61,187 nt of DNA from Pseudobdellovibrionaceae bacterium (GCA_023954155.1 JAMLIO010000010.1:1-61187), one strand, 5' to 3'. Counted from the stretch's first letter, positions 1 through 61,187 are shown. Numbers and translations: made by a program. Notes: generated by a model not told the origin, from the sequence alone.

Positions 1-51
1 TTGCGTTCGCAAAACTACGCCAAGCCGAACTCGCATTTTGACCATATATAA
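1..51 (+). CDS. Possible 3' end of a gene cut by the window edge
   Basis: Frame 1 is open from the first base to a TAA at 49-51, giving about 16 codons ending in PNSHFDHI. A run this short can occur by chance. No family can be recognised. It is listed because it could be the tail of a gene that starts outside the window, convergent with dps. Confidence 0.2.
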   Translation: MRSQNYAKPNSHFDHI

Positions 52-112
52 AACTAAATCCACAACCCCAACGGGCCGCCAGCCTAGGTGTGTGATAAGG
101 CTTGGTCTCTTA

Positions 113-583
113 CTATACTAAAAGAGATCTAAGCATCCATGCTGTTTTTTCGTGGATCTGCATTCTTTGTGTTAGAAGATCAGCAGTAGGTTCGTCAGAG
201 GCTTTGTCTACTAGGGGAAAAATTTCGCGTGCGGTTTTTGCAACTTGTTCGTGGCCTGCTAGTAGGCTTTTGATCATTTGTTCTGCGCTTAGCTCTCCGT
301 CTTCTTCTTTGATGGATGAAAGTTCGATGAATTCACGATAAGAACCTGGGGCTTTGGCACCCAGTGCGCGAATTCTTTCAGCGATATCATCCACGGCTAC
401 TGCTAACTCTGTGTACTGAGTTTCAAACATCAAGTGCAAAGTGTTAAACATAGGACCTTGAACGTTCCAGTGAAACTTGTGGGTTTTAAGGTATAAAGTG
501 TAACTGTCTGCTAAGAAATGCGCTAAACCTTTTGCAATGCTTTTTCTGTCTTCTTCATTTATGCCAATGTTGATCTTTTCCAT
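113..583 (-). CDS. dps: Dps-family ferritin-like DNA-protection protein
   Basis: This 156-residue protein is the usual length for Dps, a dodecameric cytoplasmic mini-ferritin that oxidises Fe(II) with peroxide and shields DNA. The ferroxidase ligands are visible with the right spacing: H38 in the HWNV motif, H50, E54 (Glu where E. coli Dps has Asp), D65 and E69 in DDIAERI. The open frame could start 18 codons earlier, but AGGAGAG sits just before the ATG at 583, so that start is preferred. The gene is divergent from an OxyR-type regulator across a 178-bp AT-rich gap. OxyR control of dps is known in other proteobacteria and is likely here. Confidence 0.95.
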   Translation of the reverse strand: MEKINIGINEEDRKSIAKGLAHFLADSYTLYLKTHKFHWNVQGPMFNTLHLMFETQYTELAVAVDDIAERIRALGAKAPGSYREFIELSSIKEEDGELSAEQMIKSLLAGHEQVAKTAREIFPLVDKASDEPTADLLTQRMQIHEKTAWMLRSLLV

Positions 584-761
584 TGAACTCTCCTTTTTGA
601 TTGATTTCTTACTTTTGACTTGAGTGTATTGTATCAAAATTATGTTTTAACTGTAGCACACCCCCTATCATAAGTAAAATATATATTGATTATTACTGCA
701 TATATATTATATATAATAATCCAATTAGAACATATTGTCTTTATGAGAATTAGGAGTTCTC
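584..761. promoter_or_regulatory. Divergent dps/oxyR intergenic control region
   Basis: This 178-bp gap separates two divergent genes. Its core, about 676-725, is almost pure A+T with ATATAT runs on both sides of a central GATTATTACTGC. OxyR sites are long, AT-rich, dyad-symmetric and poorly conserved, so this is a reasonable place for the operator of both genes. I cannot fix individual -35/-10 boxes with confidence. The oxyR Shine-Dalgarno is TAGGAG at 751-756. Confidence 0.45.
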
Positions 762-1712
762 GTGCCCAGTTTAACACAAATGAAGTACATCGTATCCGTT
801 TTTGAAAACAAGAGCTTTAGCCTCGCCTCCAAAGAGTGCCACGTCTCTCAACCTAGTTTGAGCATGCAAATTCAAAAGGCTGAAGACGAACTTGAAGTCA
901 CCATTTTTGATAGAAACTCTAAGCCTATCTCTGTTACCGATAAGGGCCTTAAGCTTGTGCAGCAAATGAAAATCATTTTAAATGAGAGCAAGCGCCTCAG
1001 TGACCTGAGCAAAATCCAAGCAGGAACCTTAAGTGGGCAGATTGATCTTGCGGTGATTCCCACCGTAGCACCTTATTTGCTTCCATTGATTCTAAACCCT
1101 ATTGCTCAGGATATGCCTCATGTGCAGGTGAATATTTTTGAACAGACCACTTCTGAAATCTTACAAAATTTGAAAAGCAAAGAGATAGATGCTGCTATTC
1201 TGGCGACTCCGCTTAATGAGCCCGATCTTATTGAATCCCCACTTTATTACGAGCCCTTTTATGTGCTAGCCCACAAAGCTCATCCTATTTTAAAAAACAA
1301 AGTGGTGCGCGAACAAGATATTGCTAAGTTTCCGATTTGGCTTTTAGACGAAGGACATTGCTTTCGTACACAAACACTTTCTGTGTGTTCTCCTCGTCAC
1401 CATCAAGATGTCTTTGCCAATGTGAAGTACGCTGGGGGCAGCATTCATACCCTGATGCAAATTGTACTTGAAAGCGATGGTTGCACTTTGATCCCACATC
1501 TGGCTCTTAAAGATCTCTCTCCTAATACCATCAAAACTCATGTGCGCCCTCTTAAAAAACCCACCCCTTCCCGAGAGATCAGTTTAGTCATGCACAAATC
1601 CCAATGGAAGACCGATGTTTTATCCAGAATCAAAGCTCTGACTCTTCAAACTATGGACAAAGAATTATTAAAACCCCATGGACTGGAAGTCTTAGAGATT
1701 GAAAACGGATAA
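762..1712 (+). CDS. oxyR: OxyR-type LysR-family peroxide sensor
   Basis: This 316-residue LysR-family regulator has an N-terminal winged helix-turn-helix (about residues 3-62, with the motif SFSLASKECHVSQPSLS) and a periplasmic-binding-like effector domain. The diagnostic feature is a redox cysteine pair, C200 and C209, in GHCFRTQTLSVC. It matches the C199/C208 disulfide switch of E. coli OxyR in spacing and context. The start is a GTG preceded by TAGGAG. It lies back to back with dps, a classical OxyR target, so it probably controls dps and itself in response to hydrogen peroxide. Confidence 0.92.
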   Translation: MPSLTQMKYIVSVFENKSFSLASKECHVSQPSLSMQIQKAEDELEVTIFDRNSKPISVTDKGLKLVQQMKIILNESKRLSDLSKIQAGTLSGQIDLAVIPTVAPYLLPLILNPIAQDMPHVQVNIFEQTTSEILQNLKSKEIDAAILATPLNEPDLIESPLYYEPFYVLAHKAHPILKNKVVREQDIAKFPIWLLDEGHCFRTQTLSVCSPRHHQDVFANVKYAGGSIHTLMQIVLESDGCTLIPHLALKDLSPNTIKTHVRPLKKPTPSREISLVMHKSQWKTDVLSRIKALTLQTMDKELLKPHGLEVLEIENG

Positions 1713-1720
1713 GAAGTATA

Positions 1721-1789
1721 AAATCCCTATGCAGTAGGTGTAAGACGTAAAATGAGATTGAACTCACCAAGCAGCGTGAGGCAGGGATT
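1721..1789. other. Imperfect long inverted repeat downstream of oxyR
   Basis: AATCCCT at 1722-1728 pairs with AGGGATT at 1783-1789. Inside it, GGTG/CACC and TGAG/CTCA can pair further, giving a stem of about 70 nt. There is no clean U-tract after it, so it is not an ordinary terminator. It may be a processed 3' end, a small RNA, or chance. The rest of the gap to the small lipoprotein gene holds nothing I can recognise. Confidence 0.25.
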
Positions 1790-1858
1790 AAAATAAAAGA
1801 GAGGGCGTTCTTTAATTCGTATCTGGCTTGAAAGGGCTGATGTACCCCTCTGCAAGAG

Positions 1859-2011
1859 CTACTGAGCAGCCGTTTGGTCTGCCGTGGACTCTACGTTCAC
1901 AGCGTCTACAATATCACAGTAGCTGCGTTTAGAGCCCGTACCTGCACACCCAGAGCTTAACCCTGCCAGCAAGAGTCCCAATAAAAAGTGCTTCAAACCA
2001 CGCATTTTCAT
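1859..2011 (-). CDS. Small putative lipoprotein (50 aa)
   Basis: This short frame begins MKMRGLKHFLLGLLLAG, a basic start followed by a hydrophobic stretch, and reaches a cysteine at residue 22 in the context LSSGC. That is a plausible type II signal peptide, although Ser rather than Leu/Val/Ile occupies the -3 position. The mature peptide would be only about 29 residues, with one more Cys (C32). A second ATG at 2005 would also work. No strong Shine-Dalgarno is visible. Tiny lipoproteins are common in Gram-negative genomes and often missed. The function is unknown and no family is recognised. Confidence 0.5.
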   Translation of the reverse strand: MKMRGLKHFLLGLLLAGLSSGCAGTGSKRSYCDIVDAVNVESTADQTAAQ

Positions 2012-2175
2012 ATAAGAATATTATGAGCGGATTTCTTGCCTTAGGCCAGCAATCTGCATATAACCATTCTACTTCTGGACTCAGGGGCAGGGCTGACACA
2101 CCAATATTTTTATTGGCTCCACTCTGGGTTTAAATGAAGGCCAACAAGGCACTATTTCAACACGTGGAGGAAGAC

Positions 2176-2586
2176 ATGGGTGACGAAAACAAACTGTACG
2201 GTCAAATAGCCATCGAAAACAATCAGCTTGAGAGCTTTGATAACAGAAACCCTAAACGTGACTATATGATCGAATTCGAATGCCCAGAGTTCACTTGCCT
2301 TTGCCCTCGTAGTGGTTTCCCTGATTTTGCGACCATTTACATTTCCTATGTTCCTGATCTGAAGTGTGTGGAGCTGAAATCCCTTAAGCTTTATATCAAT
2401 GGGTTTAGAAATCAAAATATCTTTCACGAAGACGTCACCAATATGATTCTTGATGACCTAGTGAACCTTCTTCAACCTCGTTGGATGGAAGTCGCCGCAG
2501 ACTTTACCGTGCGCGGAAACATCCACACCCTTGTACGTGCCGTGCACAAAAAACAAGGCTACGAGCTGCCCGAAGATTTAGCTTAA
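2176..2586 (+). CDS. queF: NADPH-dependent 7-cyano-7-deazaguanine reductase QueF (short type)
   Basis: QueF reduces preQ0 to preQ1 in queuosine tRNA modification. This is the unimodular, cytoplasmic form. It shows the substrate-binding motif [10 protein letters not shown], the catalytic Cys/Asp region [14 protein letters not shown], and the downstream histidine in FHEDVTN. The frame is open 14 codons further upstream, but the ATG at 2176 is preceded by GGAGG at ideal distance and gives 136 residues, typical for the short class. A tRNA gene follows, but tRNA-Arg(UCG) is not a queuosine substrate, so the proximity need not be functional. Confidence 0.93.
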
Positions 2587-2608
2587 ATACGAATAAAGCT
2601 TTATCAGC

Positions 2609-2640
2609 TTATCGGGCAGTGACCCCGCGGGGCCCATAAG
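2609..2640. other. GC-rich hairpin downstream of queF
   Basis: In otherwise AT-rich DNA, the perfect palindrome CCCCGCGGGG at 2623-2632 sits inside TTATCGGGC...GCCCATAA, which pairs with one mismatch. It may act as a weak terminator for queF ahead of the tRNA gene. No long T-run follows. Confidence 0.3.
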
Positions 2641-2722
2641 TACACTTTTAATCTGAACGCGTAGCTCATAGTTAGATTTAACTTAAATATTATTCTAAAT
2701 TGTTTTAGTATCCTAAGTCTGC

Positions 2723-2799
2723 GCACCCTTAGCTCAGTTGGATAGAGTAACTGGCTTCGAACCAGTTGGTCGGGAGTTCGAATCTCTCAGGGTGCGCCA
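2723..2799 (+). tRNA. tRNA-Arg (anticodon UCG)
   Basis: A complete cloverleaf can be drawn. The acceptor stem is GCACCCT/AGGGTGC with discriminator G and an encoded CCA. The D arm starts TAGCTC. The anticodon stem ACTGG/CCAGT encloses the loop CTTCGAA, with anticodon TCG at 2757-2759. The T arm contains GTTCGAATC. An unmodified UCG anticodon reads CGA and CGG arginine codons. The gene stands alone between queF and the convergent trmH. Confidence 0.95.
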
Positions 2800-2809
2800 A
2801 TCGCAAACT

Positions 2810-2826
2810 CCTCTCAAACTGAGAGG
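2810..2826. terminator. Stem-loop between tRNA-Arg and trmH
   Basis: CCTCTCA, loop AAC, TGAGAGG forms a perfect 7-bp hairpin just after the tRNA and just before the stop codon of the convergent trmH. It could terminate or process transcripts from either side. The U-tract is poor in both directions. Confidence 0.4.
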
Positions 2827-2827
2827 G

Positions 2828-3541
2828 CTACTGAGATTCGAGTATTTTGTAGATTTGGGTGTCGGTGAGATCTAGGCTTTTTAGGATGTAGCTTGCTGTA
2901 AGAGCCTCTTGAATGGAAGAGCCTATGGTTTTTGCTTGTTTGGCGGCTTCTTGAAAGCACAGGGCTGCGGCGACAGAGATATTAAAACTTTGTGTAAAAC
3001 CCTTCATGGGAATCAGGATATTGCCATCACAGTATTCTAAGGCTTGATCTGTCACCCCTTCTTTTTCATTTCCAAAAATTAAAGCCACTTGCTGACCAGA
3101 ACCGCGAGGAATGTCTTGAATCTCTATCGATTCTTTAGATAGATGAGTGGCATAAATTTTCACATGGCGCTCTTTTAAAAAACTCAAAGCCTCTGCCGTA
3201 TTGGACCAACGATATATGTTTAACCATTTGTCCGCACCTTGAGTGACTCGCGCAGACTCTTTAAATTTTTCACTGCCCTCAATGATGTGCATTTCATAAA
3301 AACCAAAAGCTTCAGCACTTCTCATGACGGCACTGATGTTGCCCCTATCATAAATATTTTCCAACACAGGAATAAAACTTGAACTTCTTTGGGGAACAAT
3401 CTTTTGAATCTTTTCTAAACGCTCTTCTGTGATCAAACCCACAAAAGTATTTACGATCTGCTGAGGGGAATACCAGCTGTCAGCAATCTTAAGTTGCTCT
3501 GGCCATTGATCCGATAAAAAACGTCCTAGCTTTAATGACAT
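2828..3541 (-). CDS. trmH: TrmH-type tRNA (Gm18) 2'-O-methyltransferase, SPOUT family
   Basis: This 237-residue SPOUT methyltransferase carries the three TrmH motifs: NIYDRGNISAVMRSAEAFG (motif 1, Asn/Arg), LIFGNEKEGVTDQAL (motif 2) and IPMKGFTQSFNISVAAA (motif 3, forming the AdoMet-binding knot). The extra N-terminal residues and overall length resemble TrmH more than RlmB, whose N-terminal RNA-binding domain is different. TrmH methylates G18 in the D-loop of many tRNAs, and G18 is preserved in the adjacent tRNA-Arg. It is transcribed towards that tRNA. An alternative call is another SpoU-family RNA methylase. Confidence 0.85.
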   Translation of the reverse strand: MSLKLGRFLSDQWPEQLKIADSWYSPQQIVNTFVGLITEERLEKIQKIVPQRSSSFIPVLENIYDRGNISAVMRSAEAFGFYEMHIIEGSEKFKESARVTQGADKWLNIYRWSNTAEALSFLKERHVKIYATHLSKESIEIQDIPRGSGQQVALIFGNEKEGVTDQALEYCDGNILIPMKGFTQSFNISVAAALCFQEAAKQAKTIGSSIQEALTASYILKSLDLTDTQIYKILESQ

Positions 3542-3580
3542 AAGGGGATGTCATACCTAGTTCTAGCTTGAATTTCAAGG

Positions 3581-4531
3581 CTAATCTAAATTTAAGTCTA
3601 CAGCCGTAGACCACTGCTCTATGGGACGAGCAAAATGTAAATGATTAAGACCAAAACCTGAAGGCAAAGCTTGATGGCTCTTTTGTTGTAGTGCGTATTT
3701 GGAAAACTGGGGTTCATAAGGCGTCTGCGTTTCATTGTCGTAAAAGATCACATCCACAGCTTGGGGTTCAAAAAGATCACATATCTTTTCTACCCACGAC
3801 TGTACATCTTCTCGTGCCACACCATTAGTTTCAAAGCTGATGTAATTTTGATCCACTTCAGGGGTGACATGCACTGTACCGTAGTGTGTTCCTTTAAAAG
3901 CATTGGCAGAGTATCCGCAAGGAGTAAACCAATAATGATCCAATTCATACTCTGGAAAAATCTGCCCTACGGCTTTTTCAATAGCTATGCGCTGTTCAGG
4001 GGTATTCTTTAAAAAAGATTCCGTCTTATTTTTGCTGATTCTATAAATCAAAACTTCAGTCAGATGTTCTTTTATAAGCCGCTTGGAATCTGCGACATAT
4101 TCAAAGACATAAAGATGATGAGAGTCACGCTGACCCAAACGATAGGCTTTTCCCGCACCCAGTTCTTGCTTGAGTGTTTTAAAGTCGGCTCTGGCAAAAC
4201 TTTTTTGCATGTCGGGATAATGTTCATTTTTTCGGGAAAAATATAGACTCGAAATGTTTTCTTTTCCTATATGACGAATCAACATTTGTGCTGATTTGAT
4301 CAACTGAGTTTGACCGCAGGTGATCATCAACACTCGGTTTTTCCAGACAAACAGACTGGACTCTGAAATCAAAAAGGCTTTTAAATGTTCCGTCTTAACC
4401 GAATTTAAAATCAAAGCGCCACAGGACTTAAGCAGGTCGCCCCAATACTGATCAGGATAACTTAAAAAATCCACAGAGTCGTTACAGGTCAACTCTAGCT
4501 TCTTTTCTGGTCCTTCATAGTCCAAATTCAT
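3581..4531 (-). CDS. S-adenosylmethionine decarboxylase, eukaryotic-type proenzyme
   Basis: The 316-residue protein follows the plant/animal AdoMetDC layout (PF01536), not the short bacterial SpeD. The autocleavage motif is ESSLFVW with E57-S58, so S58 would become the pyruvoyl group. The catalytic cysteine follows in TCGQT (C72). Further family landmarks are YEGPEK near the start (human FEGTEK), YFSRKN, the CGYSANAF loop and TVHVTPE with its His and Glu, then YISFETN. All residues needed for processing and catalysis appear present. Decarboxylated AdoMet is the aminopropyl donor for spermidine, but no spermidine synthase is encoded nearby. Confidence 0.88.
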   Translation of the reverse strand: MNLDYEGPEKKLELTCNDSVDFLSYPDQYWGDLLKSCGALILNSVKTEHLKAFLISESSLFVWKNRVLMITCGQTQLIKSAQMLIRHIGKENISSLYFSRKNEHYPDMQKSFARADFKTLKQELGAGKAYRLGQRDSHHLYVFEYVADSKRLIKEHLTEVLIYRISKNKTESFLKNTPEQRIAIEKAVGQIFPEYELDHYWFTPCGYSANAFKGTHYGTVHVTPEVDQNYISFETNGVAREDVQSWVEKICDLFEPQAVDVIFYDNETQTPYEPQFSKYALQQKSHQALPSGFGLNHLHFARPIEQWSTAVDLNLD

Positions 4532-4598
4532 CCCTTAAGCTCCCTAGTGATCACAAAATATTTGTCTTCATCTTAGCAAACAGGTAAAGCATCAGTAT

Positions 4599-5504
4599 AT
4601 GTACACCTCAACTCGTGAACCTTTTTTTTCTGTCATCATACCCACATACAACAGACTGCCTTATCTCAAGTTGGCCCTTAATTCTGTATTACGTCAAGAC
4701 TTTCAAAATTTTGAAGTCATTATTGTCGATGATGGATCCACAGATGACACTTTGGTTTGGACTCAAGAATTACAGAAAACCGAGCCACGCCTGCGAGTGC
4801 TTCATCAGCCCAATCAAGGTGTAAGCACTGCCAGAAACACGGGCATTCAGTCCGCAATCGCACCGTGGATTGCCTTGCTGGATTCAGACGATCAATGGAT
4901 GCCAGAAAAACTAAGCGTCTGTCATGATTTTATTCTGAACAGACAAAGCCATCCTATTTTACATAGCGATGAGGTGTGGCTAAGAGAGGATCGTATTGTA
5001 AAACAAAAACTTAAACGCCCATCTGGAGACGCCTTTGCGGAGTGTGTAAAACAATGCTGCATCGGTCCCTCCACTTCAGTCCTTCATCGCAGCGTCTTTG
5101 CCCATGTTGGACTTTTTAGATGCGATCTGCCTGTATGCGAAGACTATGACTTTTGGTTACGAGCCACATCACGCTTTATGGTGACCCACATTCCTTTAGC
5201 TTTGATTCAAAAACATGGAGGCCATGAAGATCAACTCTCTACGCGCTTTCATTCTATGGACTTCTGGAGGCTCAAAGCTTTGGTCTTTCAACTTTGGAAT
5301 CCTTTTTTAACTTCAGATAAAAAGGCTCTAGTTGCAGAAACTATGATTCAAAAAAGTGAAATTTTACTTAAGGGATATGAGAAGCATCACAACCTTGAGA
5401 ATAAAAATACAGTGCTTGAACTCAAAAAGCAGGCTCAAGACTCTCTATATCACACCCAAACTAATAGCGAGCTCACGCATCGACACCACGAAAATAGATC
5501 GTGA
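4599..5504 (+). CDS. Family 2 glycosyltransferase
   Basis: The protein has a GT-A fold catalytic region over roughly its first 200 residues. It opens with FSVIIPTYNR, has the nucleotide-binding VDDGSTDDT (44-51), the metal-binding DSDD (95-98) and a later CEDYDFWLRA segment that supplies the usual ED catalytic pair. The C-terminal third is helical and charged with no clear membrane segment, so the enzyme is probably cytosolic or peripheral. The acceptor cannot be told from sequence. LPS, capsule or a glycoprotein are all possible. It is isolated from other polysaccharide genes. Confidence 0.88.
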   Translation: MYTSTREPFFSVIIPTYNRLPYLKLALNSVLRQDFQNFEVIIVDDGSTDDTLVWTQELQKTEPRLRVLHQPNQGVSTARNTGIQSAIAPWIALLDSDDQWMPEKLSVCHDFILNRQSHPILHSDEVWLREDRIVKQKLKRPSGDAFAECVKQCCIGPSTSVLHRSVFAHVGLFRCDLPVCEDYDFWLRATSRFMVTHIPLALIQKHGGHEDQLSTRFHSMDFWRLKALVFQLWNPFLTSDKKALVAETMIQKSEILLKGYEKHHNLENKNTVLELKKQAQDSLYHTQTNSELTHRHHENRS

Positions 5505-5572
5505 CCCGATGAGCGCTCTAGCTGTGATCTAGATATTTTAAGATACTAAATACTGCTTCTCTGATTTACGAC

Positions 5573-6700
5573 CTAAATATTTTCAAAATGCTGATGCAGG
5601 GCTTTGCTAGTGACTTCACAAACCCAGCGCTTAAAACGCTGACCAGTGCAAAGACGTTTGATTTTGATTTCTTTTCCTAAAAGAAGGTTTTGATCTTGCC
5701 AAAGTTTAATATGAACACTTTCATTTTTTACACCTTTGATTTCAAGATGTAGAGGTTGTTTTTTTAACATCTCATCCGTTGCATAAGTGTATTTTAGGTT
5801 TGAAAGTTCTTTTTTATTTTTCTTCTTCAACTCCACCACACGATTTAGGAATTCACCTTCAGTCAGATGATCCTCAATACTTAGATGAACCTCTGTATTT
5901 GATTTTGATAATACACGGAACGACTCCCACAAATAATTAAACTCATTGATGGAGTGCAAATAATCTCTAAACTCATTTTCTAGTCTTAAAATAGGACCTG
6001 ACTTTGAAGGATCAAAACTAGGTGGAGCCCACAACTTAAACTCCACAATCGGAGGCATGGCTCGATAACCTGATAAAAATTTAAGTTCATCCACTACTGT
6101 ATCTGCAATATAGGCCACTTCGGATTCAGGCAGCTCAATGAATTGCCAAGTCAGAAGCTTAAGTCCTTCAGCAGGAGCCAGAAGCCTGACTCGTTCTTCT
6201 AGGTGTGTCTCCCAGATGTACTCCATCTCTACGGGTGGGCCTGGCAAAAAATAAAGCTCAGTATTTTGCGGTTTTCGTTTAAGACTAAACCCAGAGGCTG
6301 TACCCACTAGGTTCGTGTAAATTTCCGCCCCTTCAGGAAAGTAAGCCTGCCACTTATGACCCTCACGCGCTTCCACTTGCAAAATCAACACGCGCTCTTG
6401 AATGCGTTCCCACTCCTTGTCCACAAGATTCAGTTTAAGGCCCAACCAATCGGCCACTAGCTTACGAGTCAAATCATCGGTCGTAGGCCCTAGGCCTCCT
6501 GTAACAAATACCGCATCACTGCGGCCTGAGAGGTACTCTAAGGCCTCCAAGATTTTAAGGGGATCATCAGCCACTGCCCAATGATAATTTACATCTAAAT
6601 TCAATTTAGAAAGTTTTTGCGCTAACCAAGCAGCATTCGTATTTATGATTTGACCTGAAACAACTTCACTACCTGTAGCTAATATACTGACTGACTTCAT
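5573..6700 (-). CDS. cinA: CinA-type molybdopterin-binding-fold protein, without recognisable deamidase domain
   Basis: The N-terminal 170 residues match the CinA/MoCF fold: SILATGSEVVSGQIINTNA, then VFVTGGLGPTTDDLTRKL and YFLPGPPVEMEYIW. Classical CinA has a C-terminal nicotinamide-nucleotide amidase domain. Here the last 120 residues (KKKNKKELSNLKYTYATD and onwards) do not show its SxTGG active-site pattern and look unrelated. The first domain is associated with ADP-ribose or NMN-linked pyrophosphatase activity in other CinAs. The start was set at the ATG at 6700, behind TTAGGTG, rather than 18 codons upstream. The gene is divergent from an AarF-like gene. Confidence 0.8.
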   Translation of the reverse strand: MKSVSILATGSEVVSGQIINTNAAWLAQKLSKLNLDVNYHWAVADDPLKILEALEYLSGRSDAVFVTGGLGPTTDDLTRKLVADWLGLKLNLVDKEWERIQERVLILQVEAREGHKWQAYFPEGAEIYTNLVGTASGFSLKRKPQNTELYFLPGPPVEMEYIWETHLEERVRLLAPAEGLKLLTWQFIELPESEVAYIADTVVDELKFLSGYRAMPPIVEFKLWAPPSFDPSKSGPILRLENEFRDYLHSINEFNYLWESFRVLSKSNTEVHLSIEDHLTEGEFLNRVVELKKKNKKELSNLKYTYATDEMLKKQPLHLEIKGVKNESVHIKLWQDQNLLLGKEIKIKRLCTGQRFKRWVCEVTSKALHQHFENI

Positions 6701-6983
6701 TTTTACACCTAAATTGCATGGTCCTATCCCGTACACTGACCCTAGAGATTGCATTGCCTTATTTCGTGCACTTGGATTAAAAGTATGTCATAACCTTAAA
6801 AAAGTAAACTTTTTGGCGAGTTTATTTTGTACCAAATGCAAGCTGAAGGTTAGCAAAAGTTTGACTCTATATGAACAAACCTTTGCCTTACTTAACGAAG
6901 GCAAACATAAGGTGAACGACTACAGCGATCAAATAAGGTAGGTGTGTTGTTCTTCCCAATGAACGCCAATTGGAGTGGGTGAC
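6701..6983. other. Divergent cinA/aarF-like intergenic region
   Basis: This 283-bp gap between two divergent starts must hold both promoters. A plus-strand 75-codon frame (6714-6941) crosses it but has no Shine-Dalgarno, atypical composition and no recognisable family, so I treat it as noise. No clear operator or hairpin was found. Confidence 0.4.
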
Positions 6984-8300
6984 ATGAAAAAAGTCAAAAC
7001 TGGAGTTTTTCAAAGAGGTTTTGCCCTAGCCAAACTGACCCTTAAGTCTGGAACCTTGGCCGCCACATCTGTGATGAATTCCGACAAAGAAGCACATATC
7101 ATAAAACAAATGCAACTGCTTTCTAAAGAGCTTGGAATGCTTAAGGGCAGCATCATGAAAGTTGGGCAAACTCTTTCTATGTACGGCGAGCACTTCCTTC
7201 CTCCTAAAGCCAACGAATATCTAAAAAATCTACAGTTCAACTCTCCTCCTATTGAGTGGTCAGGCATTAAAAAATTTCTGCTTGAAGAGATCGGAGAAGA
7301 CGTTTTGTCGGAACTTGATATCGACAAGACCTCAAGTGCTGCCGCCTCCTTGGGGCAGGTGCATAAAGCCCGACATAAAAAGACAGGTCAACTCTTAGCC
7401 ATTAAGATTCAATACCCAGGAGTTGAGTCTGCCATCAAAAGTGATCTTAAATCTATTAAAGCCATTCTTGGATTATCCAAAATTCTTCCTGGAGGTTTAC
7501 AAACAGATCAGTTTTTTGAAGAGATCGAAACCATGCTCATCCAAGAGACCAATTACAAACTTGAAAAGACTTGGACAGAGCAGATGTATGAGAAACTCAA
7601 ACCTTATCCGCAGTTTGTGGTTCCACAGGTGCAACCTAGATACTGCTCTAAACATGTGATCACCACCAGTTACGAAGACGGTGTAGCTTTAGACTCTCCA
7701 GACGTTCAAGCTCTTTCACAAGACAGACGAAATACTTTAGCTCTTAATTATTTAGATTTGTACTTCAAAGAGCTTTTTGAGTTTAAACTTGTGCAAACCG
7801 ATCCTCATCTAGGAAATTATCGAATTCGTATCTCTAAAGACCCCGCATCGCAACCAGATCAACTTATACTCTACGACTTTGGAGCCATGAGAGAGGTGCC
7901 CGATCACTTTGGGCTGCCCTTTAAACAATTAGTAGAAGGAGCCGCCCAGCAGGACAAAGAGATGATTATCGAAAGCGCCTATAAGCTGGGTTATCTTAAA
8001 CCTGATGACGATCCTGAGCTTAAAAACAGATACTTCAAGGTGTGTAGCCTCATCGGTGAACCCTTTGCCGAAGACCCCACGTTTCCTTTTACCGACCAAG
8101 ATGGAAACTATGATTGGAAGCGCACCGATCTTCCACAAAGAGTGTCCGTAGCGGCTAAAGAGATATTTAAATTTCATAAACTTAGAGTTCCACCTAGGGA
8201 ATCCGTATTTCTAGATCGTAAACTTGCTGGAGCTTTCTTTTTGGTGAGTGTCTTAGGTCTTAAGGGTAAAGCAAGAGAAGTACTTAGAAGATACTACTAA
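6984..8300 (+). CDS. AarF/ABC1/UbiB-family atypical kinase-like protein
   Basis: The 438-residue protein has the hallmarks of the ABC1/UbiB family of atypical kinase-like ATPases. These are the family-specific KxGQ motif in SIMKVGQTLSMY, an Ala-rich replacement of the P-loop in SAAASLGQVHKA, the lysine in LAIKIQYPGV, the catalytic TDPHLGNYRI and the metal-binding YDFGAM. Members support ubiquinone biosynthesis or lipid homeostasis at membranes. The C-terminus has no obvious transmembrane helices like those of UbiB, so the substrate is uncertain. A GTG three codons upstream (6975) is possible, but the ATG at 6984 lies 8 nt after GGAG. Confidence 0.87.
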   Translation: MKKVKTGVFQRGFALAKLTLKSGTLAATSVMNSDKEAHIIKQMQLLSKELGMLKGSIMKVGQTLSMYGEHFLPPKANEYLKNLQFNSPPIEWSGIKKFLLEEIGEDVLSELDIDKTSSAAASLGQVHKARHKKTGQLLAIKIQYPGVESAIKSDLKSIKAILGLSKILPGGLQTDQFFEEIETMLIQETNYKLEKTWTEQMYEKLKPYPQFVVPQVQPRYCSKHVITTSYEDGVALDSPDVQALSQDRRNTLALNYLDLYFKELFEFKLVQTDPHLGNYRIRISKDPASQPDQLILYDFGAMREVPDHFGLPFKQLVEGAAQQDKEMIIESAYKLGYLKPDDDPELKNRYFKVCSLIGEPFAEDPTFPFTDQDGNYDWKRTDLPQRVSVAAKEIFKFHKLRVPPRESVFLDRKLAGAFFLVSVLGLKGKAREVLRRYY

Positions 8301-11300
8301 CTACTGAACTTTGGTTTTTTTATAAAACTTCTCTTGAAACTTCATAATCTTTTTAAAGTCTTCTTCTGAAGAGAGTTCTAGCATTAAACGTTTCTTGAAT
8401 TTGCTTTCAATTTCGCGCATTCTTTGAATGCCTTGTTCAATGAACTTTCCGTTGATCTTTTTAGACTCTTCATGCAGTTCGCGGATCATATTGGCTTCCA
8501 TGGCAATAAACGGAACCAGATTGTTTTCACTTAACTCAAGTTCATCTGTAAAGTACGCCTGAAGTTCGATGATCCATTGCTCGCGGTAATCTGCATTTAA
8601 CACCTTATCCACGTAACCATTAGTGTAGAGTACAAGATCTGTGTAGTTATCTTTAAACTCATCTGATTTTTGAGGATCAAAGTATTCAAACAATGCCTCT
8701 TTAGCTTCATTCTTACGTGCTTCAACTCTTTCTGCACTTTCTTTTTTATTCACTTCTGCGATTTCACGGACTTGATCTTTGAAACGTTCTTTCAGAAAAG
8801 GGGCACCGACAAAAACCATAAACACCGCTACCACCGCAGCCACAGCAGACATCTTCCAGAATTTTTTAACACGTTTTTGCTGATTCAGAGTTTTAGCTTC
8901 AAGCATTGTTTCTAACAACTCACCTTCATCAAACACTTCACCTGTAAGTACAGCACCCACTGTGCCTTTGATGATCCCCTCAATGCTTGCTAAAGATTCG
9001 GGCTCCTGTCTATTCAGATAAGGCTTCATCTTGGTCATTAACACAAGCTCAAGTTCTTTTTTCAGTTTTTCAGCATTGGCTTGCAAACGACGTTTTTCTG
9101 TCATTTCAAAAACTTTCTTCTGCTCATCAATATGTCGAACGGCATTAAGCTTAGTCTCTTGCGCTTCCTGCTTGGCATCCTTTAGAGCTTTTTCTGCCTC
9201 ACGAGTGGCTCGAGCTTTGATCTCTTCCACCTCAGCAGTTGCTCTTTCCTTAAGGGCAGCCATCGTTTTATTTGCTTCCTCTACAGATTCAGCCATCTCT
9301 TCATCAAATTTTTTCTTTTGTCTTTCGGCTTCTTCTTTGGCTTTCGCAATAATATGCTGAGATTTTTCTTGTGCCTCTTTAAGATGAGTTTGGGCATCCT
9401 CACGAGACTCATCAATGATATCTTTGGCCTTACTTTGCGCAGACGTGACAACCTTATTCGCATCTGCTTCAGCACCACTTCTTAAGGCTTCCGCCTCATC
9501 CTTTGCTGTCTTGAGGGCTATAGCTGCATTCTGCTCTGCTGTTTGAATGATCTGTGTGGACTGAACTTGAGCATCATCCACCATATTCTTGGATTTAGAG
9601 CTCGCCTCTTCTACTAAGTTTTGAGCCTTAGCATTGGCCTCGTCCATAACCTGTGTGGATTGTGTACTGGCTTCTTCAATCAAACGTTTTGATTCTTCCT
9701 GTCCACTGGCAATAATATCTGCTTTAGACTGGTTAGCCTCTGACTCAGCGTTTTGTTTATAAGTCTCGGCCTCTTGTAAAATTCTTGATTTTTCAGCATC
9801 AGCTTCTTTTAAAATACTGTCTTTTTGTGCCAAAGCCTCGGCTTCGGTATTTTGTTTAAAAGTTTCTGCTTCTTGAAGAATCCGTGCCTTTTCTGCCTCA
9901 GCCTCTTTAACAAGTGTGTCTTTGGCTGCTTGCGCTTCTTCTATTGTACGTTGATTTTCTTGTTTTTGATTTTCCAAGTCAGACAACAGCTTTGCAACTT
10001 CGGTCTTCAACGCATCAGCTTCTTGCTGAGAGTTTTGCACAATAGACTTTAGATCTTCATTTTTAGTTCTAAATTCTTCATTTTGTACTTTAAAGGTTTC
10101 AATGCTTTTTTCAAGATTTGCAATTTCAGACTTTTTACCAACAATCTCTTGTTCTAATGATTGTAACTCTGAAGTGTTATTTTTAATCGTTTCAGCTAAA
10201 CTTGTTTGTTCTTCTTGTAGCTTAGCTACAGCTGTAACATGATTTTGAACTTGCTTTTCTTTTTCTTCACAAGCTTTGTGCAATTCACCTGATTTAGCAA
10301 TAAGTTCACTTAATGTATTACTCAAGTCAGATAATTTTTTGTTGGTGACCTGTTGCTCTTGTTCTTTTTGCAGCACTTCCGTAGCAATAGCTTTCTTTTT
10401 TTCTTCTAAATTAGAAATTTCATTTAACAGTGCAGTTTTATCCCCTTGCAGGCTTTTTGTAGCACTGTCCATCTCTTGTCGTATTTTATCAAGCGTTGCC
10501 TTTTCAGTGCTTACTTCTGCATTTAAATTTCTAATAGTTCCACGAATCTTATCCGCTTCACCTAGAAGTTCACGAATGATCTTGCCTTTCTCTTCGCTTT
10601 CTTTGATCAGTTCTGCACTTTTAGAATCAAAACTACTGATTTCGTCTTTTAAAGCTTGTAACTTTCCTGCATAAGACTCTAACTCTTTATCTTTTTCATT
10701 AAGTTCGTCCTGCAAAGACTGCTTTTCATTCTTTAAAGACGCTACATCTTCTTCTAAAGTGGTCTTTTGTAAATTTAAAGTTTTAATCTCATTACTTAAT
10801 TCACTATGGTCCGCACTTATAGCTGAATGTGAAGCCACATGAGGATTCTCATTCGAGCGGCTAGGGTGTGAGGACATAGCTCCGTAATCTGGTGCTGAAC
10901 TGACAGCATGAGATGCCACCTCGTTCTGATCCTCATCAGAAGATAAGGCCACATTTAAATCTGAATCCTCAGACTTTAAAAAATTCTCGCTCACTTTACT
11001 TCGATCAATACCAGGAGGTCCTGATTGTGTTCTTGGAGGCTGAGACTTAAAGGAAGGCTCCTTAGCCTCTGAATCGAAAGATTCATCAGACTGCGAAAAG
11101 GACGCGGCACCAGAGGATTCCCCACGCAGTTTTTTCTTTTCTTCTTCAATTCTTTTTAATAACATTTCTGCATCAGACAAAGCATCATTCGAAGATATCC
11201 CAGAAGATACTGGCTCAGATGAATCTTTACTGATCTGTTCGTTATACTGCTTGATCTTTTGTTCTCGTTTACCAAGATCAGGCGCAGAAGAATCTGAAGC

Positions 11301-11627
11301 ACTCTTGTCTTCATTGGCAACCAGCCTCAGTATAACATCTTCTTTTGCACCAAAAACCAAGCGATCCGTACTTTCATAAGCTTTAGCATAACCTGGTTTT
11401 AATTTTTCTCCGTTTAGATAGGTACCATTAGTGGAGTTTAGGTCTTCAACTAATATGATACCATCGCGGTACATGATTTTAATATGGTTTCTACTTACAT
11501 TTTGAGAATCAATCTGAACGTCACTTTTTGCAGAGCGACCGATTATAAAATCAGTCGAAGAGCAGATTTTAACCTGCTCTTTTCCCTCTATTTTAAAGTA
11601 TACTTCGACGTTCTTCAGTTTAAACAT
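8301..11627 (-). CDS. FHA-domain, long coiled-coil, single-pass membrane protein (1108 aa)
   Basis: Residues 8-90 form an FHA phosphothreonine-binding domain with all key positions: G30-R31, S45 and H48 in SRNH, and N64/N67 in NSTNGT. A Ser/Asp-rich linker to about 260 follows, then some 600 residues of Glu/Lys/Ala heptad sequence, including repeats such as RILQEAETFKQN and RILQEAETYKQN. One transmembrane helix lies near 922-945 (MSAVAAVVAVFMVFVGAPF), leaving about 160 helical residues outside the cytoplasm. The gene is last in a three-gene unit after OmpA/MotB-like and MotA/ExbB-like genes, with a 21-nt gap. It is plausibly a phosphorylation-sensing cytoplasmic fibre attached to that ion-driven complex. 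Its precise role is unknown. Confidence 0.85.
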   Translation of the reverse strand: MFKLKNVEVYFKIEGKEQVKICSSTDFIIGRSAKSDVQIDSQNVSRNHIKIMYRDGIILVEDLNSTNGTYLNGEKLKPGYAKAYESTDRLVFGAKEDVILRLVANEDKSASDSSAPDLGKREQKIKQYNEQISKDSSEPVSSGISSNDALSDAEMLLKRIEEEKKKLRGESSGAASFSQSDESFDSEAKEPSFKSQPPRTQSGPPGIDRSKVSENFLKSEDSDLNVALSSDEDQNEVASHAVSSAPDYGAMSSHPSRSNENPHVASHSAISADHSELSNEIKTLNLQKTTLEEDVASLKNEKQSLQDELNEKDKELESYAGKLQALKDEISSFDSKSAELIKESEEKGKIIRELLGEADKIRGTIRNLNAEVSTEKATLDKIRQEMDSATKSLQGDKTALLNEISNLEEKKKAIATEVLQKEQEQQVTNKKLSDLSNTLSELIAKSGELHKACEEKEKQVQNHVTAVAKLQEEQTSLAETIKNNTSELQSLEQEIVGKKSEIANLEKSIETFKVQNEEFRTKNEDLKSIVQNSQQEADALKTEVAKLLSDLENQKQENQRTIEEAQAAKDTLVKEAEAEKARILQEAETFKQNTEAEALAQKDSILKEADAEKSRILQEAETYKQNAESEANQSKADIIASGQEESKRLIEEASTQSTQVMDEANAKAQNLVEEASSKSKNMVDDAQVQSTQIIQTAEQNAAIALKTAKDEAEALRSGAEADANKVVTSAQSKAKDIIDESREDAQTHLKEAQEKSQHIIAKAKEEAERQKKKFDEEMAESVEEANKTMAALKERATAEVEEIKARATREAEKALKDAKQEAQETKLNAVRHIDEQKKVFEMTEKRRLQANAEKLKKELELVLMTKMKPYLNRQEPESLASIEGIIKGTVGAVLTGEVFDEGELLETMLEAKTLNQQKRVKKFWKMSAVAAVVAVFMVFVGAPFLKERFKDQVREIAEVNKKESAERVEARKNEAKEALFEYFDPQKSDEFKDNYTDLVLYTNGYVDKVLNADYREQWIIELQAYFTDELELSENNLVPFIAMEANMIRELHEESKKINGKFIEQGIQRMREIESKFKKRLMLELSSEEDFKKIMKFQEKFYKKTKVQ

Positions 11628-11648
11628 TTTTTACTCTATATTGCTCTC

Positions 11649-12575
11649 TTATGAAGCTTTTTTCCTTTTCTTTCCAAGAATCAATTCTTCGTTTAATGCT
11701 TGCTCTGCAAGAACTTCATCTGGGTTTCTGTTCTCGTCAAACTCTGTTAAGTCATCTGGAACATCATTGTTTGCACTTAGGTGCCATAATGTATCCAACG
11801 CACTTTCCATTCTTTCAACAGCAGACACAAAAAGTTTTTCTGGTGACAAACTTGTATTGAATAGGTTGAGAGTCACTGACAACGAAATACCCATTAAAGA
11901 TGTACTCATCGCAAAAGCAATTTGAATCAAGAAGTTGTCCATTACAGCTTTAGTTGCATCTGGATCAGCAATGTCCATAGCACCTAGTTCTGGTAGTGCT
12001 TGCATAATACCTAAGAATGTACCAAATACCCCAAGTACGATGAAGATACCTGGTAATGTGTTGATCACATCGTTTAAAGTATTGATCGAAAAGATTCCAA
12101 AAACTTTGCTAAAGCAAGGGTTCTTTGAAAATGCCTTTTGAGTGATCGTACCTAATCTAGGATGGTTCGCCTCGTTATATCTAACATGCTTTAAGTGTTT
12201 AAGCATATCGTCTACAAGAAAAGCAGCACCTTGTTTAATCATAAATACTCTATCACCAACAGTCATCACGAAGTCAGGCTTTCTTCTTTTCATAATGAAT
12301 CTGACCTTAAACAACTCATAATAAGTCTTTTCTAATAGTCGTTTAGTAATAACGTAGAATGAAAGAGAGGTCTTTGTTGATCTTTCATCTAAAAAGTTTT
12401 CAATTCTTTTTTCAAACTCTTTAGCCATCCACTCTTCACGTTTAACAGTATAGTAGATGATAAATCTTACTACTATTGCTGAAATAAACGCGAACATCAT
12501 CACTGGTATTAGCCAGTGGGAGGCAAAAGCCACCAAGGCATCTACAAATCCATGCACTACTTTTTGCGTTTCCAT
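11649..12575 (-). CDS. MotA/TolQ/ExbB-family proton-channel-like protein
   Basis: The 308-residue inner-membrane protein has a first helix at about 21-43, a cytoplasmic segment of about 130 residues, then paired helices at 173-194 (LPGIFIVLGVFGTFLGIMQA) and 215-239 (IQIAFAMSTSLMGISLSV). The GxxGTFLG and Thr/Ser-rich third helix are the conserved pore pair of the MotA/TolQ/ExbB family. It would pair with the adjacent MotB-like subunit, 12 nt upstream, to convert proton or sodium flow into mechanical work. Unlike ZorA of Zorya it has only a short charged tail. A strong AGGAG precedes the ATG. Confidence 0.85.
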   Translation of the reverse strand: METQKVVHGFVDALVAFASHWLIPVMMFAFISAIVVRFIIYYTVKREEWMAKEFEKRIENFLDERSTKTSLSFYVITKRLLEKTYYELFKVRFIMKRRKPDFVMTVGDRVFMIKQGAAFLVDDMLKHLKHVRYNEANHPRLGTITQKAFSKNPCFSKVFGIFSINTLNDVINTLPGIFIVLGVFGTFLGIMQALPELGAMDIADPDATKAVMDNFLIQIAFAMSTSLMGISLSVTLNLFNTSLSPEKLFVSAVERMESALDTLWHLSANNDVPDDLTEFDENRNPDEVLAEQALNEELILGKKRKKAS

Positions 12576-12587
12576 TCCTAAACTCCT

Positions 12588-14321
12588 TTAAGGTTCCATA
12601 TTAAATTTAATCATTACACGTTGCGATTTTTTACAGTCGTATTTTGCGCAATATTCTGCGTTAGTCATACTGCTGATCTCTCTGGCGTTTTCGCCTTCCG
12701 CCAAGAAACTTCGTCCAGTCACCTTCACCATTGGTAATATATCTTTTTGGTGTTTGTATTGGATCTTTGATGTATCAAATACATAGTCAAAGATGGCTCT
12801 TGCTCTGTAATAACTTAAATCCATGTTATAGTTTACAGCATCTCTGTTTGAAGCTTCTAAACTTACAGGGTTGACGTACTTACCTTTATACGTAGGTGAT
12901 GCAAAACCCACGATTTCAATAGATTTAACCTTTTCCGCCACTTTTGGGTCTTGCAATAGACTCTTAGAATAAGCTGGCATGAATTTCTTAATTACATCTT
13001 CCATACCTGGCTTTAACTCGGCTTTGCCAGATTCAAAGTACTCTCGACCAAACGAGATCACCACATCACCTGTGTTTTCATCTACATCTGCCGTTAAACC
13101 TGATTTTGCTAAGTTTTCTTTGATAGCTTGAATGGCTTTTTTCTTTGCGTCAGCCATCTCTTTAAGTTTACTCACGTCTTTAGTAAGTTGTTGTTTTTCA
13201 CCTTCTAAAGCTTGTGCTTTTTCTTCTAGTTCATTTTTAGCTAATAAAGTCTCATCTAAGTTACTTTGAACTTCTTGGGCTTTAGCTTGAAGATTTTTAA
13301 TTTGTCCAGACAAAGCTCTTTCTTTAGCAGCAGCTTCTTTTTGAAACTCTGCCATTCTTTGTGCTCTTTGTTGAGCCGTAAGTTTTTGTTTGGCCAATTC
13401 ACTCTCAAATTTTTGCTTTTCAGATTCAATTTGTTTTTGATGTTGAGTTTGTAAATTTGAAATCTGTTTTGTAAATTTACTTTTCTCTTCCACTAAGTTC
13501 GCAATTTGTGACCCTTGCTGTTGCAGTTCTTGGCGAGCTTGATCTAGCTCTTTATTAGACTCCTGTAGAACTTGTGTAACCTCTTGCAACTCACTTTTTG
13601 TCTTTTCGTTAATGGCTTGCAGTTGGCTGACCTTAGCTTGGCTTTCTTCTTTAAGCTCTTGGATCTGCTCGTTCATTTTATCTTTACTGATTCTATTAGC
13701 CTTATACGCATTTTGAAGTTGAGCAATTTTGATATCTAACTTTTTATTAGTATCTGCAATTTCTTTTTCACCCTTTTTAATTGCGCTTTCTTTTTCTTTG
13801 ACTGTTTTGTTTAAGTCTTCAATTTGTGCCACGTTGTCTTTGATGACTTCGTTCTTTTTAACAATGGTTCTGTCACGTCGCTTAATTCGAGCTTGTGAAA
13901 TCATATTGTTGTTAATAATGTTACGAACCATCTGTTGGTATTGATTTAAAGCTTCTTCTTTTTGTTCATTTTCTTCAGCAAGTTTACGTAGGTTTTCTTT
14001 TTCCTGCCCAGCTTCTTCTTTTAAGAGCACCAACTTATCCATAAGTTGTTCGTACATCTTTTGCTCATCATCAGAGGCACCGTGATGTAGATAATCTTCT
14101 TTTAAAGTATTATAAACTTTGATCTGTTGCTGCAAATCATCTCTTTGCTGTGCAATAGCCTGGTATTCCATATGGGACTGAATGTTTGACGTACCACTTC
14201 TTATGCTCGAAACAACATAGAGTAACAAGAAGATCAGAGACATCACAGAGAACAAGTCAGAATAACTTGCCCAGAAGTCACCTTGATCTTGCTTTTTGAT
14301 TTTATCGTAATCAAAAGCCAT
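12588..14321 (-). CDS. MotB/OmpA-like stator protein with very long coiled coil
   Basis: The 577-residue protein starts with a single helix (about 20-38). Its aspartate D22, in WASYSDLFSVMSL, aligns with the ion-carrying Asp of MotB (AYADFMTAMM). It continues with some 360 residues of coiled coil and ends in an OmpA-like peptidoglycan-binding domain (about 425-577; FESGKAELKPG, IEIVGFASPT, SYYRARAIFDY, QRVMIKF). Flagellar MotB is about 300 residues and lacks this coil. A straight helix of this length would be near 50 nm, longer than a normal periplasm. It is the first gene of the Mot-like/FHA unit, with AGGGTG before the ATG. Confidence 0.87.
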   Translation of the reverse strand: MAFDYDKIKKQDQGDFWASYSDLFSVMSLIFLLLYVVSSIRSGTSNIQSHMEYQAIAQQRDDLQQQIKVYNTLKEDYLHHGASDDEQKMYEQLMDKLVLLKEEAGQEKENLRKLAEENEQKEEALNQYQQMVRNIINNNMISQARIKRRDRTIVKKNEVIKDNVAQIEDLNKTVKEKESAIKKGEKEIADTNKKLDIKIAQLQNAYKANRISKDKMNEQIQELKEESQAKVSQLQAINEKTKSELQEVTQVLQESNKELDQARQELQQQGSQIANLVEEKSKFTKQISNLQTQHQKQIESEKQKFESELAKQKLTAQQRAQRMAEFQKEAAAKERALSGQIKNLQAKAQEVQSNLDETLLAKNELEEKAQALEGEKQQLTKDVSKLKEMADAKKKAIQAIKENLAKSGLTADVDENTGDVVISFGREYFESGKAELKPGMEDVIKKFMPAYSKSLLQDPKVAEKVKSIEIVGFASPTYKGKYVNPVSLEASNRDAVNYNMDLSYYRARAIFDYVFDTSKIQYKHQKDILPMVKVTGRSFLAEGENAREISSMTNAEYCAKYDCKKSQRVMIKFNMEP

Positions 14322-14372
14322 ATTTCACCCTTTCCTTACGCATTCTACTAAGGGTTTTATCGGCTAAAACTT

Positions 14373-14408
14373 TTTTTGGAACACTGGACCTGGGTCCTGT
14401 ATTGGTTT
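14373..14408. other. GGACC dyad in the gap upstream of the MotB-like gene
   Basis: Between the acyl-CoA dehydrogenase stop and the MotB-like start is the short dyad GGACCTGGGTCC, with an A-run on one side and a T-run (8 T) on the other. On the plus strand it resembles a small terminator. On the minus strand it would lie in the leader of the MotB-like operon. The function is unclear. Confidence 0.25.
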
Positions 14409-14420
14409 TTTTTGCGACGT

Positions 14421-15605
14421 CTATCTATCTATTAGGACTGGATTTTTTGATAGGTCACGAGTGATGTTCTTCTGATGCGCCTCAATCGTTCCTCCGCCAA
14501 TTTCCAGCAATTTGGCGTCTCTCCACAGCCTTTCGACTGTATACTCTCCAACGTAACCGTAGCCTCCAAGTACCTGAATGGCTCGATCTGAGACATTTTT
14601 TCCCATGGTGGAAGCAAAGAGTTTAACCCCGTCAGAGTCCACTCTCTCTCCACTGCCGCTTGGGCCCAGCTTTTGAGCGGTTTGATAAACATAAGCACGC
14701 GCGGCTTTAAACTCCGCATAGCTATCGCCAATGTACTTTTGAATCTGCCCAAAACGGTTCAAAGGCAACTTAAAGGCTTCTCTTTCTGAAGCATACTTGA
14801 CCATAATCTCTAAACTTCTTCTGGCAATTCCTAGACTCATGGCTGCCAAAGTCAGACGTTCAATCTCTAGATTTCGCATCATGTGTTTCATCGAATCGCC
14901 TTCTTCACCAATCAACCACGACTTTGGGACTTGGCAGTCTTCAAAAACTAACTCAGCGGTGTTAGAGGCGCGCATTCCTAATTTATCTTTGATCTTTTGG
15001 CCTACACTAAACCCTTTATGCTCTTTTAATACCATAAAGGTGGAAAGATTCTGACTGGAACCCGTTTTGGCGTAAACTAAAACTCCATCACAGGCAGTCC
15101 CCTCATCGTCAATGCAACCATTAGTGATCCACATCTTTCTGCCATTCAGGATATAATCATTCCCTTTTAACACAGCTGTGGAAGACATTCCTAAAACATC
15201 TGTACCCGCATCAGGTTCTGACATGCCCATGGCTCCAACAAATTCACCAGAGCACATTTTAGGAAGTAGCTGCTGTTTTTGCTCTTCATTCGCATTCACA
15301 TAAAAGTTATTTACACAAAGCATAGCATGAGCCAAGTACGCCAAACAAAATCCTGGGTCTACAGCCGCTAACTCTTCATGAGCAATCACGGCAGCTGTGG
15401 CATCCATTCCCGCACCCCCGTACTCTTCGGATACCGTGATTCCTAAAAGCCCTAACTCTCCTAAGTTTCTAAAAAGCTCAACGTTAAATTTCTCTTCGCG
15501 ATCATACTGGGCAGCCTGTGGCTCAACCGCACTTTTAGCAAAGTCTCGCACCATTTCTCTTAACATCGAATGCTCTTGAGTGGGGTTAAATATATCTGCG
15601 CTCAT
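14421..15605 (-). CDS. Acyl-CoA dehydrogenase, isovaleryl-CoA dehydrogenase-like
   Basis: This 394-residue flavoprotein has the acyl-CoA dehydrogenase signatures GAMGMSEPDAGTDVLGM and ERLWRDAKLLEIGGGTIE. At the C-terminal position where medium-chain enzymes carry the catalytic Glu (YEGT) this protein has Gly (IGGGT). A Glu is present instead in the helix LEIERLTLAAM, as in isovaleryl-CoA dehydrogenase. The segment LAYLAHAMLCVNNF also resembles that enzyme. It therefore probably oxidises isovaleryl-CoA in leucine breakdown, passing electrons to ETF. No methylcrotonyl-CoA carboxylase genes flank it. The ATG at 15605 behind AGGTG is preferred to a GTG two codons upstream. Confidence 0.88.
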   Translation of the reverse strand: MSADIFNPTQEHSMLREMVRDFAKSAVEPQAAQYDREEKFNVELFRNLGELGLLGITVSEEYGGAGMDATAAVIAHEELAAVDPGFCLAYLAHAMLCVNNFYVNANEEQKQQLLPKMCSGEFVGAMGMSEPDAGTDVLGMSSTAVLKGNDYILNGRKMWITNGCIDDEGTACDGVLVYAKTGSSQNLSTFMVLKEHKGFSVGQKIKDKLGMRASNTAELVFEDCQVPKSWLIGEEGDSMKHMMRNLEIERLTLAAMSLGIARRSLEIMVKYASEREAFKLPLNRFGQIQKYIGDSYAEFKAARAYVYQTAQKLGPSGSGERVDSDGVKLFASTMGKNVSDRAIQVLGGYGYVGEYTVERLWRDAKLLEIGGGTIEAHQKNITRDLSKNPVLIDR

Positions 15606-15697
15606 ACTCACCTGCCTGCCTGGGTATTTTGAAATTCAAAATAATAAATGTAATTCAAACAAAATATAATCTTTATCATGGATTAGGCAAACCCTTT

Positions 15698-15741
15698 AGA
15701 CTGAGTTTGGGGGTTTTGGGCCTAAAAAACCCCTTAAGTCT
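15698..15741. promoter_or_regulatory. Extended dyad between acyl-CoA dehydrogenase and cysteine desulfurase genes
   Basis: GGGGTTTT at 15710-15717 pairs with AAAACCCC at 15726-15733. The outer arms AGACT (15698-15702) and AGTCT (15737-15741) extend the symmetry. It lies between two divergent genes, where no terminator is expected, so an operator or a 5' leader structure of the Fe-S genes is more likely. The regulator is unknown. Confidence 0.35.
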
Positions 15742-15797
15742 TAAGATTTTCCCTACAAAAAGTGACTTTTAAGCCATAACCCGCTATGGTCCCCTCC

Positions 15798-16940
15798 ATG
15801 TCAGATTTTATTTATTTAGATTATAATGCGTCTACACCGCTTGCAGAAGAGGTTTTACAGGCCATGATGCCTTATTTTACTCAACATTACGGCAACCCCA
15901 GCTCGATGAGCCACTCTTATTCTTGGGCCGCAGCTGGTGGAATGACTATGGCTCGCAAACAGGTGGCCCACCTGCTTCATTGCGATCCCTCTGAAATCAT
16001 CTTCACCAGTGGCGCTACAGAGTCCATCAACCTTGCTTTGCGAGGGGTTTTAGAGCAGCAGCCTGAGATTCAAACATGGACCACCGAAGTCGAACACGCG
16101 GCAACTTTTCAAACCCTTAAATCCGCCGAATCCAAAGGCTACAAAATCTTTTGGTTGAAAAACGAAAAAAACGGCCTTGTGCCCATGGACACCCTACGCG
16201 CTGAACTGGAACGCGCTCCTAAAGAAACCCCCAAATTGGTCTCTTTTATTCTAGCACAAAATGAATTTGGCAGTCTTTATGATCTTAAAACTTTAAGCGA
16301 CATTTGTAAGGAGCATAAGGCTCTTCTGCATGTGGACGCCACCCAAGCTGTTTTAACCCAGCCCCTTGATGTTTCAAAAACCCCTGTGGATCTCTTGTCT
16401 TTTTCTGCCCACAAGATCTATGGTCCTAAAGGCACTGGAGCTCTTTACATCAATAAAGCCACGTTAGGCCGCAGTCTTGCGCCTCAAAGTTTTGGTGGAG
16501 GACAAGAGTTTGGACTTCGTTCTGGCACTCCCAACGTTGCAGGTATTGTGGGAATGGGCGCCGCGTGTGCCCTTGTAGAAGCACGCCAAACCAAAGACCA
16601 AGAACATTTTAAAAACCTTTATCATTTTTTCTCTACAAAAATGGACCAATCAGGAGTGAAGTTTTTTCTTAATGGCGATGCCCAAAGTCGTATCTTTAAT
16701 ACCATTAGCATCACTTTTCCTGAACACAATAGCGACACACCACTGACTTTGGCACTAGCCCCATTTTGTCTGACTCAAGGATCAGCCTGTGGAGCTGGGT
16801 CCACAGGACCCAATCGCGTGCTGTCTGCACTAGGACTTAATGAAAGAGAAACGCAAAATACTCTACGTATAGGCCTAGGACGCCACACCAGTGTTTCAGA
16901 ATTAGAAAAACTTGTGGAAAAACTCCAACAAGTGATATAA
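15798..16940 (+). CDS. Cysteine desulfurase (NifS/IscS class)
   Basis: This 380-residue PLP enzyme takes sulfur from cysteine to make a persulfide for Fe-S assembly and thiolation. It starts with the family opening FIYLDYNASTPL. It shows the cofactor pocket TSGATESINLAL, the PLP lysine K206 in SFSAHKIYGPKG and the mobile-loop cysteine C331 in TQGSACGAGS. The GSACGAGS loop suggests the group I (NifS/IscS) type. The ATG at 15786 is in frame, but the ATG at 15798 gives the family-typical start. Neither has a clear Shine-Dalgarno. It is 26 bp upstream of an A-type carrier gene, forming a small Fe-S operon. Confidence 0.92.
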   Translation: MSDFIYLDYNASTPLAEEVLQAMMPYFTQHYGNPSSMSHSYSWAAAGGMTMARKQVAHLLHCDPSEIIFTSGATESINLALRGVLEQQPEIQTWTTEVEHAATFQTLKSAESKGYKIFWLKNEKNGLVPMDTLRAELERAPKETPKLVSFILAQNEFGSLYDLKTLSDICKEHKALLHVDATQAVLTQPLDVSKTPVDLLSFSAHKIYGPKGTGALYINKATLGRSLAPQSFGGGQEFGLRSGTPNVAGIVGMGAACALVEARQTKDQEHFKNLYHFFSTKMDQSGVKFFLNGDAQSRIFNTISITFPEHNSDTPLTLALAPFCLTQGSACGAGSTGPNRVLSALGLNERETQNTLRIGLGRHTSVSELEKLVEKLQQVI

Positions 16941-16966
16941 TAAAGTTCACATTTACGAGGAGAACC

Positions 16967-17293
16967 ATGATTCAAGTCAGTGACACTGCTGCAAAAAAAA
17001 TTCTAGCTTTACGAAGTGAAGAAAGCCGTGGCGAGCACGAATTCTTACGCATCCGCGTAAAAAAAGGCGGCTGTTCAGGGTTTTCTTATAAGTTAGATTT
17101 TGACAGTGAACTTTCTGAAAATGACAAAGAATATGAAATCAATGGGATCAAAGTAACCATAGACAAAGAAAGTTTACTTTATTTGATTGGTATGGTTTTA
17201 GATTACGAAGGTGGTTTAAATGGCCAAGGCTTTGTCTTTTCTAATCCCAACGCCACTAAGACCTGCGGCTGCGGTTCTTCGTTTGCAGTTTAG
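16967..17293 (+). CDS. A-type iron-sulfur carrier (IscA/ErpA/HesB family)
   Basis: This 108-residue protein contains the three conserved cysteines of A-type carriers: one in VKKGGCSGFSY and two in the C-terminal CGCGSSF. These proteins hold an Fe-S cluster and pass it to client apoproteins. The gene has a strong Shine-Dalgarno (GAGGAGA) and directly follows the cysteine desulfurase, which could supply the sulfur. There is no IscU scaffold or IscR regulator next to them, so whether it is IscA or ErpA cannot be decided from position. Confidence 0.92.
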   Translation: MIQVSDTAAKKILALRSEESRGEHEFLRIRVKKGGCSGFSYKLDFDSELSENDKEYEINGIKVTIDKESLLYLIGMVLDYEGGLNGQGFVFSNPNATKTCGCGSSFAV

Positions 17294-17428
17294 CTCTGCT
17301 GCTTTTCATTGATTTATCTTAGATATCTTTTTCAATGCTTAAATCTCGATACACTCTTGCCACCCAGAACTGCTAGAAATTCCCTTGAAGTCGGTTTCAT
17401 ACATAAAGAGTGGGCGCACCTATTGGTG

Positions 17429-18391
17429 TTAAGTTCTAGAAACTTTGTCCATGGCAATATGGACTAGGGCTTCACCTTGGGTGACTAAGGGCAGTCTATT
17501 GATTCCTACAATAAGTCCTGTATATTCTGATAAGATTCTTCCCATTTCAATCCCATTGATATCGTAGATGCGGCACAAGAGTTGGCCCTTTTTCACTCGA
17601 TCGCCAAGTTGAACATTAAAAATCGTAGTGCCACTAGCAGATGATCTCACCCAAGCGCTTTTAGCAAAAATATGGGCTCTTTCAGGAAGAAGCTTAATCA
17701 GTCCTTTGGGTAGAATTCCAATGGTGGTCATGGCTCTAAGACACCCATTAAGGCCCGCTTGTGTGATCTCTTCGTCAAATCTTAAGGCTTCGCCACCTTC
17801 AAAAACCACAATCTTGACCTTTTTCTTTGAAGCCACTTCACGTAATGATCCATCGCGCTCTTCAGAATTCAAAACCACTTTGACCCCAAAACTTTTGGCG
17901 AAGATTTTAGTTTGGTCGTCTCTGATTTTGGCGCGGATTTGCGGCAAGTTATAACGATGAATAGAGCCCGTATGCAAATCAATACCATGAGTGCATTTGC
18001 TAACGATCTCTTTTAAAAAAGTATGTGCAATTCTTGAGGCCAGACTTCCTTCATGCGAGCCAGGAAACGATCTGTTCAAATCGCGACGATCAGGCAAATA
18101 TCTAGACTTATAATTGTAACCAAAAATATTTACGACAGGAATGATGATCAAAGTTCCTCGAACTTCATTCATCGCCTCATGCTCTAAGAGTTTTCTAATG
18201 ATTTCTATGCCATTGATCTCATCGCCATGAATGCCTGCACAGATGAACATGCAAGGGCCGTCTTTTTCACCACGAATGACATGTACAGGAATTTCTAAGT
18301 CTGTCGCATCATACAGCTTGGCTGCTTTTAAATGAATAAGCCGCCTTTCGCCTGGAAGAATTACGTGACCCGAAATTTTAAGTTTTTTCAC
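17429..18391 (-). CDS. Succinylglutamate desuccinylase/aspartoacylase-family zinc hydrolase
   Basis: The 320-residue protein belongs to the M14-like AstE/AspA family. Zinc ligands appear in CAGIHGDEINGIE (HxxE) and GIDLHTGS, with the substrate-binding DLNRSFPG between them. A glutamate in VVFEGGEAL fits the catalytic base. The last 70 residues form a barrel-sandwich (biotinyl-like) tail ending in VTQGEALVHIA, as in the non-AstE members. It starts with GTG immediately after the rimK stop (TAAGTG), so it is translationally linked to RimK. It may remove or trim the amino-acid modification that RimK adds. That role is inferred from context only. Confidence 0.85.
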   Translation of the reverse strand: MKKLKISGHVILPGERRLIHLKAAKLYDATDLEIPVHVIRGEKDGPCMFICAGIHGDEINGIEIIRKLLEHEAMNEVRGTLIIIPVVNIFGYNYKSRYLPDRRDLNRSFPGSHEGSLASRIAHTFLKEIVSKCTHGIDLHTGSIHRYNLPQIRAKIRDDQTKIFAKSFGVKVVLNSEERDGSLREVASKKKVKIVVFEGGEALRFDEEITQAGLNGCLRAMTTIGILPKGLIKLLPERAHIFAKSAWVRSSASGTTIFNVQLGDRVKKGQLLCRIYDINGIEMGRILSEYTGLIVGINRLPLVTQGEALVHIAMDKVSRT

Positions 18392-19300
18392 TTAGCCCTG
18401 TCCCCTCACTTTGTTGGTCTTTTTCTTTTCGACAGCATTCTCGATAAACTCAATGATCCGTCCAGCGATATCTTTCCCTGAAGCGGCTTCAATGCCCTCA
18501 AGCCCAGGAGATGAGTTCACTTCCAAGACTAAAGGCCCACGATTGGAACGAATGATATCTACACCTGAAATGTTTAGACCCATCGCCTTGGAGGCTTGAA
18601 CTGCTAAAGCCCTCTCTTCTGGAGTGATTTTGATCGCTGAAGCTTTGCCCCCACGATGTAAGTTGGAGCGAAACTCACCCTCTGGAGCTTCCCTTTTCAT
18701 CGAAGCCACCACTTTATCACCAATGACAAAACAACGAATGTCTGTGCCACGCGACTCTTTAATAAACTCTTGCACCAAAAAATTACATTTAATTCCGCGC
18801 AAAAGATCAATCACACTTTCTGCGGCCTTCTTGTGTTCGGCTAGCACCACACCTTTTCCTTGAGTCCCTTCTAAAATCTTAATAATACAAGGGGTGCCTC
18901 CCACTAAATTCAAAAGATCACCCGTCATTTTTGTGGAATCCGCAAAACCCGTGATCGGCAGTCCAATCCCCTTACGAGCCATAATTTGTAAACTTCTAAG
19001 TTTATCCCTTGAACGTGCAATGGCTACAGACTCATTCACCGCAAAAACTTTTCCCATTTCAAACTGTCTTAAAACAGCCGTACCATAAAAAGTAACTGAA
19101 GCCCCAATCCTTGGAATGATGGCATTAAAATAATCTAAAGTCTTTTCTTTATAATGCACGGTGGGCTTATGTGAAGTGATGTTCATATAACATTTGGTGG
19201 GATCAATCACCTCCACCTGATGACCGCGCTGCTTTGCCGCTTCCACGAGTCTTTGAGTCGAATAAAGAGTAGGGACTTGTGATAAAATTCCAATATACAT
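18392..19300 (-). CDS. rimK: RimK-type ATP-grasp amino-acid ligase
   Basis: At 302 residues this matches RimK, the ATP-grasp ligase that adds glutamates to the C-terminus of ribosomal protein S6 in E. coli. ATP-grasp features include the [13 protein letters not shown] loop and the metal-binding [14 protein letters not shown]. The mid-segment [11 protein letters not shown] is typical of RimK. The gene is preceded by a RimB-like protease and followed without a gap by an AstE-like hydrolase. Homologous ligases also act on F420, tetrahydromethanopterin or peptides, so S6 as target is likely but not proven. The start is supported by GGTGG upstream. Confidence 0.9.
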
Positions 19301-19333
19301 TTGGCAACCACCTATATTTTTTTGTTTTAAATT

Positions 19334-19777
19334 TTATGAACCTTGTAAAAAAGATTTTGTAGGAACAATTAAAAAGTTTTTGAGTGCTTGACGTCCCAAT
19401 AACATTCTAAACCCCATCAAGTCTCGATTGACCAAAGTCAGTTCAATCTCAAATTCCTTATCTGCGATTTTTACTCTAGTCTTAATCACGGGTCGAACAG
19501 AAACCTGCCCATTAGAACTTTTTACAAGCCGAAATTCTACAACTTTGGCGCGAGCCTTAATGACGGGTCTTTGTTTTCTTTGAGTGGGGTGGATCAAAAA
19601 CTCCACATATTCATAACGACCTTTTCTATAAAACACCATATTGCTCACATGCAGTGCCGACGTGCGTGCCCCCGTATCAATCTTAACCTTGATGCGTTTC
19701 ACTTTAAGGTCAGGTAGAAGCGCCCATTCACGCCATCCTAGAACAGTTTTTTTCATGTCTGCTTTTGTGACTTTCAT
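19334..19777 (-). CDS. rimB: RimB-like retropepsin-fold ATP-dependent zinc protease family protein
   Basis: This 147-residue protein of the PF05618 family has the aspartyl-protease-like motif KIDTGARTSAL near residue 32 and the partner segment LMGFRMLLGRQAL near the C-terminus. In pseudomonads the homologous RimB works with RimK to control glutamation of ribosomal protein S6. The gene lies 33 bp upstream of rimK on the same strand, which matches that pairing. No small RimA-like gene is evident. It has no signal peptide, so a cytoplasmic role is expected. AGGG sits 7 nt before the ATG. Confidence 0.87.
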   Translation of the reverse strand: MKVTKADMKKTVLGWREWALLPDLKVKRIKVKIDTGARTSALHVSNMVFYRKGRYEYVEFLIHPTQRKQRPVIKARAKVVEFRLVKSSNGQVSVRPVIKTRVKIADKEFEIELTLVNRDLMGFRMLLGRQALKNFLIVPTKSFLQGS

Positions 19778-19801
19778 AGAAGAACCCTGTCCTAACCTGA
19801 C

Positions 19802-20605
19802 CTATTCACCGTTTTTTTGTTGTGAAGATTTGTTCTTTTTGTGGTTCCGATAACGTCTGTTGGATCGTTTGCGTCCATCTGCCTGCGCCCCCGCCCCATC
19901 GTTCGGTTTGCCATGCTGTTTATTGCCACCACTATTGTCATGACCAGAGTTTGATTTACTCTGGTACTGTTTATTACCGTTATGATGGCGCTGCGAACCT
20001 TCTTGACGTTGCCTGTGTCCGTCATGCTGCTGGGATTGATTATTATTGCCAGATCGTCGCTGCCCTTCGTAACCTTTCTGACCTTCATAGCCCTTGGACT
20101 GACGTTGTTGCTGACTAGAACCACTTGGGGTTGCCGCACTTGGGTTGTCACTTGGAGTTTGAAGGGAAATGTCTTCGTCTTCAGGCTCAACACTCCGTGC
20201 ATCTTCAGGCAGACTCACCTCACCCTCTTCTTCTAGGATATTCCCCATACGAGCATGAGAGTCTTCTTTTTCTTTTACGTATCTGCCTTGGGGGTTTTTG
20301 GTGGACTTACTGGACTTTTCGATTTGCTCTGTTAAATCCACAACCACATCTCCAAAACATCTTAACTGACAGGACAAACGTCTCTGATCAATATAGTAGG
20401 CCGTGCCTATCAGCTCTAACTCGGGTTGTAGAGGAGGAACCACATTGGTCTCTCCTTCTTTGATGTGCACGCGGCATTCAGCACATGAAGGGATACCCTT
20501 ACACACGGACTGAATATGAATGCCGTGATCTTGCGCCACTTTCAGTACCGATTCGTTAGGTTTGATCTCAACCTCTATATTTTGTGGTACAAATTTTACC
20601 TTCAT
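19802..20605 (-). CDS. Adrenodoxin-type [2Fe-2S] ferredoxin with long disordered basic tail
   Basis: Residues 1-95 form a [2Fe-2S] ferredoxin domain with ligands in SVCKGIPSCAECRV (Cx5CxxC) and a fourth Cys in RRLSCQLRC, the adrenodoxin/Isc-type spacing. An acidic segment then leads into about 120 residues dominated by Gln, Asn, Gly, His, Ser, Arg and Lys, ending NRRYRNHKKNKSS. That part has no fold I can recognise and looks like an RNA-binding disordered region. The overlapping frames on the other strand have no Shine-Dalgarno and mirror this low-complexity DNA. It lies between tyrS and the rim genes on the same strand. Confidence 0.85.
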   Translation of the reverse strand: MKVKFVPQNIEVEIKPNESVLKVAQDHGIHIQSVCKGIPSCAECRVHIKEGETNVVPPLQPELELIGTAYYIDQRRLSCQLRCFGDVVVDLTEQIEKSSKSTKNPQGRYVKEKEDSHARMGNILEEEGEVSLPEDARSVEPEDEDISLQTPSDNPSAATPSGSSQQQRQSKGYEGQKGYEGQRRSGNNNQSQQHDGHRQRQEGSQRHHNGNKQYQSKSNSGHDNSGGNKQHGKPNDGAGAQADGRKRSNRRYRNHKKNKSSQQKNGE

Positions 20606-20635
20606 AACTCTTCCAAACTTTCAATTGTAAGCGTT

Positions 20636-20666
20636 GACCTGATTCAAGGCTTTCCTTGATGAGGTC
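20636..20666. other. Stem-loop between tyrS and the ferredoxin gene
   Basis: TCAAGG, loop CTTT, CCTTGA, extended by GACCT/AGGTC with a small internal loop, forms a stable hairpin in the 74-bp gap. There is no U-tract, so it may be a processing or stabilising element rather than a terminator. Confidence 0.4.
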
Positions 20667-20679
20667 TTACTTTAAAACA

Positions 20680-21912
20680 TTACTTTCCTTTGGCCTTCAC
20701 AAACTTTTTCTTTCCCACTTTGATCAAATGTTCCACGCTGGGCTTTAAGACGACCTTCAGTTGAAAATCTGTAATCTTTGCTCCATCCATCTCTACAGCC
20801 GAACTTTGAATCATCCTGCGCCCTTCACTGCTAGAAGACACTACTCCTAATGAGTGTAGGAGCTTACAAATCCATATCTCTTCATTTGCAGGAAGCTCGA
20901 TAACAGGAATGTCATCGGGAATTCCACCATCTTTAAAGATGCGTTGAAACTCTTGAAGGGCATTGTCAGCCGCAGCCTTACCATGAAATCTTTCCACCAA
21001 AAATAAAGCCAATTGATCTTTAAAAACTTTGGGGTGCAAAGATCCCTCTGCAATGTGCTTTTGCTTTTCTTCTAATTCTTTCGGTTTGATATCCGTGAGT
21101 AAGGCCCAATACTTAAACATCAACTCATCACTAATACTCATGATCTTTCCAAACATGTCTTTAGGAGAATCTTCCACACCAATATAGTTATCTAAACTCT
21201 TAGACATTTTGTTCACACCATCAGTACCTTCTAAAATAGGTACTGTGATAATACATTGAGGTGTTTGACCATAAGACTTTTGTAAATCCCTTCCCACAAG
21301 CAGGTTGAACTTTTGATCGGTTCCCCCCAGCTCCACATCTGAACGCAGAGCCACCGAGTCGTACCCTTGCACTAAAGGATATAAAAATTCATGCACACTG
21401 ATGGGTTGGCCACCCTTGTAACGCTTTTCAAAATCGTCACGCTCTAACATTCTGGCCACAGTGTACTGGCTAGCAAGTTTAATAAAGTCTTGAGCTTCTA
21501 ATTTTCCTACCCAATCATTATTAAAAGCGACTTCAGTTTTGGCTTCATCTAAAATTTTATACACTTGTGTGGCATAAGTTTTTGAGTTCTCCACCACTTC
21601 TTCTCGTGTCAAAGGCGGGCGGGTTTGATTTTTACCTGTAGGATCTCCGATCATCGCTGTGAAATCTCCGATCAGAAAGATCACTTGATGGCCAAAATCT
21701 TGAAACTGCTTCATCTTATTCATCAAGACTGTGTGGCCCAAATGTAAATCGGGACGAGACGGATCAAAACCTGCTTTGATTCTTAAAGGTCTTTTTTCTT
21801 TATAAGAGGACTCTAATTTTTGTAATAGCTCAGCCTCAGAAACCAAATCCACAGTGCCCTGTTTGTATATTTCCAACTGTTCTTTGGGTGTTGCCATATC
21901 CTTAGTTGCCAT
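20680..21912 (-). CDS. tyrS: Tyrosyl-tRNA synthetase
   Basis: This 410-residue class I synthetase charges tRNA-Tyr. The HIGH-type motif is DLHLGHTVL and the KMSKS loop appears intact in [11 protein letters not shown]. Other family marks are [12 protein letters not shown] and [17 protein letters not shown]. The C-terminal 60 residues form an S4-like RNA-binding domain ([16 protein letters not shown]). The sequence is nearer the TyrZ-like subgroup than E. coli TyrS. Its ATG has AGGTG upstream. It follows rny by 26 bp in the same operon-like run. Confidence 0.96.
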
Positions 21913-21938
21913 ATTTCACCTAATCTATCTTTTTGTCT

Positions 21939-23513
21939 TTATCTTGCGTGTTCGATGGCTCTGGTTTCTCTTAGGACTGTCACTTTGATCTGCCCAGGGA
22001 AACTCATCTCTTTTTCAATCTTCTTGGCAATGTCTCTAGAGAGCATTAAAGACTGTTCATCGGTCACCTTAGAACTGTCAACAAGCACACGAATCTCTCG
22101 CCCTGCTTGCATTGCAAACGTTCTTGTCACTCCATCAAAGCTATTAGCAATAGACTCTAAGTCTTCTAAACGTTTAATGTAAGCGTCTTGAGTGGCTTTA
22201 CGTGCTCCAGGTCTGGCTCCAGAAATCGCATCGGCTGCGGTCACAATGAAGGCCAAAGCGGTTGTCGGCTTTTCATCTTCATGGTGTGAGCGAATGGCAT
22301 GGCAGATATTTTCTTTCTCGCCGTACTTTTTAGCAAAGTCGGCACCAATCACCGCATGACTTCCTTCCACGCTATGATCTAGAGCTTTACCTATGTCATG
22401 CAACAGACCCGCTCGGCGTGCAGCCATCACATCTTCATTCATCTGCTGGGCAATTAAACCCGCAATAAAACCCACTTCAATACTATGGGAGTAGTTGTTT
22501 TGTGTGTATGAAGTTCTGTATTTTAAGCTTCCCACCAAATCTAAAACTTTGGGATGCATGCCTGTAATGCCCAATTCATCACAAGCCTTTTCTCCATCCT
22601 CACGAATGGATTTAAATAACTGTTTCTTGGTTTTATTCACTGTCTCTTCAATACTTGAAGGATGAATTCTTCCATCTTGGAAAAGACTTTCCAATGTACG
22701 TCTGGCAACCTCTCTTCTAACGGGGTCAAAACCAGAGATCACAACGGAATCTGGAACTTCATCTAAGATCAGATCCACACCACAAAGGGCTTCAAAGGCA
22801 CGAATGTTACGTCCTTCTTTACCAATCACTTTACCTTTCATATCTTCGCTAGGAAGTGCCAATACACTTGTGGTGTTTTGAGCGGAGTACTCGCCCGCAT
22901 ATCTTGCAATGGCAATGCTGATGATCTGCTTGGCTTTTCTTTCGGCTTTGTCACGAGTGTCGTCCTCTAAACGGACCAGATCTTTTGAAAACTCAAGCTT
23001 AGCTTCGTTTTCCATCATCTCCATCAGTTCTCTTTTGGCTTGATCTTTAGAGTATGACGCCACTTGAGTGAGCTTATCTGTCACTTCGGCGATCTTCTGC
23101 TCAAGTCGTTCTTGAGCACCTTGCAGTTTGCTTTCTGCGACTTTGACCACTTCTTCACGACCTTTTAAGGCGCGCTCTTTGTCTTCAAAATTTTGCGTTA
23201 AACGATTTCTTTCCTTATCCAAATCTTTCTGTTTATTTTTGAAGCTGTTTTCTAGATTTGTGATCTTTTCTTTTTCTCTTTTGATCTCTGTTTCCACATT
23301 TCTGCGGGCTCTTTTTTCAAACTCTTTGGCTCTGTTTTTTGAATCCTTTTCGATTCTTGCGGCCTCAGACATGGCTTTTTGTGTGATGCGACTGGCCTCT
23401 AGTTCGGCGTTTCTTTTTAACTTTTGATCAAAAAAACTTTTTACAACTAGGGTCAGGACAATCCCCACACTTAAACCTGAAATCGCAGCAAGTACTATAA
23501 TTCCTATACTCAT
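21939..23513 (-). CDS. rny: Ribonuclease Y
   Basis: At 524 residues it matches RNase Y, the membrane-anchored endoribonuclease that starts mRNA decay in many bacteria. An N-terminal membrane helix (about 4-24) is followed by a long charged coiled coil to about 190, a KH domain (GKVIGKEGRNIRAFE) and an HD metal-dependent phosphodiesterase domain (AGLLHDIGKALDHS, and IRSHHEDEKP downstream). All HD residues are present. The start has GAGGTAG upstream. It sits 11 bp after the cyclo-ligase gene, suggesting one transcript with zapA. Confidence 0.96.
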   Translation of the reverse strand: MSIGIIVLAAISGLSVGIVLTLVVKSFFDQKLKRNAELEASRITQKAMSEAARIEKDSKNRAKEFEKRARRNVETEIKREKEKITNLENSFKNKQKDLDKERNRLTQNFEDKERALKGREEVVKVAESKLQGAQERLEQKIAEVTDKLTQVASYSKDQAKRELMEMMENEAKLEFSKDLVRLEDDTRDKAERKAKQIISIAIARYAGEYSAQNTTSVLALPSEDMKGKVIGKEGRNIRAFEALCGVDLILDEVPDSVVISGFDPVRREVARRTLESLFQDGRIHPSSIEETVNKTKKQLFKSIREDGEKACDELGITGMHPKVLDLVGSLKYRTSYTQNNYSHSIEVGFIAGLIAQQMNEDVMAARRAGLLHDIGKALDHSVEGSHAVIGADFAKKYGEKENICHAIRSHHEDEKPTTALAFIVTAADAISGARPGARKATQDAYIKRLEDLESIANSFDGVTRTFAMQAGREIRVLVDSSKVTDEQSLMLSRDIAKKIEKEMSFPGQIKVTVLRETRAIEHAR

Positions 23514-23524
23514 CTTCTACCTCA

Positions 23525-24103
23525 TCATTCTGCTTTGAATATAAATTCATCAGTTATTATATAATCCATCTCCACATCCCAGCTGTCTTTAGGAAGTGGA
23601 CCTAATACAAATAATTTATGACTGCAAAGACCTACTTTTAAGCCTTTAAAGTCTTTTAAAAAACGATCGTAATATCCCTTACCTCGGCCTAATCGAAATC
23701 CTCGATTGTCAAAGGCAAGCCCAGGAACCACAACCCCCGCCATCGCCTCAGAAGAGACGGGTTTAGCTTTTGTAAGGTCTGGCTCTGGCATCCCAAACTT
23801 GGGATGGGGTTTAAAACTTTGTGTCTGGTAAAACTCTATAGCCGTATCACTGACCACTTTGGGAAAAGCCCATTGTAAATTTTGGGCAGGCAATATCTGC
23901 TCCCATGCAATCAAGGGTTCTGGACTTAAAGATTGGAAGCCTCCCCAAATGCTGTTTAAGGGAGCACAATGCTTTAAAAAGTCTTCCAGGTAACTTACCG
24001 ACGCGAACGCAGAAGATACTGGGGCTTGCTGTTGCACCCACTGTCTCCACTCGGCCTTTGTGCCAAGGCTGGGATAATCTCTTCTGGTATTTTCAATGTT
24101 CAT
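23525..24103 (-). CDS. 5-formyltetrahydrofolate cyclo-ligase
   Basis: The 192-residue protein is the MTHFS enzyme that uses ATP to recycle 5-formyl-THF into methenyl-THF. The signature RLGRGKGYYDRFL (ATP and folate binding) and the preceding VVPGLAFDNRG are clear. The N-terminal basic RxxR...W region is shorter than usual but present. In enterobacteria this gene (fau/ygfA) follows zapA and 6S RNA. Here it follows zapA with only 42 bp between, so no 6S RNA fits in that gap. Confidence 0.93.
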   Translation of the reverse strand: MNIENTRRDYPSLGTKAEWRQWVQQQAPVSSAFASVSYLEDFLKHCAPLNSIWGGFQSLSPEPLIAWEQILPAQNLQWAFPKVVSDTAIEFYQTQSFKPHPKFGMPEPDLTKAKPVSSEAMAGVVVPGLAFDNRGFRLGRGKGYYDRFLKDFKGLKVGLCSHKLFVLGPLPKDSWDVEMDYIITDEFIFKAE

Positions 24104-24145
24104 CGCTCATCTATCCGTTCATAAAAGAGGGCTTTTAGCCCAATT

Positions 24146-24466
24146 TTAAAAACCTAGAGAGGTACGCATGGCTTTTTTAAGTTCTAAGGCTTCTTTTTCA
24201 ATATCTTGAATGTGCTCAAGAGATTGTTGTTTAATGTCATAAAGCTCACCCGCAAGATCTAGGCAAGCTAGAAGTAGCGCGTGTTTCATATTTGCATTGG
24301 ATTGTTTTTTTAGAAGTTTAGCAACTTGTTGATCTACCAGAGCGGCCAATTTTTTGACCCTCTCTTCGGGTTGATCTGAACGCAAACGCAGCTCCATACC
24401 TGCAATCTTCACTTCGTAAATACGAGATACTTGTTGTTCTTTTGCGTCCACAATTTCACCAGACAT
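24146..24466 (-). CDS. zapA: Cell division protein ZapA
   Basis: This 106-residue protein has the ZapA layout: an N-terminal strand pair (YEVKIAGMELRLRSDQPEERV) followed by a helix (AALVDQQVAKLL) and a C-terminal coiled coil. ZapA bundles FtsZ filaments at midcell. A TTG three codons upstream is in frame, but the ATG at 24466 is more likely. Its long leader (about 130 nt) would start from the extended -10 element at 24601-24606. It is followed by folate, RNase Y and tyrS genes on the same strand. Confidence 0.88.
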   Translation of the reverse strand: MSGEIVDAKEQQVSRIYEVKIAGMELRLRSDQPEERVKKLAALVDQQVAKLLKKQSNANMKHALLLACLDLAGELYDIKQQSLEHIQDIEKEALELKKAMRTSLGF

Positions 24467-24771
24467 ACGTCTCAAAGTTTCTTAATTTAAATTTTAGTTT
24501 CACAATGAGTGTTAAAGCTCAAAAACCCTACACCCACCATCGCTTCATTCTTGAGCCTCAGCTTAAGATGTCAGCACATCTAGGGCATCGGCCACTCTTG
24601 ATTATAACACAACTTTTGCCACGCGGCATTATTGGCCATATCTGTTTTATCTTAAGACATTTATCCCAAAAGAGCTATAGATGACTTTATATTTGATGCT
24701 TTTTTGACCTAAATCTGGGGACTGGACCCGCCGCCTTATGGAGATAAAGATGAAGATCAAGAAATAGGGGG
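24467..24771. promoter_or_regulatory. Gene-free zapA leader and ftsY 3' region
   Basis: About 300 bp contain no supported gene. On the minus strand an extended -10 element TGTTATAAT (hexamer at 24601-24606) would start a leader of about 130 nt before zapA. That leader can form a GATGT/ACATC hairpin (24567-24580) and a larger GCTCAA/TTGAGC stem (24517-24522 with 24551-24556). The part nearest ftsY holds GGGTCCAGTCCCC on the minus strand. A plus-strand 80-codon frame (24442-24684) covers part of it but lacks a ribosome site. Confidence 0.4.
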
Positions 24772-25953
24772 TTAAATTAACGAGTCTACAAATTCTTTTT
24801 GATTAAAGGGTCTTAAATCCACGGCGGATTCGCCTATACCGACGTATCTCACAGGTAGACCTAATTCGTTGACCACACCTAGAGCTACCCCGCCTTTAGC
24901 GGTTCCATCCATCTTGGTGAGGATCACCCCTGTCACATTGAGTTTTTCATGAAAGTTTCTAGCTTGAAATAAAGCATTCTGGCCTGAGTTGGCATCCAGA
25001 ACTAACCAAGTGTGATGAGGGGCTTCGGGAATGACTTTGGTGATCACTCTTTTGACCTTACTTAGTTCATCCATAAGATTGCTCTGGGTGTGCAAGCGGC
25101 CTGCGGTATCTATAATACACACATCAAAACCTTTGGCTTTTGCTTTGGCCACAGCATCAAAAGCCACAGCACTAGGGTCCTTTACCCCTTCAGGTGAAAA
25201 GATTTCAGCTTGAGCCCTCTCAGTCCACACCTTAAGTTGCGTTTCCGCTGCGGCTCTAAAAGTGTCACCCGCTGCAATCAATACCTTCTTACCATTTTCT
25301 ACTAAATTCCCAGCAAGCTTACCGATCGTGGTTGTTTTGCCCGCACCATTTACACCCACAATCAATAAAACCAATGGGCCTTCTGTGGTTTGAGCCGTAT
25401 TATCTGATAACTGTTCATAAACATCATTGGAAAAATTCTTTTCACCTAAGATCTCTGACATTTTAGATTTCAAAAAAGCTCTTAGTGATTCTTCTGTAAG
25501 TTCATTTTTAGAAAAATAGGATTGAGCCTCTTCCACCAAGAACGCCACAGTCTGAGGACCAAGGTCACCCATATAAAGAGCCTCTTCGATCTTTTCTAAA
25601 ACATCTGCGATTTGTAAATTTTTAGAAGTGGAAAAACTGAGATGGCTCCAAAAACTTCTACGACTTCCCTCTAAGATGTCTTGCAGTGAAGCTTTGGAAG
25701 GGTCTGGGCGTTGTGCTGCACCTTTGGCAAGAGCCTCCGCCGCCTTATCCGTTTTGTCAGTATCTTGAACACGTCTTTCAATTACGGTGTCTGTAGTTTC
25801 AAGGGCCGCAGCTTCTTTTTTTGACTCTTGCCAGTCTTGATCGACCCTTTGCCCAAACATGGAGCGAAGTAAAAAGTAGATGCCCGTAAAAAATAAACCC
25901 ACAATGGTGACAACGACCAGTAACACTATCAAATTGTGATCTTGTGTTCCCAT
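24772..25953 (-). CDS. ftsY: Signal recognition particle receptor FtsY, membrane-anchored form
   Basis: The C-terminal 300 residues are the NG domain of the SRP receptor GTPase, which docks ribosome-nascent chain complexes at the membrane. The G1 motif is GVNGAGKTTTIGKL, G3 is IDTAGRLHTQSNL and G4 is LTKMDGTAKGG, with FRAAAETQL between. Unlike E. coli FtsY, which attaches through an acidic amphipathic A domain, this protein begins with a clear transmembrane helix (LIVLLVVVTIVGLFFTGIYF) and only a short acidic linker. The start is the ATG at 25953, 6 nt after GGAG, four codons inside the open frame. It is monocistronic or leads the zapA run. Confidence 0.95.
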   Translation of the reverse strand: MGTQDHNLIVLLVVVTIVGLFFTGIYFLLRSMFGQRVDQDWQESKKEAAALETTDTVIERRVQDTDKTDKAAEALAKGAAQRPDPSKASLQDILEGSRRSFWSHLSFSTSKNLQIADVLEKIEEALYMGDLGPQTVAFLVEEAQSYFSKNELTEESLRAFLKSKMSEILGEKNFSNDVYEQLSDNTAQTTEGPLVLLIVGVNGAGKTTTIGKLAGNLVENGKKVLIAAGDTFRAAAETQLKVWTERAQAEIFSPEGVKDPSAVAFDAVAKAKAKGFDVCIIDTAGRLHTQSNLMDELSKVKRVITKVIPEAPHHTWLVLDANSGQNALFQARNFHEKLNVTGVILTKMDGTAKGGVALGVVNELGLPVRYVGIGESAVDLRPFNQKEFVDSLI

Positions 25954-26091
25954 ACTAAACTCCAAGTCCTTTAGTCCAGTTCACCCACTATTTTAGGTGA
26001 AGATATTTACAGCCCCTTCAGAGCGCAGTTTACTGAAAAGAGCGACATGTTTATCCTAGATAGCAATACAGCAAGTCTCTTGGGGTGTAAA

Positions 26092-26634
26092 ATGGCAAAG
26101 ATTATTTTTGGTCTATTTTTAAGTCTTTTTTGGGGTTTACAGTCCCACGCGCGTCTACACGAAGTGGAACTTCACAGCACGGAAGCCGTGGTGCAATTTG
26201 GCGATGCCACATCAGTAAATATTGAAGGTAATTATCTCTTTGAGCTGAATAGTACTTGGCAACTGCTATTTGGCCTGAAATATGATCGAGCCAATTCAGA
26301 CAACATCCGTGCAGGAATTTCATTAGGCGGTGTTTTTAACTTTGGCGCCGTTGACCATAACAATAAATTTTATCTTAAACCCCAGATCACTATTGCTCGC
26401 TATGATTATCTGTACACTGAGGATGATGGTTTTGGGACATTCACCATTGAAGACGCAAGCGACACCACAACTTTTGTGTCTTTAGTCTTCGGAAAACGTT
26501 TTCCAATTTTTACAGGTGGATCTTACACTATCAACTATACCCCTGCCATTGGGGTTTCTGTGCCCTTAAGTAACACTGACAAGTATGACACAGTTGTCAG
26601 TGTTTCAGTTGTAGGGTTAAGTCTTGTATTTTAG
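26092..26634 (+). CDS. Small outer-membrane beta-barrel protein
   Basis: The 180-residue protein starts MAKIIFGLFLSLFWG, a signal peptide ending near SHA-R. The mature part alternates polar and hydrophobic residues in about eight predicted strands (for example QLLFGLKYDRA, FYLKPQITIARY). It ends in VVSVSVVGLSLVF with the terminal Phe typical of Bam-assembled barrels. The longer frame from 26047 is rejected because GGGGTG lies just before the ATG at 26092. It shares a divergent promoter region with ftsY. No specific family is recognised. Confidence 0.7.
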   Translation: MAKIIFGLFLSLFWGLQSHARLHEVELHSTEAVVQFGDATSVNIEGNYLFELNSTWQLLFGLKYDRANSDNIRAGISLGGVFNFGAVDHNNKFYLKPQITIARYDYLYTEDDGFGTFTIEDASDTTTFVSLVFGKRFPIFTGGSYTINYTPAIGVSVPLSNTDKYDTVVSVSVVGLSLVF

Positions 26635-26639
26635 AATCC

Positions 26640-29600
26640 CTAGGCGTGAGCGACTCTTTCTGTGCCGCGCCCCTCAAGGTCTACAGATACCATTTTCGAT
26701 ACCCCTTTTTCTTGCATGGTCACACCATAAAGTTTGTCGTTCACAGCCATTGTGTTTTTGTTGTGTGTAACAATGATAATCTGACTGCGCTTAGCCATCT
26801 CTTTGACGAGATCATTAAATCTAAATACGTTGGCATCATCAAGAGGCGCATCCACCTCATCCAGTAAACAGAACGGTGATGGTTTAACCAAGAAGATAGA
26901 AAAGATCAGTGACACTGCCGTTAAAGCCTTTTCCCCCCCAGACAGCAAAGAGACATTCTGCATCTTTTTACCAGGAGGTTTAGAGATGATATCAATTCCA
27001 GGTTCTTGATCTTCTTCTGTGCCTTCAATTAAAATCAGACGTGCTTCCCCACCTCCGAACAGAACTGGGAATACTTTCATAAATCTTTCATTCACCGCTT
27101 CATATGTTTCTTTGAATCTTCTGGAACAAATACGGTTAATACGTTCAATCACCTTCTTGAGCTGATCCTTAGCTTTCAATAGATCGTCCTGCTGTTCGCT
27201 AAGAAACTTGTATCTTGTAGACACATCTTCATAGTCTGTGATCGCCGATAAGTTCACCTCTCCGATTCGGCCAAGCTTGGATCTTAAGTCCTTCACTTCT
27301 GCTTCAATAGGTGTGAACTCGTCCATAGAAAATTTATCTGCATAATTTGTATAAGCCACCATGATATCTTCGGCGTACTTTTCTTGAGCCTGTTCTTGAA
27401 TGTAGGACATTTGGGTTTCTACTTTTTCTTTTTGTAGCTGAGCTTCTGTCACTCTGGATTTCAACTGTCCCTTTTCAATGGTCATAGCTGAAACCACTTC
27501 ACCTGATTCGCGGGCTTTTTCTGCCAGCTCTTCGTATTCATTTTTCAGTGCAGAAATTTTTTCTTCAATCTGTTGCACTTCTGTGATGGACCTTTCCAAT
27601 TCAATCTTTTGCTTTTCCACCACGAGTTCATTTTCTGACATCACTTGCATAGACTGCTCTGACTTTAAGTTCATGCTTTCAATCTCGCGGGTCACTTCAT
27701 CTAGGGCTGAACTTGTTTTTTCTAAATTCACTTTAATAGATTCAAGCTGCTCTTTGCTGGAAGCATAAGTCACCTTAGAGTCTGTAGCTTTTTGTCTTAA
27801 GTTTTCAATACCAGATTGTGTGGTTCTTAACTCTTCATCTAACTGATCCACTTCTTCTTTAAGCTCTTGGATTTGGGTCAGTTCTTGGCTTTCTTTTTCT
27901 ATAAGTGCTTCTAGGCTTTGCGCTAAAGACTGCCAGCGAGTGTCTACCGTTTGCAACTGAGCTTCGTATTTACTTAGAGCGTTTTCACTGTTCTTAAGTT
28001 CGTACTCAGCTTGTTCCAAATCTTTCTTCAACCCCGCAATCGTAATCTCTTTTTGGTTGTTTTCTTCTCGGGTCTGTTCGATGTCTTTTTCTATTGTGGA
28101 AATACGTTCTACAATGGCGTCTAAATTCTTTTGTGCGGCTTTAAGCTTTTCCGTCATCACTTCTTTTTTATCCGTCAGATCTTTGATCTCACGTTTGCGA
28201 CGAATTAAAGAAGTTCCCCCATCAGCTTGCATGCCACCCGTTACAAACCCTAAGGAGTCATAAACCATACCCGTTTCGGTCACACATAAGGCTTCAGGAA
28301 TCTCTTTAAAAATAGCCTGAGCCTGTACGGCGTCCGTCACTAAAAATAGACGAGACAGAAAGCCTTTTAATAAAGACTCATAAGCTCCGTCTACTGTGAC
28401 AAGACTAAAGAAATGAGGCGCACCTGTTGCGCTGGTTTTGATGTCTTCGCTTTGTAATAAAAATCCCACACGGCCTTGGTTTTCTTTTTCGATCGTAGCA
28501 AAGATCTCTTCGGCTTTGCGGATATCCAAGTTAGGGCTGACAAGAGTTTGAAATTTAACACCCACTACAGCAGAAAATGCGGCCTCATATTGAGGGGGCA
28601 CATCCACCACATCGGCAATGGTTTTAAGACCAAGATTTGCGTTTTGAGTGAGTGCGGCTTTGACCCCATCATCAAAACCTTCCATATTTTTTTGTAAGTT
28701 CTCAAGCCCCATAAGTAAACTTGAAACTTGGGTCAGCTCTTCTTTTGTGGATTCATAGACGCTAGACGCTTCCTGCTTTTGCTGGTTTTGAATTTCAAGG
28801 TTGCTTCTCAAAGTGTCTAAGTCCTTAGACATATCTAACTGTAATTGCTTTTCGCTTTCTAATTTTTTGAAAAACTCATTTCTGCGCGTTTCAAATTCTT
28901 TTTTCTGAGTCAGAACTTCATCGTAAGCCACTTGGGATTGGGCTTTTTCCTCGCGAATCTCTTGTTCCTTCTCTTGCAAGGCTTCTTTTTTAGCACCAAT
29001 AGCCACTTGATTTTGCTCAAGGCTGATCAATGCGCGACGCTTTTCAGTCAAGGCCTGGTCACAGGTTTGAACTTTTGCAAAAGCCTCATCAAATAAGCTT
29101 TGGCTCTGTTCAAAGAATGTCTCAGCTTCATCATAAGCTTCTTGGGCCTTGATAAATTTGTCTTCAATATTGGCCTTCTCTTCAGTCAAAGCTTCAAAAC
29201 GAGCTTCATATTGAGTTACAAAAGACCCTGTCATCTCTGTACTGCGACGAGCCTGTTCAATTTCAAATTGCGTTTCACGAATGGATTTCTCTAACTCAAT
29301 CACTTTTTGATTTAAGTCTTTAAACTTAAACTGCATGTCTTCGATGACAGTTTGTTTCTCTACTACCAATTCTTTGTGCTGTAAAAACTCAGCTTCAGCT
29401 TGTGCAAAGCTAGCTTCAAACCCTGCTTCACGATCTTCAGCCTGCTCTAAGGTAGCCAGAAGTTCTGATTGCTGAGTCAGTAATTTTCCAAACTGTGTGG
29501 AAAAGATCCACATCTCTTTGTCTGTAAGTTCATCTTTGATTTTTTTGTAGCGTTCCGCCTTTTGGGCTTGGCGCTCTAAAGACTCCATCTGCCTTTTTAG

Positions 29601-30200
29601 CTCAGTCACAATATCTGCCAAACGAATTAAATTCTGTTCTGTGGCTTTTAACTTTCTCTCTGATTCTTTTTTACGAACTTTAAACTTCGTAATACCCGCA
29701 GCCTCTTCAATCAAGGAGCGTCTTTCTGAAGGCTTAGAGGTGATGATCTTACCGATTTGGCCTTGCTCGATGATACTAAAGCCACGCGAACCCGCGCCTG
29801 TGTCCATAAAAATTTCTTGAATGTCTCTTAAGCGCGCAGGCTCTTTATTGATCAGATACTCGGATTCACCAGAACGATGCAAACGACGAGTCACCATCAC
29901 TTCGCTGTGACTCAAATACTGAACAGGGAAAGGACCCCCATCGTTTTCTAAAGTTAAAGACACCTCAGCAAAACCTGTAGGAGCATAGTCTTGCGAACCC
30001 GCAAAGATCACGTCTTCCATTGAAGAACCACGAAGGTGCTTGGCTGACATCTCACCCATCACCCATACCAGAGCGTCCACAATGTTTGATTTTCCACAAC
30101 CATTAGGGCCCACAATGCCAGTGATGCCTGTATCAAACTGAATGACAGTGCGATCCTTAAATGATTTAAACCCTACAAGTTCTAGCTTTTTGATTCTCAA
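26640..30200 (-). CDS. smc: Chromosome segregation protein SMC
   Basis: At 1186 residues this is a full-length bacterial SMC ATPase. The N-terminal Walker A is VGPNGCGKSNIVDAL. Two long coiled coils flank a hinge at about 520-660 (around VTGGMQADGGTSLI). The C-terminal head has the ABC signature SLLSGGEKALTA and Walker B FCLLDEVDAPLDDANV. SMC with ScpA/ScpB organises and segregates chromosomes. Its start overlaps the ppdK stop by 4 nt (ATGA). That is an unusual partner and suggests cotranscription rather than shared function. Confidence 0.97.
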   Translation of the reverse strand: MRIKKLELVGFKSFKDRTVIQFDTGITGIVGPNGCGKSNIVDALVWVMGEMSAKHLRGSSMEDVIFAGSQDYAPTGFAEVSLTLENDGGPFPVQYLSHSEVMVTRRLHRSGESEYLINKEPARLRDIQEIFMDTGAGSRGFSIIEQGQIGKIITSKPSERRSLIEEAAGITKFKVRKKESERKLKATEQNLIRLADIVTELKRQMESLERQAQKAERYKKIKDELTDKEMWIFSTQFGKLLTQQSELLATLEQAEDREAGFEASFAQAEAEFLQHKELVVEKQTVIEDMQFKFKDLNQKVIELEKSIRETQFEIEQARRSTEMTGSFVTQYEARFEALTEEKANIEDKFIKAQEAYDEAETFFEQSQSLFDEAFAKVQTCDQALTEKRRALISLEQNQVAIGAKKEALQEKEQEIREEKAQSQVAYDEVLTQKKEFETRRNEFFKKLESEKQLQLDMSKDLDTLRSNLEIQNQQKQEASSVYESTKEELTQVSSLLMGLENLQKNMEGFDDGVKAALTQNANLGLKTIADVVDVPPQYEAAFSAVVGVKFQTLVSPNLDIRKAEEIFATIEKENQGRVGFLLQSEDIKTSATGAPHFFSLVTVDGAYESLLKGFLSRLFLVTDAVQAQAIFKEIPEALCVTETGMVYDSLGFVTGGMQADGGTSLIRRKREIKDLTDKKEVMTEKLKAAQKNLDAIVERISTIEKDIEQTREENNQKEITIAGLKKDLEQAEYELKNSENALSKYEAQLQTVDTRWQSLAQSLEALIEKESQELTQIQELKEEVDQLDEELRTTQSGIENLRQKATDSKVTYASSKEQLESIKVNLEKTSSALDEVTREIESMNLKSEQSMQVMSENELVVEKQKIELERSITEVQQIEEKISALKNEYEELAEKARESGEVVSAMTIEKGQLKSRVTEAQLQKEKVETQMSYIQEQAQEKYAEDIMVAYTNYADKFSMDEFTPIEAEVKDLRSKLGRIGEVNLSAITDYEDVSTRYKFLSEQQDDLLKAKDQLKKVIERINRICSRRFKETYEAVNERFMKVFPVLFGGGEARLILIEGTEEDQEPGIDIISKPPGKKMQNVSLLSGGEKALTAVSLIFSIFLVKPSPFCLLDEVDAPLDDANVFRFNDLVKEMAKRSQIIIVTHNKNTMAVNDKLYGVTMQEKGVSKMVSVDLEGRGTERVAHA

Positions 30201-32884
30201 TGAAGTGCTCCTTTAGCTGCATTCTTCTCTTTGAGAGCGGCGTGAGCGGCTGCAAGTCTTGCAATCGGCACACGGTATGGTGAACAACTGACATAATCCA
30301 AGCCTACGCTTTGGAAAAATTCAATGCTCGAAGGATCTCCCCCATGCTCACCACAAATCCCCACCTTAAGTTGAGGCTTGGCCCTACGTCCTAATTCAAC
30401 CCCAAGTGACACAAGTTTGCCAACACCTTTTATATCAATTGTGACAAATGGGTCCTTTTCCAATAGACCTTCAGAAACATAGGTGCCCAAAAACTTACCC
30501 GCATCATCACGAGATAAGCCTAAGGCTGTCTGCGTCAAATCGTTGGTTCCAAAGCTGAAAAAATCAGCATACTCCGCCACTTCGTCGGCCGTAACGGCAG
30601 CACGAGGAAGCTCGATCATGGTTCCCACTTTATATTTAAAGCTTTGCCCACTTTCTTTTTGCACATCTCTCACTGTCTTTTCCACAAGGGCTCTTAAGGC
30701 TTTCAGCTCCCCAAACACACCCACAAGTGGAATCATGATTTCGGGTTCGAAGCTTTCGCTGTTTTGAGCTTTGGAAAACTCGGCCGCGGCCATAGCAATG
30801 GCACGGGCTTGCATTTCATAAATTTCAGGGTAACTTATGGCCAATCTACATCCACGATGTCCCAACATAGGATTGGCCTCGACTAAGTTTTGAATTCTTT
30901 GTTTTAAACGCTTAGGGTTGACGTCCATCTTTTTAGCTAGGTCTTCGATGTCTTTGTCGGCATGAGGTAAAAACTCGTGCAGAGGTGGGTCCAGCAGACG
31001 AATCGTCACAGGCAAACCTACCATCTCATTAAAAATTTGTAAGAAGTCCTCTTTTTGAAAAGGCAGAAGCTTATCTAAAGCCGTGCGACGCTCTTCTGTA
31101 CTTTCTGCCATGATCATTTCACGAATGGCATCAATTCTTTCTGGGCCAAAAAACATGTGCTCAGTACGGCAAAGCCCAATGCCTTCGGCACCAAAATCTC
31201 TGGCCATTTTGGCGTCTTTAGGAGTGTCAGCGTTCGTGCGCACACCCATGGTTCTGTATTTATCTGCAAGAGCCATCAGTTCAGAAAAGCTGCCATCTAG
31301 TTTCGGTTCGATTGTGGCCACTTCACCTAAGAACACCTCACCTGTAGAGCCATCTAAGGTGATCACATCACCTTTTTTGATCACATACCCTTTGACCTTC
31401 ATCTCTTCAGATTTGTAATCCACGCTGATATTTTCACAACCAGACACACAGCACTTGCCCATACCACGAGCCACCACAGCGGCGTGAGATGTCATTCCTC
31501 CACGAGTGGTTAAAATTCCTTGCGCAGCCACCATACCTTCAATGTCTTCTGGTGAGGTTTCTATTCTTACAAGAATGGTTTTAATTCCGTTCTCTCTCCA
31601 CTCTTTGGCTTCTTCACTGGTGAAGACCACTTTACCACAAGCTCCACCTGGGCTTGCGGGTAAGCCTTTGGCTAATAAAGTCTTTTCGGCTTTAGGGTCT
31701 AATGTGGGATGCAGCAGTTGATCTAAGCTGCTGGGTTGAATTCTAAGGATGGCTTCTTCTTCGTTGATCAAACCCTCTTTAAGCATGTCTAGCGCAATGT
31801 TCAAAGCCGCTTTAGTGGTGCGCTTCCCATTACGAGTTTGCAGCATCCATAAGTTTCCACGTTCAATAGTGAATTCCAAATCCTGCATGTCGCGATAATG
31901 CTTTTCCAAAGTGTTATAAATCTCAACCAAACGCACGTAGGACTCAGGCATCACCTCTTCTAAAGAAGAACCAGGCTCGCCCCCACCACGTTTGTTGATG
32001 GCCTGAGGTGTGCGAATTCCCGCCACCACGTCTTCGCCTTGGGCATTCACTAAAAATTCTCCGAAGAACACTTTTTCTCCAGTGGAAGGATCGCGAGTAA
32101 AAGCCACACCTGTAGCACAGTCTTCGCCCATATTTCCAAACACCATGGATTGAATGTTCACAGCCGTTCCCCACTCCGCAGGGATACCGTTAAGTTCACG
32201 GTATGTGATGGCACGAGAGTTGTTCCAGCTTTTAAACACAGCCGTGATGGCTCCCCAGAGTTGTTCCCATGGATCTGTAGGGAAAGCCTGATTGGTGAAG
32301 TCCTCGACCTGTTCTTTAAATTTTTGCACTAACCAATCTAAATCTTTTTCTGTGAGTTCTGTATCTAGTTCATAATTTTTTTCAGCTTTATAATCCTCTA
32401 AGATCACTTCTAGCAAAGAGGCATTCATGCCCATCACAACGTTAGAATACATTTGAATAAAACGTCTGTAAGAGTCTTTGGCAAAACGAGGATTTGAGGA
32501 CTGTTCCGCAAGACCTTTTACAGTTTCATCATTAAGTCCCAAGTTTAAAATGGTGTCCATCATTCCTGGCATAGAGGCTCTAGCACCCGAACGCACACTC
32601 ACAAGCAGAGGATTCTTAGGGTCACCAAAGGTCTTACCTAGAATTTTGCCCACTCTGTCCATCGTCTCTACGACTTGGTTTTTCACTTCTTCAGGAAGCT
32701 TTTGACCGTTTTCATAGAAGACTTTGCAAAGCTCTGTGGAAAGGGTGAAACCAGGAGGAACAGGAATTCCCATCGAGCACATTTCAGCAAGGTTGGCCCC
32801 TTTGCCCCCCAAAATATCCTTCATCTTAGCATTGCCATCTGTTTCTTTTTCAGAAAAAAAGAACAAATACTTTTTATTTTCCAT
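30197..32884 (-). CDS. ppdK: Pyruvate, phosphate dikinase
   Basis: The 895-residue enzyme interconverts pyruvate + ATP + Pi with PEP + AMP + PPi, feeding gluconeogenesis from amino acids. The nucleotide-binding N-terminus opens GGKGANLAEMCSMG. The central phosphohistidine domain has TRGGMTSHAAVVARGMG with the catalytic His. The C-terminal TIM barrel carries the active-site Cys-Gly-Glu-His in GICGEHGGDPSSI. The ATG at 32884 has AGAGGG 7 nt upstream, so the 14 extra N-terminal codons of the longest frame are rejected. It overlaps smc by 4 nt. Confidence 0.97.
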   Translation of the reverse strand: MENKKYLFFFSEKETDGNAKMKDILGGKGANLAEMCSMGIPVPPGFTLSTELCKVFYENGQKLPEEVKNQVVETMDRVGKILGKTFGDPKNPLLVSVRSGARASMPGMMDTILNLGLNDETVKGLAEQSSNPRFAKDSYRRFIQMYSNVVMGMNASLLEVILEDYKAEKNYELDTELTEKDLDWLVQKFKEQVEDFTNQAFPTDPWEQLWGAITAVFKSWNNSRAITYRELNGIPAEWGTAVNIQSMVFGNMGEDCATGVAFTRDPSTGEKVFFGEFLVNAQGEDVVAGIRTPQAINKRGGGEPGSSLEEVMPESYVRLVEIYNTLEKHYRDMQDLEFTIERGNLWMLQTRNGKRTTKAALNIALDMLKEGLINEEEAILRIQPSSLDQLLHPTLDPKAEKTLLAKGLPASPGGACGKVVFTSEEAKEWRENGIKTILVRIETSPEDIEGMVAAQGILTTRGGMTSHAAVVARGMGKCCVSGCENISVDYKSEEMKVKGYVIKKGDVITLDGSTGEVFLGEVATIEPKLDGSFSELMALADKYRTMGVRTNADTPKDAKMARDFGAEGIGLCRTEHMFFGPERIDAIREMIMAESTEERRTALDKLLPFQKEDFLQIFNEMVGLPVTIRLLDPPLHEFLPHADKDIEDLAKKMDVNPKRLKQRIQNLVEANPMLGHRGCRLAISYPEIYEMQARAIAMAAAEFSKAQNSESFEPEIMIPLVGVFGELKALRALVEKTVRDVQKESGQSFKYKVGTMIELPRAAVTADEVAEYADFFSFGTNDLTQTALGLSRDDAGKFLGTYVSEGLLEKDPFVTIDIKGVGKLVSLGVELGRRAKPQLKVGICGEHGGDPSSIEFFQSVGLDYVSCSPYRVPIARLAAAHAALKEKNAAKGALH

Positions 32885-32927
32885 AGTTTTTCCCTCTGGA
32901 TTACCCTGTGTCGAGGTGGTCTGCATT

Positions 32928-34280
32928 TTAAAATCCCTCGAAGTTATTGATCTTATCTTTTACAAAACTGTTTAATGAATCAATAGAAACGCGTTTTTGA
33001 GTCATAAGGTCTCTGTGGCGCACGGTCACCTGTGCGTCGTCCAAAGACTCAAAATCCACAGTGATACACATGGGTGTACCGATCTCGTCCTGGCGACGAT
33101 AACGTTTACCAATGCTTCCCGCATCGTCATACTGCACAGAAAACTCTTGCGAAAGTTGCGAGCACACTTTAGTGCTCAGTTCTGTTAAGCCTTCTTTTTT
33201 GGACAAAGGTAAAATGGCCACCTGCACGGGTGCTATCTTAGGGCTAAAGCCCATCACAATCCGCACATCGTTGGTTTCCTTATTGACCACCTCTTCTCTG
33301 TAAGCATCACACAGCACGGCCAAAGCCAAACGGTCCGCACCCACGGCGGTCTCAATGACATAAGGTAAATATTTTTCTTTCGCAGCTTCATCAAAGTACA
33401 TGAGGTTTTTGGAACTGAACTCTTGGTGCTGACGTAAATCGTAATCGGACCTGTTGTGCACACCTTCAAGCTCTTCCCAACCAAATGGGAATTTATAGTA
33501 CACATCCATCGCCGCTTTCGCATAATGAGCCAGCTCATCTGGACCGTGAGGGTGCCAGTCTAAGTTTTCAGCCTTTAAACCCAGGTCCGTATAAAACTTA
33601 CGACGCTCTTCTTTCCAATACTCAAACCACTGCTCGTCCGTACCTGGTTTTACAAAAAACTGCATCTCCATCTGTTCAAATTCACGCATACGGAAAGTGA
33701 AGTTTCCTGGAGTGATCTCGTTACGAAAGGACTTTCCGATTTGAGCAATACCAAACGGAACTTTTTTGCGCATAGATTCGCGCACATTATCAAAATTCAC
33801 GAAAATCCCTTGCGCAGTTTCAGGGCGAAGATAAATTGTAGACCCTTCGGTTTCTACCGCTCCCATAGTGGTTTTAAACATCAAGTTGAAATTTCTGGTT
33901 TCCGTGATCTCTGAAGACCCACAGCTAGGGCACGTCACTTGGCCCTTATCATTGACAGGAGCTTTGTCTTCGCGAAAGCGGGTCTTACATTTTTTGCAAT
34001 CTACAAGCGGGTCAGTGAATTCATCAATGTGTCCTGACGCTTTCCATACTCTGGGGTGCATAAGGATGGCGGCATCCAAACCCACCACATCAAGACGCTT
34101 GGTCATGTTCTGCCACCATGCCTCTTTGATGTTACGCTTAAGCTGTACACCCAAGGGCCCGTAGTCCCAGCATGAGTTTAAGCCCCCATAAATTTCACTG
34201 CTTTGAAATACGAATCCGCGACGCTTGGATAAAGAAACTAATGTGGACAGTTGCTCAAGTGGCTTGCTTTCAAAGGACAT
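32928..34280 (-). CDS. glyQS: Glycyl-tRNA synthetase, dimeric alpha2 type
   Basis: This 450-residue class II enzyme is of the single-chain type found in Gram-positives, archaea and many others, not the E. coli alpha2-beta2 form. Motif 2 is visible as [23 protein letters not shown], and motif 3 near [12 protein letters not shown] zinc-finger-like insertion, CKKCKTRF...CPSCGSSE, lies at about 95-125. An anticodon-binding domain occupies the C-terminus ([12 protein letters not shown]). It is 43 bp upstream of ppdK on the same strand. Confidence 0.95.
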
Positions 34281-34355
34281 AATTTAAACCCTCAATTTTG
34301 CGTATGTTTTGGTAATTTAGATCGCGTAATCTTAGTCATAGCTAAGGGTTCAAAT

Positions 34356-34763
34356 TCAGTCAATTAAAGCAGTCTCAATGGCACTTAAAGCCGACTCAAT
34401 TTTTTGCTTTTCACGAAGACTTGCCGCCCGTGCAATAAGAGCTGCCGCCTGGCTACGCACCTGCTCACGACTGACCCCAGGTAGTAGCCCTAAAACCGCA
34501 TAGGCATCTAGGGTCTGGCCATTCCATTGGATCGTGGGATTCACCCACTGTGCCTCTTCAAAAACCTCAATGGGAGGGTCATCTTGCAAGTTTTCTGCTG
34601 CAACCCAGCGCGCCCCATCAATCTGAGTGGCATCACTCGCAGGTCGTCTCGTCTCTTTCATACGCAATTTCGAGGGCTGTTTAGGTTTGGTGGGTCTAAA
34701 GATGAGAAGCAGCACGAGGCTCACGGCTCCCATCATATAAAGTAAGATTTTTGTATCATTCAT
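34356..34763 (-). CDS. Membrane-anchored protein with J-like C-terminal helix pair, no HPD
   Basis: The 135-residue protein has one N-terminal membrane helix (LLYMMGAVSLVLLLIF), a basic and proline-rich linker, then a soluble C-terminal part. The segment DAYAVLGLLPGVSREQVRSQAA resembles helix I/II of a J domain (YxVLGL...AsxxexR). The HPD tripeptide needed to stimulate DnaK is absent, and the domain stops after the second helix. I cannot assign a function. The gene is divergent from mrp with a very short (about 38 bp) intergenic space. Confidence 0.6.
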   Translation of the reverse strand: MNDTKILLYMMGAVSLVLLLIFRPTKPKQPSKLRMKETRRPASDATQIDGARWVAAENLQDDPPIEVFEEAQWVNPTIQWNGQTLDAYAVLGLLPGVSREQVRSQAAALIARAASLREKQKIESALSAIETALID

Positions 34764-34801
34764 ACTTGATTCTTAGCGGATTTGGAATAGAAGGGGTAGG
34801 T

Positions 34802-35599
34802 ATGACAATCGCCAATAATCCTTATGAATTGCAAAGACCTATCGCTGGAGTCAAACACGTTATTGCCGTAGGTTCAGGCAAAGGCGGAGTAGGAAAAAGC
34901 ACAGCCAGTGCCCACATCGCCATTGCTTTAAAAAACCTAGGCTTAAAAGTAGGCGTTCTAGATGCCGATATTTATGGCCCTAGTATGCCTCGCATCTTTG
35001 GGTGCTTGAATCAAAAACCTGGAATTTCTGAAGACACAGACAAGATATTACCCTTAGAAAAATATGGCCTCAAAATCATGAGCATGGGTTTTCTAGTAGA
35101 TGAAGACCAAGCTGTGGTCTGGCGTGGCCCTATGCTTTTTAAAGCCATGAGCCAGTTCTTCCGCGATGTGGAGTGGGGTGATTTGGATGTCTTAGTTGTA
35201 GATCTTCCCCCAGGAACAGGTGATGTGGCTCTGACTTTGGCACAACAAGTGACAGTTTCAGGAGCGTTTGTGGTGTCCACGCCTCAAAATCTGTCTTTGA
35301 CCGACGCTCGCAAAGCCTTTGATATGTTTGCGCAAATCAAAATCCCTGTGATGGGTTTTATTGAAAATATGGCAGGTTTTAAAATTCCTGGTACCGATGA
35401 TGTGATTGATCTGTTCCCTAAAGGACAATCTGAGAGCTTCCTTAATGCCGATGTGGAAAAATTTAAAATCCAGTTCCAACCTCAGTTGGCTGTGGCTTGC
35501 GAAACAGGCGTGCCCTTAAATCAACTTGATCCTAATTCAGAATCCACACAGGCTTTTCAAAATATCGCTGAATACTTAAAAACAAAATTAAGTTTATAA
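34802..35599 (+). CDS. mrp: Mrp/ApbC-family P-loop ATPase (Fe-S carrier family), CxxC absent
   Basis: The 265-residue protein is a deviant-Walker P-loop ATPase of the Mrp/NBP35 family: VGSGKGGVGKSTASAH, DADIYGPSMPRIFG and VDLPPGTGDVALTL. The usual Mrp segment ENMxxxxCPHC that binds a bridging [4Fe-4S] cluster reads ENMAGFKIPGTDDVID here, with no cysteines at those places. The N-terminal DUF59 domain found in many Mrp proteins is also missing. ATP binding seems intact, but cluster transfer by the known mechanism is doubtful. The ATG at 34802 behind AAGGGG is preferred to a start 17 codons upstream. Confidence 0.85.
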   Translation: MTIANNPYELQRPIAGVKHVIAVGSGKGGVGKSTASAHIAIALKNLGLKVGVLDADIYGPSMPRIFGCLNQKPGISEDTDKILPLEKYGLKIMSMGFLVDEDQAVVWRGPMLFKAMSQFFRDVEWGDLDVLVVDLPPGTGDVALTLAQQVTVSGAFVVSTPQNLSLTDARKAFDMFAQIKIPVMGFIENMAGFKIPGTDDVIDLFPKGQSESFLNADVEKFKIQFQPQLAVACETGVPLNQLDPNSESTQAFQNIAEYLKTKLSL

Positions 35600-35624
35600 A
35601 TACTAAGATTTTTATTTATTTAAA

Positions 35625-36368
35625 TTAAAAAGCACCCATGCTGCCCAAGCGAGTCGCCTGGACACGAGTAGAGATGCAGATCACTTCCAGCCCCTTGGTA
35701 AAATCACGCAGAACAAGGTCGATATTATTACCGAGCACCTCAATGTACTCTGGACTGAATTTTAACATGATACCGATGATCTCTAAGGTAAAAATATCTG
35801 AGGGCAGACTCATAAGCAACGGATGCTCCGCAGAGTAAGGCTCATACAGCTCAAAAGCAATAGCAGCAAAAGGGTATCTGGATTCAAAAGCACGAACAGC
35901 ATCGATGTACTTTTGCTGTTCTGCCTCAGTGCGAATCTGTTGCGCAGGAATCAATTGCAATTGTTTTTTGATCAAGCTCATCTCTTCAAAGTTTTTTTGA
36001 GACAGATCAAACTCCAACACCTCTGCTGAAATAGGATTATATCTTAAAGCAATAGAACGATCTTGGAGTTGCACATTGTGCTCTTCGTTTTCTGCACGCA
36101 CCCACATCACATAATCTCGCAGCAGAGTGGCCACACCCAATTCATAATAATCGAGCACAGGGGCCATTTCTCTTTGCAAGATTAAAGGGGCATGCTCAGG
36201 TAAGGGCAAATCCCAGTCCTTGCCAAGCTTCTGGCACGTTTCACGAGCTGCGTTCCAAGTTTTAACATGACCTTGTTTAGATAAATTAAAAGAACCTTGA
36301 GCTTGAACAGACACCCCTGCGCACATCAATATAAAAACAGCAGCACTGCGCATGGATTTCAAAAACAT
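35625..36368 (-). CDS. Secreted protein of unknown function
   Basis: The 247-residue protein starts MFLKSMRSAAVFILMCAGV and has a probable signal peptidase I site after VQAQG. The mature part is mostly helical, with a cluster of charged and aromatic residues (FESRYPFAAIAFELYEP) and two cysteines. I recognise no domain. AAGGGG precedes the start. It is convergent with mrp and separated from mltD by a strong hairpin, so it is probably its own transcript. Confidence 0.65.
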   Translation of the reverse strand: MFLKSMRSAAVFILMCAGVSVQAQGSFNLSKQGHVKTWNAARETCQKLGKDWDLPLPEHAPLILQREMAPVLDYYELGVATLLRDYVMWVRAENEEHNVQLQDRSIALRYNPISAEVLEFDLSQKNFEEMSLIKKQLQLIPAQQIRTEAEQQKYIDAVRAFESRYPFAAIAFELYEPYSAEHPLLMSLPSDIFTLEIIGIMLKFSPEYIEVLGNNIDLVLRDFTKGLEVICISTRVQATRLGSMGAF

Positions 36369-36512
36369 CAGGTCCCCTTCAAAAAAGAAGCTTAATTTTC
36401 CTTCTTTTTGCGAAAGGACTTCATAGCAGCTTGTTTTTACGAACTCAATGAAAAATCAGTGGAATCTCTATTTTTCAATATCGACAATGGTTTTTGCCTG
36501 CATATCACACAC

Positions 36513-36547
36513 AAAAGCCACAGATCACTCTGTGGCTTTTCTTTTTT
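36513..36547. terminator. Strong hairpin terminator downstream of mltD
   Basis: AAAAGCCACAG (36513-36523), loop ATCACT, CTGTGGCTTTT (36530-36540) makes an 11-bp stem. It is followed by TCTTTTTT on the plus strand and by TTTTGTGTG on the minus strand. As the nearest upstream gene is mltD on the minus strand (ending at 36600), it most likely ends that transcript. It could work in both directions. Confidence 0.75.
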
Positions 36548-36599
36548 GTTCACACGCAATCTTCAAATTTAAAAATGTAATCGCTGTAATTATGATCTC

Positions 36600-38018
36600 T
36601 TATGGAATCAGAATGCTTGTACCCGCTTTAACACGAGTCCGAACGGTCATATTGTTGGCCTGTGCGAGTTTAGCCAAACCCACGCCGTACTTTTGAGCAA
36701 TACCATAAAGCGTCTCGCCTCTACGAATACGATGGTATCTTTGCCCGTCTGAAGATCTTTTAGCTTGCGCATAAGTATTGGATGTCATTCCCTTACCTGG
36801 AATTTTGATCACCATTCCAGGACGAATGATCGACCTGTTACTTAAATTGTTATGACGCTGTAAAGCGGCCACTGTGGTGCCATATCGTCTAGCAATTCGA
36901 TACAAGCTGTCACCACGTCTAACTCTGTGAGTTTCTGCACTCTCTTGTTGTGCTACATATCTATGTTTGCTCACACTGCTTTGAGCGGCTGCAATGGCCT
37001 TCTCTTTCATCCCTTGCGGTACCTTAAACTCTGTCGAACTTCCTCGGTAAATAGGAATAAAATCCGTGTTAAATGAAGGGTTCAGCTCTTTTAGCGCAGA
37101 GACACTGACACCTAAATTACTCGCCATCATCCTCATGCTAATGCCTTGTTTAAGATCAATAGTTTCGTAAGCTAAACCTGGCATAGGGACAATATGATCA
37201 AACCCATACTTGGCAGGCTCTTGGCATATTCTAACTGCTGCAATAAATTTAGGAACATAATTTGAAGTTTCTGTTGGTAACTGTTTCGTTAAAGCTAAGC
37301 TCCAAAAGTCTCTGTTGTAGTTACGCATGATAGATCTCATCACACGATTTTCACCTGCGTTGTAAGAGGCAAGTGCCAGTGGCCAAGAACCAAACACATT
37401 GTATAATGCTTTGAAGTACTGAGCCGCAGCTTCCGTGGCACGACTTGGATTTTTACGTTCATCCACCATAGAGTTGATCACAAGGCCATAACCTCGGCCA
37501 GTAGAACTGATAAATTGCCAGTAGCCCACAGCACTCGCATGCGAACGCGCATGGGTGCTAAATCCAGATTCAATCAACGCCACATAAATCAATTCTCTAG
37601 GAAGACCTTGATCCACCAAAATGTCGGTCATGTAAGTTTCATAACGACCTAAGCGAGATAAATATCTTTCCATGTGTGGACGACCACGTCCTTGAAAGTA
37701 AGCCACCCACTTTTGCACCAAAGCTTCACCTTCTGGCGGAACTGTTAATAAATCATGAGTGCCGATAACGGGTTTTGGTAGAGCCTCTACCTCTTCTGCT
37801 TCTTTTTCAGTGATGTCTAAACCATCCACTTTCATTTCAGCCGCAATCAGACTCTCATTAGGAGTCGCCACAGCGTTGTTTTTATAAGACGCAGGTGTGT
37901 TGTATTTGGGAGCAGGCGTAGCTGCTTTTTTTCCTCTGAACTCTGGAGCATGAACACAAGAAACACTGCCTGTCATCAAAACCATACCTAAGGCCAATAG
38001 TACCAAATCATTTCGCAT
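36600..38018 (-). CDS. mltD: MltD-type membrane-bound lytic transglycosylase with two LysM domains
   Basis: The 472-residue lipoprotein has a type II signal ending TGSVSC. The transglycosylase (SLT/GH23) domain at about 120-260 shows the catalytic Glu in YVALIESGFSTHA and the family motifs AVGYWQFI and ALASYNAGENRV. Two C-terminal LysM repeats follow (HRVRRGDSLYRIARRYG and HRIRRGETLYGIAQKYG), which bind glycan strands. It cleaves murein to 1,6-anhydro products at the outer membrane inner face. The start at 38018 has GGAGG upstream, and the longer frame would bury the signal peptide. It sits just downstream of slt and the bat genes. Confidence 0.94.
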   Translation of the reverse strand: MRNDLVLLALGMVLMTGSVSCVHAPEFRGKKAATPAPKYNTPASYKNNAVATPNESLIAAEMKVDGLDITEKEAEEVEALPKPVIGTHDLLTVPPEGEALVQKWVAYFQGRGRPHMERYLSRLGRYETYMTDILVDQGLPRELIYVALIESGFSTHARSHASAVGYWQFISSTGRGYGLVINSMVDERKNPSRATEAAAQYFKALYNVFGSWPLALASYNAGENRVMRSIMRNYNRDFWSLALTKQLPTETSNYVPKFIAAVRICQEPAKYGFDHIVPMPGLAYETIDLKQGISMRMMASNLGVSVSALKELNPSFNTDFIPIYRGSSTEFKVPQGMKEKAIAAAQSSVSKHRYVAQQESAETHRVRRGDSLYRIARRYGTTVAALQRHNNLSNRSIIRPGMVIKIPGKGMTSNTYAQAKRSSDGQRYHRIRRGETLYGIAQKYGVGLAKLAQANNMTVRTRVKAGTSILIP

Positions 38019-38165
38019 CCCAAACCTCCAAAGTTTAAAGAATACTCTAATACACTCTCGGAAACAACAATCGAAAGCTAAAAGAGCCTTCATCTATTGT
38101 AACGCAGCTTTGGGGATTTGCTGCAAACTACTGCATTTTCACAAAAAAAACCGTCTTTTATCCTG

Positions 38166-40427
38166 TCACTGAGCTTCTTCTTGCACAGCTTCACAATTCC
38201 AAAGTCGGTAACAGGTCTTCAGTGGCTTGTAGTCTTCGAAGAGTTTGTAAAGAATATAATTTCTTAAGAGAGCTTTCACATAAAAACGAGTTTCACTCCA
38301 TGGTAACTCTTCAACCCATAAGTCTTGTTCTTTCCAATCCTCATTCTGCTTATGGAGTTGCGCTTGTGTGATGAGGTCTCGTCCTGACGACCAAGTTCTT
38401 ATGCGACCAGGGCCCGCATTGTAAGCCGCAAAAGCTAGAGGCAAATGTCCTTGATAGGAATTACTTAAACGACGCATGTAATGACTCCCTAATTTGATGT
38501 TCAAATCAGGTTTAAATAAAATTTTTGGAAAATTAGGAAGCCGCACTTTAAGAAAACGCGCCATCTCTCTTGCTGTAGGGGCCAAAAGTTGCATTAGTCC
38601 TCGTGCTCTGGATGGGCTTACTGCTGTGGGCTGAAATGCACTCTCTTGTCTAATCACTGCTAAAACTAAAAGAGGATCAAGGTCACTGGCTCCATGCACT
38701 TTAATCATATCCACTAGGTCTGTGGGGTACGCAATTCTCACAACATCAGGATGAATCAAGCTATGATCCAAAGTCCACACATTGTTCATAATTTTAATCG
38801 CTTGCAAAGGATAACCCGTATTCTGAAAGTGCTTAGCCAAGAGCACCTGCCCAGGTAAAGTCATCACCGCTAAAGAGCGATCCATAAATGTCATAAATTC
38901 TGAAGTGAACTTTTCTTCTACTATAAATAAAATTTGCTTAAGTATTCTAAGGTCTGATTGATTGTGCAAACTCATTTGCACTGTGAAGTTTTCTTTTTTC
39001 TGCAAGAATGGGAGCAACTGGGTCATTCCCTCTTCGTGGGCAACAAGCACGCCATAAAAAGTCAAAGGATAGGCTTTCACCAACTGTTCAGCTACAGGCT
39101 TGTATTCTTTTTTAAGTTCATGTTTAAGAATACGGTGTTTAAAGTATAAAGCCTGCAAACGGAAATCCGAATTTGAAGCGGCAAGAATATCCAACAAAGG
39201 TAGAGCCTTTTCAAAACTTCCATTGCGAATCAGATTTAACACCGACCAATATACAATCTCAGTATTGAGTATGGCATCTAGGCCAGCAAGGTTTAAATCC
39301 CCTTGTGCTGGAATTTTTACTTTTTTAGCTTTAGCAATCACACCTAAAGAGTCGATCAGTTTTGCAGCTCTCCCATAATCACCTTTGTATAAAAGAGCAC
39401 GCAAAGCCTTTTTATGATGAGCCTCTGTTTTATTTTTCACTTGCTCGTATGCTTGATACACATCCTCATGCAAACCTCGGTTAGCCAAGATCCAAGCAAA
39501 GGTTTCAAAATGGATGTCCATATTGTTAAATTCATCAATAATGGCCTTGCGCACATCTTCTTTGCCATGGGCGTAGGACCAAGCTATCGCACGTGACGCA
39601 GGAACAAGATTCTTGGTATCCACAAAAGTCGACTGCTTATACAGAGGCACAATCTGGCTGTATTTTTTAGTATCATACAGCCTTTTAATCTTTTTATAAT
39701 TTTCTGCGGACTCTTTTAAAAGTTTAATTTTTAAATCAATCACTTCGTCTGAAAAGTGCTGATTGATCTTCTCTAAAATTCCGATGTCTTGTAAGTCAGG
39801 TTCAAACTCCTTAAGCACTTGCTTGGCCGAGTCCTGATCATTTTTTTTCATATAAAATTCAAATAACTTTAAAACAACACTTTTACTTTTGGTGTTCCAA
39901 CTTCTTCGAGCCAAAGCCTCTGTCTTCATATCATCTAGGCCTAACTCGTCAGACTTTTGAAATAAAGTCTCTCTCACATTGAGCAAAGCATCGTAAATTA
40001 AATTTTTCTCTGGCTCTAAAAAGTCTTTGTGTTGTGCTAGAGTTTCAAAATCAATGGTGTATTCCAACCAAGACTGGTGCAAGGCTCTGTTTTTGTCGGT
40101 GACAGCTAAACGTCCCAAACACTTAGCACCGAAATAAAAAATAAAGGGATAGGCACTTTGGTTTTCAATGGCTGCAATATTGGCAATGGCCTCTTCTGCG
40201 CACACTTGCAGAGAGCGTTCCCCATACAGTCTAGATAAACGCTTAGCTTTACTAAAGTGCTCGTCGGTCTTTAGCAACAGATCGAAACCATCTTTAAAGC
40301 TATTCAGATCAAGGCTTTCATAGGAGGCCACACCACGATAGACCACGCTGGCCTTCACTTCGGTTTGGCCAGCAAAAATCAAAAAAGAAAGCAAACCCAA
40401 GGTCCACTTAGGACGTCTCAACCTCAT
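38166..40427 (-). CDS. slt: Soluble lytic murein transglycosylase (Slt70-like)
   Basis: The 753-residue periplasmic enzyme has a signal peptide (MRLRRPKWTLGLLSFLIFAG), a long helical superhelix typical of the Slt70 U domain, and a C-terminal GH23 domain. The catalytic Glu is in LAVIRQESAFQP, followed by SRARGLMQLLAPTA and LAFAAYNAGPGRIRTW. It is about 100 residues longer than E. coli Slt. Its first 20 bases lie inside the end of batD, so translation of the two is probably coupled. That links murein cleavage to the Bat system. Confidence 0.92.
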   Translation of the reverse strand: MRLRRPKWTLGLLSFLIFAGQTEVKASVVYRGVASYESLDLNSFKDGFDLLLKTDEHFSKAKRLSRLYGERSLQVCAEEAIANIAAIENQSAYPFIFYFGAKCLGRLAVTDKNRALHQSWLEYTIDFETLAQHKDFLEPEKNLIYDALLNVRETLFQKSDELGLDDMKTEALARRSWNTKSKSVVLKLFEFYMKKNDQDSAKQVLKEFEPDLQDIGILEKINQHFSDEVIDLKIKLLKESAENYKKIKRLYDTKKYSQIVPLYKQSTFVDTKNLVPASRAIAWSYAHGKEDVRKAIIDEFNNMDIHFETFAWILANRGLHEDVYQAYEQVKNKTEAHHKKALRALLYKGDYGRAAKLIDSLGVIAKAKKVKIPAQGDLNLAGLDAILNTEIVYWSVLNLIRNGSFEKALPLLDILAASNSDFRLQALYFKHRILKHELKKEYKPVAEQLVKAYPLTFYGVLVAHEEGMTQLLPFLQKKENFTVQMSLHNQSDLRILKQILFIVEEKFTSEFMTFMDRSLAVMTLPGQVLLAKHFQNTGYPLQAIKIMNNVWTLDHSLIHPDVVRIAYPTDLVDMIKVHGASDLDPLLVLAVIRQESAFQPTAVSPSRARGLMQLLAPTAREMARFLKVRLPNFPKILFKPDLNIKLGSHYMRRLSNSYQGHLPLAFAAYNAGPGRIRTWSSGRDLITQAQLHKQNEDWKEQDLWVEELPWSETRFYVKALLRNYILYKLFEDYKPLKTCYRLWNCEAVQEEAQ

Positions 40428-42264
40428 CCCTTAATGATCTTTCAAAAAGCCTCTGTAATGCAAGGCACTTTTCTTTAACTTGGTCTTTTTCATTGCCTTT
40501 TACGACTAAACTCGCGGGGGCAAAACTATATCGCTGCAAATCATGATTCAAATCCGCCAGCACAGCCTCTATTTCGCGACGAAGACTGGGCGGAAGGGCA
40601 GTCATGATGTCCTCAAGTCTCTGGCTACGAGAGATTCGACGAGAGCGCGAGTTGACAAAAAAGTACACAATATTCACAGCCTCTACTGAAGCCTCTCGCC
40701 AATGCCCGTCATCCACTAACTTAAACAGGTGCTCAAATCTGGTCTGGAGGTCTTTTTCAAAATTATAAACGATTCTTCCCGCAAAATGCTGATAAGCCAG
40801 AAACATCATGACAAGCAGCATTCCAAAAGAATACAAAACAACAAATGGCCAAGTGGACGCCACTCTAAGGTTCTTCACATTGCGACCCACTTGCTCATAA
40901 AAAGTGGGTTGAAACTTTGACGAGCCCGCATCGGTTTTAAAGAACCCCTCACTCTCGTCTTCTGTATCACCTGCACCTTCTTCAACATTGAACGAAAAGG
41001 GACGAGTCTCTAGAGTGTAATACACCCCTTCTTCGGGATCAAAAAAACTACTGCTAAAGCTATTGATATAGTTGGCATTTAAATTTTTAGGTACCAACAG
41101 ATACGAATACACTTTCTCTGTTCTATTAGGTGGTACAAAACGACTGCTTTCCGCCACATCATACACCTCAAAGTCAGGACCGAAATCCACTTGAGGTTCA
41201 TTCATAAATTTAGACTGTCCTATGCCTGCCACTCTGTACTTGTATGTGAAGGGTTGCCCCACAGTGATATTGCTTCGATCCACAGAGCCTTGAAGCTGGA
41301 ACTCCCCCACTAAGCCTGAAAAGTCATCAGGTTTAGGCTCAGGCAAAGGCTTAATATTTAAAATGGCCTCATCACTACTGCGAACAGCTTCTTTAGTGGG
41401 CGCACCGTTAAAAAATGAATTTAGACTCGCAAGCACACACTTCACTGTATAGGCATCAATTGTAGCTCTGTCTTTGACAATAGGAGTGACCGCGTAACTG
41501 GCCAACATATAACGAGTATAGTCTTTCCCATCTCGGGTCACGGGCTCGCCTCTTAGAGCTACGGCCAAAGAGATCTCCTCTTTCCAAAATCCCTCTAAGG
41601 CGGGGTATTTCAGAGAATCAATGTCAGTAATTCGACCATTAGCATACAGGTACCACTGCACGACAAACTGCTCTCCTTGATAGGGATTCATGTTGGACAC
41701 TTCCACATCCACAAAGAAGTCCAACTCACTTGATTTTTGTCCCTTACCTAAAATGTCTAAGCGACGACCCAAGAAATTAGAAAATAAACTCTCCATAGAA
41801 TCAAAGGGAGACGCCCCCTTATTTTTTTTGCCTTGTATCCCCACGCTCTTTTCAGCAATTTTAAATTGTAAACCTGGGGCTCTGACTCTTTTTCCATCCA
41901 CAAGAATCATAAACGGTTCAATGTGCACATCACCTTTGCGTTGCGCATGATACGTAAGCACTTTCTGAGTGGTGTTGGTCACTAGCACTTGACCTTGAAC
42001 AATAGTTGTCTGCAAAGAGGAGTTTTGTGACTCTCTTAAGTAAGCCATATTACGATGCTGAGGACGAGACTCCCTAGGGACTTCTACTTTTGTGCTTCCC
42101 ATTTTATCTTTTTTAATTTTCACTACAATGGAAAACACATCATCCACACCCACAGCTGATTCTGCCAGCTCTGTTGTGATCTCTTGAGCCCACACCTGTG
42201 GCCCACACCATAAGAGAATCAAGGTCACAAAAATCAAATTTATGGTCTTACCAATTCTTTTCAC
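40408..42264 (-). CDS. batD: BatD-like oxygen-tolerance membrane protein
   Basis: This 618-residue protein has a signal peptide (LIFVTLILLWCGPQVWAQ), several extracytoplasmic beta domains (for example DVFSIVVKIKKD and QPFTYKYRVAGIG), one C-terminal membrane helix (FVVLYSFGMLLVMMFLAY) and a cytoplasmic tail. That is the BatD (PF13584) layout, and its place after batA-batB-batC fits. Bat proteins were first linked to aerotolerance in Bacteroides and to stress survival in Leptospira. The molecular role is unsettled. It overlaps batC by 17 nt and slt by 20 nt. Confidence 0.85.
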   Translation of the reverse strand: MKRIGKTINLIFVTLILLWCGPQVWAQEITTELAESAVGVDDVFSIVVKIKKDKMGSTKVEVPRESRPQHRNMAYLRESQNSSLQTTIVQGQVLVTNTTQKVLTYHAQRKGDVHIEPFMILVDGKRVRAPGLQFKIAEKSVGIQGKKNKGASPFDSMESLFSNFLGRRLDILGKGQKSSELDFFVDVEVSNMNPYQGEQFVVQWYLYANGRITDIDSLKYPALEGFWKEEISLAVALRGEPVTRDGKDYTRYMLASYAVTPIVKDRATIDAYTVKCVLASLNSFFNGAPTKEAVRSSDEAILNIKPLPEPKPDDFSGLVGEFQLQGSVDRSNITVGQPFTYKYRVAGIGQSKFMNEPQVDFGPDFEVYDVAESSRFVPPNRTEKVYSYLLVPKNLNANYINSFSSSFFDPEEGVYYTLETRPFSFNVEEGAGDTEDESEGFFKTDAGSSKFQPTFYEQVGRNVKNLRVASTWPFVVLYSFGMLLVMMFLAYQHFAGRIVYNFEKDLQTRFEHLFKLVDDGHWREASVEAVNIVYFFVNSRSRRISRSQRLEDIMTALPPSLRREIEAVLADLNHDLQRYSFAPASLVVKGNEKDQVKEKCLALQRLFERSLRDEVETS

Positions 42265-42976
42265 TTTTTTGTCCTTTGCTCTTTTTGATCTCTATACCTT
42301 GCGACCTCACCTTTTTTTCATCGCCATCAATCTCTTTCATGATCTGTTCAATTTGCTTTTCTGATAAAGGTTTCTTTTGTTGAGACTCTTCCTGTAACTT
42401 CTTCTCGTCTTTTTCAGACTGGTCGATCTTGTCGGCTTGCTTATCGCCTTTCTCCTGTTCTTCATTTGCACTGGCTGAATCGGAGTCTTTTCCGCCTTTT
42501 TTCTTTTTCTTACTTTTGCCAGAATTAGATTGAAGCAACAGTTCCATATTCTGCTTTACTTTAATATCAGTGGGTCGATACACCAGAGCCTCTTGATACG
42601 CCGCTAAAGCTTCATCCACATCACCCATTTCACCTAACACATAGGCTTTTAAAAAAAGTGTGGCAAAACTGTATGACTCTTGTGAATAACTCGTTTCTGC
42701 GCCCTCGCCCTCCATAGACAGCACATAGTCCATCTGTTTAAGGGCTCGGCCCGCATTCTCTTCACATAAAGACACAAAGATCAGGTTGTACTGATAAGCC
42801 ATGCTATCAGGATTCTGCTTTAAACCCTTTAAGAGCTTATCTCTTGCGGATTCACAGTTTTTATTTTCCAAATCTTTATTCACAGATCTCAACCGCAGAT
42901 AATCACAAGATGTTAAGCTCATCAGCAGGATAAAAAGAGAAAATACAGAGACAGCTTTATTTTGCTTCTTAGTCAT
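42248..42976 (-). CDS. batC: BatC-like TPR lipoprotein
   Basis: The 242-residue protein begins with a lipoprotein signal (VFSLFILLMSLTSC). Tetratricopeptide-like helices follow (ALKQMDYVLS, AYVLGEMGDVDEALAAYQEALVYRP). The C-terminal third is very rich in Lys, Glu and Asp (SGKSKKKKKGGKDSDS onwards) and probably disordered. TPR proteins occupy this place in bat operons and are thought to scaffold the complex. Its start overlaps the batB stop by 8 nt (ATGACTAA). Confidence 0.8.
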   Translation of the reverse strand: MTKKQNKAVSVFSLFILLMSLTSCDYLRLRSVNKDLENKNCESARDKLLKGLKQNPDSMAYQYNLIFVSLCEENAGRALKQMDYVLSMEGEGAETSYSQESYSFATLFLKAYVLGEMGDVDEALAAYQEALVYRPTDIKVKQNMELLLQSNSGKSKKKKKGGKDSDSASANEEQEKGDKQADKIDQSEKDEKKLQEESQQKKPLSEKQIEQIMKEIDGDEKKVRSQGIEIKKSKGQKSEKNW

Positions 42977-44036
42977 TCATATCCTCTATGTATTTCAGTG
43001 AACGAATAGGCTTTGATTTGCCTGTCGGAGTGAAAATTAAAGATAAGAAAAAACATAAAATCGAAACTAAAAGTGGATATTGAAAGTATTCATCTTGAAC
43101 ATCAAAACTTTGGGCTTCAAAGCCAGTGCTTTTAATTTTAGATAAATCCGACTGAAGTGCGCCGATCATTTTGCTTCCAAAGCCCATTGTATAAAAAGAG
43201 CCATGCCCTGCCTTAGCAATAGATCTTAAAAACTTAAAATCAGGCTTAGTGATCACGGGTTGATCTTTTCGGTCTGTCAGATATCCCACGACTTGATCAA
43301 AGCTATCTCGAATAGGAATGCGAGCCCCATCCCTTGTTCCTACACCAATAACAAAAGTTCTTACGCCTTCATGATATAAGGCCTTTGCTTCAGACAGGCT
43401 GTCACTGGAATGATCTTCCCCGTCTGTAATTAAAACCACTGCTTGATTTGATTTTTGCGTTCCTTTTTCTCCACCTCGCATCAGAAGTTCTTTGGCTTCA
43501 GTTAAGGCATCTTTAATATTAGTACCTTGCTCGCTAATGGTTTCAAAATCTAAGGAGTCTAAAAATAGAGCCAGCGCTCCCATGTCTTGGGTCAGAGGGG
43601 ACACCACACCCACCTGTCCCGCGAACGCCACAAGCCCCATCTTGTTTCCCTGTAAGGCTTCAAACACTTTGTTCAGTTGTAATTTCGCCAACTTTAAACG
43701 ACTGGGCTTTACATCTTCAGCCGCCATAGACATCGAAATGTCTAACACAAAGACAATCTCTATCCCTTCTCCTTTTTGAGACAATTTCTTTTTGCCCCAC
43801 TGGGGTTGTATCAGACTGAAAATAGCCAAGATCACTCCAAGCACGAAAAAGAAAAACCTGGCAAAGCCAAACGAGAAGAAATTTATAGAACCAAAATAAA
43901 AATTTGAAATTCTTGGACTATAACTTCTTTTTAATACAAATCTAGAATATAGCGCTCTGAGAATATATATTCCAACTAAGAGCAGTAACACGAAAAACAA
44001 CACAGCATAAATATGGGCACTGGCAAATCTAAACAT
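42969..44036 (-). CDS. batB: BatB-like von Willebrand factor A membrane protein
   Basis: The 355-residue protein has two N-terminal membrane helices (about 5-25 and 50-70), a VWA domain with an intact metal-binding MIDAS (LDISMSM, then ITDGEDHSSDS) and a C-terminal membrane helix (PLLVSILCFFLSLIF). It may start at 44111 in the open frame, but GGAGG lies 8 nt before the ATG at 44036. That ATG overlaps the batA stop as TAATG, a typical coupled junction. VWA proteins in these operons probably bind each other or MoxR-remodelled partners. Confidence 0.88.
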   Translation of the reverse strand: MFRFASAHIYAVLFFVLLLLVGIYILRALYSRFVLKRSYSPRISNFYFGSINFFSFGFARFFFFVLGVILAIFSLIQPQWGKKKLSQKGEGIEIVFVLDISMSMAAEDVKPSRLKLAKLQLNKVFEALQGNKMGLVAFAGQVGVVSPLTQDMGALALFLDSLDFETISEQGTNIKDALTEAKELLMRGGEKGTQKSNQAVVLITDGEDHSSDSLSEAKALYHEGVRTFVIGVGTRDGARIPIRDSFDQVVGYLTDRKDQPVITKPDFKFLRSIAKAGHGSFYTMGFGSKMIGALQSDLSKIKSTGFEAQSFDVQDEYFQYPLLVSILCFFLSLIFTPTGKSKPIRSLKYIEDMND

Positions 44037-45070
44037 TAAAAGATCCTCCATACCATGATTAAATAAATAAACTGTGAGGATAAAAGCAGAATCAGACCCC
44101 AAAGATTCCACGGCGAATACAGTTCAGCGATCATAGAGATTTTTTGAATTTCCACTTCTGTCTTTTCCAGTTTATTGATTTCAGAAAACACATCATTAAG
44201 ACTGGTGGAGTCCACTACACGGTAAAACTTCCCACCTGTTTCTTTAGCAATCTGGTTTAAGAGCTTTTCATTCACAGCACTGTGCATGGGACGATAATAC
44301 TTTTGCACCATGCCGTTAGGAAACTTACGCAGCACTGGCAGTTGCGCCAAACCGTCCTTACCAATCCCTACTGTATAAACTTTAATTCCCGCTTCCTTAG
44401 CAATCTCCATCGCCGTGATGGGGTCAATCGCACCAATATTATTTTCACCGTCAGTCAGTAAGATGACGATATTGGTCTGATCTTTATTTTTCTCTAAACG
44501 ACCAATAGCATTGGCTAGGGCTACACCAATAGCTGTCCCTTTGCGAATACGTTCTGAAGTTTGCACCATCTGTAAACTTTCAAGCAATAAATCATAATCT
44601 AAAGTGAGTGGGACACGCGTATAGGACTGTCCAGAAAAGACCAATAACCCAATACGATCACTGATGCGCTTTTCAATGAACTCTTTGATCCTAAGTTTTG
44701 CGCTCTCCAGACGGTTAGTCGGCTGCATGTCTTCAATCAACATACTGTCAGAAATGTCCAACACCATCATGATGTTAATCCCTTCTGAAGTCTGATTTAC
44801 AGTTTCATTGCGTTTCTGTGGCCGTGCAAAAGCAATGATTAAAAAAATCATACCTAGAGCAAATAAGGCTAAACTGAAAAAATGCAACAACTTATGCAGA
44901 TTAAGAGGTCTCGACTCTTTGAAATAATTTAAGAAGTCTTGGTCTTTAATCAAAAACCTTTGTCTTTGGCCTTTTTTGAAATACAAAAAATAGGCACTCA
45001 ACACAGCAAGTGCTAATGCTAACACCACAGAACCTAAGACATTCTGAAAACTGGATCCCCACTCAAGCAT
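44036..45070 (-). CDS. batA: BatA-like von Willebrand factor A membrane protein
   Basis: The 344-residue protein resembles BatB in layout: an N-terminal helix (VVLALALAVLSAYFLYF), a second helix (FSLALFALGMIFLIIAFARP), a VWA domain with MIDAS residues in VLDISDSMLIEDM and ILLTDGENNIG, and a C-terminal helix. The chosen ATG at 45070 overlaps the upstream stop (ATGCTTGA) and has GGAG 7 nt before it. The longest frame (to 45106) would overlap the previous gene by 44 nt. BatA and BatB usually form a complex with BatC. Confidence 0.88.
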   Translation of the reverse strand: MLEWGSSFQNVLGSVVLALALAVLSAYFLYFKKGQRQRFLIKDQDFLNYFKESRPLNLHKLLHFFSLALFALGMIFLIIAFARPQKRNETVNQTSEGINIMMVLDISDSMLIEDMQPTNRLESAKLRIKEFIEKRISDRIGLLVFSGQSYTRVPLTLDYDLLLESLQMVQTSERIRKGTAIGVALANAIGRLEKNKDQTNIVILLTDGENNIGAIDPITAMEIAKEAGIKVYTVGIGKDGLAQLPVLRKFPNGMVQKYYRPMHSAVNEKLLNQIAKETGGKFYRVVDSTSLNDVFSEINKLEKTEVEIQKISMIAELYSPWNLWGLILLLSSQFIYLIMVWRIF

Positions 45071-45965
45071 CTCTAGACTCCAGTTGGTTTTGTAAAGCGT
45101 CAGCAAAATCTCGGGTTAAAGCAATGGTCGTTGATAAGTCTCTAATAAGATCGCCCGAAGCATTCTGATTTTTTTGAGTCGATCTCATTAAGGCTTTGAT
45201 CTCAATCTGTAGTTCTAAATACTTTTGTGAAATTTCAGCAGAAACTTTGCGCCTTCTAAAAAATTTGTATAAGACTCGATTTTTTTTGGCCGTCGATTGA
45301 TAGTAAAATAAGGGCTCTTGAATCGTTAGACTTAAATATTCCATAAGACTCTTTTCAAGTTGTCTCACCCAAGTGTACACATAAGGATGGCCCTTAGAAA
45401 TATCCTCAAGTTTTGACAGCTCAATATCCAAAGCTCGCAATCTCTTATTCAGTTCATTATAGGGAGACAACGATGTTTTAAACGAATGCAATTTAAGCAG
45501 AGCACGATCATATTGTTTATTACGATGAAACCAGAAGATCACTCCAAAAAAGGCCGCAGCTATTGCCACTCCAATCAAAACCTGTGCGTACAAAGGCACA
45601 TGGGATAAGGCGGTTCCAGGCGGAGGGTTCATCTCGCTGTTAGCTTCAAGCACACTCCTCACTTGAAATTTAGGGCCCTTAACCTCTATCACCTGCTCAC
45701 CCACCACAAGGGTGTAGTCCGAATAATTTTTGTTCCCTGTCTTCCATGAGGTGGCTTTAATAAAAATTTTATTTTCATTTTCAATCTTTTTATCCAAAAC
45801 CACCAAGTCGTATTCGACTTGCTCATTATCAGGAAATACCAAGATTTCGCTCTGGGACTCAAGAGGCGTCATGCCTTCGCACACAATGACAAACGTCTGT
45901 CCCACCGTCAGAGGGGAACTTGAACTTATTGTCACATCACAGTTCCAGTCTTTTAGTGTCTTCAT
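45063..45965 (-). CDS. Single-pass membrane protein between DUF58 and batA
   Basis: The 300-residue protein occupies the operon place often held by a DUF4381-type protein. About 125 N-terminal residues look like a beta-sandwich (SPLTVGQTFVIVCEG), then one membrane helix (LIGVAIAAAFFGVIFWF) and a helical cytoplasmic tail with VYTWVRQLEKSLMEYLSL. There is no standard cleavable signal peptide, so the N-terminal domain would have to be exported by a reverse-signal-anchor. It overlaps the DUF58 gene by 4 nt and batA by 8 nt. I cannot name a family with confidence. Confidence 0.7.
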   Translation of the reverse strand: MKTLKDWNCDVTISSSSPLTVGQTFVIVCEGMTPLESQSEILVFPDNEQVEYDLVVLDKKIENENKIFIKATSWKTGNKNYSDYTLVVGEQVIEVKGPKFQVRSVLEANSEMNPPPGTALSHVPLYAQVLIGVAIAAAFFGVIFWFHRNKQYDRALLKLHSFKTSLSPYNELNKRLRALDIELSKLEDISKGHPYVYTWVRQLEKSLMEYLSLTIQEPLFYYQSTAKKNRVLYKFFRRRKVSAEISQKYLELQIEIKALMRSTQKNQNASGDLIRDLSTTIALTRDFADALQNQLESRDA

Positions 45966-46846
45966 ACGCGCTTAGCCCTAGTTTTAAAGTACTTCAAAAT
46001 AGGTTTGTAAATGTCTGACTGAGAGCTAAGATGAATCACATCTAGCCCCGAAGCCCCTAGTATTTTATCTCTGGTCTGTCGTTTTTCTTTATAAAATTTG
46101 GTGAAAAGTGATTTCGCAGGAGCAAATCCACCATTCATAATTTCTGATTCTGTCTGATCAAAGTTCACAAATCTCATCGTTCCAAAATCTTGCAAACTGC
46201 TTTCGGTCTCTTCCGTGAGCACGCAGGCGATCACTTGATGCTTTTTGGTTAAAGATTGCAGGGCGATCTTGGCTTGTGCGATATTCAAAAAATCACTAAA
46301 AATAAATATAATTGATCTTTTCTTTTGGTATTTTAACAGCATCTCGCAGGATTCCACCAGACCTTGTGCTGTTCCTGACTCTGGTTCGGCGTTGATGATT
46401 TCACTGATCAATCTACGAATATGAACTTTGCCTTTTTTGGCAGGAATAAAATCTTTCATGACATTGGAGTATAAAATCAAACCCGAAAGATCGTTGCTCT
46501 TTTGTGCAGCCATAGCCAGTGCGGCGACCGAATACAAGGCCTGCTCCATTTTTAAATATTCTTTTGAACCCTGAAACATGGTGATATTGGTGTCCACCAG
46601 AAAATACGCATTGAGTTCTCGCTCTTCTTCGTACTGTTTCACGTAAGGCTTATTAGTTTTGGCAATCAAGGACCAACTGATGTTTCGCACATCATCACCA
46701 GGAACATATTCTCTGAAATCAGAAAAGGTCATCCCTTGGCCTTTCATAACAGCACGATAATTACCAAGCACCAGAGCATTGACCAATTTTTTGGTTTTAT
46801 ACTCTACGTGCCTGATCTTTCTAAGTACACGGTCCTCTTTATTCAC
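45962..46846 (-). CDS. DUF58 protein (VWA-like) of the MoxR/Bat operon
   Basis: The 294-residue cytoplasmic protein shows the DUF58 core motif YVPGDDVRNISWSLIAKT, followed by a VWA-like fold with AYFLVDTNITMF. DUF58 proteins nearly always follow moxR and are thought to be clients or adaptors of the MoxR AAA+ ATPase. It overlaps moxR by 4 nt (ATGA) and the next gene by 4 nt, so the whole set is translated as one unit. Confidence 0.9.
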   Translation of the reverse strand: MNKEDRVLRKIRHVEYKTKKLVNALVLGNYRAVMKGQGMTFSDFREYVPGDDVRNISWSLIAKTNKPYVKQYEEERELNAYFLVDTNITMFQGSKEYLKMEQALYSVAALAMAAQKSNDLSGLILYSNVMKDFIPAKKGKVHIRRLISEIINAEPESGTAQGLVESCEMLLKYQKKRSIIFIFSDFLNIAQAKIALQSLTKKHQVIACVLTEETESSLQDFGTMRFVNFDQTESEIMNGGFAPAKSLFTKFYKEKRQTRDKILGASGLDVIHLSSQSDIYKPILKYFKTRAKRV

Positions 46847-47826
46847 GACACCTCTACCTTAGAAAGCAAGGTGGCAATGACTTCATCACTCACAATGCCT
46901 TCCGCTTCGGCTTCAAAACTTAAAATTAACCTATGTCGCAACACACTTGTGGCCACACTCTTGACGTCTTCTGCCGTGACATAACCTCGACCACTTAAAA
47001 AAGCTTTGGCCTTCGCAGCTCTGGCCATCCCAATGGTGGCTCTAGGTGATGAGCCCACTTGGATCAGATTGCTTAAGCTTCCCAAGCCATAACTTTTAGG
47101 ATCACGAGTGGCTAGCACCACCTCTACAATGTATTTCGTTAATTTATCATCAATATAAATCTGATTCACATATTCTTTGCTACGCAAGAGCTGTTCGCGA
47201 TCTAAAACTTTTTGCACTTCAATCGAGTGCCCCGAAGACATTCTTTGCAAGATTCCTAATTCTTCGTCTTTGGTTGGATAACCCACAATAATTTTAAACA
47301 GAAAACGATCCATTTGTGCTTCAGGAAGCGGATATGTTCCTTCTTGCTCAATAGGGTTCTGTGTGGCCATCACTAAAAAAGGCTCTTCAAGTCGATAAGT
47401 TGTGTCGCCAATGGAAACCTGTTTTTCTGCCATACACTCTAAAAGAGCACTTTGCACTTTAGCTGGGGCTCTGTTGATCTCGTCAGCTAAAACAATATGA
47501 CAAAACACAGGTCCCTTTTTAGGCGAAAACTCTCCTGTCTTAGGATTAAAGATCATCGTTCCAATCAAATCCGATGGGAGTAAGTCTGGTGTAAATTGAA
47601 TTCGGTTAAAACTTAAATCTACAATTCGCGCCAAAGTGGAAATCGTTAAACTCTTGGCAAGTCCTGGAAGCCCTTCGATCAAAATATGTCCGCCCGTGAG
47701 CAGTCCAATCATGACAGCCTCAATCATATTCGTTTGACCAACGATCACTTTTTGAAACTCTTCCTGCACTCCTCGAAAGGCCTGAGCTTCTTTTTCTACC
47801 GCTGCATTTAGAACTGAAACATCCAT
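46843..47826 (-). CDS. moxR: MoxR-family AAA+ ATPase
   Basis: This 327-residue AAA+ ATPase heads the bat operon. Walker A is EGLPGLAKSLT and Walker B IVLADEINRAPAK. The sensor segment MATQNPIEQEGTYPLPEAQ and the arginine-finger region are typical. MoxR proteins act as chaperones for assembling VWA-domain complexes, which fits the two VWA proteins downstream. Six further genes follow with overlaps or tiny gaps as far as slt. It is divergent from the M48-like gene, with a 114-bp control region. Confidence 0.93.
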   Translation of the reverse strand: MDVSVLNAAVEKEAQAFRGVQEEFQKVIVGQTNMIEAVMIGLLTGGHILIEGLPGLAKSLTISTLARIVDLSFNRIQFTPDLLPSDLIGTMIFNPKTGEFSPKKGPVFCHIVLADEINRAPAKVQSALLECMAEKQVSIGDTTYRLEEPFLVMATQNPIEQEGTYPLPEAQMDRFLFKIIVGYPTKDEELGILQRMSSGHSIEVQKVLDREQLLRSKEYVNQIYIDDKLTKYIVEVVLATRDPKSYGLGSLSNLIQVGSSPRATIGMARAAKAKAFLSGRGYVTAEDVKSVATSVLRHRLILSFEAEAEGIVSDEVIATLLSKVEVS

Positions 47827-47940
47827 TTCCTTACTCTCCTTAAAATAACTATACTCGAACCAAAAACCATTCTATATTTTATATAACCATTTGATCAATG
47901 AACGATGTCTTGCGATTATGGTTTTTTATGAGGAGTCATC

Positions 47941-48804
47941 ATGAATGCAAACAAGCATTATGAGTTCAGCTTAAAACTTTTTGTAACACTAGCTATAGCT
48001 GCGGCCGCCTTCGTCATGAGCTGGTCTAGTTTTATTTTTGCGCTCTTTGCTTTGACTGTCTTTTGGGGACTTTACTCCAGAAATTCCACACGGTGGTTAC
48101 TTAGAACCCTAGACCTTGGTCCTGAATCCGAAGAGAACGATCTACTTTCACTGACTCAGCAGGCGCAACACTTAGCTCAAAAATATGGCATATCCACACC
48201 TAAGATCTATCGCATTCAACATCCACTACCTGTAGTGCTTGGTCTGGGTTCTGCCCGATCTCCTATTCTCGTCGTAAGTGCCCACTTTTTTGATAAGCTC
48301 TCACCCAGTGAACGTCTGGCTCTGCTAGAGGTGGCTATTTATAAAATTGAGTGCAACTTCACACGCTATACGGAATTTATCACACTGTTCAATTTGGCTC
48401 TGATTGAAATTGGTTCCAAAATGGACTTTTTAATTGTTTTGATTACAGGCATAAAAAATAAAAAAAATCATAACCGCAGAAATTACATTCTCTTCTCAAG
48501 ACTTTTTGCGATTTTAATCTATACCATAAATTCCATTTATGTCAGGACCTCTTTCTTTCTGAAAGTGGATGAAGCGGTCTATCACAATAACCCTTCGTTA
48601 TTACTGGCTTTAAAAAAAACCGAACTCTACACACCTACAGAATTTAAAAGTATGGAACCCTTACTCAGTCCTTTTAACTTTTCTAATTTTGCCACACAGA
48701 GCAACCTAGAAAAGCGGTTCCAAAAGCAACCCAGTTTAAAGCAACGAGTAGAGTTTTTGCAAAAAGACAAAAACCTTATGATGGAAAGTTTGACCTTTTC
48801 CTGA
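47941..48804 (+). CDS. M48-like membrane protein lacking the HExxH zinc motif
   Basis: The 287-residue protein has two N-terminal membrane helices (about 10-45) and a segment that reads like an M48/HtpX peptidase: YGISTPKIYRIQHPLPVVLGLGSARSP... then ILVVSAHFFDKLSPSERLALL. Where M48 enzymes have HExxH the sequence is EVAIYKIE, and no substitute zinc ligands are seen. A further membrane pair follows. It is likely a pseudopeptidase with a structural or regulatory role. It begins 9 bp after GAGGAG and is divergent from moxR. Confidence 0.65.
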   Translation: MNANKHYEFSLKLFVTLAIAAAAFVMSWSSFIFALFALTVFWGLYSRNSTRWLLRTLDLGPESEENDLLSLTQQAQHLAQKYGISTPKIYRIQHPLPVVLGLGSARSPILVVSAHFFDKLSPSERLALLEVAIYKIECNFTRYTEFITLFNLALIEIGSKMDFLIVLITGIKNKKNHNRRNYILFSRLFAILIYTINSIYVRTSFFLKVDEAVYHNNPSLLLALKKTELYTPTEFKSMEPLLSPFNFSNFATQSNLEKRFQKQPSLKQRVEFLQKDKNLMMESLTFS

Positions 48805-48839
48805 GCAAGTTTTAAAAATAACTTTGCTAAGGAGGTTTC

Positions 48840-49100
48840 ATGGACGCCAATTTTTCAACTCTTGTCATGTCTCTAGGCTCATCAACAATGATTGCCTTAG
48901 GTCAAATTCCCGATCCCAATACAGGTCACGCCAGTACAGACCTTAAGGTGGCTCAATTTAATATAGACCTTTTGCAAGTTTTAAAAGAAAAGACCTCGGG
49001 GAATCTCACTGAAGAGGAAAATAAATTTCTCACAGCTTTACTTTCTGATTTGCAGATGCAGTATTTAGATAAGAAAAAAAATGCAACTGCAAACAATTAA
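48840..49100 (+). CDS. DUF1844 family protein
   Basis: This 86-residue protein matches the short DUF1844 pattern: NFSTLVMSLGSSTMIALGQIPDP, the helix AQFNIDLLQVLKEKTSGNLTEEE and the ending LLSDLQMQYL. The function of the family is not known. A perfect Shine-Dalgarno (AAGGAGG) precedes the ATG, and the gene lies between the M48-like gene (35 bp) and a DegP-type protease gene (47 bp). Confidence 0.85.
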   Translation: MDANFSTLVMSLGSSTMIALGQIPDPNTGHASTDLKVAQFNIDLLQVLKEKTSGNLTEEENKFLTALLSDLQMQYLDKKKNATANN

Positions 49101-49147
49101 AAGCATTTAAAATTTCACATATACAATATTTAAATCGGAGGCCAATT

Positions 49148-50593
49148 ATGACTTACAGATTCTTTAGTTTTATTGCTGTCATACTTTTTTCCGTGGCTTG
49201 TCATGCTCAGAAACAGTCTGAGGTTTTACAAGCCGAAAAGATTCAACTCCCCAAAGTAGAAGATGGTCAGCCCTTACCCTCAAATCTGTTCATTGAATTA
49301 GCTAAAAAGACCAACCCCAGTGTGGTGAACATCTATACCGAAACTCGCCCGAAGTTTAATCAAGGACAAGTTCCTGATTCCTTAAACTTTTTCTTTGAGC
49401 AATTTTTTGGTGCACCCAGAGGCTCTTTCCAAAATCCACAGATTCGACCCATGCAATCCTTAGGGACTGGCTTTGTGATTCGTAATGACGGTTTAATTTT
49501 AACCAATGCCCACGTTGTAGATAAAGCCGACACCATCAAAGTGAAGTTTCAAAACGATGAAACAGAACACATCGCCAAACTGATCGGCAGCGACGCTAAA
49601 ACTGATGTGGCCCTTCTTAAAATTGATACTAAAAATAAATTGGCCGCTTTAAAACTTGGTGACAGCAGTCAATTGCAAGTGGGTGAATGGGTTGCGGCTT
49701 TTGGTAACCCCTATGGACACAGCAACACCATCACTAAAGGGATCGTGTCAGCATTAGAAAGAGACTCTGGAGGTCTTAATTTATTTCCCTTCATTCAAAC
49801 TGATGCCAGCATTAACCCTGGAAACTCTGGTGGCCCCTTGGTCAATATGAAGGGTGAAGTTGTGGGAATGAACACCGCTATTGATGCCCGCGCACAAGGA
49901 ATTGGGTTTTCTATTCCTATTAACAACGTCAAACAGCTCTTGTCTGAACTTGAAAAAACAGGAACCGTTCAACGCGGATTTTTAGGCATTGAAATGCACG
50001 GACTAGATGAGAGCATTGCCGCCTCTCTTAAGCTTCCCAATACAAAAGGTGCACTTGTGGCCAATGTGATGCCTGACTCTCCTGCAGAAAAAGCAGGTAT
50101 AAAACCCTATGATGTCATCGTGGAGTTTAATGGACAAAAGATTGAATCTCCCAACGACATACAAAGAGCTGTGGCCTCTACACCCGTAGGACGCGCTTCT
50201 AAAGTGAAAGTGCTTCGTAATGGCAAATCCAACACATTAAGTGTCATCATCGGCAGTTCTGCAAAAAGTGTGGCTCAAAATGAACCCACACCCAATGCCC
50301 CTCAAAAGCAACAAAGTCTTGCCTTAAAAGATTTTGGTTTAAGCGTCAGTCTGCTCGACAATTCTCTTTTGAATCGTTTTGGGTTATCACCTAACACACA
50401 AGGCATTTTGGTCACAGGCGTTGATCCCTACTCGCCTGCATTCAAAGCTGATCTTAGGGCTGGGGATGTCATTCTGGAACTTAACCGCAGTAAAGTGACC
50501 ACCGTGTCTGACTTTCAAAAGCGTTTGCAAGATAAAAACTTACTTCGCATTCAAAGAGACAGTCGCACTTTACTGACCTTAATGTCTAAATAA
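49148..50593 (+). CDS. degP: DegP/HtrA-type periplasmic serine protease
   Basis: The 481-residue protein has a signal sequence ending near ACHAQ, a trypsin-like domain with the catalytic triad (His in LTNAHVVDKAD, Asp in KTDVALLKID, Ser in NPGNSGGPLVN) and two PDZ domains (about 265-360 and 385-475; GFLGIEMHGL, GILVTGVDPYSPAF). It degrades or refolds damaged envelope proteins. The signal region FSVAC might instead be a lipobox, so lipid anchoring is possible. It follows DUF1844. Confidence 0.95.
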   Translation: MTYRFFSFIAVILFSVACHAQKQSEVLQAEKIQLPKVEDGQPLPSNLFIELAKKTNPSVVNIYTETRPKFNQGQVPDSLNFFFEQFFGAPRGSFQNPQIRPMQSLGTGFVIRNDGLILTNAHVVDKADTIKVKFQNDETEHIAKLIGSDAKTDVALLKIDTKNKLAALKLGDSSQLQVGEWVAAFGNPYGHSNTITKGIVSALERDSGGLNLFPFIQTDASINPGNSGGPLVNMKGEVVGMNTAIDARAQGIGFSIPINNVKQLLSELEKTGTVQRGFLGIEMHGLDESIAASLKLPNTKGALVANVMPDSPAEKAGIKPYDVIVEFNGQKIESPNDIQRAVASTPVGRASKVKVLRNGKSNTLSVIIGSSAKSVAQNEPTPNAPQKQQSLALKDFGLSVSLLDNSLLNRFGLSPNTQGILVTGVDPYSPAFKADLRAGDVILELNRSKVTTVSDFQKRLQDKNLLRIQRDSRTLLTLMSK

Positions 50594-50644
50594 GTCTTTA
50601 AAATATTTTAAAGTTACAACTCTTAACTACTTGTTCTACACAGT

Positions 50645-50671
50645 AAGAGCATCAATGATGATGATGCTCTT
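50645..50671. terminator. Hairpin at the degP/PCuAC convergence
   Basis: AAGAGCATCA (50645-50654), a 7-nt loop and TGATGCTCTT (50662-50671) make a 10-bp stem. It covers the last four histidine codons and the stop of the PCuAC gene. It could terminate the convergent degP transcript. The T-run after it is short. Confidence 0.5.
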
Positions 50672-51260
50672 TGTTGGGCTTTTGAGCGGTCTCTCTAGGT
50701 TGCATATTGAAATGCAGCAGAAGGTTTTGAGTACCATCACTAAAAGTGATCTTGACCTTTTCAGAGTCTTTGAATTTTTTAAGAGGATCAAAAAGCATAA
50801 TATGGTTACCGCCTGGCTTTAACTCGAAGGTCTCATTGACCCCTAGCTTTAAAGACTCCACCTTTTGCATCTTCATCATTCCATTCTTTTCGAGGGTCTC
50901 ATGCAGTTCAACAGCTTTAAACCCTTGGGCACTGACAATTTTTAGATTGAGTTCTTTATTCCCCACATTTTTAAGCGTACCGTAACCCGCAGTCACCCTC
51001 ACACCATCTAAAGGTAAATACACAATCCCCTGCTCGACGGCCAACTTGGTCTGCCCGCGAACGTTGGCGTTGGCGTTGGCGTTGGCGTTGGCGTTGGCGT
51101 TGGCGTTGGCGTTGGCGTTGGCGTTGGCGTTGGCGTTGGCGTTGGCGTTGGCGTTGGCGTTGGCGTTGGCGACGGTCAGCATAGAGGTCACCCACAACAT
51201 GCTGGCAAGAACAATCATACTTTTGGTGTTTATCGTTATCACTTTTTTTACTTTGATCAT
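50652..51260 (-). CDS. PCu(A)C copper chaperone with (Ala-Asn)18 repeat after the signal peptide
   Basis: The 202-residue exported protein contains the PCu(A)C copper motif: His in ELHETL, GMMKM, then LKPGGNHIML with the later His and Met ligands. Such proteins deliver Cu(I) to the CuA centre of cytochrome oxidase, often with SCO, whose gene lies directly upstream here and touches this one. After a hydrophobic signal (residues 15-30) come 36 residues of strictly alternating Ala-Asn (31-66), coded by an 18-copy hexanucleotide repeat. The C-terminus is EHHHH, an extra metal-binding tail. Each A-N-A could serve as a signal-peptidase site. Confidence 0.88.
   Translation of the reverse strand: MIKVKKVITINTKSMIVLASMLWVTSMLTVANANANANANANANANANANANANANANANANANANVRGQTKLAVEQGIVYLPLDGVRVTAGYGTLKNVGNKELNLKIVSAQGFKAVELHETLEKNGMMKMQKVESLKLGVNETFELKPGGNHIMLFDPLKKFKDSEKVKITFSDGTQNLLLHFNMQPRETAQKPNKEHHHH
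51063..51170. repeat. Perfect tandem repeat, (GTTGGC)18
   Basis: Eighteen identical, uninterrupted copies of the hexamer GTTGGC (GCCAAC on the coding strand) fill 108 bp. They encode Ala-Asn repeats in the PCuAC gene. Because the unit is two codons, gain or loss of copies keeps the reading frame and only changes the length of the repeat. The perfection of all copies suggests recent expansion by slippage. Confidence 0.98.
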
Positions 51261-51865
51261 TATAATTTCGCCCTAATCATTTTAAAAACTTCATCTGCGT
51301 CTCTGGGGTTGGGAATAGTGCTCACCACCATGCCTTTGGAGTTTAAAAAATACAGTCTATCAGTATGTGAAATCGAATATCCTAAATAAGAACTTGGATC
51401 TTTCTCGAGTAAATAGCTGGAGTAAAATTGCGACACTGTTTTTTTAAGCTGCTCTTCACTTCCACTGAGTCCTACAAATTCAGAAAAAAACTGCTCGGCA
51501 TAATTGGCCACCTCCGTGTCAGTGTCATTTTCATGATCTACACTGACAAAGACCAACTGAACTTTTTGAAGCTCTTTTTCACTCAGTTTTTGAAAGGCTT
51601 GCGCGGCCACGCTCAGACTCATAGGACAGACATCAGGACATTTTGCGTAGCCAATGTATAAAACATTAAGTTTCTTAGTGTGGTCTGAAAAACTCCAAGG
51701 CTGATCACGAAAAGAAAGTGTGAAGTCTCCGCCATAGCTGGGTTCGGTCTGCCCCCGCATCACTTCCATCATCACAAAAACCAATATGGCCGCCAAAAAT
51801 GCCGAGACACCTAAGGCCTGCAGAATGTACTTGATTGAAATCTTTTGCGAAGAGGATGTGTTCAT
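51260..51865 (-). CDS. SCO1/SenC/PrrC-type copper metallochaperone
   Basis: The 201-residue protein has an N-terminal membrane anchor (YILQALGVSAFLAAILVFV) and a thioredoxin-like domain with the copper ligands CPDVC in GYAKCPDVCPMS and the distant His in YSISHTDRLYFL. SCO proteins reduce and metallate the CuA site of cytochrome c oxidase. The gene touches the PCuAC gene downstream (1-bp overlap), a common pairing for CuA assembly. No oxidase subunit genes lie in the window. Confidence 0.93.
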   Translation of the reverse strand: MNTSSSQKISIKYILQALGVSAFLAAILVFVMMEVMRGQTEPSYGGDFTLSFRDQPWSFSDHTKKLNVLYIGYAKCPDVCPMSLSVAAQAFQKLSEKELQKVQLVFVSVDHENDTDTEVANYAEQFFSEFVGLSGSEEQLKKTVSQFYSSYLLEKDPSSYLGYSISHTDRLYFLNSKGMVVSTIPNPRDADEVFKMIRAKL

Positions 51866-51942
51866 ACTGTTAAAAGCTAAACCTTATTTCGCAGGGAATC
51901 TCAACTGAATGACAGGTAATGCAACACATTGTCATCCTCTTG

Positions 51943-52494
51943 TCAGTGGTGACCATGATGATGAGAGTCTCCGCCCCCATGACTGTGAGGGTTTCCATGT
52001 CCCGAAGGGGCTTCAGAGTCTTCCAGCACATCTAAGGCAAAAGTTTGAGTTTCAAAAGTTCCGTCTGCACCGATCAAAGTGAGGCGAACTTCCCAATCCC
52101 CACCCATAACAAAATAGATGTTAGACACTTCATACACTCCGATAAGAGCCTTTCCGTTTTCATCCACAAGATTTTGCACCAACGTAGGCGCAGACCCGTG
52201 GTTCATACTGGGCATCCACAGCACCACCTCAAAATCACCACTTGGACTCACTGACGAATGATCTAAAGCACTCTTCCATTCTACTCTTAGACGAGACTCC
52301 GCACCTACGACAGGTCCCAACTCCCACATCACATGGGCGTGCACGCCTGCCTGTGCAAAAGTCAGATGCACCATAGGAGCAGAAGAACTTGGCGCATGCA
52401 CGTGTCCACTATGAGCCAAAACCTGACCTATAAAAACTCCCCAGACTACAGTCATTGCCAGAATTGCTCTTACACACACCTTTGAAATTTTCAT
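51943..52494 (-). CDS. YtkA-like periplasmic protein with Met/His motifs
   Basis: The 183-residue protein has a signal peptide (MKISKVCVRAILAMTVV... ending VLAHS), then a beta-sandwich with VVLWMPSMNHGSAPT and IYFVMGGDWEVRLTL, the pattern of the YtkA/FixH-like family. The start of the mature protein (HSGHVHA) and its end (GNPHSHGGGDSHHHGHH) are rich in histidine, suggesting copper or zinc binding. GGAG precedes the ATG at 52494, so the nine extra upstream codons are rejected. It heads a unit with SCO and PCuAC and is divergent from a related gene. Confidence 0.75.
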   Translation of the reverse strand: MKISKVCVRAILAMTVVWGVFIGQVLAHSGHVHAPSSSAPMVHLTFAQAGVHAHVMWELGPVVGAESRLRVEWKSALDHSSVSPSGDFEVVLWMPSMNHGSAPTLVQNLVDENGKALIGVYEVSNIYFVMGGDWEVRLTLIGADGTFETQTFALDVLEDSEAPSGHGNPHSHGGGDSHHHGHH

Positions 52495-52651
52495 TTCCAC
52501 TCCTTTAAGCTCTTTTAACATAAACGTTTTGTGTGATTTAGCGTAATTTTTGCATTAGGACGAGTCTTTTTCATAGGCCGCAACATCATGTTGCACTTTC
52601 TATCCTTTAAACCCTATGTTACAGCTTGAACCACAGCTCACGAGGGAGTTT

Positions 52652-53140
52652 ATGACTCGGTCTATTTTATTGTTCTTGTTTATCACATTCGGGCTATCTG
52701 GGTGCGCAGATCGTAAATATGAAGTCGTTCAAAACGATGGCTCTAGAGCTCACCAAGTTACAGCCCCAGGCTCAGATGAGGACAGTTACGATACAGAAAA
52801 ATGCACTTTGAGATTTAAAAATTCCGATCTTTGTCTTCTTTGGACATGGGAGTCCCTCCCAACACCTCAAAACCCTGGGGTTCTTACTTTTAAAATCACT
52901 CGAGAAAATCTTTTAGATGGCACGCCCATTCCTGTGGACATTTCTACGCTGCCCGCAGTGGTCTTATGGATGCCCAGTATGAATCATGGCTCTACACCTA
53001 CCCAAGTTGAACAGGTGGACACAGGAAGCTTCAGAGCTACTCACGTGTTTTTTATTATGCCTGGTGAATGGGACATCCGTTTTCAAATCAAAGAGGGAAT
53101 GCAGGTTCAAGATGAAGCCGTTCTTACTCTTATCATTTAA
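52652..53140 (+). CDS. YtkA-like lipoprotein sharing the MPSMNHGS motif
   Basis: The 162-residue protein begins MTRSILLFLFITFGLSGC, a clear lipoprotein signal. Its C-terminal domain includes VVLWMPSMNHGSTPT and VFFIMPGEWDIRFQI, nearly the same as in the divergent neighbour, so the two are probably paralogues. Two further cysteines (KCTLRF, DLCLLW) could form a disulfide. The start has GAGGGAG upstream, 12 codons inside the open frame. It overlaps the next gene by 29 bp. The function is unknown, with copper handling suggested by the neighbourhood. Confidence 0.75.
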   Translation: MTRSILLFLFITFGLSGCADRKYEVVQNDGSRAHQVTAPGSDEDSYDTEKCTLRFKNSDLCLLWTWESLPTPQNPGVLTFKITRENLLDGTPIPVDISTLPAVVLWMPSMNHGSTPTQVEQVDTGSFRATHVFFIMPGEWDIRFQIKEGMQVQDEAVLTLII

Positions 53141-54020
53141 TGTAGCATTACATTTTTTTCTAAGCACTTCCGAGGCCTTTGCCGCCGCCTGCTGTGGAGG
53201 AGGCTTTGCTGCACCCTCTATCATTTCTGGTGATGAAAAGGCGCAATTTACAAGCTCTTACTCTTTTACTGATGTGGTCATCAACACTGTGGATGCCCGA
53301 GGAATTTGGCGCAAGTGGGACGAGAAGCAAAGCGTGATGGTGATGCAACTCGAAGGGGCGCACTTAGTTTCAGATCGCTGGCAAGTAGGAGCCGTTGTGC
53401 CCGTCATCCAACGCTCTTACATGGGACAGCAGTATTCGGGGCTGGGAGATGTGTCTGTTTCCTTAGGATACGAATATTTAACCGATTGGGACTATAACCC
53501 TCTCAAACCCAAAGGCATTGGTTTTTTACAACTCACCCTACCCACAGGAAAATCCCGCGCAGAATCAGAAGTGGGAGGACTAGACAGTCGTGGCAATGGG
53601 TTTTGGTCTATAGGAGCAGGAACCCTTTTGACTAAAACCTTAGGAGCCTTTGATGTCTTTGGACTTGCAAGTCTACGTCACTCTTTTGCTAAAGATACCA
53701 CTAATTCCTATTTACAGGGCACCCTTCATCCAGGATGGGGAGGAAGTCTAGGCATAGGAGCAGGTTATAATCTTAAAGCTTTTAGGGTAGGCACTTCTCT
53801 GACATGGTTTTATGAAGACCCTATTGATATCGATGGTACAACTTCCTATATGGGTTCTGTAGAGCGATATGCGACAGCCATGTTTTCTGTAAGCTATTTA
53901 AGTTCTACACAGTGGGCCACAACTGTCAGTTACCTAGATCAAACACTATTTGGCTCACCCATCAATACTAGTCTTGGCAGAACAGTGTCTGTTCTGATAC
54001 AAAAGAAATGGAATCGATAA
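53112..54020 (+). CDS. Outer-membrane beta-barrel protein of the copper-handling cluster
   Basis: The 302-residue protein has a signal peptide (MKPFLLLSFNVALHFFLSTSEAF) followed at once by AACCGGG, two adjacent cysteines near the mature N-terminus. The remainder is rich in alternating aromatic strands and short turns (WQVGAVVPVIQRSY, GIGFLQLTLPTGKSR, TAMFSVSYLSSTQW), consistent with a transporter-like barrel of about 12 strands. The C-terminus is KKWNR rather than Phe. It overlaps the lipoprotein gene, so the two are coexpressed. The vicinal Cys may bind copper, but this is inference. Confidence 0.7.
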   Translation: MKPFLLLSFNVALHFFLSTSEAFAAACCGGGFAAPSIISGDEKAQFTSSYSFTDVVINTVDARGIWRKWDEKQSVMVMQLEGAHLVSDRWQVGAVVPVIQRSYMGQQYSGLGDVSVSLGYEYLTDWDYNPLKPKGIGFLQLTLPTGKSRAESEVGGLDSRGNGFWSIGAGTLLTKTLGAFDVFGLASLRHSFAKDTTNSYLQGTLHPGWGGSLGIGAGYNLKAFRVGTSLTWFYEDPIDIDGTTSYMGSVERYATAMFSVSYLSSTQWATTVSYLDQTLFGSPINTSLGRTVSVLIQKKWNR

Positions 54021-54040
54021 CCTTTAAGGGAGGGATGACC

Positions 54041-54460
54041 ATGTTAAACGCATTTACACAAAAATTGAACTTACCTGTCGAAGAATTTACAACTCCAGAT
54101 CCCATCACCGCAGATGAAAATGCCTCTGTAGATGCGCTGTTAGAGATCATGACCCAATACAATGTCAGACATATTCCTATCATGAAAGACGGTGTTGCCA
54201 CAGGCATCATCAGCCAACGTGATCTTAAAGTGATTCAAGGTCTTAAGGATGAACATAAAAATCTGATCAAAGCCTCAGACATCATGGCCAAAAATCCTGT
54301 TACTGTCAGTTGTTCAGAAACTTTAGACGAAGTAGCCTTCACCATGTCACAAGAAAAAATTGGCAGCGTCCTAGTCAACGATGATAACGGACTGCTTGGC
54401 ATCTTTACAGTCACTGATGCTTTAAATGCTTTGATTGAAGTGATCCGCTCTGCACGCTAA
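54041..54460 (+). CDS. Tandem CBS-domain protein
   Basis: The 139-residue protein consists of little more than two CBS motifs: EIMTQYNVRHIPIMKDGVATGII with the following SQRDL, and FTMSQEKIGSVLVNDDNGLLGIFTVTD. CBS pairs bind adenosyl ligands (AMP, ATP, AdoMet) and act as energy sensors for a partner protein. Which partner is unknown. The ATG at 54041 lies 6 nt behind GGGAGGG. The frame overlaps the end of the barrel gene only if the longer start is used. Confidence 0.9.
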   Translation: MLNAFTQKLNLPVEEFTTPDPITADENASVDALLEIMTQYNVRHIPIMKDGVATGIISQRDLKVIQGLKDEHKNLIKASDIMAKNPVTVSCSETLDEVAFTMSQEKIGSVLVNDDNGLLGIFTVTDALNALIEVIRSAR

Positions 54461-54580
54461 ACTTCATTTTAGATTTTAAGCTTCCGCAGCATCTTTTTTT
54501 CACAAAAGCTTCAGAACAAGAGCGCGCGCGAGTCTAAGGTGATAACAAAGAACCCTTTCAAGCGTGACTTTAAAATAAAA

Positions 54581-54611
54581 AGAGAAGGTTTTACGACCTT
54601 CTCTTTTTTTA
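54581..54611. terminator. Bidirectional rho-independent terminator
   Basis: AGAGAAGGT (54581-54589), loop TTTACG and ACCTTCTCT (54596-54604) make a 9-bp stem. It is followed by seven T on the plus strand and preceded by an A-run that serves the minus strand. It lies between the convergent CBS protein and L,D-transpeptidase genes and can end both transcripts. Confidence 0.9.
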
Positions 54612-54636
54612 ATTATTGATCTTTTTTCAGATCTTA

Positions 54637-56622
54637 TTATCTGTAACCACAACCTGCACTTAACAGAGCATCAAAGAAGGCTCTACAGTTATTGATTCTT
54701 GGACGTTTATTACTTGGAGTGCTTGATGTTGGGTTTTGTGCTTTACCACGGCAATAGCTATTGTAGTTTTGCAAGTTCGTGGTCGTTGCAGACCCCTTAC
54801 TTCTTGAGCACGAAAAATCAGGCCATAAAGCGTCTTGTGCAGGACGTGAAGGTGCGAAGATTCCACCTAAAAATCCACCAAGACCTCCGCCTCCACCATT
54901 GTTGGTGTTACCACCACCATTGCCGTAGTGCCCGCCGCCATTTCCATAATTCTGGCCATAACCATCATTTTGTCCATAACCGCCACCGTTATTATTGCCG
55001 TACTGACCGTAACCAGAACCACCGTACTCTAGATTTCGTTTTAAGTTTGTTAATAATAAATTCAACTCATCTTGATTTAGATCACCAATCCACTTTGTGC
55101 TTCTGGGAAAGGTTTCTGTAAATGTGTAAGTCAAAATATTTTGATACTTTGCAGACTTGACCTCTTCCAAAGCAGCTACAACAGGAGCATGATCTGCATC
55201 ACGCACCTTAAGCGGAGTGGGAGAAAAAGAAGAGAGACCTAACATGTAGTCCACAGCGTCTTGCAGCACCTCTCCGTCAGAAGAGATCTTTGTCAAACAG
55301 TCAGAGTCCGCCACTGTGTGAAATCCACCATCAAAAAATCGAACAGGGTAAGGGTTTTTATTTTCACACTTTACAGTCTGTGGTGAATTAGGACGTGAAC
55401 TGTAAATCACCTTTTTATAAGATTTTTGTCTGCTGTAAATGCTGTCAAAATCTTTAAATTTATCTAATACCATCTTGGCTTCAACAGGAATCGTATCTTT
55501 AGGACCACCGTTTAAGATCGCATCTAACATATAAAGATCGTGATCTTGTAAACGGATACACCCGTGAGACTCAAAACCTCTTCTTAAACCATCATCATCA
55601 ATCTGATAGTGAAAGCCCACTTCTCTATAGCCTTCATAATAGTTTACAGAACCTGAACTGGACATTCTGCTCTTATCAATGATTCCAATAAATGGACGAC
55701 CTTTGTAATAAGAAGGTTCTATACGCGCTTCTTGGTTAGGAGCACCTGTCCACACACTTCTTTTAACAAGAACTGAGTTTTCAAATTTAAAATCCGCAAA
55801 GTTACCACTACGTCCTGGCAATAACAGAGACATTGAGTTAATCAAACTTTCTTTACCCATCAATGAAGAACGAATATCTAAGGCTCCTGCAGTGATAGGA
55901 AAAACTTTTGTGATCCCATGATTATTATCGAATAAAATAGCCTTTTGTGAAGCCAACTCTACTCTCAATTCAAAGTCAGTTTCGCTCAGAGAAACTTCGT
56001 TATACACTTTTTTTACTGTGGTCTTAGCTATACTCTTAACACCACTGGCAGTAGGTACATTGACCTTGTTATGCCAGTTGGTCTCGATGTTGATCTTTCT
56101 AAAGTAATATCCACCCCTTTCTGAAGAGTGAATAAACAGCATCAAATCAATATCAAAAACTTTATCTTCACCTGTCACATCCCAAATGCGCTCATAGCTC
56201 ACACCTAAAATGGCATCTCTTCTGCGATTGACTCGGGTATCTGTCACTTTAAAAGTGTTCTTGCCATCTGCATCCTTAGTCACATGCCCTAAAGGACCAA
56301 TAGCACTGATCTGAGAACCTTTATCTGCATAAAAATCCACATTCGCACCTGCATATTTAGAAGCATCCGCCTCCATGTCCATAAGGATATGATTTGAAGT
56401 CCCTGGCATCGCTTTGTCGTGCTTAGCTACATCACGAAGATCATTATGCTTTAGATAATTGAATCTTTCGTTAAGAGCCTCTTGCACCAAAGAGTTGATT
56501 GTTGGTTCTGTAGCTTGGGCTTCTACATCTTCAACCGAATCATAAATGATCACAGAACCCTGTGCCCAAACAGTGGTTGATACCAAAAGACCTAGCAAAG
56601 TTTTTAAAGTAAGTTTTTTCAT
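54637..56622 (-). CDS. Large L,D-transpeptidase (YkuD) with Gly/Asn/Tyr-rich tail
   Basis: The 661-residue exported protein has a signal peptide (MKKLTLKTLLGLLVSTTVWAQ) and a central YkuD domain at about 225-360. Its catalytic signature is FESHGCIRLQDHDLY, with the active Cys and the paired His upstream. These enzymes form 3-3 cross-links in murein or attach proteins to it. Residues 535-590 are almost only Gly, Asn, Tyr and Gln (GGGYGQNDGYGQNYGNGGG), and the last 70 residues hold four cysteines. Neither is part of standard transpeptidases. Predatory bacteria are known to modify prey murein with such enzymes, so an external role is possible. Confidence 0.88.
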   Translation of the reverse strand: MKKLTLKTLLGLLVSTTVWAQGSVIIYDSVEDVEAQATEPTINSLVQEALNERFNYLKHNDLRDVAKHDKAMPGTSNHILMDMEADASKYAGANVDFYADKGSQISAIGPLGHVTKDADGKNTFKVTDTRVNRRRDAILGVSYERIWDVTGEDKVFDIDLMLFIHSSERGGYYFRKINIETNWHNKVNVPTASGVKSIAKTTVKKVYNEVSLSETDFELRVELASQKAILFDNNHGITKVFPITAGALDIRSSLMGKESLINSMSLLLPGRSGNFADFKFENSVLVKRSVWTGAPNQEARIEPSYYKGRPFIGIIDKSRMSSSGSVNYYEGYREVGFHYQIDDDGLRRGFESHGCIRLQDHDLYMLDAILNGGPKDTIPVEAKMVLDKFKDFDSIYSRQKSYKKVIYSSRPNSPQTVKCENKNPYPVRFFDGGFHTVADSDCLTKISSDGEVLQDAVDYMLGLSSFSPTPLKVRDADHAPVVAALEEVKSAKYQNILTYTFTETFPRSTKWIGDLNQDELNLLLTNLKRNLEYGGSGYGQYGNNNGGGYGQNDGYGQNYGNGGGHYGNGGGNTNNGGGGGLGGFLGGIFAPSRPAQDALWPDFSCSRSKGSATTTNLQNYNSYCRGKAQNPTSSTPSNKRPRINNCRAFFDALLSAGCGYR

Positions 56623-56636
56623 AGACTTAACCCCTT

Positions 56637-56671
56637 TTAGGCTTATTAAGGCAAATTAGATGCCAGCCTAA
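56637..56671. other. Nested hairpin upstream of the L,D-transpeptidase gene
   Basis: TTAGGCT (56637-56643) pairs with AGCCTAA (56665-56671), and inside it GGCA (56650-56653) pairs with TGCC (56661-56664) with a 6-nt bulge on one side. On the minus strand this lies in the leader just before the ribosome site AGGGG of the transpeptidase gene. It may influence its translation or end the clc transcript. Confidence 0.35.
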
Positions 56672-56756
56672 GAGGGAAATTGAGCCCCCTAACTGTCTAA
56701 CCCCTTGACACCCACGTCGTAGATGGGCCCTCTTTGCTTGCTCGTTAGAATTTAGA

Positions 56757-57959
56757 TTAGAGTTTTTGGTATATACGTTGGGTTTTGTAAACACTTTGTG
56801 GGCCAGAGATATATCTGCTGACTAGGCAAGCCACCAAAGCAAATGGGCCGATCTGGTAGCCAAAGATTTCCATGGCCATGATAGTGCAAGCTATAGGTGT
56901 GTTTGTCGCAGCACCAAAGACAGCAGCAAACCCTAGGGCTGCAAGGAAAGAAAACCCCAAAGGAATCATCACTGAAAGTGCGCTACCTAAAGTTGTGCCC
57001 ACAAACACTAGAGGAATAAACTCCCCTCCTTTAAAACCTGTTCCTACAGTTAAAGATGTAAAAAGAGACTTGAATACAGGATCTTTAAACGACGTCACCT
57101 GCTCTAGTGAAGCTTGAATATGGGGAATTCCTAAACCCACATACTGATACGACCCTTCCCAATAAAAAAGCCCCACCAAAAGTAAGCCCCCCACAAGGGG
57201 CTTAAGTGGAGGATAAGAAATCAGACGCTGACCGAGCTTTTCTATAATATGGGTGGTGACAGTAAAAAAACGCGCAGCCATGCCAAAGGCAAGCCCCGCA
57301 ACAGCCACCCAAAATACAACTTGTAAACTTAAATCAGGAACTTCTGGAATGGGATAATGTGTGTGAGGGGCATCCAATAAAATTGTAATTCCATATCCGA
57401 CAAAAGAAGCGATCAAACACTGGTACAGAGCAAAAAATTTAAAACGTCCAATATAGATCATCTCCATACCAAAAATCACTCCAGCCCAAGGAGCACCAAT
57501 GGCCGCCGCAAAACCTGCCCCCGCACCAGAGACCAAAAGAACTTTTCTTTCTTCTGCTTCAATTTTAAAAAAACGGGAAAGTTGGTCTGAAAGAGACGCT
57601 CCCATTTGCACCGATGTGCCCTCTCTCCCCGCAGAACCCCCAAACAGATGCGTGACTAAAGTACCAAGCAAAATAAAAGGCGCCATGTGAAAGGGGATGA
57701 TTTTTTTAGGTGTGTGAATCTCATCAATGATAAGACTGTTTCCTCTCTCAACATCCTGACCAAATTTATAATAAACCCAACCTATACCCAATCCCGCTAT
57801 AGGAAGTAACCAGATGATTGCGGAGTGGGCATTGCGAGTATCAGTCACCCATTCTAAGGAAATTAAAAAAATAGCGGCAGCCAAACCTGCAAAGATACCG
57901 CTAAGACCACTAAAAAAAGTCCATCGTAAATAAGAATTTAAAGTTTTGATCTTGTTCAA
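56757..57959 (-). CDS. CLC-family antiporter, fluoride (CLC-F) type
   Basis: The 400-residue membrane protein has about ten hydrophobic helices. Pore motifs are GSAGREGTSVQMG and TGFKGGEFIPLVFVG. In ordinary CLC chloride exchangers these read GxEGP and GxxxPGGxFxP. The GREGT, GFKGGE and RGNSLIIDEI (Asn in place of the selectivity Ser) variants are those of CLC-F fluoride/proton antiporters. It starts 15 bp after cueR on the same strand, so it is cotranscribed with a copper regulator. No room exists for a fluoride riboswitch directly upstream. Confidence 0.75.
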   Translation of the reverse strand: MNKIKTLNSYLRWTFFSGLSGIFAGLAAAIFLISLEWVTDTRNAHSAIIWLLPIAGLGIGWVYYKFGQDVERGNSLIIDEIHTPKKIIPFHMAPFILLGTLVTHLFGGSAGREGTSVQMGASLSDQLSRFFKIEAEERKVLLVSGAGAGFAAAIGAPWAGVIFGMEMIYIGRFKFFALYQCLIASFVGYGITILLDAPHTHYPIPEVPDLSLQVVFWVAVAGLAFGMAARFFTVTTHIIEKLGQRLISYPPLKPLVGGLLLVGLFYWEGSYQYVGLGIPHIQASLEQVTSFKDPVFKSLFTSLTVGTGFKGGEFIPLVFVGTTLGSALSVMIPLGFSFLAALGFAAVFGAATNTPIACTIMAMEIFGYQIGPFALVACLVSRYISGPQSVYKTQRIYQKL

Positions 57960-57974
57960 GGCACACTCCTACTC

Positions 57975-58370
57975 TTAGTATTTAGAACGGGCCAATTCAT
58001 CAAGAATGGGACATTCTGGCCTATCGTTCCCATGGCATTTCTTAGCTAAATGTTTTAAGGTTTTCACCATGGAATCAAGTTCTGCAATGCGATCTTCTAA
58101 TTCCTGCACGTGCGCTAAGGCCAAGTTCCTCACCTCAGAACTAGAACGAGATTTGTTTCTCCAGAGGCTCACAAGTTTTTTGATCTCTTTCATGGAAAAT
58201 CCAAGCCTGCGTGCACTTTTCACAAAAATCAAAATGTTCACATCAGCCTCTGAGTAATTGCGATACCCAGATTCCGACCTGGTGGCTTTAGGAATAATGC
58301 CCACAGCCTCATAGTGTCTGATCAGTTTGGCATTGATTCCAGAAACTTTCGCGGCTTCACCTATATTCAT
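57975..58370 (-). CDS. cueR: CueR-type copper-responsive MerR regulator
   Basis: The 131-residue MerR-family activator has an N-terminal winged helix (MNIGEAAKVSGINAKLIRHYE), a dimerisation helix and a C-terminal metal loop with two cysteines seven residues apart, KCHGNDRPECPIL. That matches the Cu(I)/Ag(I)/Au(I)-binding loop of CueR. It is divergent from copA, and the intergenic region holds a textbook CueR site. The transporter gene downstream may share its transcript. Confidence 0.9.
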   Translation of the reverse strand: MNIGEAAKVSGINAKLIRHYEAVGIIPKATRSESGYRNYSEADVNILIFVKSARRLGFSMKEIKKLVSLWRNKSRSSSEVRNLALAHVQELEDRIAELDSMVKTLKHLAKKCHGNDRPECPILDELARSKY

Positions 58371-58468
58371 ACAATTCCCCGTATAGTCATAAGAACTACA
58401 GCTCTACTACGTTCTTCAACAGAAAATACAATAAAATTCATAACCTTACAATTATTTAGAATGTTGTC

Positions 58469-58499
58469 TTGACCTTCCAATTGTTGGAAGGTTTAGAAT
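58469..58499 (+). promoter_or_regulatory. CueR-controlled copA promoter (19-bp spacer)
   Basis: The -35 box TTGACC (58469-58474) and -10 box TAGAAT (58494-58499) are separated by 19 bp, the overlong spacing of MerR-family promoters. The spacer contains the dyad ACCTTCC AATTGTT GGAAGGT (58472-58492), nearly the same as the E. coli copA operator. Copper-bound CueR would twist this DNA to allow transcription of copA. Confidence 0.93.
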
Positions 58500-58580
58500 G
58501 ATTCACATAATAACCAAGACGACTTGATGAACCCCTTAGAAGAGCACATTAAAATAAGACTTGGGACAAAAGGAGAATTT

Positions 58581-60950
58581 ATGGATCATCACAATGATAA
58601 AGATCAAACAACAGGCTGCTGTGACACTCACAGCACCAAGCCCGCTTTACTTGTGACCGACCCAGTGTGTGGAATGCAAATAGACCCTAAGACCGCTAAG
58701 GGAGGAAGCAGTCACTTTGAAGGACAAGAATATTTTTTCTGCAACCCTAAATGTAAAACCAAATTTGATGCTGACCCTAAAGCCCAACTTAATAAAACAC
58801 CTGTCGAGGTTTCTGAAGCCGACAAAGAAAAAATCTACACCTGTCCTATGCACCTTGAAATTCGCCAGAAAGGCCCTGGAACTTGTCCCATCTGTGGAAT
58901 GGCCCTTGAGCCTGAAGAAATCTCTTTAGAGGATGCCCCTAACCCTGAGCTTGTGGATTTCACCCGACGTTTTAAAGTGAGTGCCTTTCTTGCCGTTCCC
59001 TTACTATTTTTAGCTATGTCTGATTTAATACCAGGTCAACCCGTGCAACATACACTTCCCCACTGGCTGTACGCTGGGCTCCAGCTTTTACTGGCTACAC
59101 CCGTGGTTCTTTGGGGTGGTCTGCCTTTTTTTGAAAGAGGCTGGTCTTCGATTAAAACTTGGAATTTAAATATGTTTACTCTAATCGCATTGGGTACAGG
59201 TGTAGCTTATATTTTTAGTATCGTGGCCACGTTTTGGCCTCATATTTTTCCAGAAAGTTTTCGGGTCCACGGGGGCATGGTCCCACTTTATTACGAAGCC
59301 GCAGCGGTCATTATCACTCTTGTGTTATTAGGACAGATCCTTGAACTTCGTGCCCGAAACCAGACAGGAAACGCCATTCGGGCCCTGATGGAGCTTGCGC
59401 CTAAAACGGCAAGACGAGTTCTACCCGATGGCACCGAAGAAGATGTCGCTATCGAACACATCAAACCCCATGACCTTTTAAGAGTGCGTCCTGGAGAGAA
59501 AATTCCCGTTGATGGCGAAGTGACCGAAGGCCAAAGTGTTGTGGATGAATCCATGATTACGGGCGAACCCATTCCTGTAGAAAAAGAAGTTGGAAGTCAG
59601 GTCACAGGGGCCACCTTAAACACTACGGGTTCTTTTGTTATGAAGGCCACCAAGGTGGGTTCGGATACTCTGTTATCTCAGATTGTGAAGATGGTGACAC
59701 AAGCCCAACGAAGCCGCGCGCCGATTCAAAAGTTAGCTGATACGGTGTCTTCGTATTTTGTTCCGACTGTGGTTGTAGTGTCGATCATCACTGCTCTTGT
59801 ATGGTTTTTGATTGGACCAGAGCCTAAGTTGACCTACGCTTTAGTCAATGCCGTCGCAGTTCTGATCATTGCCTGTCCCTGTGCTTTGGGGCTAGCCACT
59901 CCGATGTCCATTATGGTGGGCACAGGCAAAGGAGCCACTCATGGCATTTTAATTAAAAATGCTGAAGCTTTAGAGGGGCTAGAAAAAATCACAACGCTTG
60001 TGGTGGATAAAACTGGAACTTTAACTTTGGGAAAACCTAAACTCTCAGAAGTGCAAACCTTAAACGGTTTTGATCAAGAGCAGGTTTTAGCTCTGACAGC
60101 CTCTTTAGAAAAATCCAGCGAACACCCTTTAGCAGAGGCTATTGTATCTGGAGCCATTGAAAAACAAATAAAATTTACTTCTGTTACAGACTTCAACTCT
60201 GTCACAGGGATGGGCATTACGGGCACCGTGCAGGGCCACAAAGTGGTTGCAGGCAACCGACGTCTTCTTGAAGCAAATGACATTGAGTATCAGCAGTTAG
60301 TAAAGAGGGCTCAAGTCCTACAATCTCAAGGACATGGAGTTATGCTGATCGCCATTGATCATAAACCCGCAGGAGTGATCGCCGTGAAAGACCCGATCAA
60401 AGAGAGTTCCAAACCTGCTATTGAGTATTTTCATCAACAGGGAATTGAAGTGGTGATGCTCACTGGCGACAATCAAAACACGGCCCATGTTGTCGCTAAA
60501 GAGCTTGGCATTGATAAAGTCATCGCCGAAGTTCTTCCCGATCAAAAACATGAAGTGATTCAGCAACTGCAATCTAAAGGTCAATATATCGCGATGGCAG
60601 GTGATGGCATTAACGACGCCCCTTCACTGGCGCAAGCTCATATTGGAATTGCCATGGGAACAGGTGCTGATGTGGCCATTGAAAGTGCAGGAGTCACTCT
60701 CGTCAAAGGAGATCTGACAGGGATCATGCGCGCCCATCGCTTAAGTCACCTGACCATGAAAAACATCAGACAGAATCTTTTATTTGCTTTTGGTTACAAC
60801 ACTCTTGGCGTTCCCATTGCGGCGGGACTTTTGTATCCCTTTTTTGGAATTCTATTAAGTCCCATGATTGCAAGTCTGGCCATGAGTTTAAGTTCCGTAT
60901 CAGTGATTGGAAATTCACTTAGGCTGCGAAGATTTAATTTGGATAAATAA
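58581..60950 (+). CDS. copA: P1B-type copper-exporting ATPase with YHS and HMBD metal domains
   Basis: This 789-residue P-type ATPase pumps Cu(I) (or Ag(I)) out of the cytoplasm. N-terminal metal sites include GCCDTH, a YHS domain ([15 protein letters not shown]...[11 protein letters not shown]) and a heavy-metal-binding domain ([22 protein letters not shown]). There is no classical MxCxxC domain. The membrane CPC motif ([13 protein letters not shown]), phosphorylation site (VVDKTGTLT), HP motif ([10 protein letters not shown]) and hinge ([19 protein letters not shown]) are intact. CPC rather than CPH supports the CopA group. The ATG at 58581 has AAAGGAG upstream, 19 codons inside the open frame. 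It is driven by the CueR promoter. Confidence 0.94.
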
Positions 60951-61017
60951 AAGAACGTTCAATACTCATATCAGGGAAAAGCAAATCACTGAACTTGTTG
61001 CAACACGATGGCACTTT

Positions 61018-61064
61018 GGTGTTCACTATGGGTACTTTTTTAAGATTTACATAAACTGAACACC
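61018..61064. other. Inverted repeat downstream of copA
   Basis: GGTGTTCA (61018-61025) and TGAACACC (61057-61064) are perfect complements, separated by 31 bp that include TTTTTT. It may be a folded 3' untranslated region of copA or part of a control site for whatever lies beyond. Confidence 0.3.
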
Positions 61065-61079
61065 CATCAATATCCACTC

Positions 61080-61112
61080 TGTCTCACTCTGAGACACATT
61101 TATGTTTTTTTC
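61080..61112. terminator. Probable terminator after copA
   Basis: TGTCTCA (61080-61086), loop CTC and TGAGACA (61090-61096) give a perfect 7-bp hairpin, and a run of T follows around 61105-61111. It lies between copA and the end of a possible minus-strand gene at the window edge. The gap between stem and T-run is longer than ideal. Confidence 0.5.
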
Positions 61113-61122
61113 TGCACACCAA

Positions 61123-61187
61123 CTAAGGTCTTAAGATTTTAGTCAAGTCGAGGTTCATTTCAGCCGTTAAGTCATAGAAGAAGTCGG
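61123..61187 (-). CDS. Possible 3' end of a gene entering from the right edge
   Basis: Read on the minus strand, the last 65 bases are open to a TAG at 61123-61125 and encode 20 residues that include YDLTAEMNLDLTKIL. Composition is protein-like, and a hairpin follows at the expected place. The fragment is too short to identify. Confidence 0.4.
   Translation of the reverse strand, partial: DFFYDLTAEMNLDLTKILRP

Follow-up and report, generated by a model that had tools for sequence, protein, structure and literature searches.

Three adjacent genes from a Pseudobdellovibrionaceae bacterium, found on a stretch of 61,187 nucleotides (GCA_023954155.1 JAMLIO010000010.1:1-61187; hereafter the window), encode a MotB/ZorB-like subunit (B), a MotA/TolQ/ExbB/ZorA-like subunit (A) and an FHA protein, which together we read, with moderate confidence, as a signal-gated, ion-driven envelope motor that would belong neither to the flagellum nor to the classical defence systems. 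Kinship with Zorya motors, an operon, coevolution of a motif in A with the FHA protein, a coil locked to heptads and a swap of partners are shown at the level of sequence. The core of such a machine is already known from the 5:2 motors and the Zorya branch. As far as could be found, the new elements are a giant periplasmic coil, the reversal of the gene order, an FHA partner together with the motif that accompanies it, and a variant with a cyclic-nucleotide-binding (cNMP) protein. The preliminary description of an undescribed machine needs qualification, as the nearest known relatives of the motor are ZorA and ZorB; the operon as such is not described in the literature searched (subscription journals and supplements lay outside the search) and is unmentioned in the main texts searched on Bdellovibrio transposon screens, the proteome and 5:2 motors.

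Organization and distribution of the operon

The three open frames (577, 308 and 1108 aa) run on the minus strand of the window, as do all features given below, from position 14321 down to 8301, with gaps of 12 and 21 bases between neighbouring genes and a ribosome-binding-like GGAAAGGG ahead of the first ATG. B comes first (12588..14321), followed by A (11649..12575) and the FHA protein (8301..11627), at the places and in the adjacency described before. Genes for an ABC1 kinase-like protein, an acyl-CoA dehydrogenase and a cysteine desulfurase flank the unit. A PADLOC scan of the window neighbours found no ZorC, ZorD, ZorE or other defence protein, which agrees with the earlier remark that neither nuclease nor helicase genes flank the unit; the sole strong match among the neighbours (15786-16940) is the IscS-like cysteine desulfurase.

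The gene order B-A-FHA is kept in 61 of 70 related loci with mostly unrelated flanks, and because the unit recurs across the phylum it can be taken as real beyond chance. Among 369 genomes of the phylum, with type-1 A assigned by hand from score and length, 128 carry both this A and the C-terminal domain of the FHA protein, one carries A only, four the FHA domain only and 236 neither. The sole A-only genome (G160) has an FHA frame that runs off the contig end, three of the FHA-only genomes hold a short paralogue elsewhere, and the fourth (G144) holds a remnant with A missing. Within a set of 59 relatives, A was found in 33 and the FHA C-terminal domain in 31, all of the latter among the former, which leaves G045 and G050 with A and without the domain. 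When loci were checked for an FHA gene unlinked from the Mot pair, the unit held, and the exceptions are themselves informative.

Twenty of 24 genomes of the genus Bdellovibrio contain the unit. Its chromosomal position is conserved in the genus, and the closer loci that were compared share their neighbours. In B. bacteriovorus HD100 it lies on the chromosome at 1,107,724-1,112,616, and a plasmid search with A gave no match. Its absence from four genomes of the genus, one of them a single contig, indicates that the unit is dispensable.

A motor pair of the Zorya branch

Like ExbB and TolQ, the A subunit has three hydrophobic segments; the second contains GVFGTFLG, and only ~65-70 residues follow the last transmembrane segment, so that a cytoplasmic tail is lacking. 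The GTFLG pore helices attributed to it earlier are indeed kept: GTF (185-187, including Thr186) is invariant, as are Ser226 and Ser233. Against Pfam MotA_ExbB (PF01618), A scored just under the cut-off of 22.9 (21.9 bits, E 1.5e-4) and, in the genome search, just above it (23 bits).

B has a MotB_plug-like N-terminus and a single hydrophobic segment (22-40) with Asp22, the residue proposed before to carry the ion, which does not vary in any of the 26 homologues aligned and stands in the context W..YSDLF. Some 90 conserved residues follow the transmembrane segment, and after a long coil the protein ends in a ZorB/OmpA-like domain (~390-577) with conserved cysteines at 558 and 563. This domain had been called an OmpA-type murein anchor, a name to be used with caution. 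Pfam OmpA gives no match in the window protein and only a weak one in the HD100 orthologue (E 0.005), but PADLOC ZorB1 matches at 1.3e-33. ZorB binds peptidoglycan (PMC11890865), and His141 and Ser143 of ZorB2, numbered on the 235-aa E. coli protein, were reported as the binding residues (PMC11890865); in our alignment the former corresponds to Phe473 in the window protein, which counts against our reading, and the latter to Ser475, which is kept.

The MotB_plug-like N-terminus, the transmembrane aspartate and the MotA_ExbB domain could also belong to an accessory flagellar stator. We consider this very improbable: flagellin is missing from the genome of the window (G000, 99 % complete) and from G021, both of which have the unit, many flagellated relatives are without it, A has three hydrophobic segments and not four, and the nearest relatives are Zorya proteins.

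These relatives were identified with profiles of A and B built from 29-30 homologues. The best solved structures were ZorA for A (8VVN, 6.8e-8; 8QYH, 1.1e-6) and ZorB for B (8VVI, 3.3e-5), PADLOC ZorA1 matched A at 2.9e-10, and E. coli ZorB2 and ZorA2 aligned to the B and A profiles with E values of 1e-9 and 2e-6. Profiles of ExbD/TolR found no match in the unit, and those of Zorya type win. On these sequence grounds A and B are placed in the Zorya branch of the MotA/TolQ/ExbB superfamily. Membership in Zorya itself was rejected, given an A without tail, the order B-A, no ZorC/D/E among the neighbours scanned and scores far under the curated cut-offs (37 bits vs 100 for A with NCBIfam ZorA NF033915; 36 bits vs 400 for B with NCBIfam ZorB2). 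For the wall-binding domain of B the evidence points both ways, with the PADLOC ZorB1 and 8VVI matches on one side and, on the other, the low ZorB2 score and a coil absent from ZorB. True Zorya-type loci, with the order A-B and a long A, are separate, both in the phylum (G324, G080) and in E. coli.

Could the unit nonetheless be an anti-phage system that has diverged, in which a Zorya-like sensor of perturbation works with an effector that escapes recognition? The kinship with ZorA/ZorB, the patchy occurrence in the phylum (motor in 181 of 369 genomes) and the variable third partners, which recall the modular Zorya types, would fit. The empty scan of the neighbours, the ZorA score, the separate real Zorya loci and the fixed chromosomal position in Bdellovibrio speak against it, and we find such a role quite improbable.

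A long periplasmic coil in the B subunit

The coil of B had been estimated at about 360 residues; a long coil is present, and the length found is ~330. Its 3.53-residue periodicity exceeds the 99 % level of shuffles. It is assigned to the periplasm, where the ZorB-like domain would tie B to peptidoglycan. Between the YQQMVRNI/N139 region and an AYK..KIxK motif, related loci have lengths of 61, 68, 75, 82, 89, 110, 117 and 124 residues; 60 of the 63 conform to 5 modulo 7, although the aligner may itself favour heptad steps in weakly anchored rows. The 30 firmly anchored loci show 61, 68, 75, 110 and 117, all 5 modulo 7. Variation by whole heptads is what would be expected of a true coiled coil. 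An AlphaFold model of B (two sequences; mean pLDDT 58) shows two long helices interrupted at 208-212, with local pLDDT of 85-91, which suggests that the coil may form a hairpin; the lengths of the putative arms correlate only weakly among these related sequences (Spearman 0.34).

The FHA protein and a matching motif in A

The third protein has the parts that the preliminary description gave it: an FHA domain (PF00498, E 2e-16; residues 28-93, 11349..11546), a coil at ~270-905, one transmembrane segment (927-945) with a positive cytoplasmic flank, and ~160 periplasmic residues. The pocket residues Gly30, Arg31, Ser45, His48, Gly68 and Thr69 each show conservation of 90 % or more across a set of 23 members. 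The pocket of the FHA domain, described as intact, is so in most members; in others (L136, L139 and L144-L146) the domain is missing or degenerate, and phospho-reading therefore cannot be universal. The C-terminal region (8304..8984), composed of the transmembrane segment and a helical periplasmic domain, is kept in every member, whereas the linker plus coil ranges from 414 to 1115 residues. A PDB search with the C-terminal profile returned only weak, chance-like matches, and AlphaFold modelled this part from a single sequence with a mean pLDDT of 42.

Very long coils in two proteins, of which that of the FHA protein is weakly similar to DivIVA/Wag31 and Scy, bring to mind a static complex that tethers the membrane to the wall, uses the cytoplasmic coil as a scaffold for polarity or shape and has no great need of ion flow. 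FHA domains often act as scaffolds, which would suit this view. It is hard to reconcile with the invariant Asp22 and the invariant GTF and serine residues of the ion path, and we give it little credence.

Where an FHA partner is present, the A protein ends in NN.LP...FDEhRDPxEALAExAL; in the window this conserved motif (FDENRNPDEVLAEQAL) occupies residues 267-304 (11664..11777). It occurs in all loci with FHA, strictly in 58 of 62 rows and in a relaxed form in the other 4, and is missing in 7 of 9 loci without an adjacent FHA gene. One exception, L135, is an outlier with a long disordered tail. In the other, L037 of genome G022, the motif is kept next to an unrelated gene, and a whole-genome search located the FHA protein, as the motif had predicted, on another contig (L158). 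Whole-genome searches found no FHA C-terminal domain anywhere in the motif-less genomes G045, G050, G254, G061 and G336, and none was found in the motor-less genomes G003, G018, G031 and G042. FHA-type A proteins form one clade on the A tree (100 %), and the motif and the partner may have been gained once. The association is therefore strong as conservation and weaker as a count of independent events. This coevolution points to docking of the FHA protein on the C-terminus of A as the probable site.

What the docked protein would do can be read in more than one way. It had been suggested to replace the tail of ZorA in trans; this may be so, but a part as regulator or as a GltG-like force transducer fits as well. 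The latter is the main rival to our reading: A and B would be the motor, as AglRQS is in Myxococcus, and the FHA protein the equivalent of GltG, conveying force to the outer membrane during gliding or the invasion of prey. The parts of GltG follow each other in the same order, with cytoplasmic FHA, transmembrane segment and periplasmic C-terminus, GltG interacts with AglR by two-hybrid, and Bdellovibrio glides (PMC3169522). That the C-terminal region is the part kept in every member would also be in keeping with transduction. Despite this we think it unlikely, with no TonB domain found in the FHA protein and a motor of Zorya type, not TolQR/AglRQS type. In addition, other MotA_ExbB genes lie near FHA genes elsewhere in the genome (C1, C2 and C7), and an Agl-Glt-like set may coexist with the unit.

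A sister type with a cyclic-nucleotide-binding protein

Other families hold weaker matches to A (E ~1e-35 to 1e-42), which belong to another B-A pair whose B proteins reach 1758 aa. Here the third gene, directly downstream in eight of eight loci read and, by position, in L188, encodes ~150 aa and matches cNMP_binding in five of five tested (E 1e-13 to 1e-21); eight aligned proteins share FGE(L/M)V followed by Arg, which resembles the phosphate-binding cassette of cyclic-nucleotide receptors. On the tree, whose deeper part is limited by long branches, the FHA type (100 %), the cNMP type (99 %) and ZorA (99 %; SH-aLRT) are separate groups, and FHA-less loci fall between. The comparison shows an exchange of one signal-reading module, FHA, for another, cNMP. 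A cytoplasmic cNMP protein cannot transduce force, a further difficulty for the GltG-like role. The sister type was absent from the preliminary description.

Proposed mechanism and implications

For a signal-gated motor, the following arrangement can be proposed. The motor probably consists of five A subunits around a dimer of B (A5B2), and Asp22 of B, by homology, would carry the ion, whose flow would rotate A against the wall-tied B dimer. The FHA protein would span the inner membrane, keeping its coil and its FHA domain on the cytoplasmic side and the helical domain in the periplasm, and would bind the motor by way of the motif at the C-terminus of A. By reading phospho-threonine, the FHA domain would switch the motor or determine its position; in the sister clade the cNMP protein takes the third place, perhaps with gating by cyclic nucleotide. 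The new lever and the conserved end of the FHA protein both lie in the periplasm, which is therefore the probable site of the output, and it is there that force would be exerted on the wall or outer envelope.

A wider reading, which we regard as a serious possibility though short of probable, is that of a class of signal-gated motors across this predatory phylum, in which a Zorya-type rotor has its lever moved from the cytoplasm, where it is the ZorA tail, to the periplasm as the B coil, and has an exchangeable reader, FHA for phospho-threonine or cNMP for cyclic nucleotides. Signals from inside the cell would then control the force exerted on the wall or outer envelope, perhaps in attachment, invasion or growth in prey. 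The comparison indicates a wider use of the Zorya motor core than phage defence alone, as it has here a relative that plausibly serves no defence, works with another lever and has a partner that reads signals. Because HD100, the standard predator, carries the operon on its chromosome, motor function, docking and signal control are testable genetically. If the task is predation, the unit would add an extra force generator to a life cycle in which the invasion force is not fully explained.

Comparison with known systems

The Agl-Glt gliding machine of Myxococcus (AglRQS and GltG; PMC3169522) resembles the unit in joining an ion-driven motor to an FHA-transmembrane-periplasmic partner. However, AglRQS is TolQR-like, with short AglQ and AglS (162-194 aa), whereas the motor of the unit is of Zorya type, and GltG ends in TonB and works among many further Glt genes, unlike the FHA protein, which is without TonB. 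Flagellar MotAB/PomAB share the MotB-like transmembrane segment with its aspartate and the wall anchor, but the unit is not linked to the occurrence of flagellin and has an ExbB-like three-segment A, a long coil and an FHA partner. With ExbBD/TolQR it has in common a short, tail-less A of three segments; its B, in contrast, carries a ZorB/OmpA-like and not an ExbD/TolR domain, and neither TonB nor TolA is present.

The closest system is ZorAB of Zorya types I and II (8VVN, 8VVI, 8QYD; PMC11890865), which provides the nearest profiles and structures for both subunits and shares the transmembrane aspartate of B, the GTF(L/I)G helix of A and a ZorB-like, probably wall-binding domain. The gene order is A-B in Zorya and B-A in the type-1 loci, and the third gene encodes an FHA or cNMP protein instead of ZorC/D/E. 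A has ~300 aa and no tail, compared with roughly 450-670 aa in ZorA, while B has 480-720 aa with a periplasmic coil, compared with roughly 215-290 aa in ZorB. As predicted from these sequences, the lever of the unit is in B and periplasmic, whereas that of Zorya is on A and cytoplasmic, which makes the two mirror images of each other.

Related loci in other genomes

A sister motor type carries a cyclic-nucleotide-binding protein as its third gene (loci L159-L166 and L188), together with a tail-less A subunit and a MotB/ZorB-like B protein that ranges from 559 to 1758 aa; at L163 (8224-15024), for example, the B protein contains GLKEALGQAKGKLAGMGKE repeats. At eight further loci (L063, L064, L128, L131, L150, L152, L155 and L195) a giant-coil B and an A were found with neither an FHA nor a cNMP gene, and the conserved C-terminal motif of A is missing from the A proteins there. 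Locus L196 of genome G144 (8497-10659) is apparently the wreck of a B-A-FHA operon, in which a B truncated in its C-terminal domain is followed by an FHA C-terminal remnant and the A gene is missing.

Short FHA-TM proteins (481-544 aa) at L189 (4403-9255), L190, L192 and L197 share the C-terminal domain of the unit's FHA protein. As their genes precede heptosyltransferase-like and mannosyltransferase-like genes, with no motor genes found beside them, this domain has a second context, perhaps envelope glycan synthesis. At L189 the FHA-TM gene also precedes a PAP2 gene.

The window and its genome

Cys558 and Cys563 of the B subunit P0003 (12588-14321, minus strand), both invariant in the B domain, possibly form a periplasmic disulfide. 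Elsewhere in the window, an aspartoacylase/succinylglutamate desuccinylase-like frame and an adjoining RimK-like ATP-grasp frame (17429-19300) were read by eye from the sequence alone.

No flagellin was found in the window's own genome (G000, 99% complete), in contrast to most relatives, which have several copies. Other FHA genes of G000 have MotA_ExbB genes no more than a few kilobases away (C1:570-578 kb, C2:105-108 kb and C7:137-143 kb), and these neighbourhoods perhaps represent Agl-Glt-like sets.
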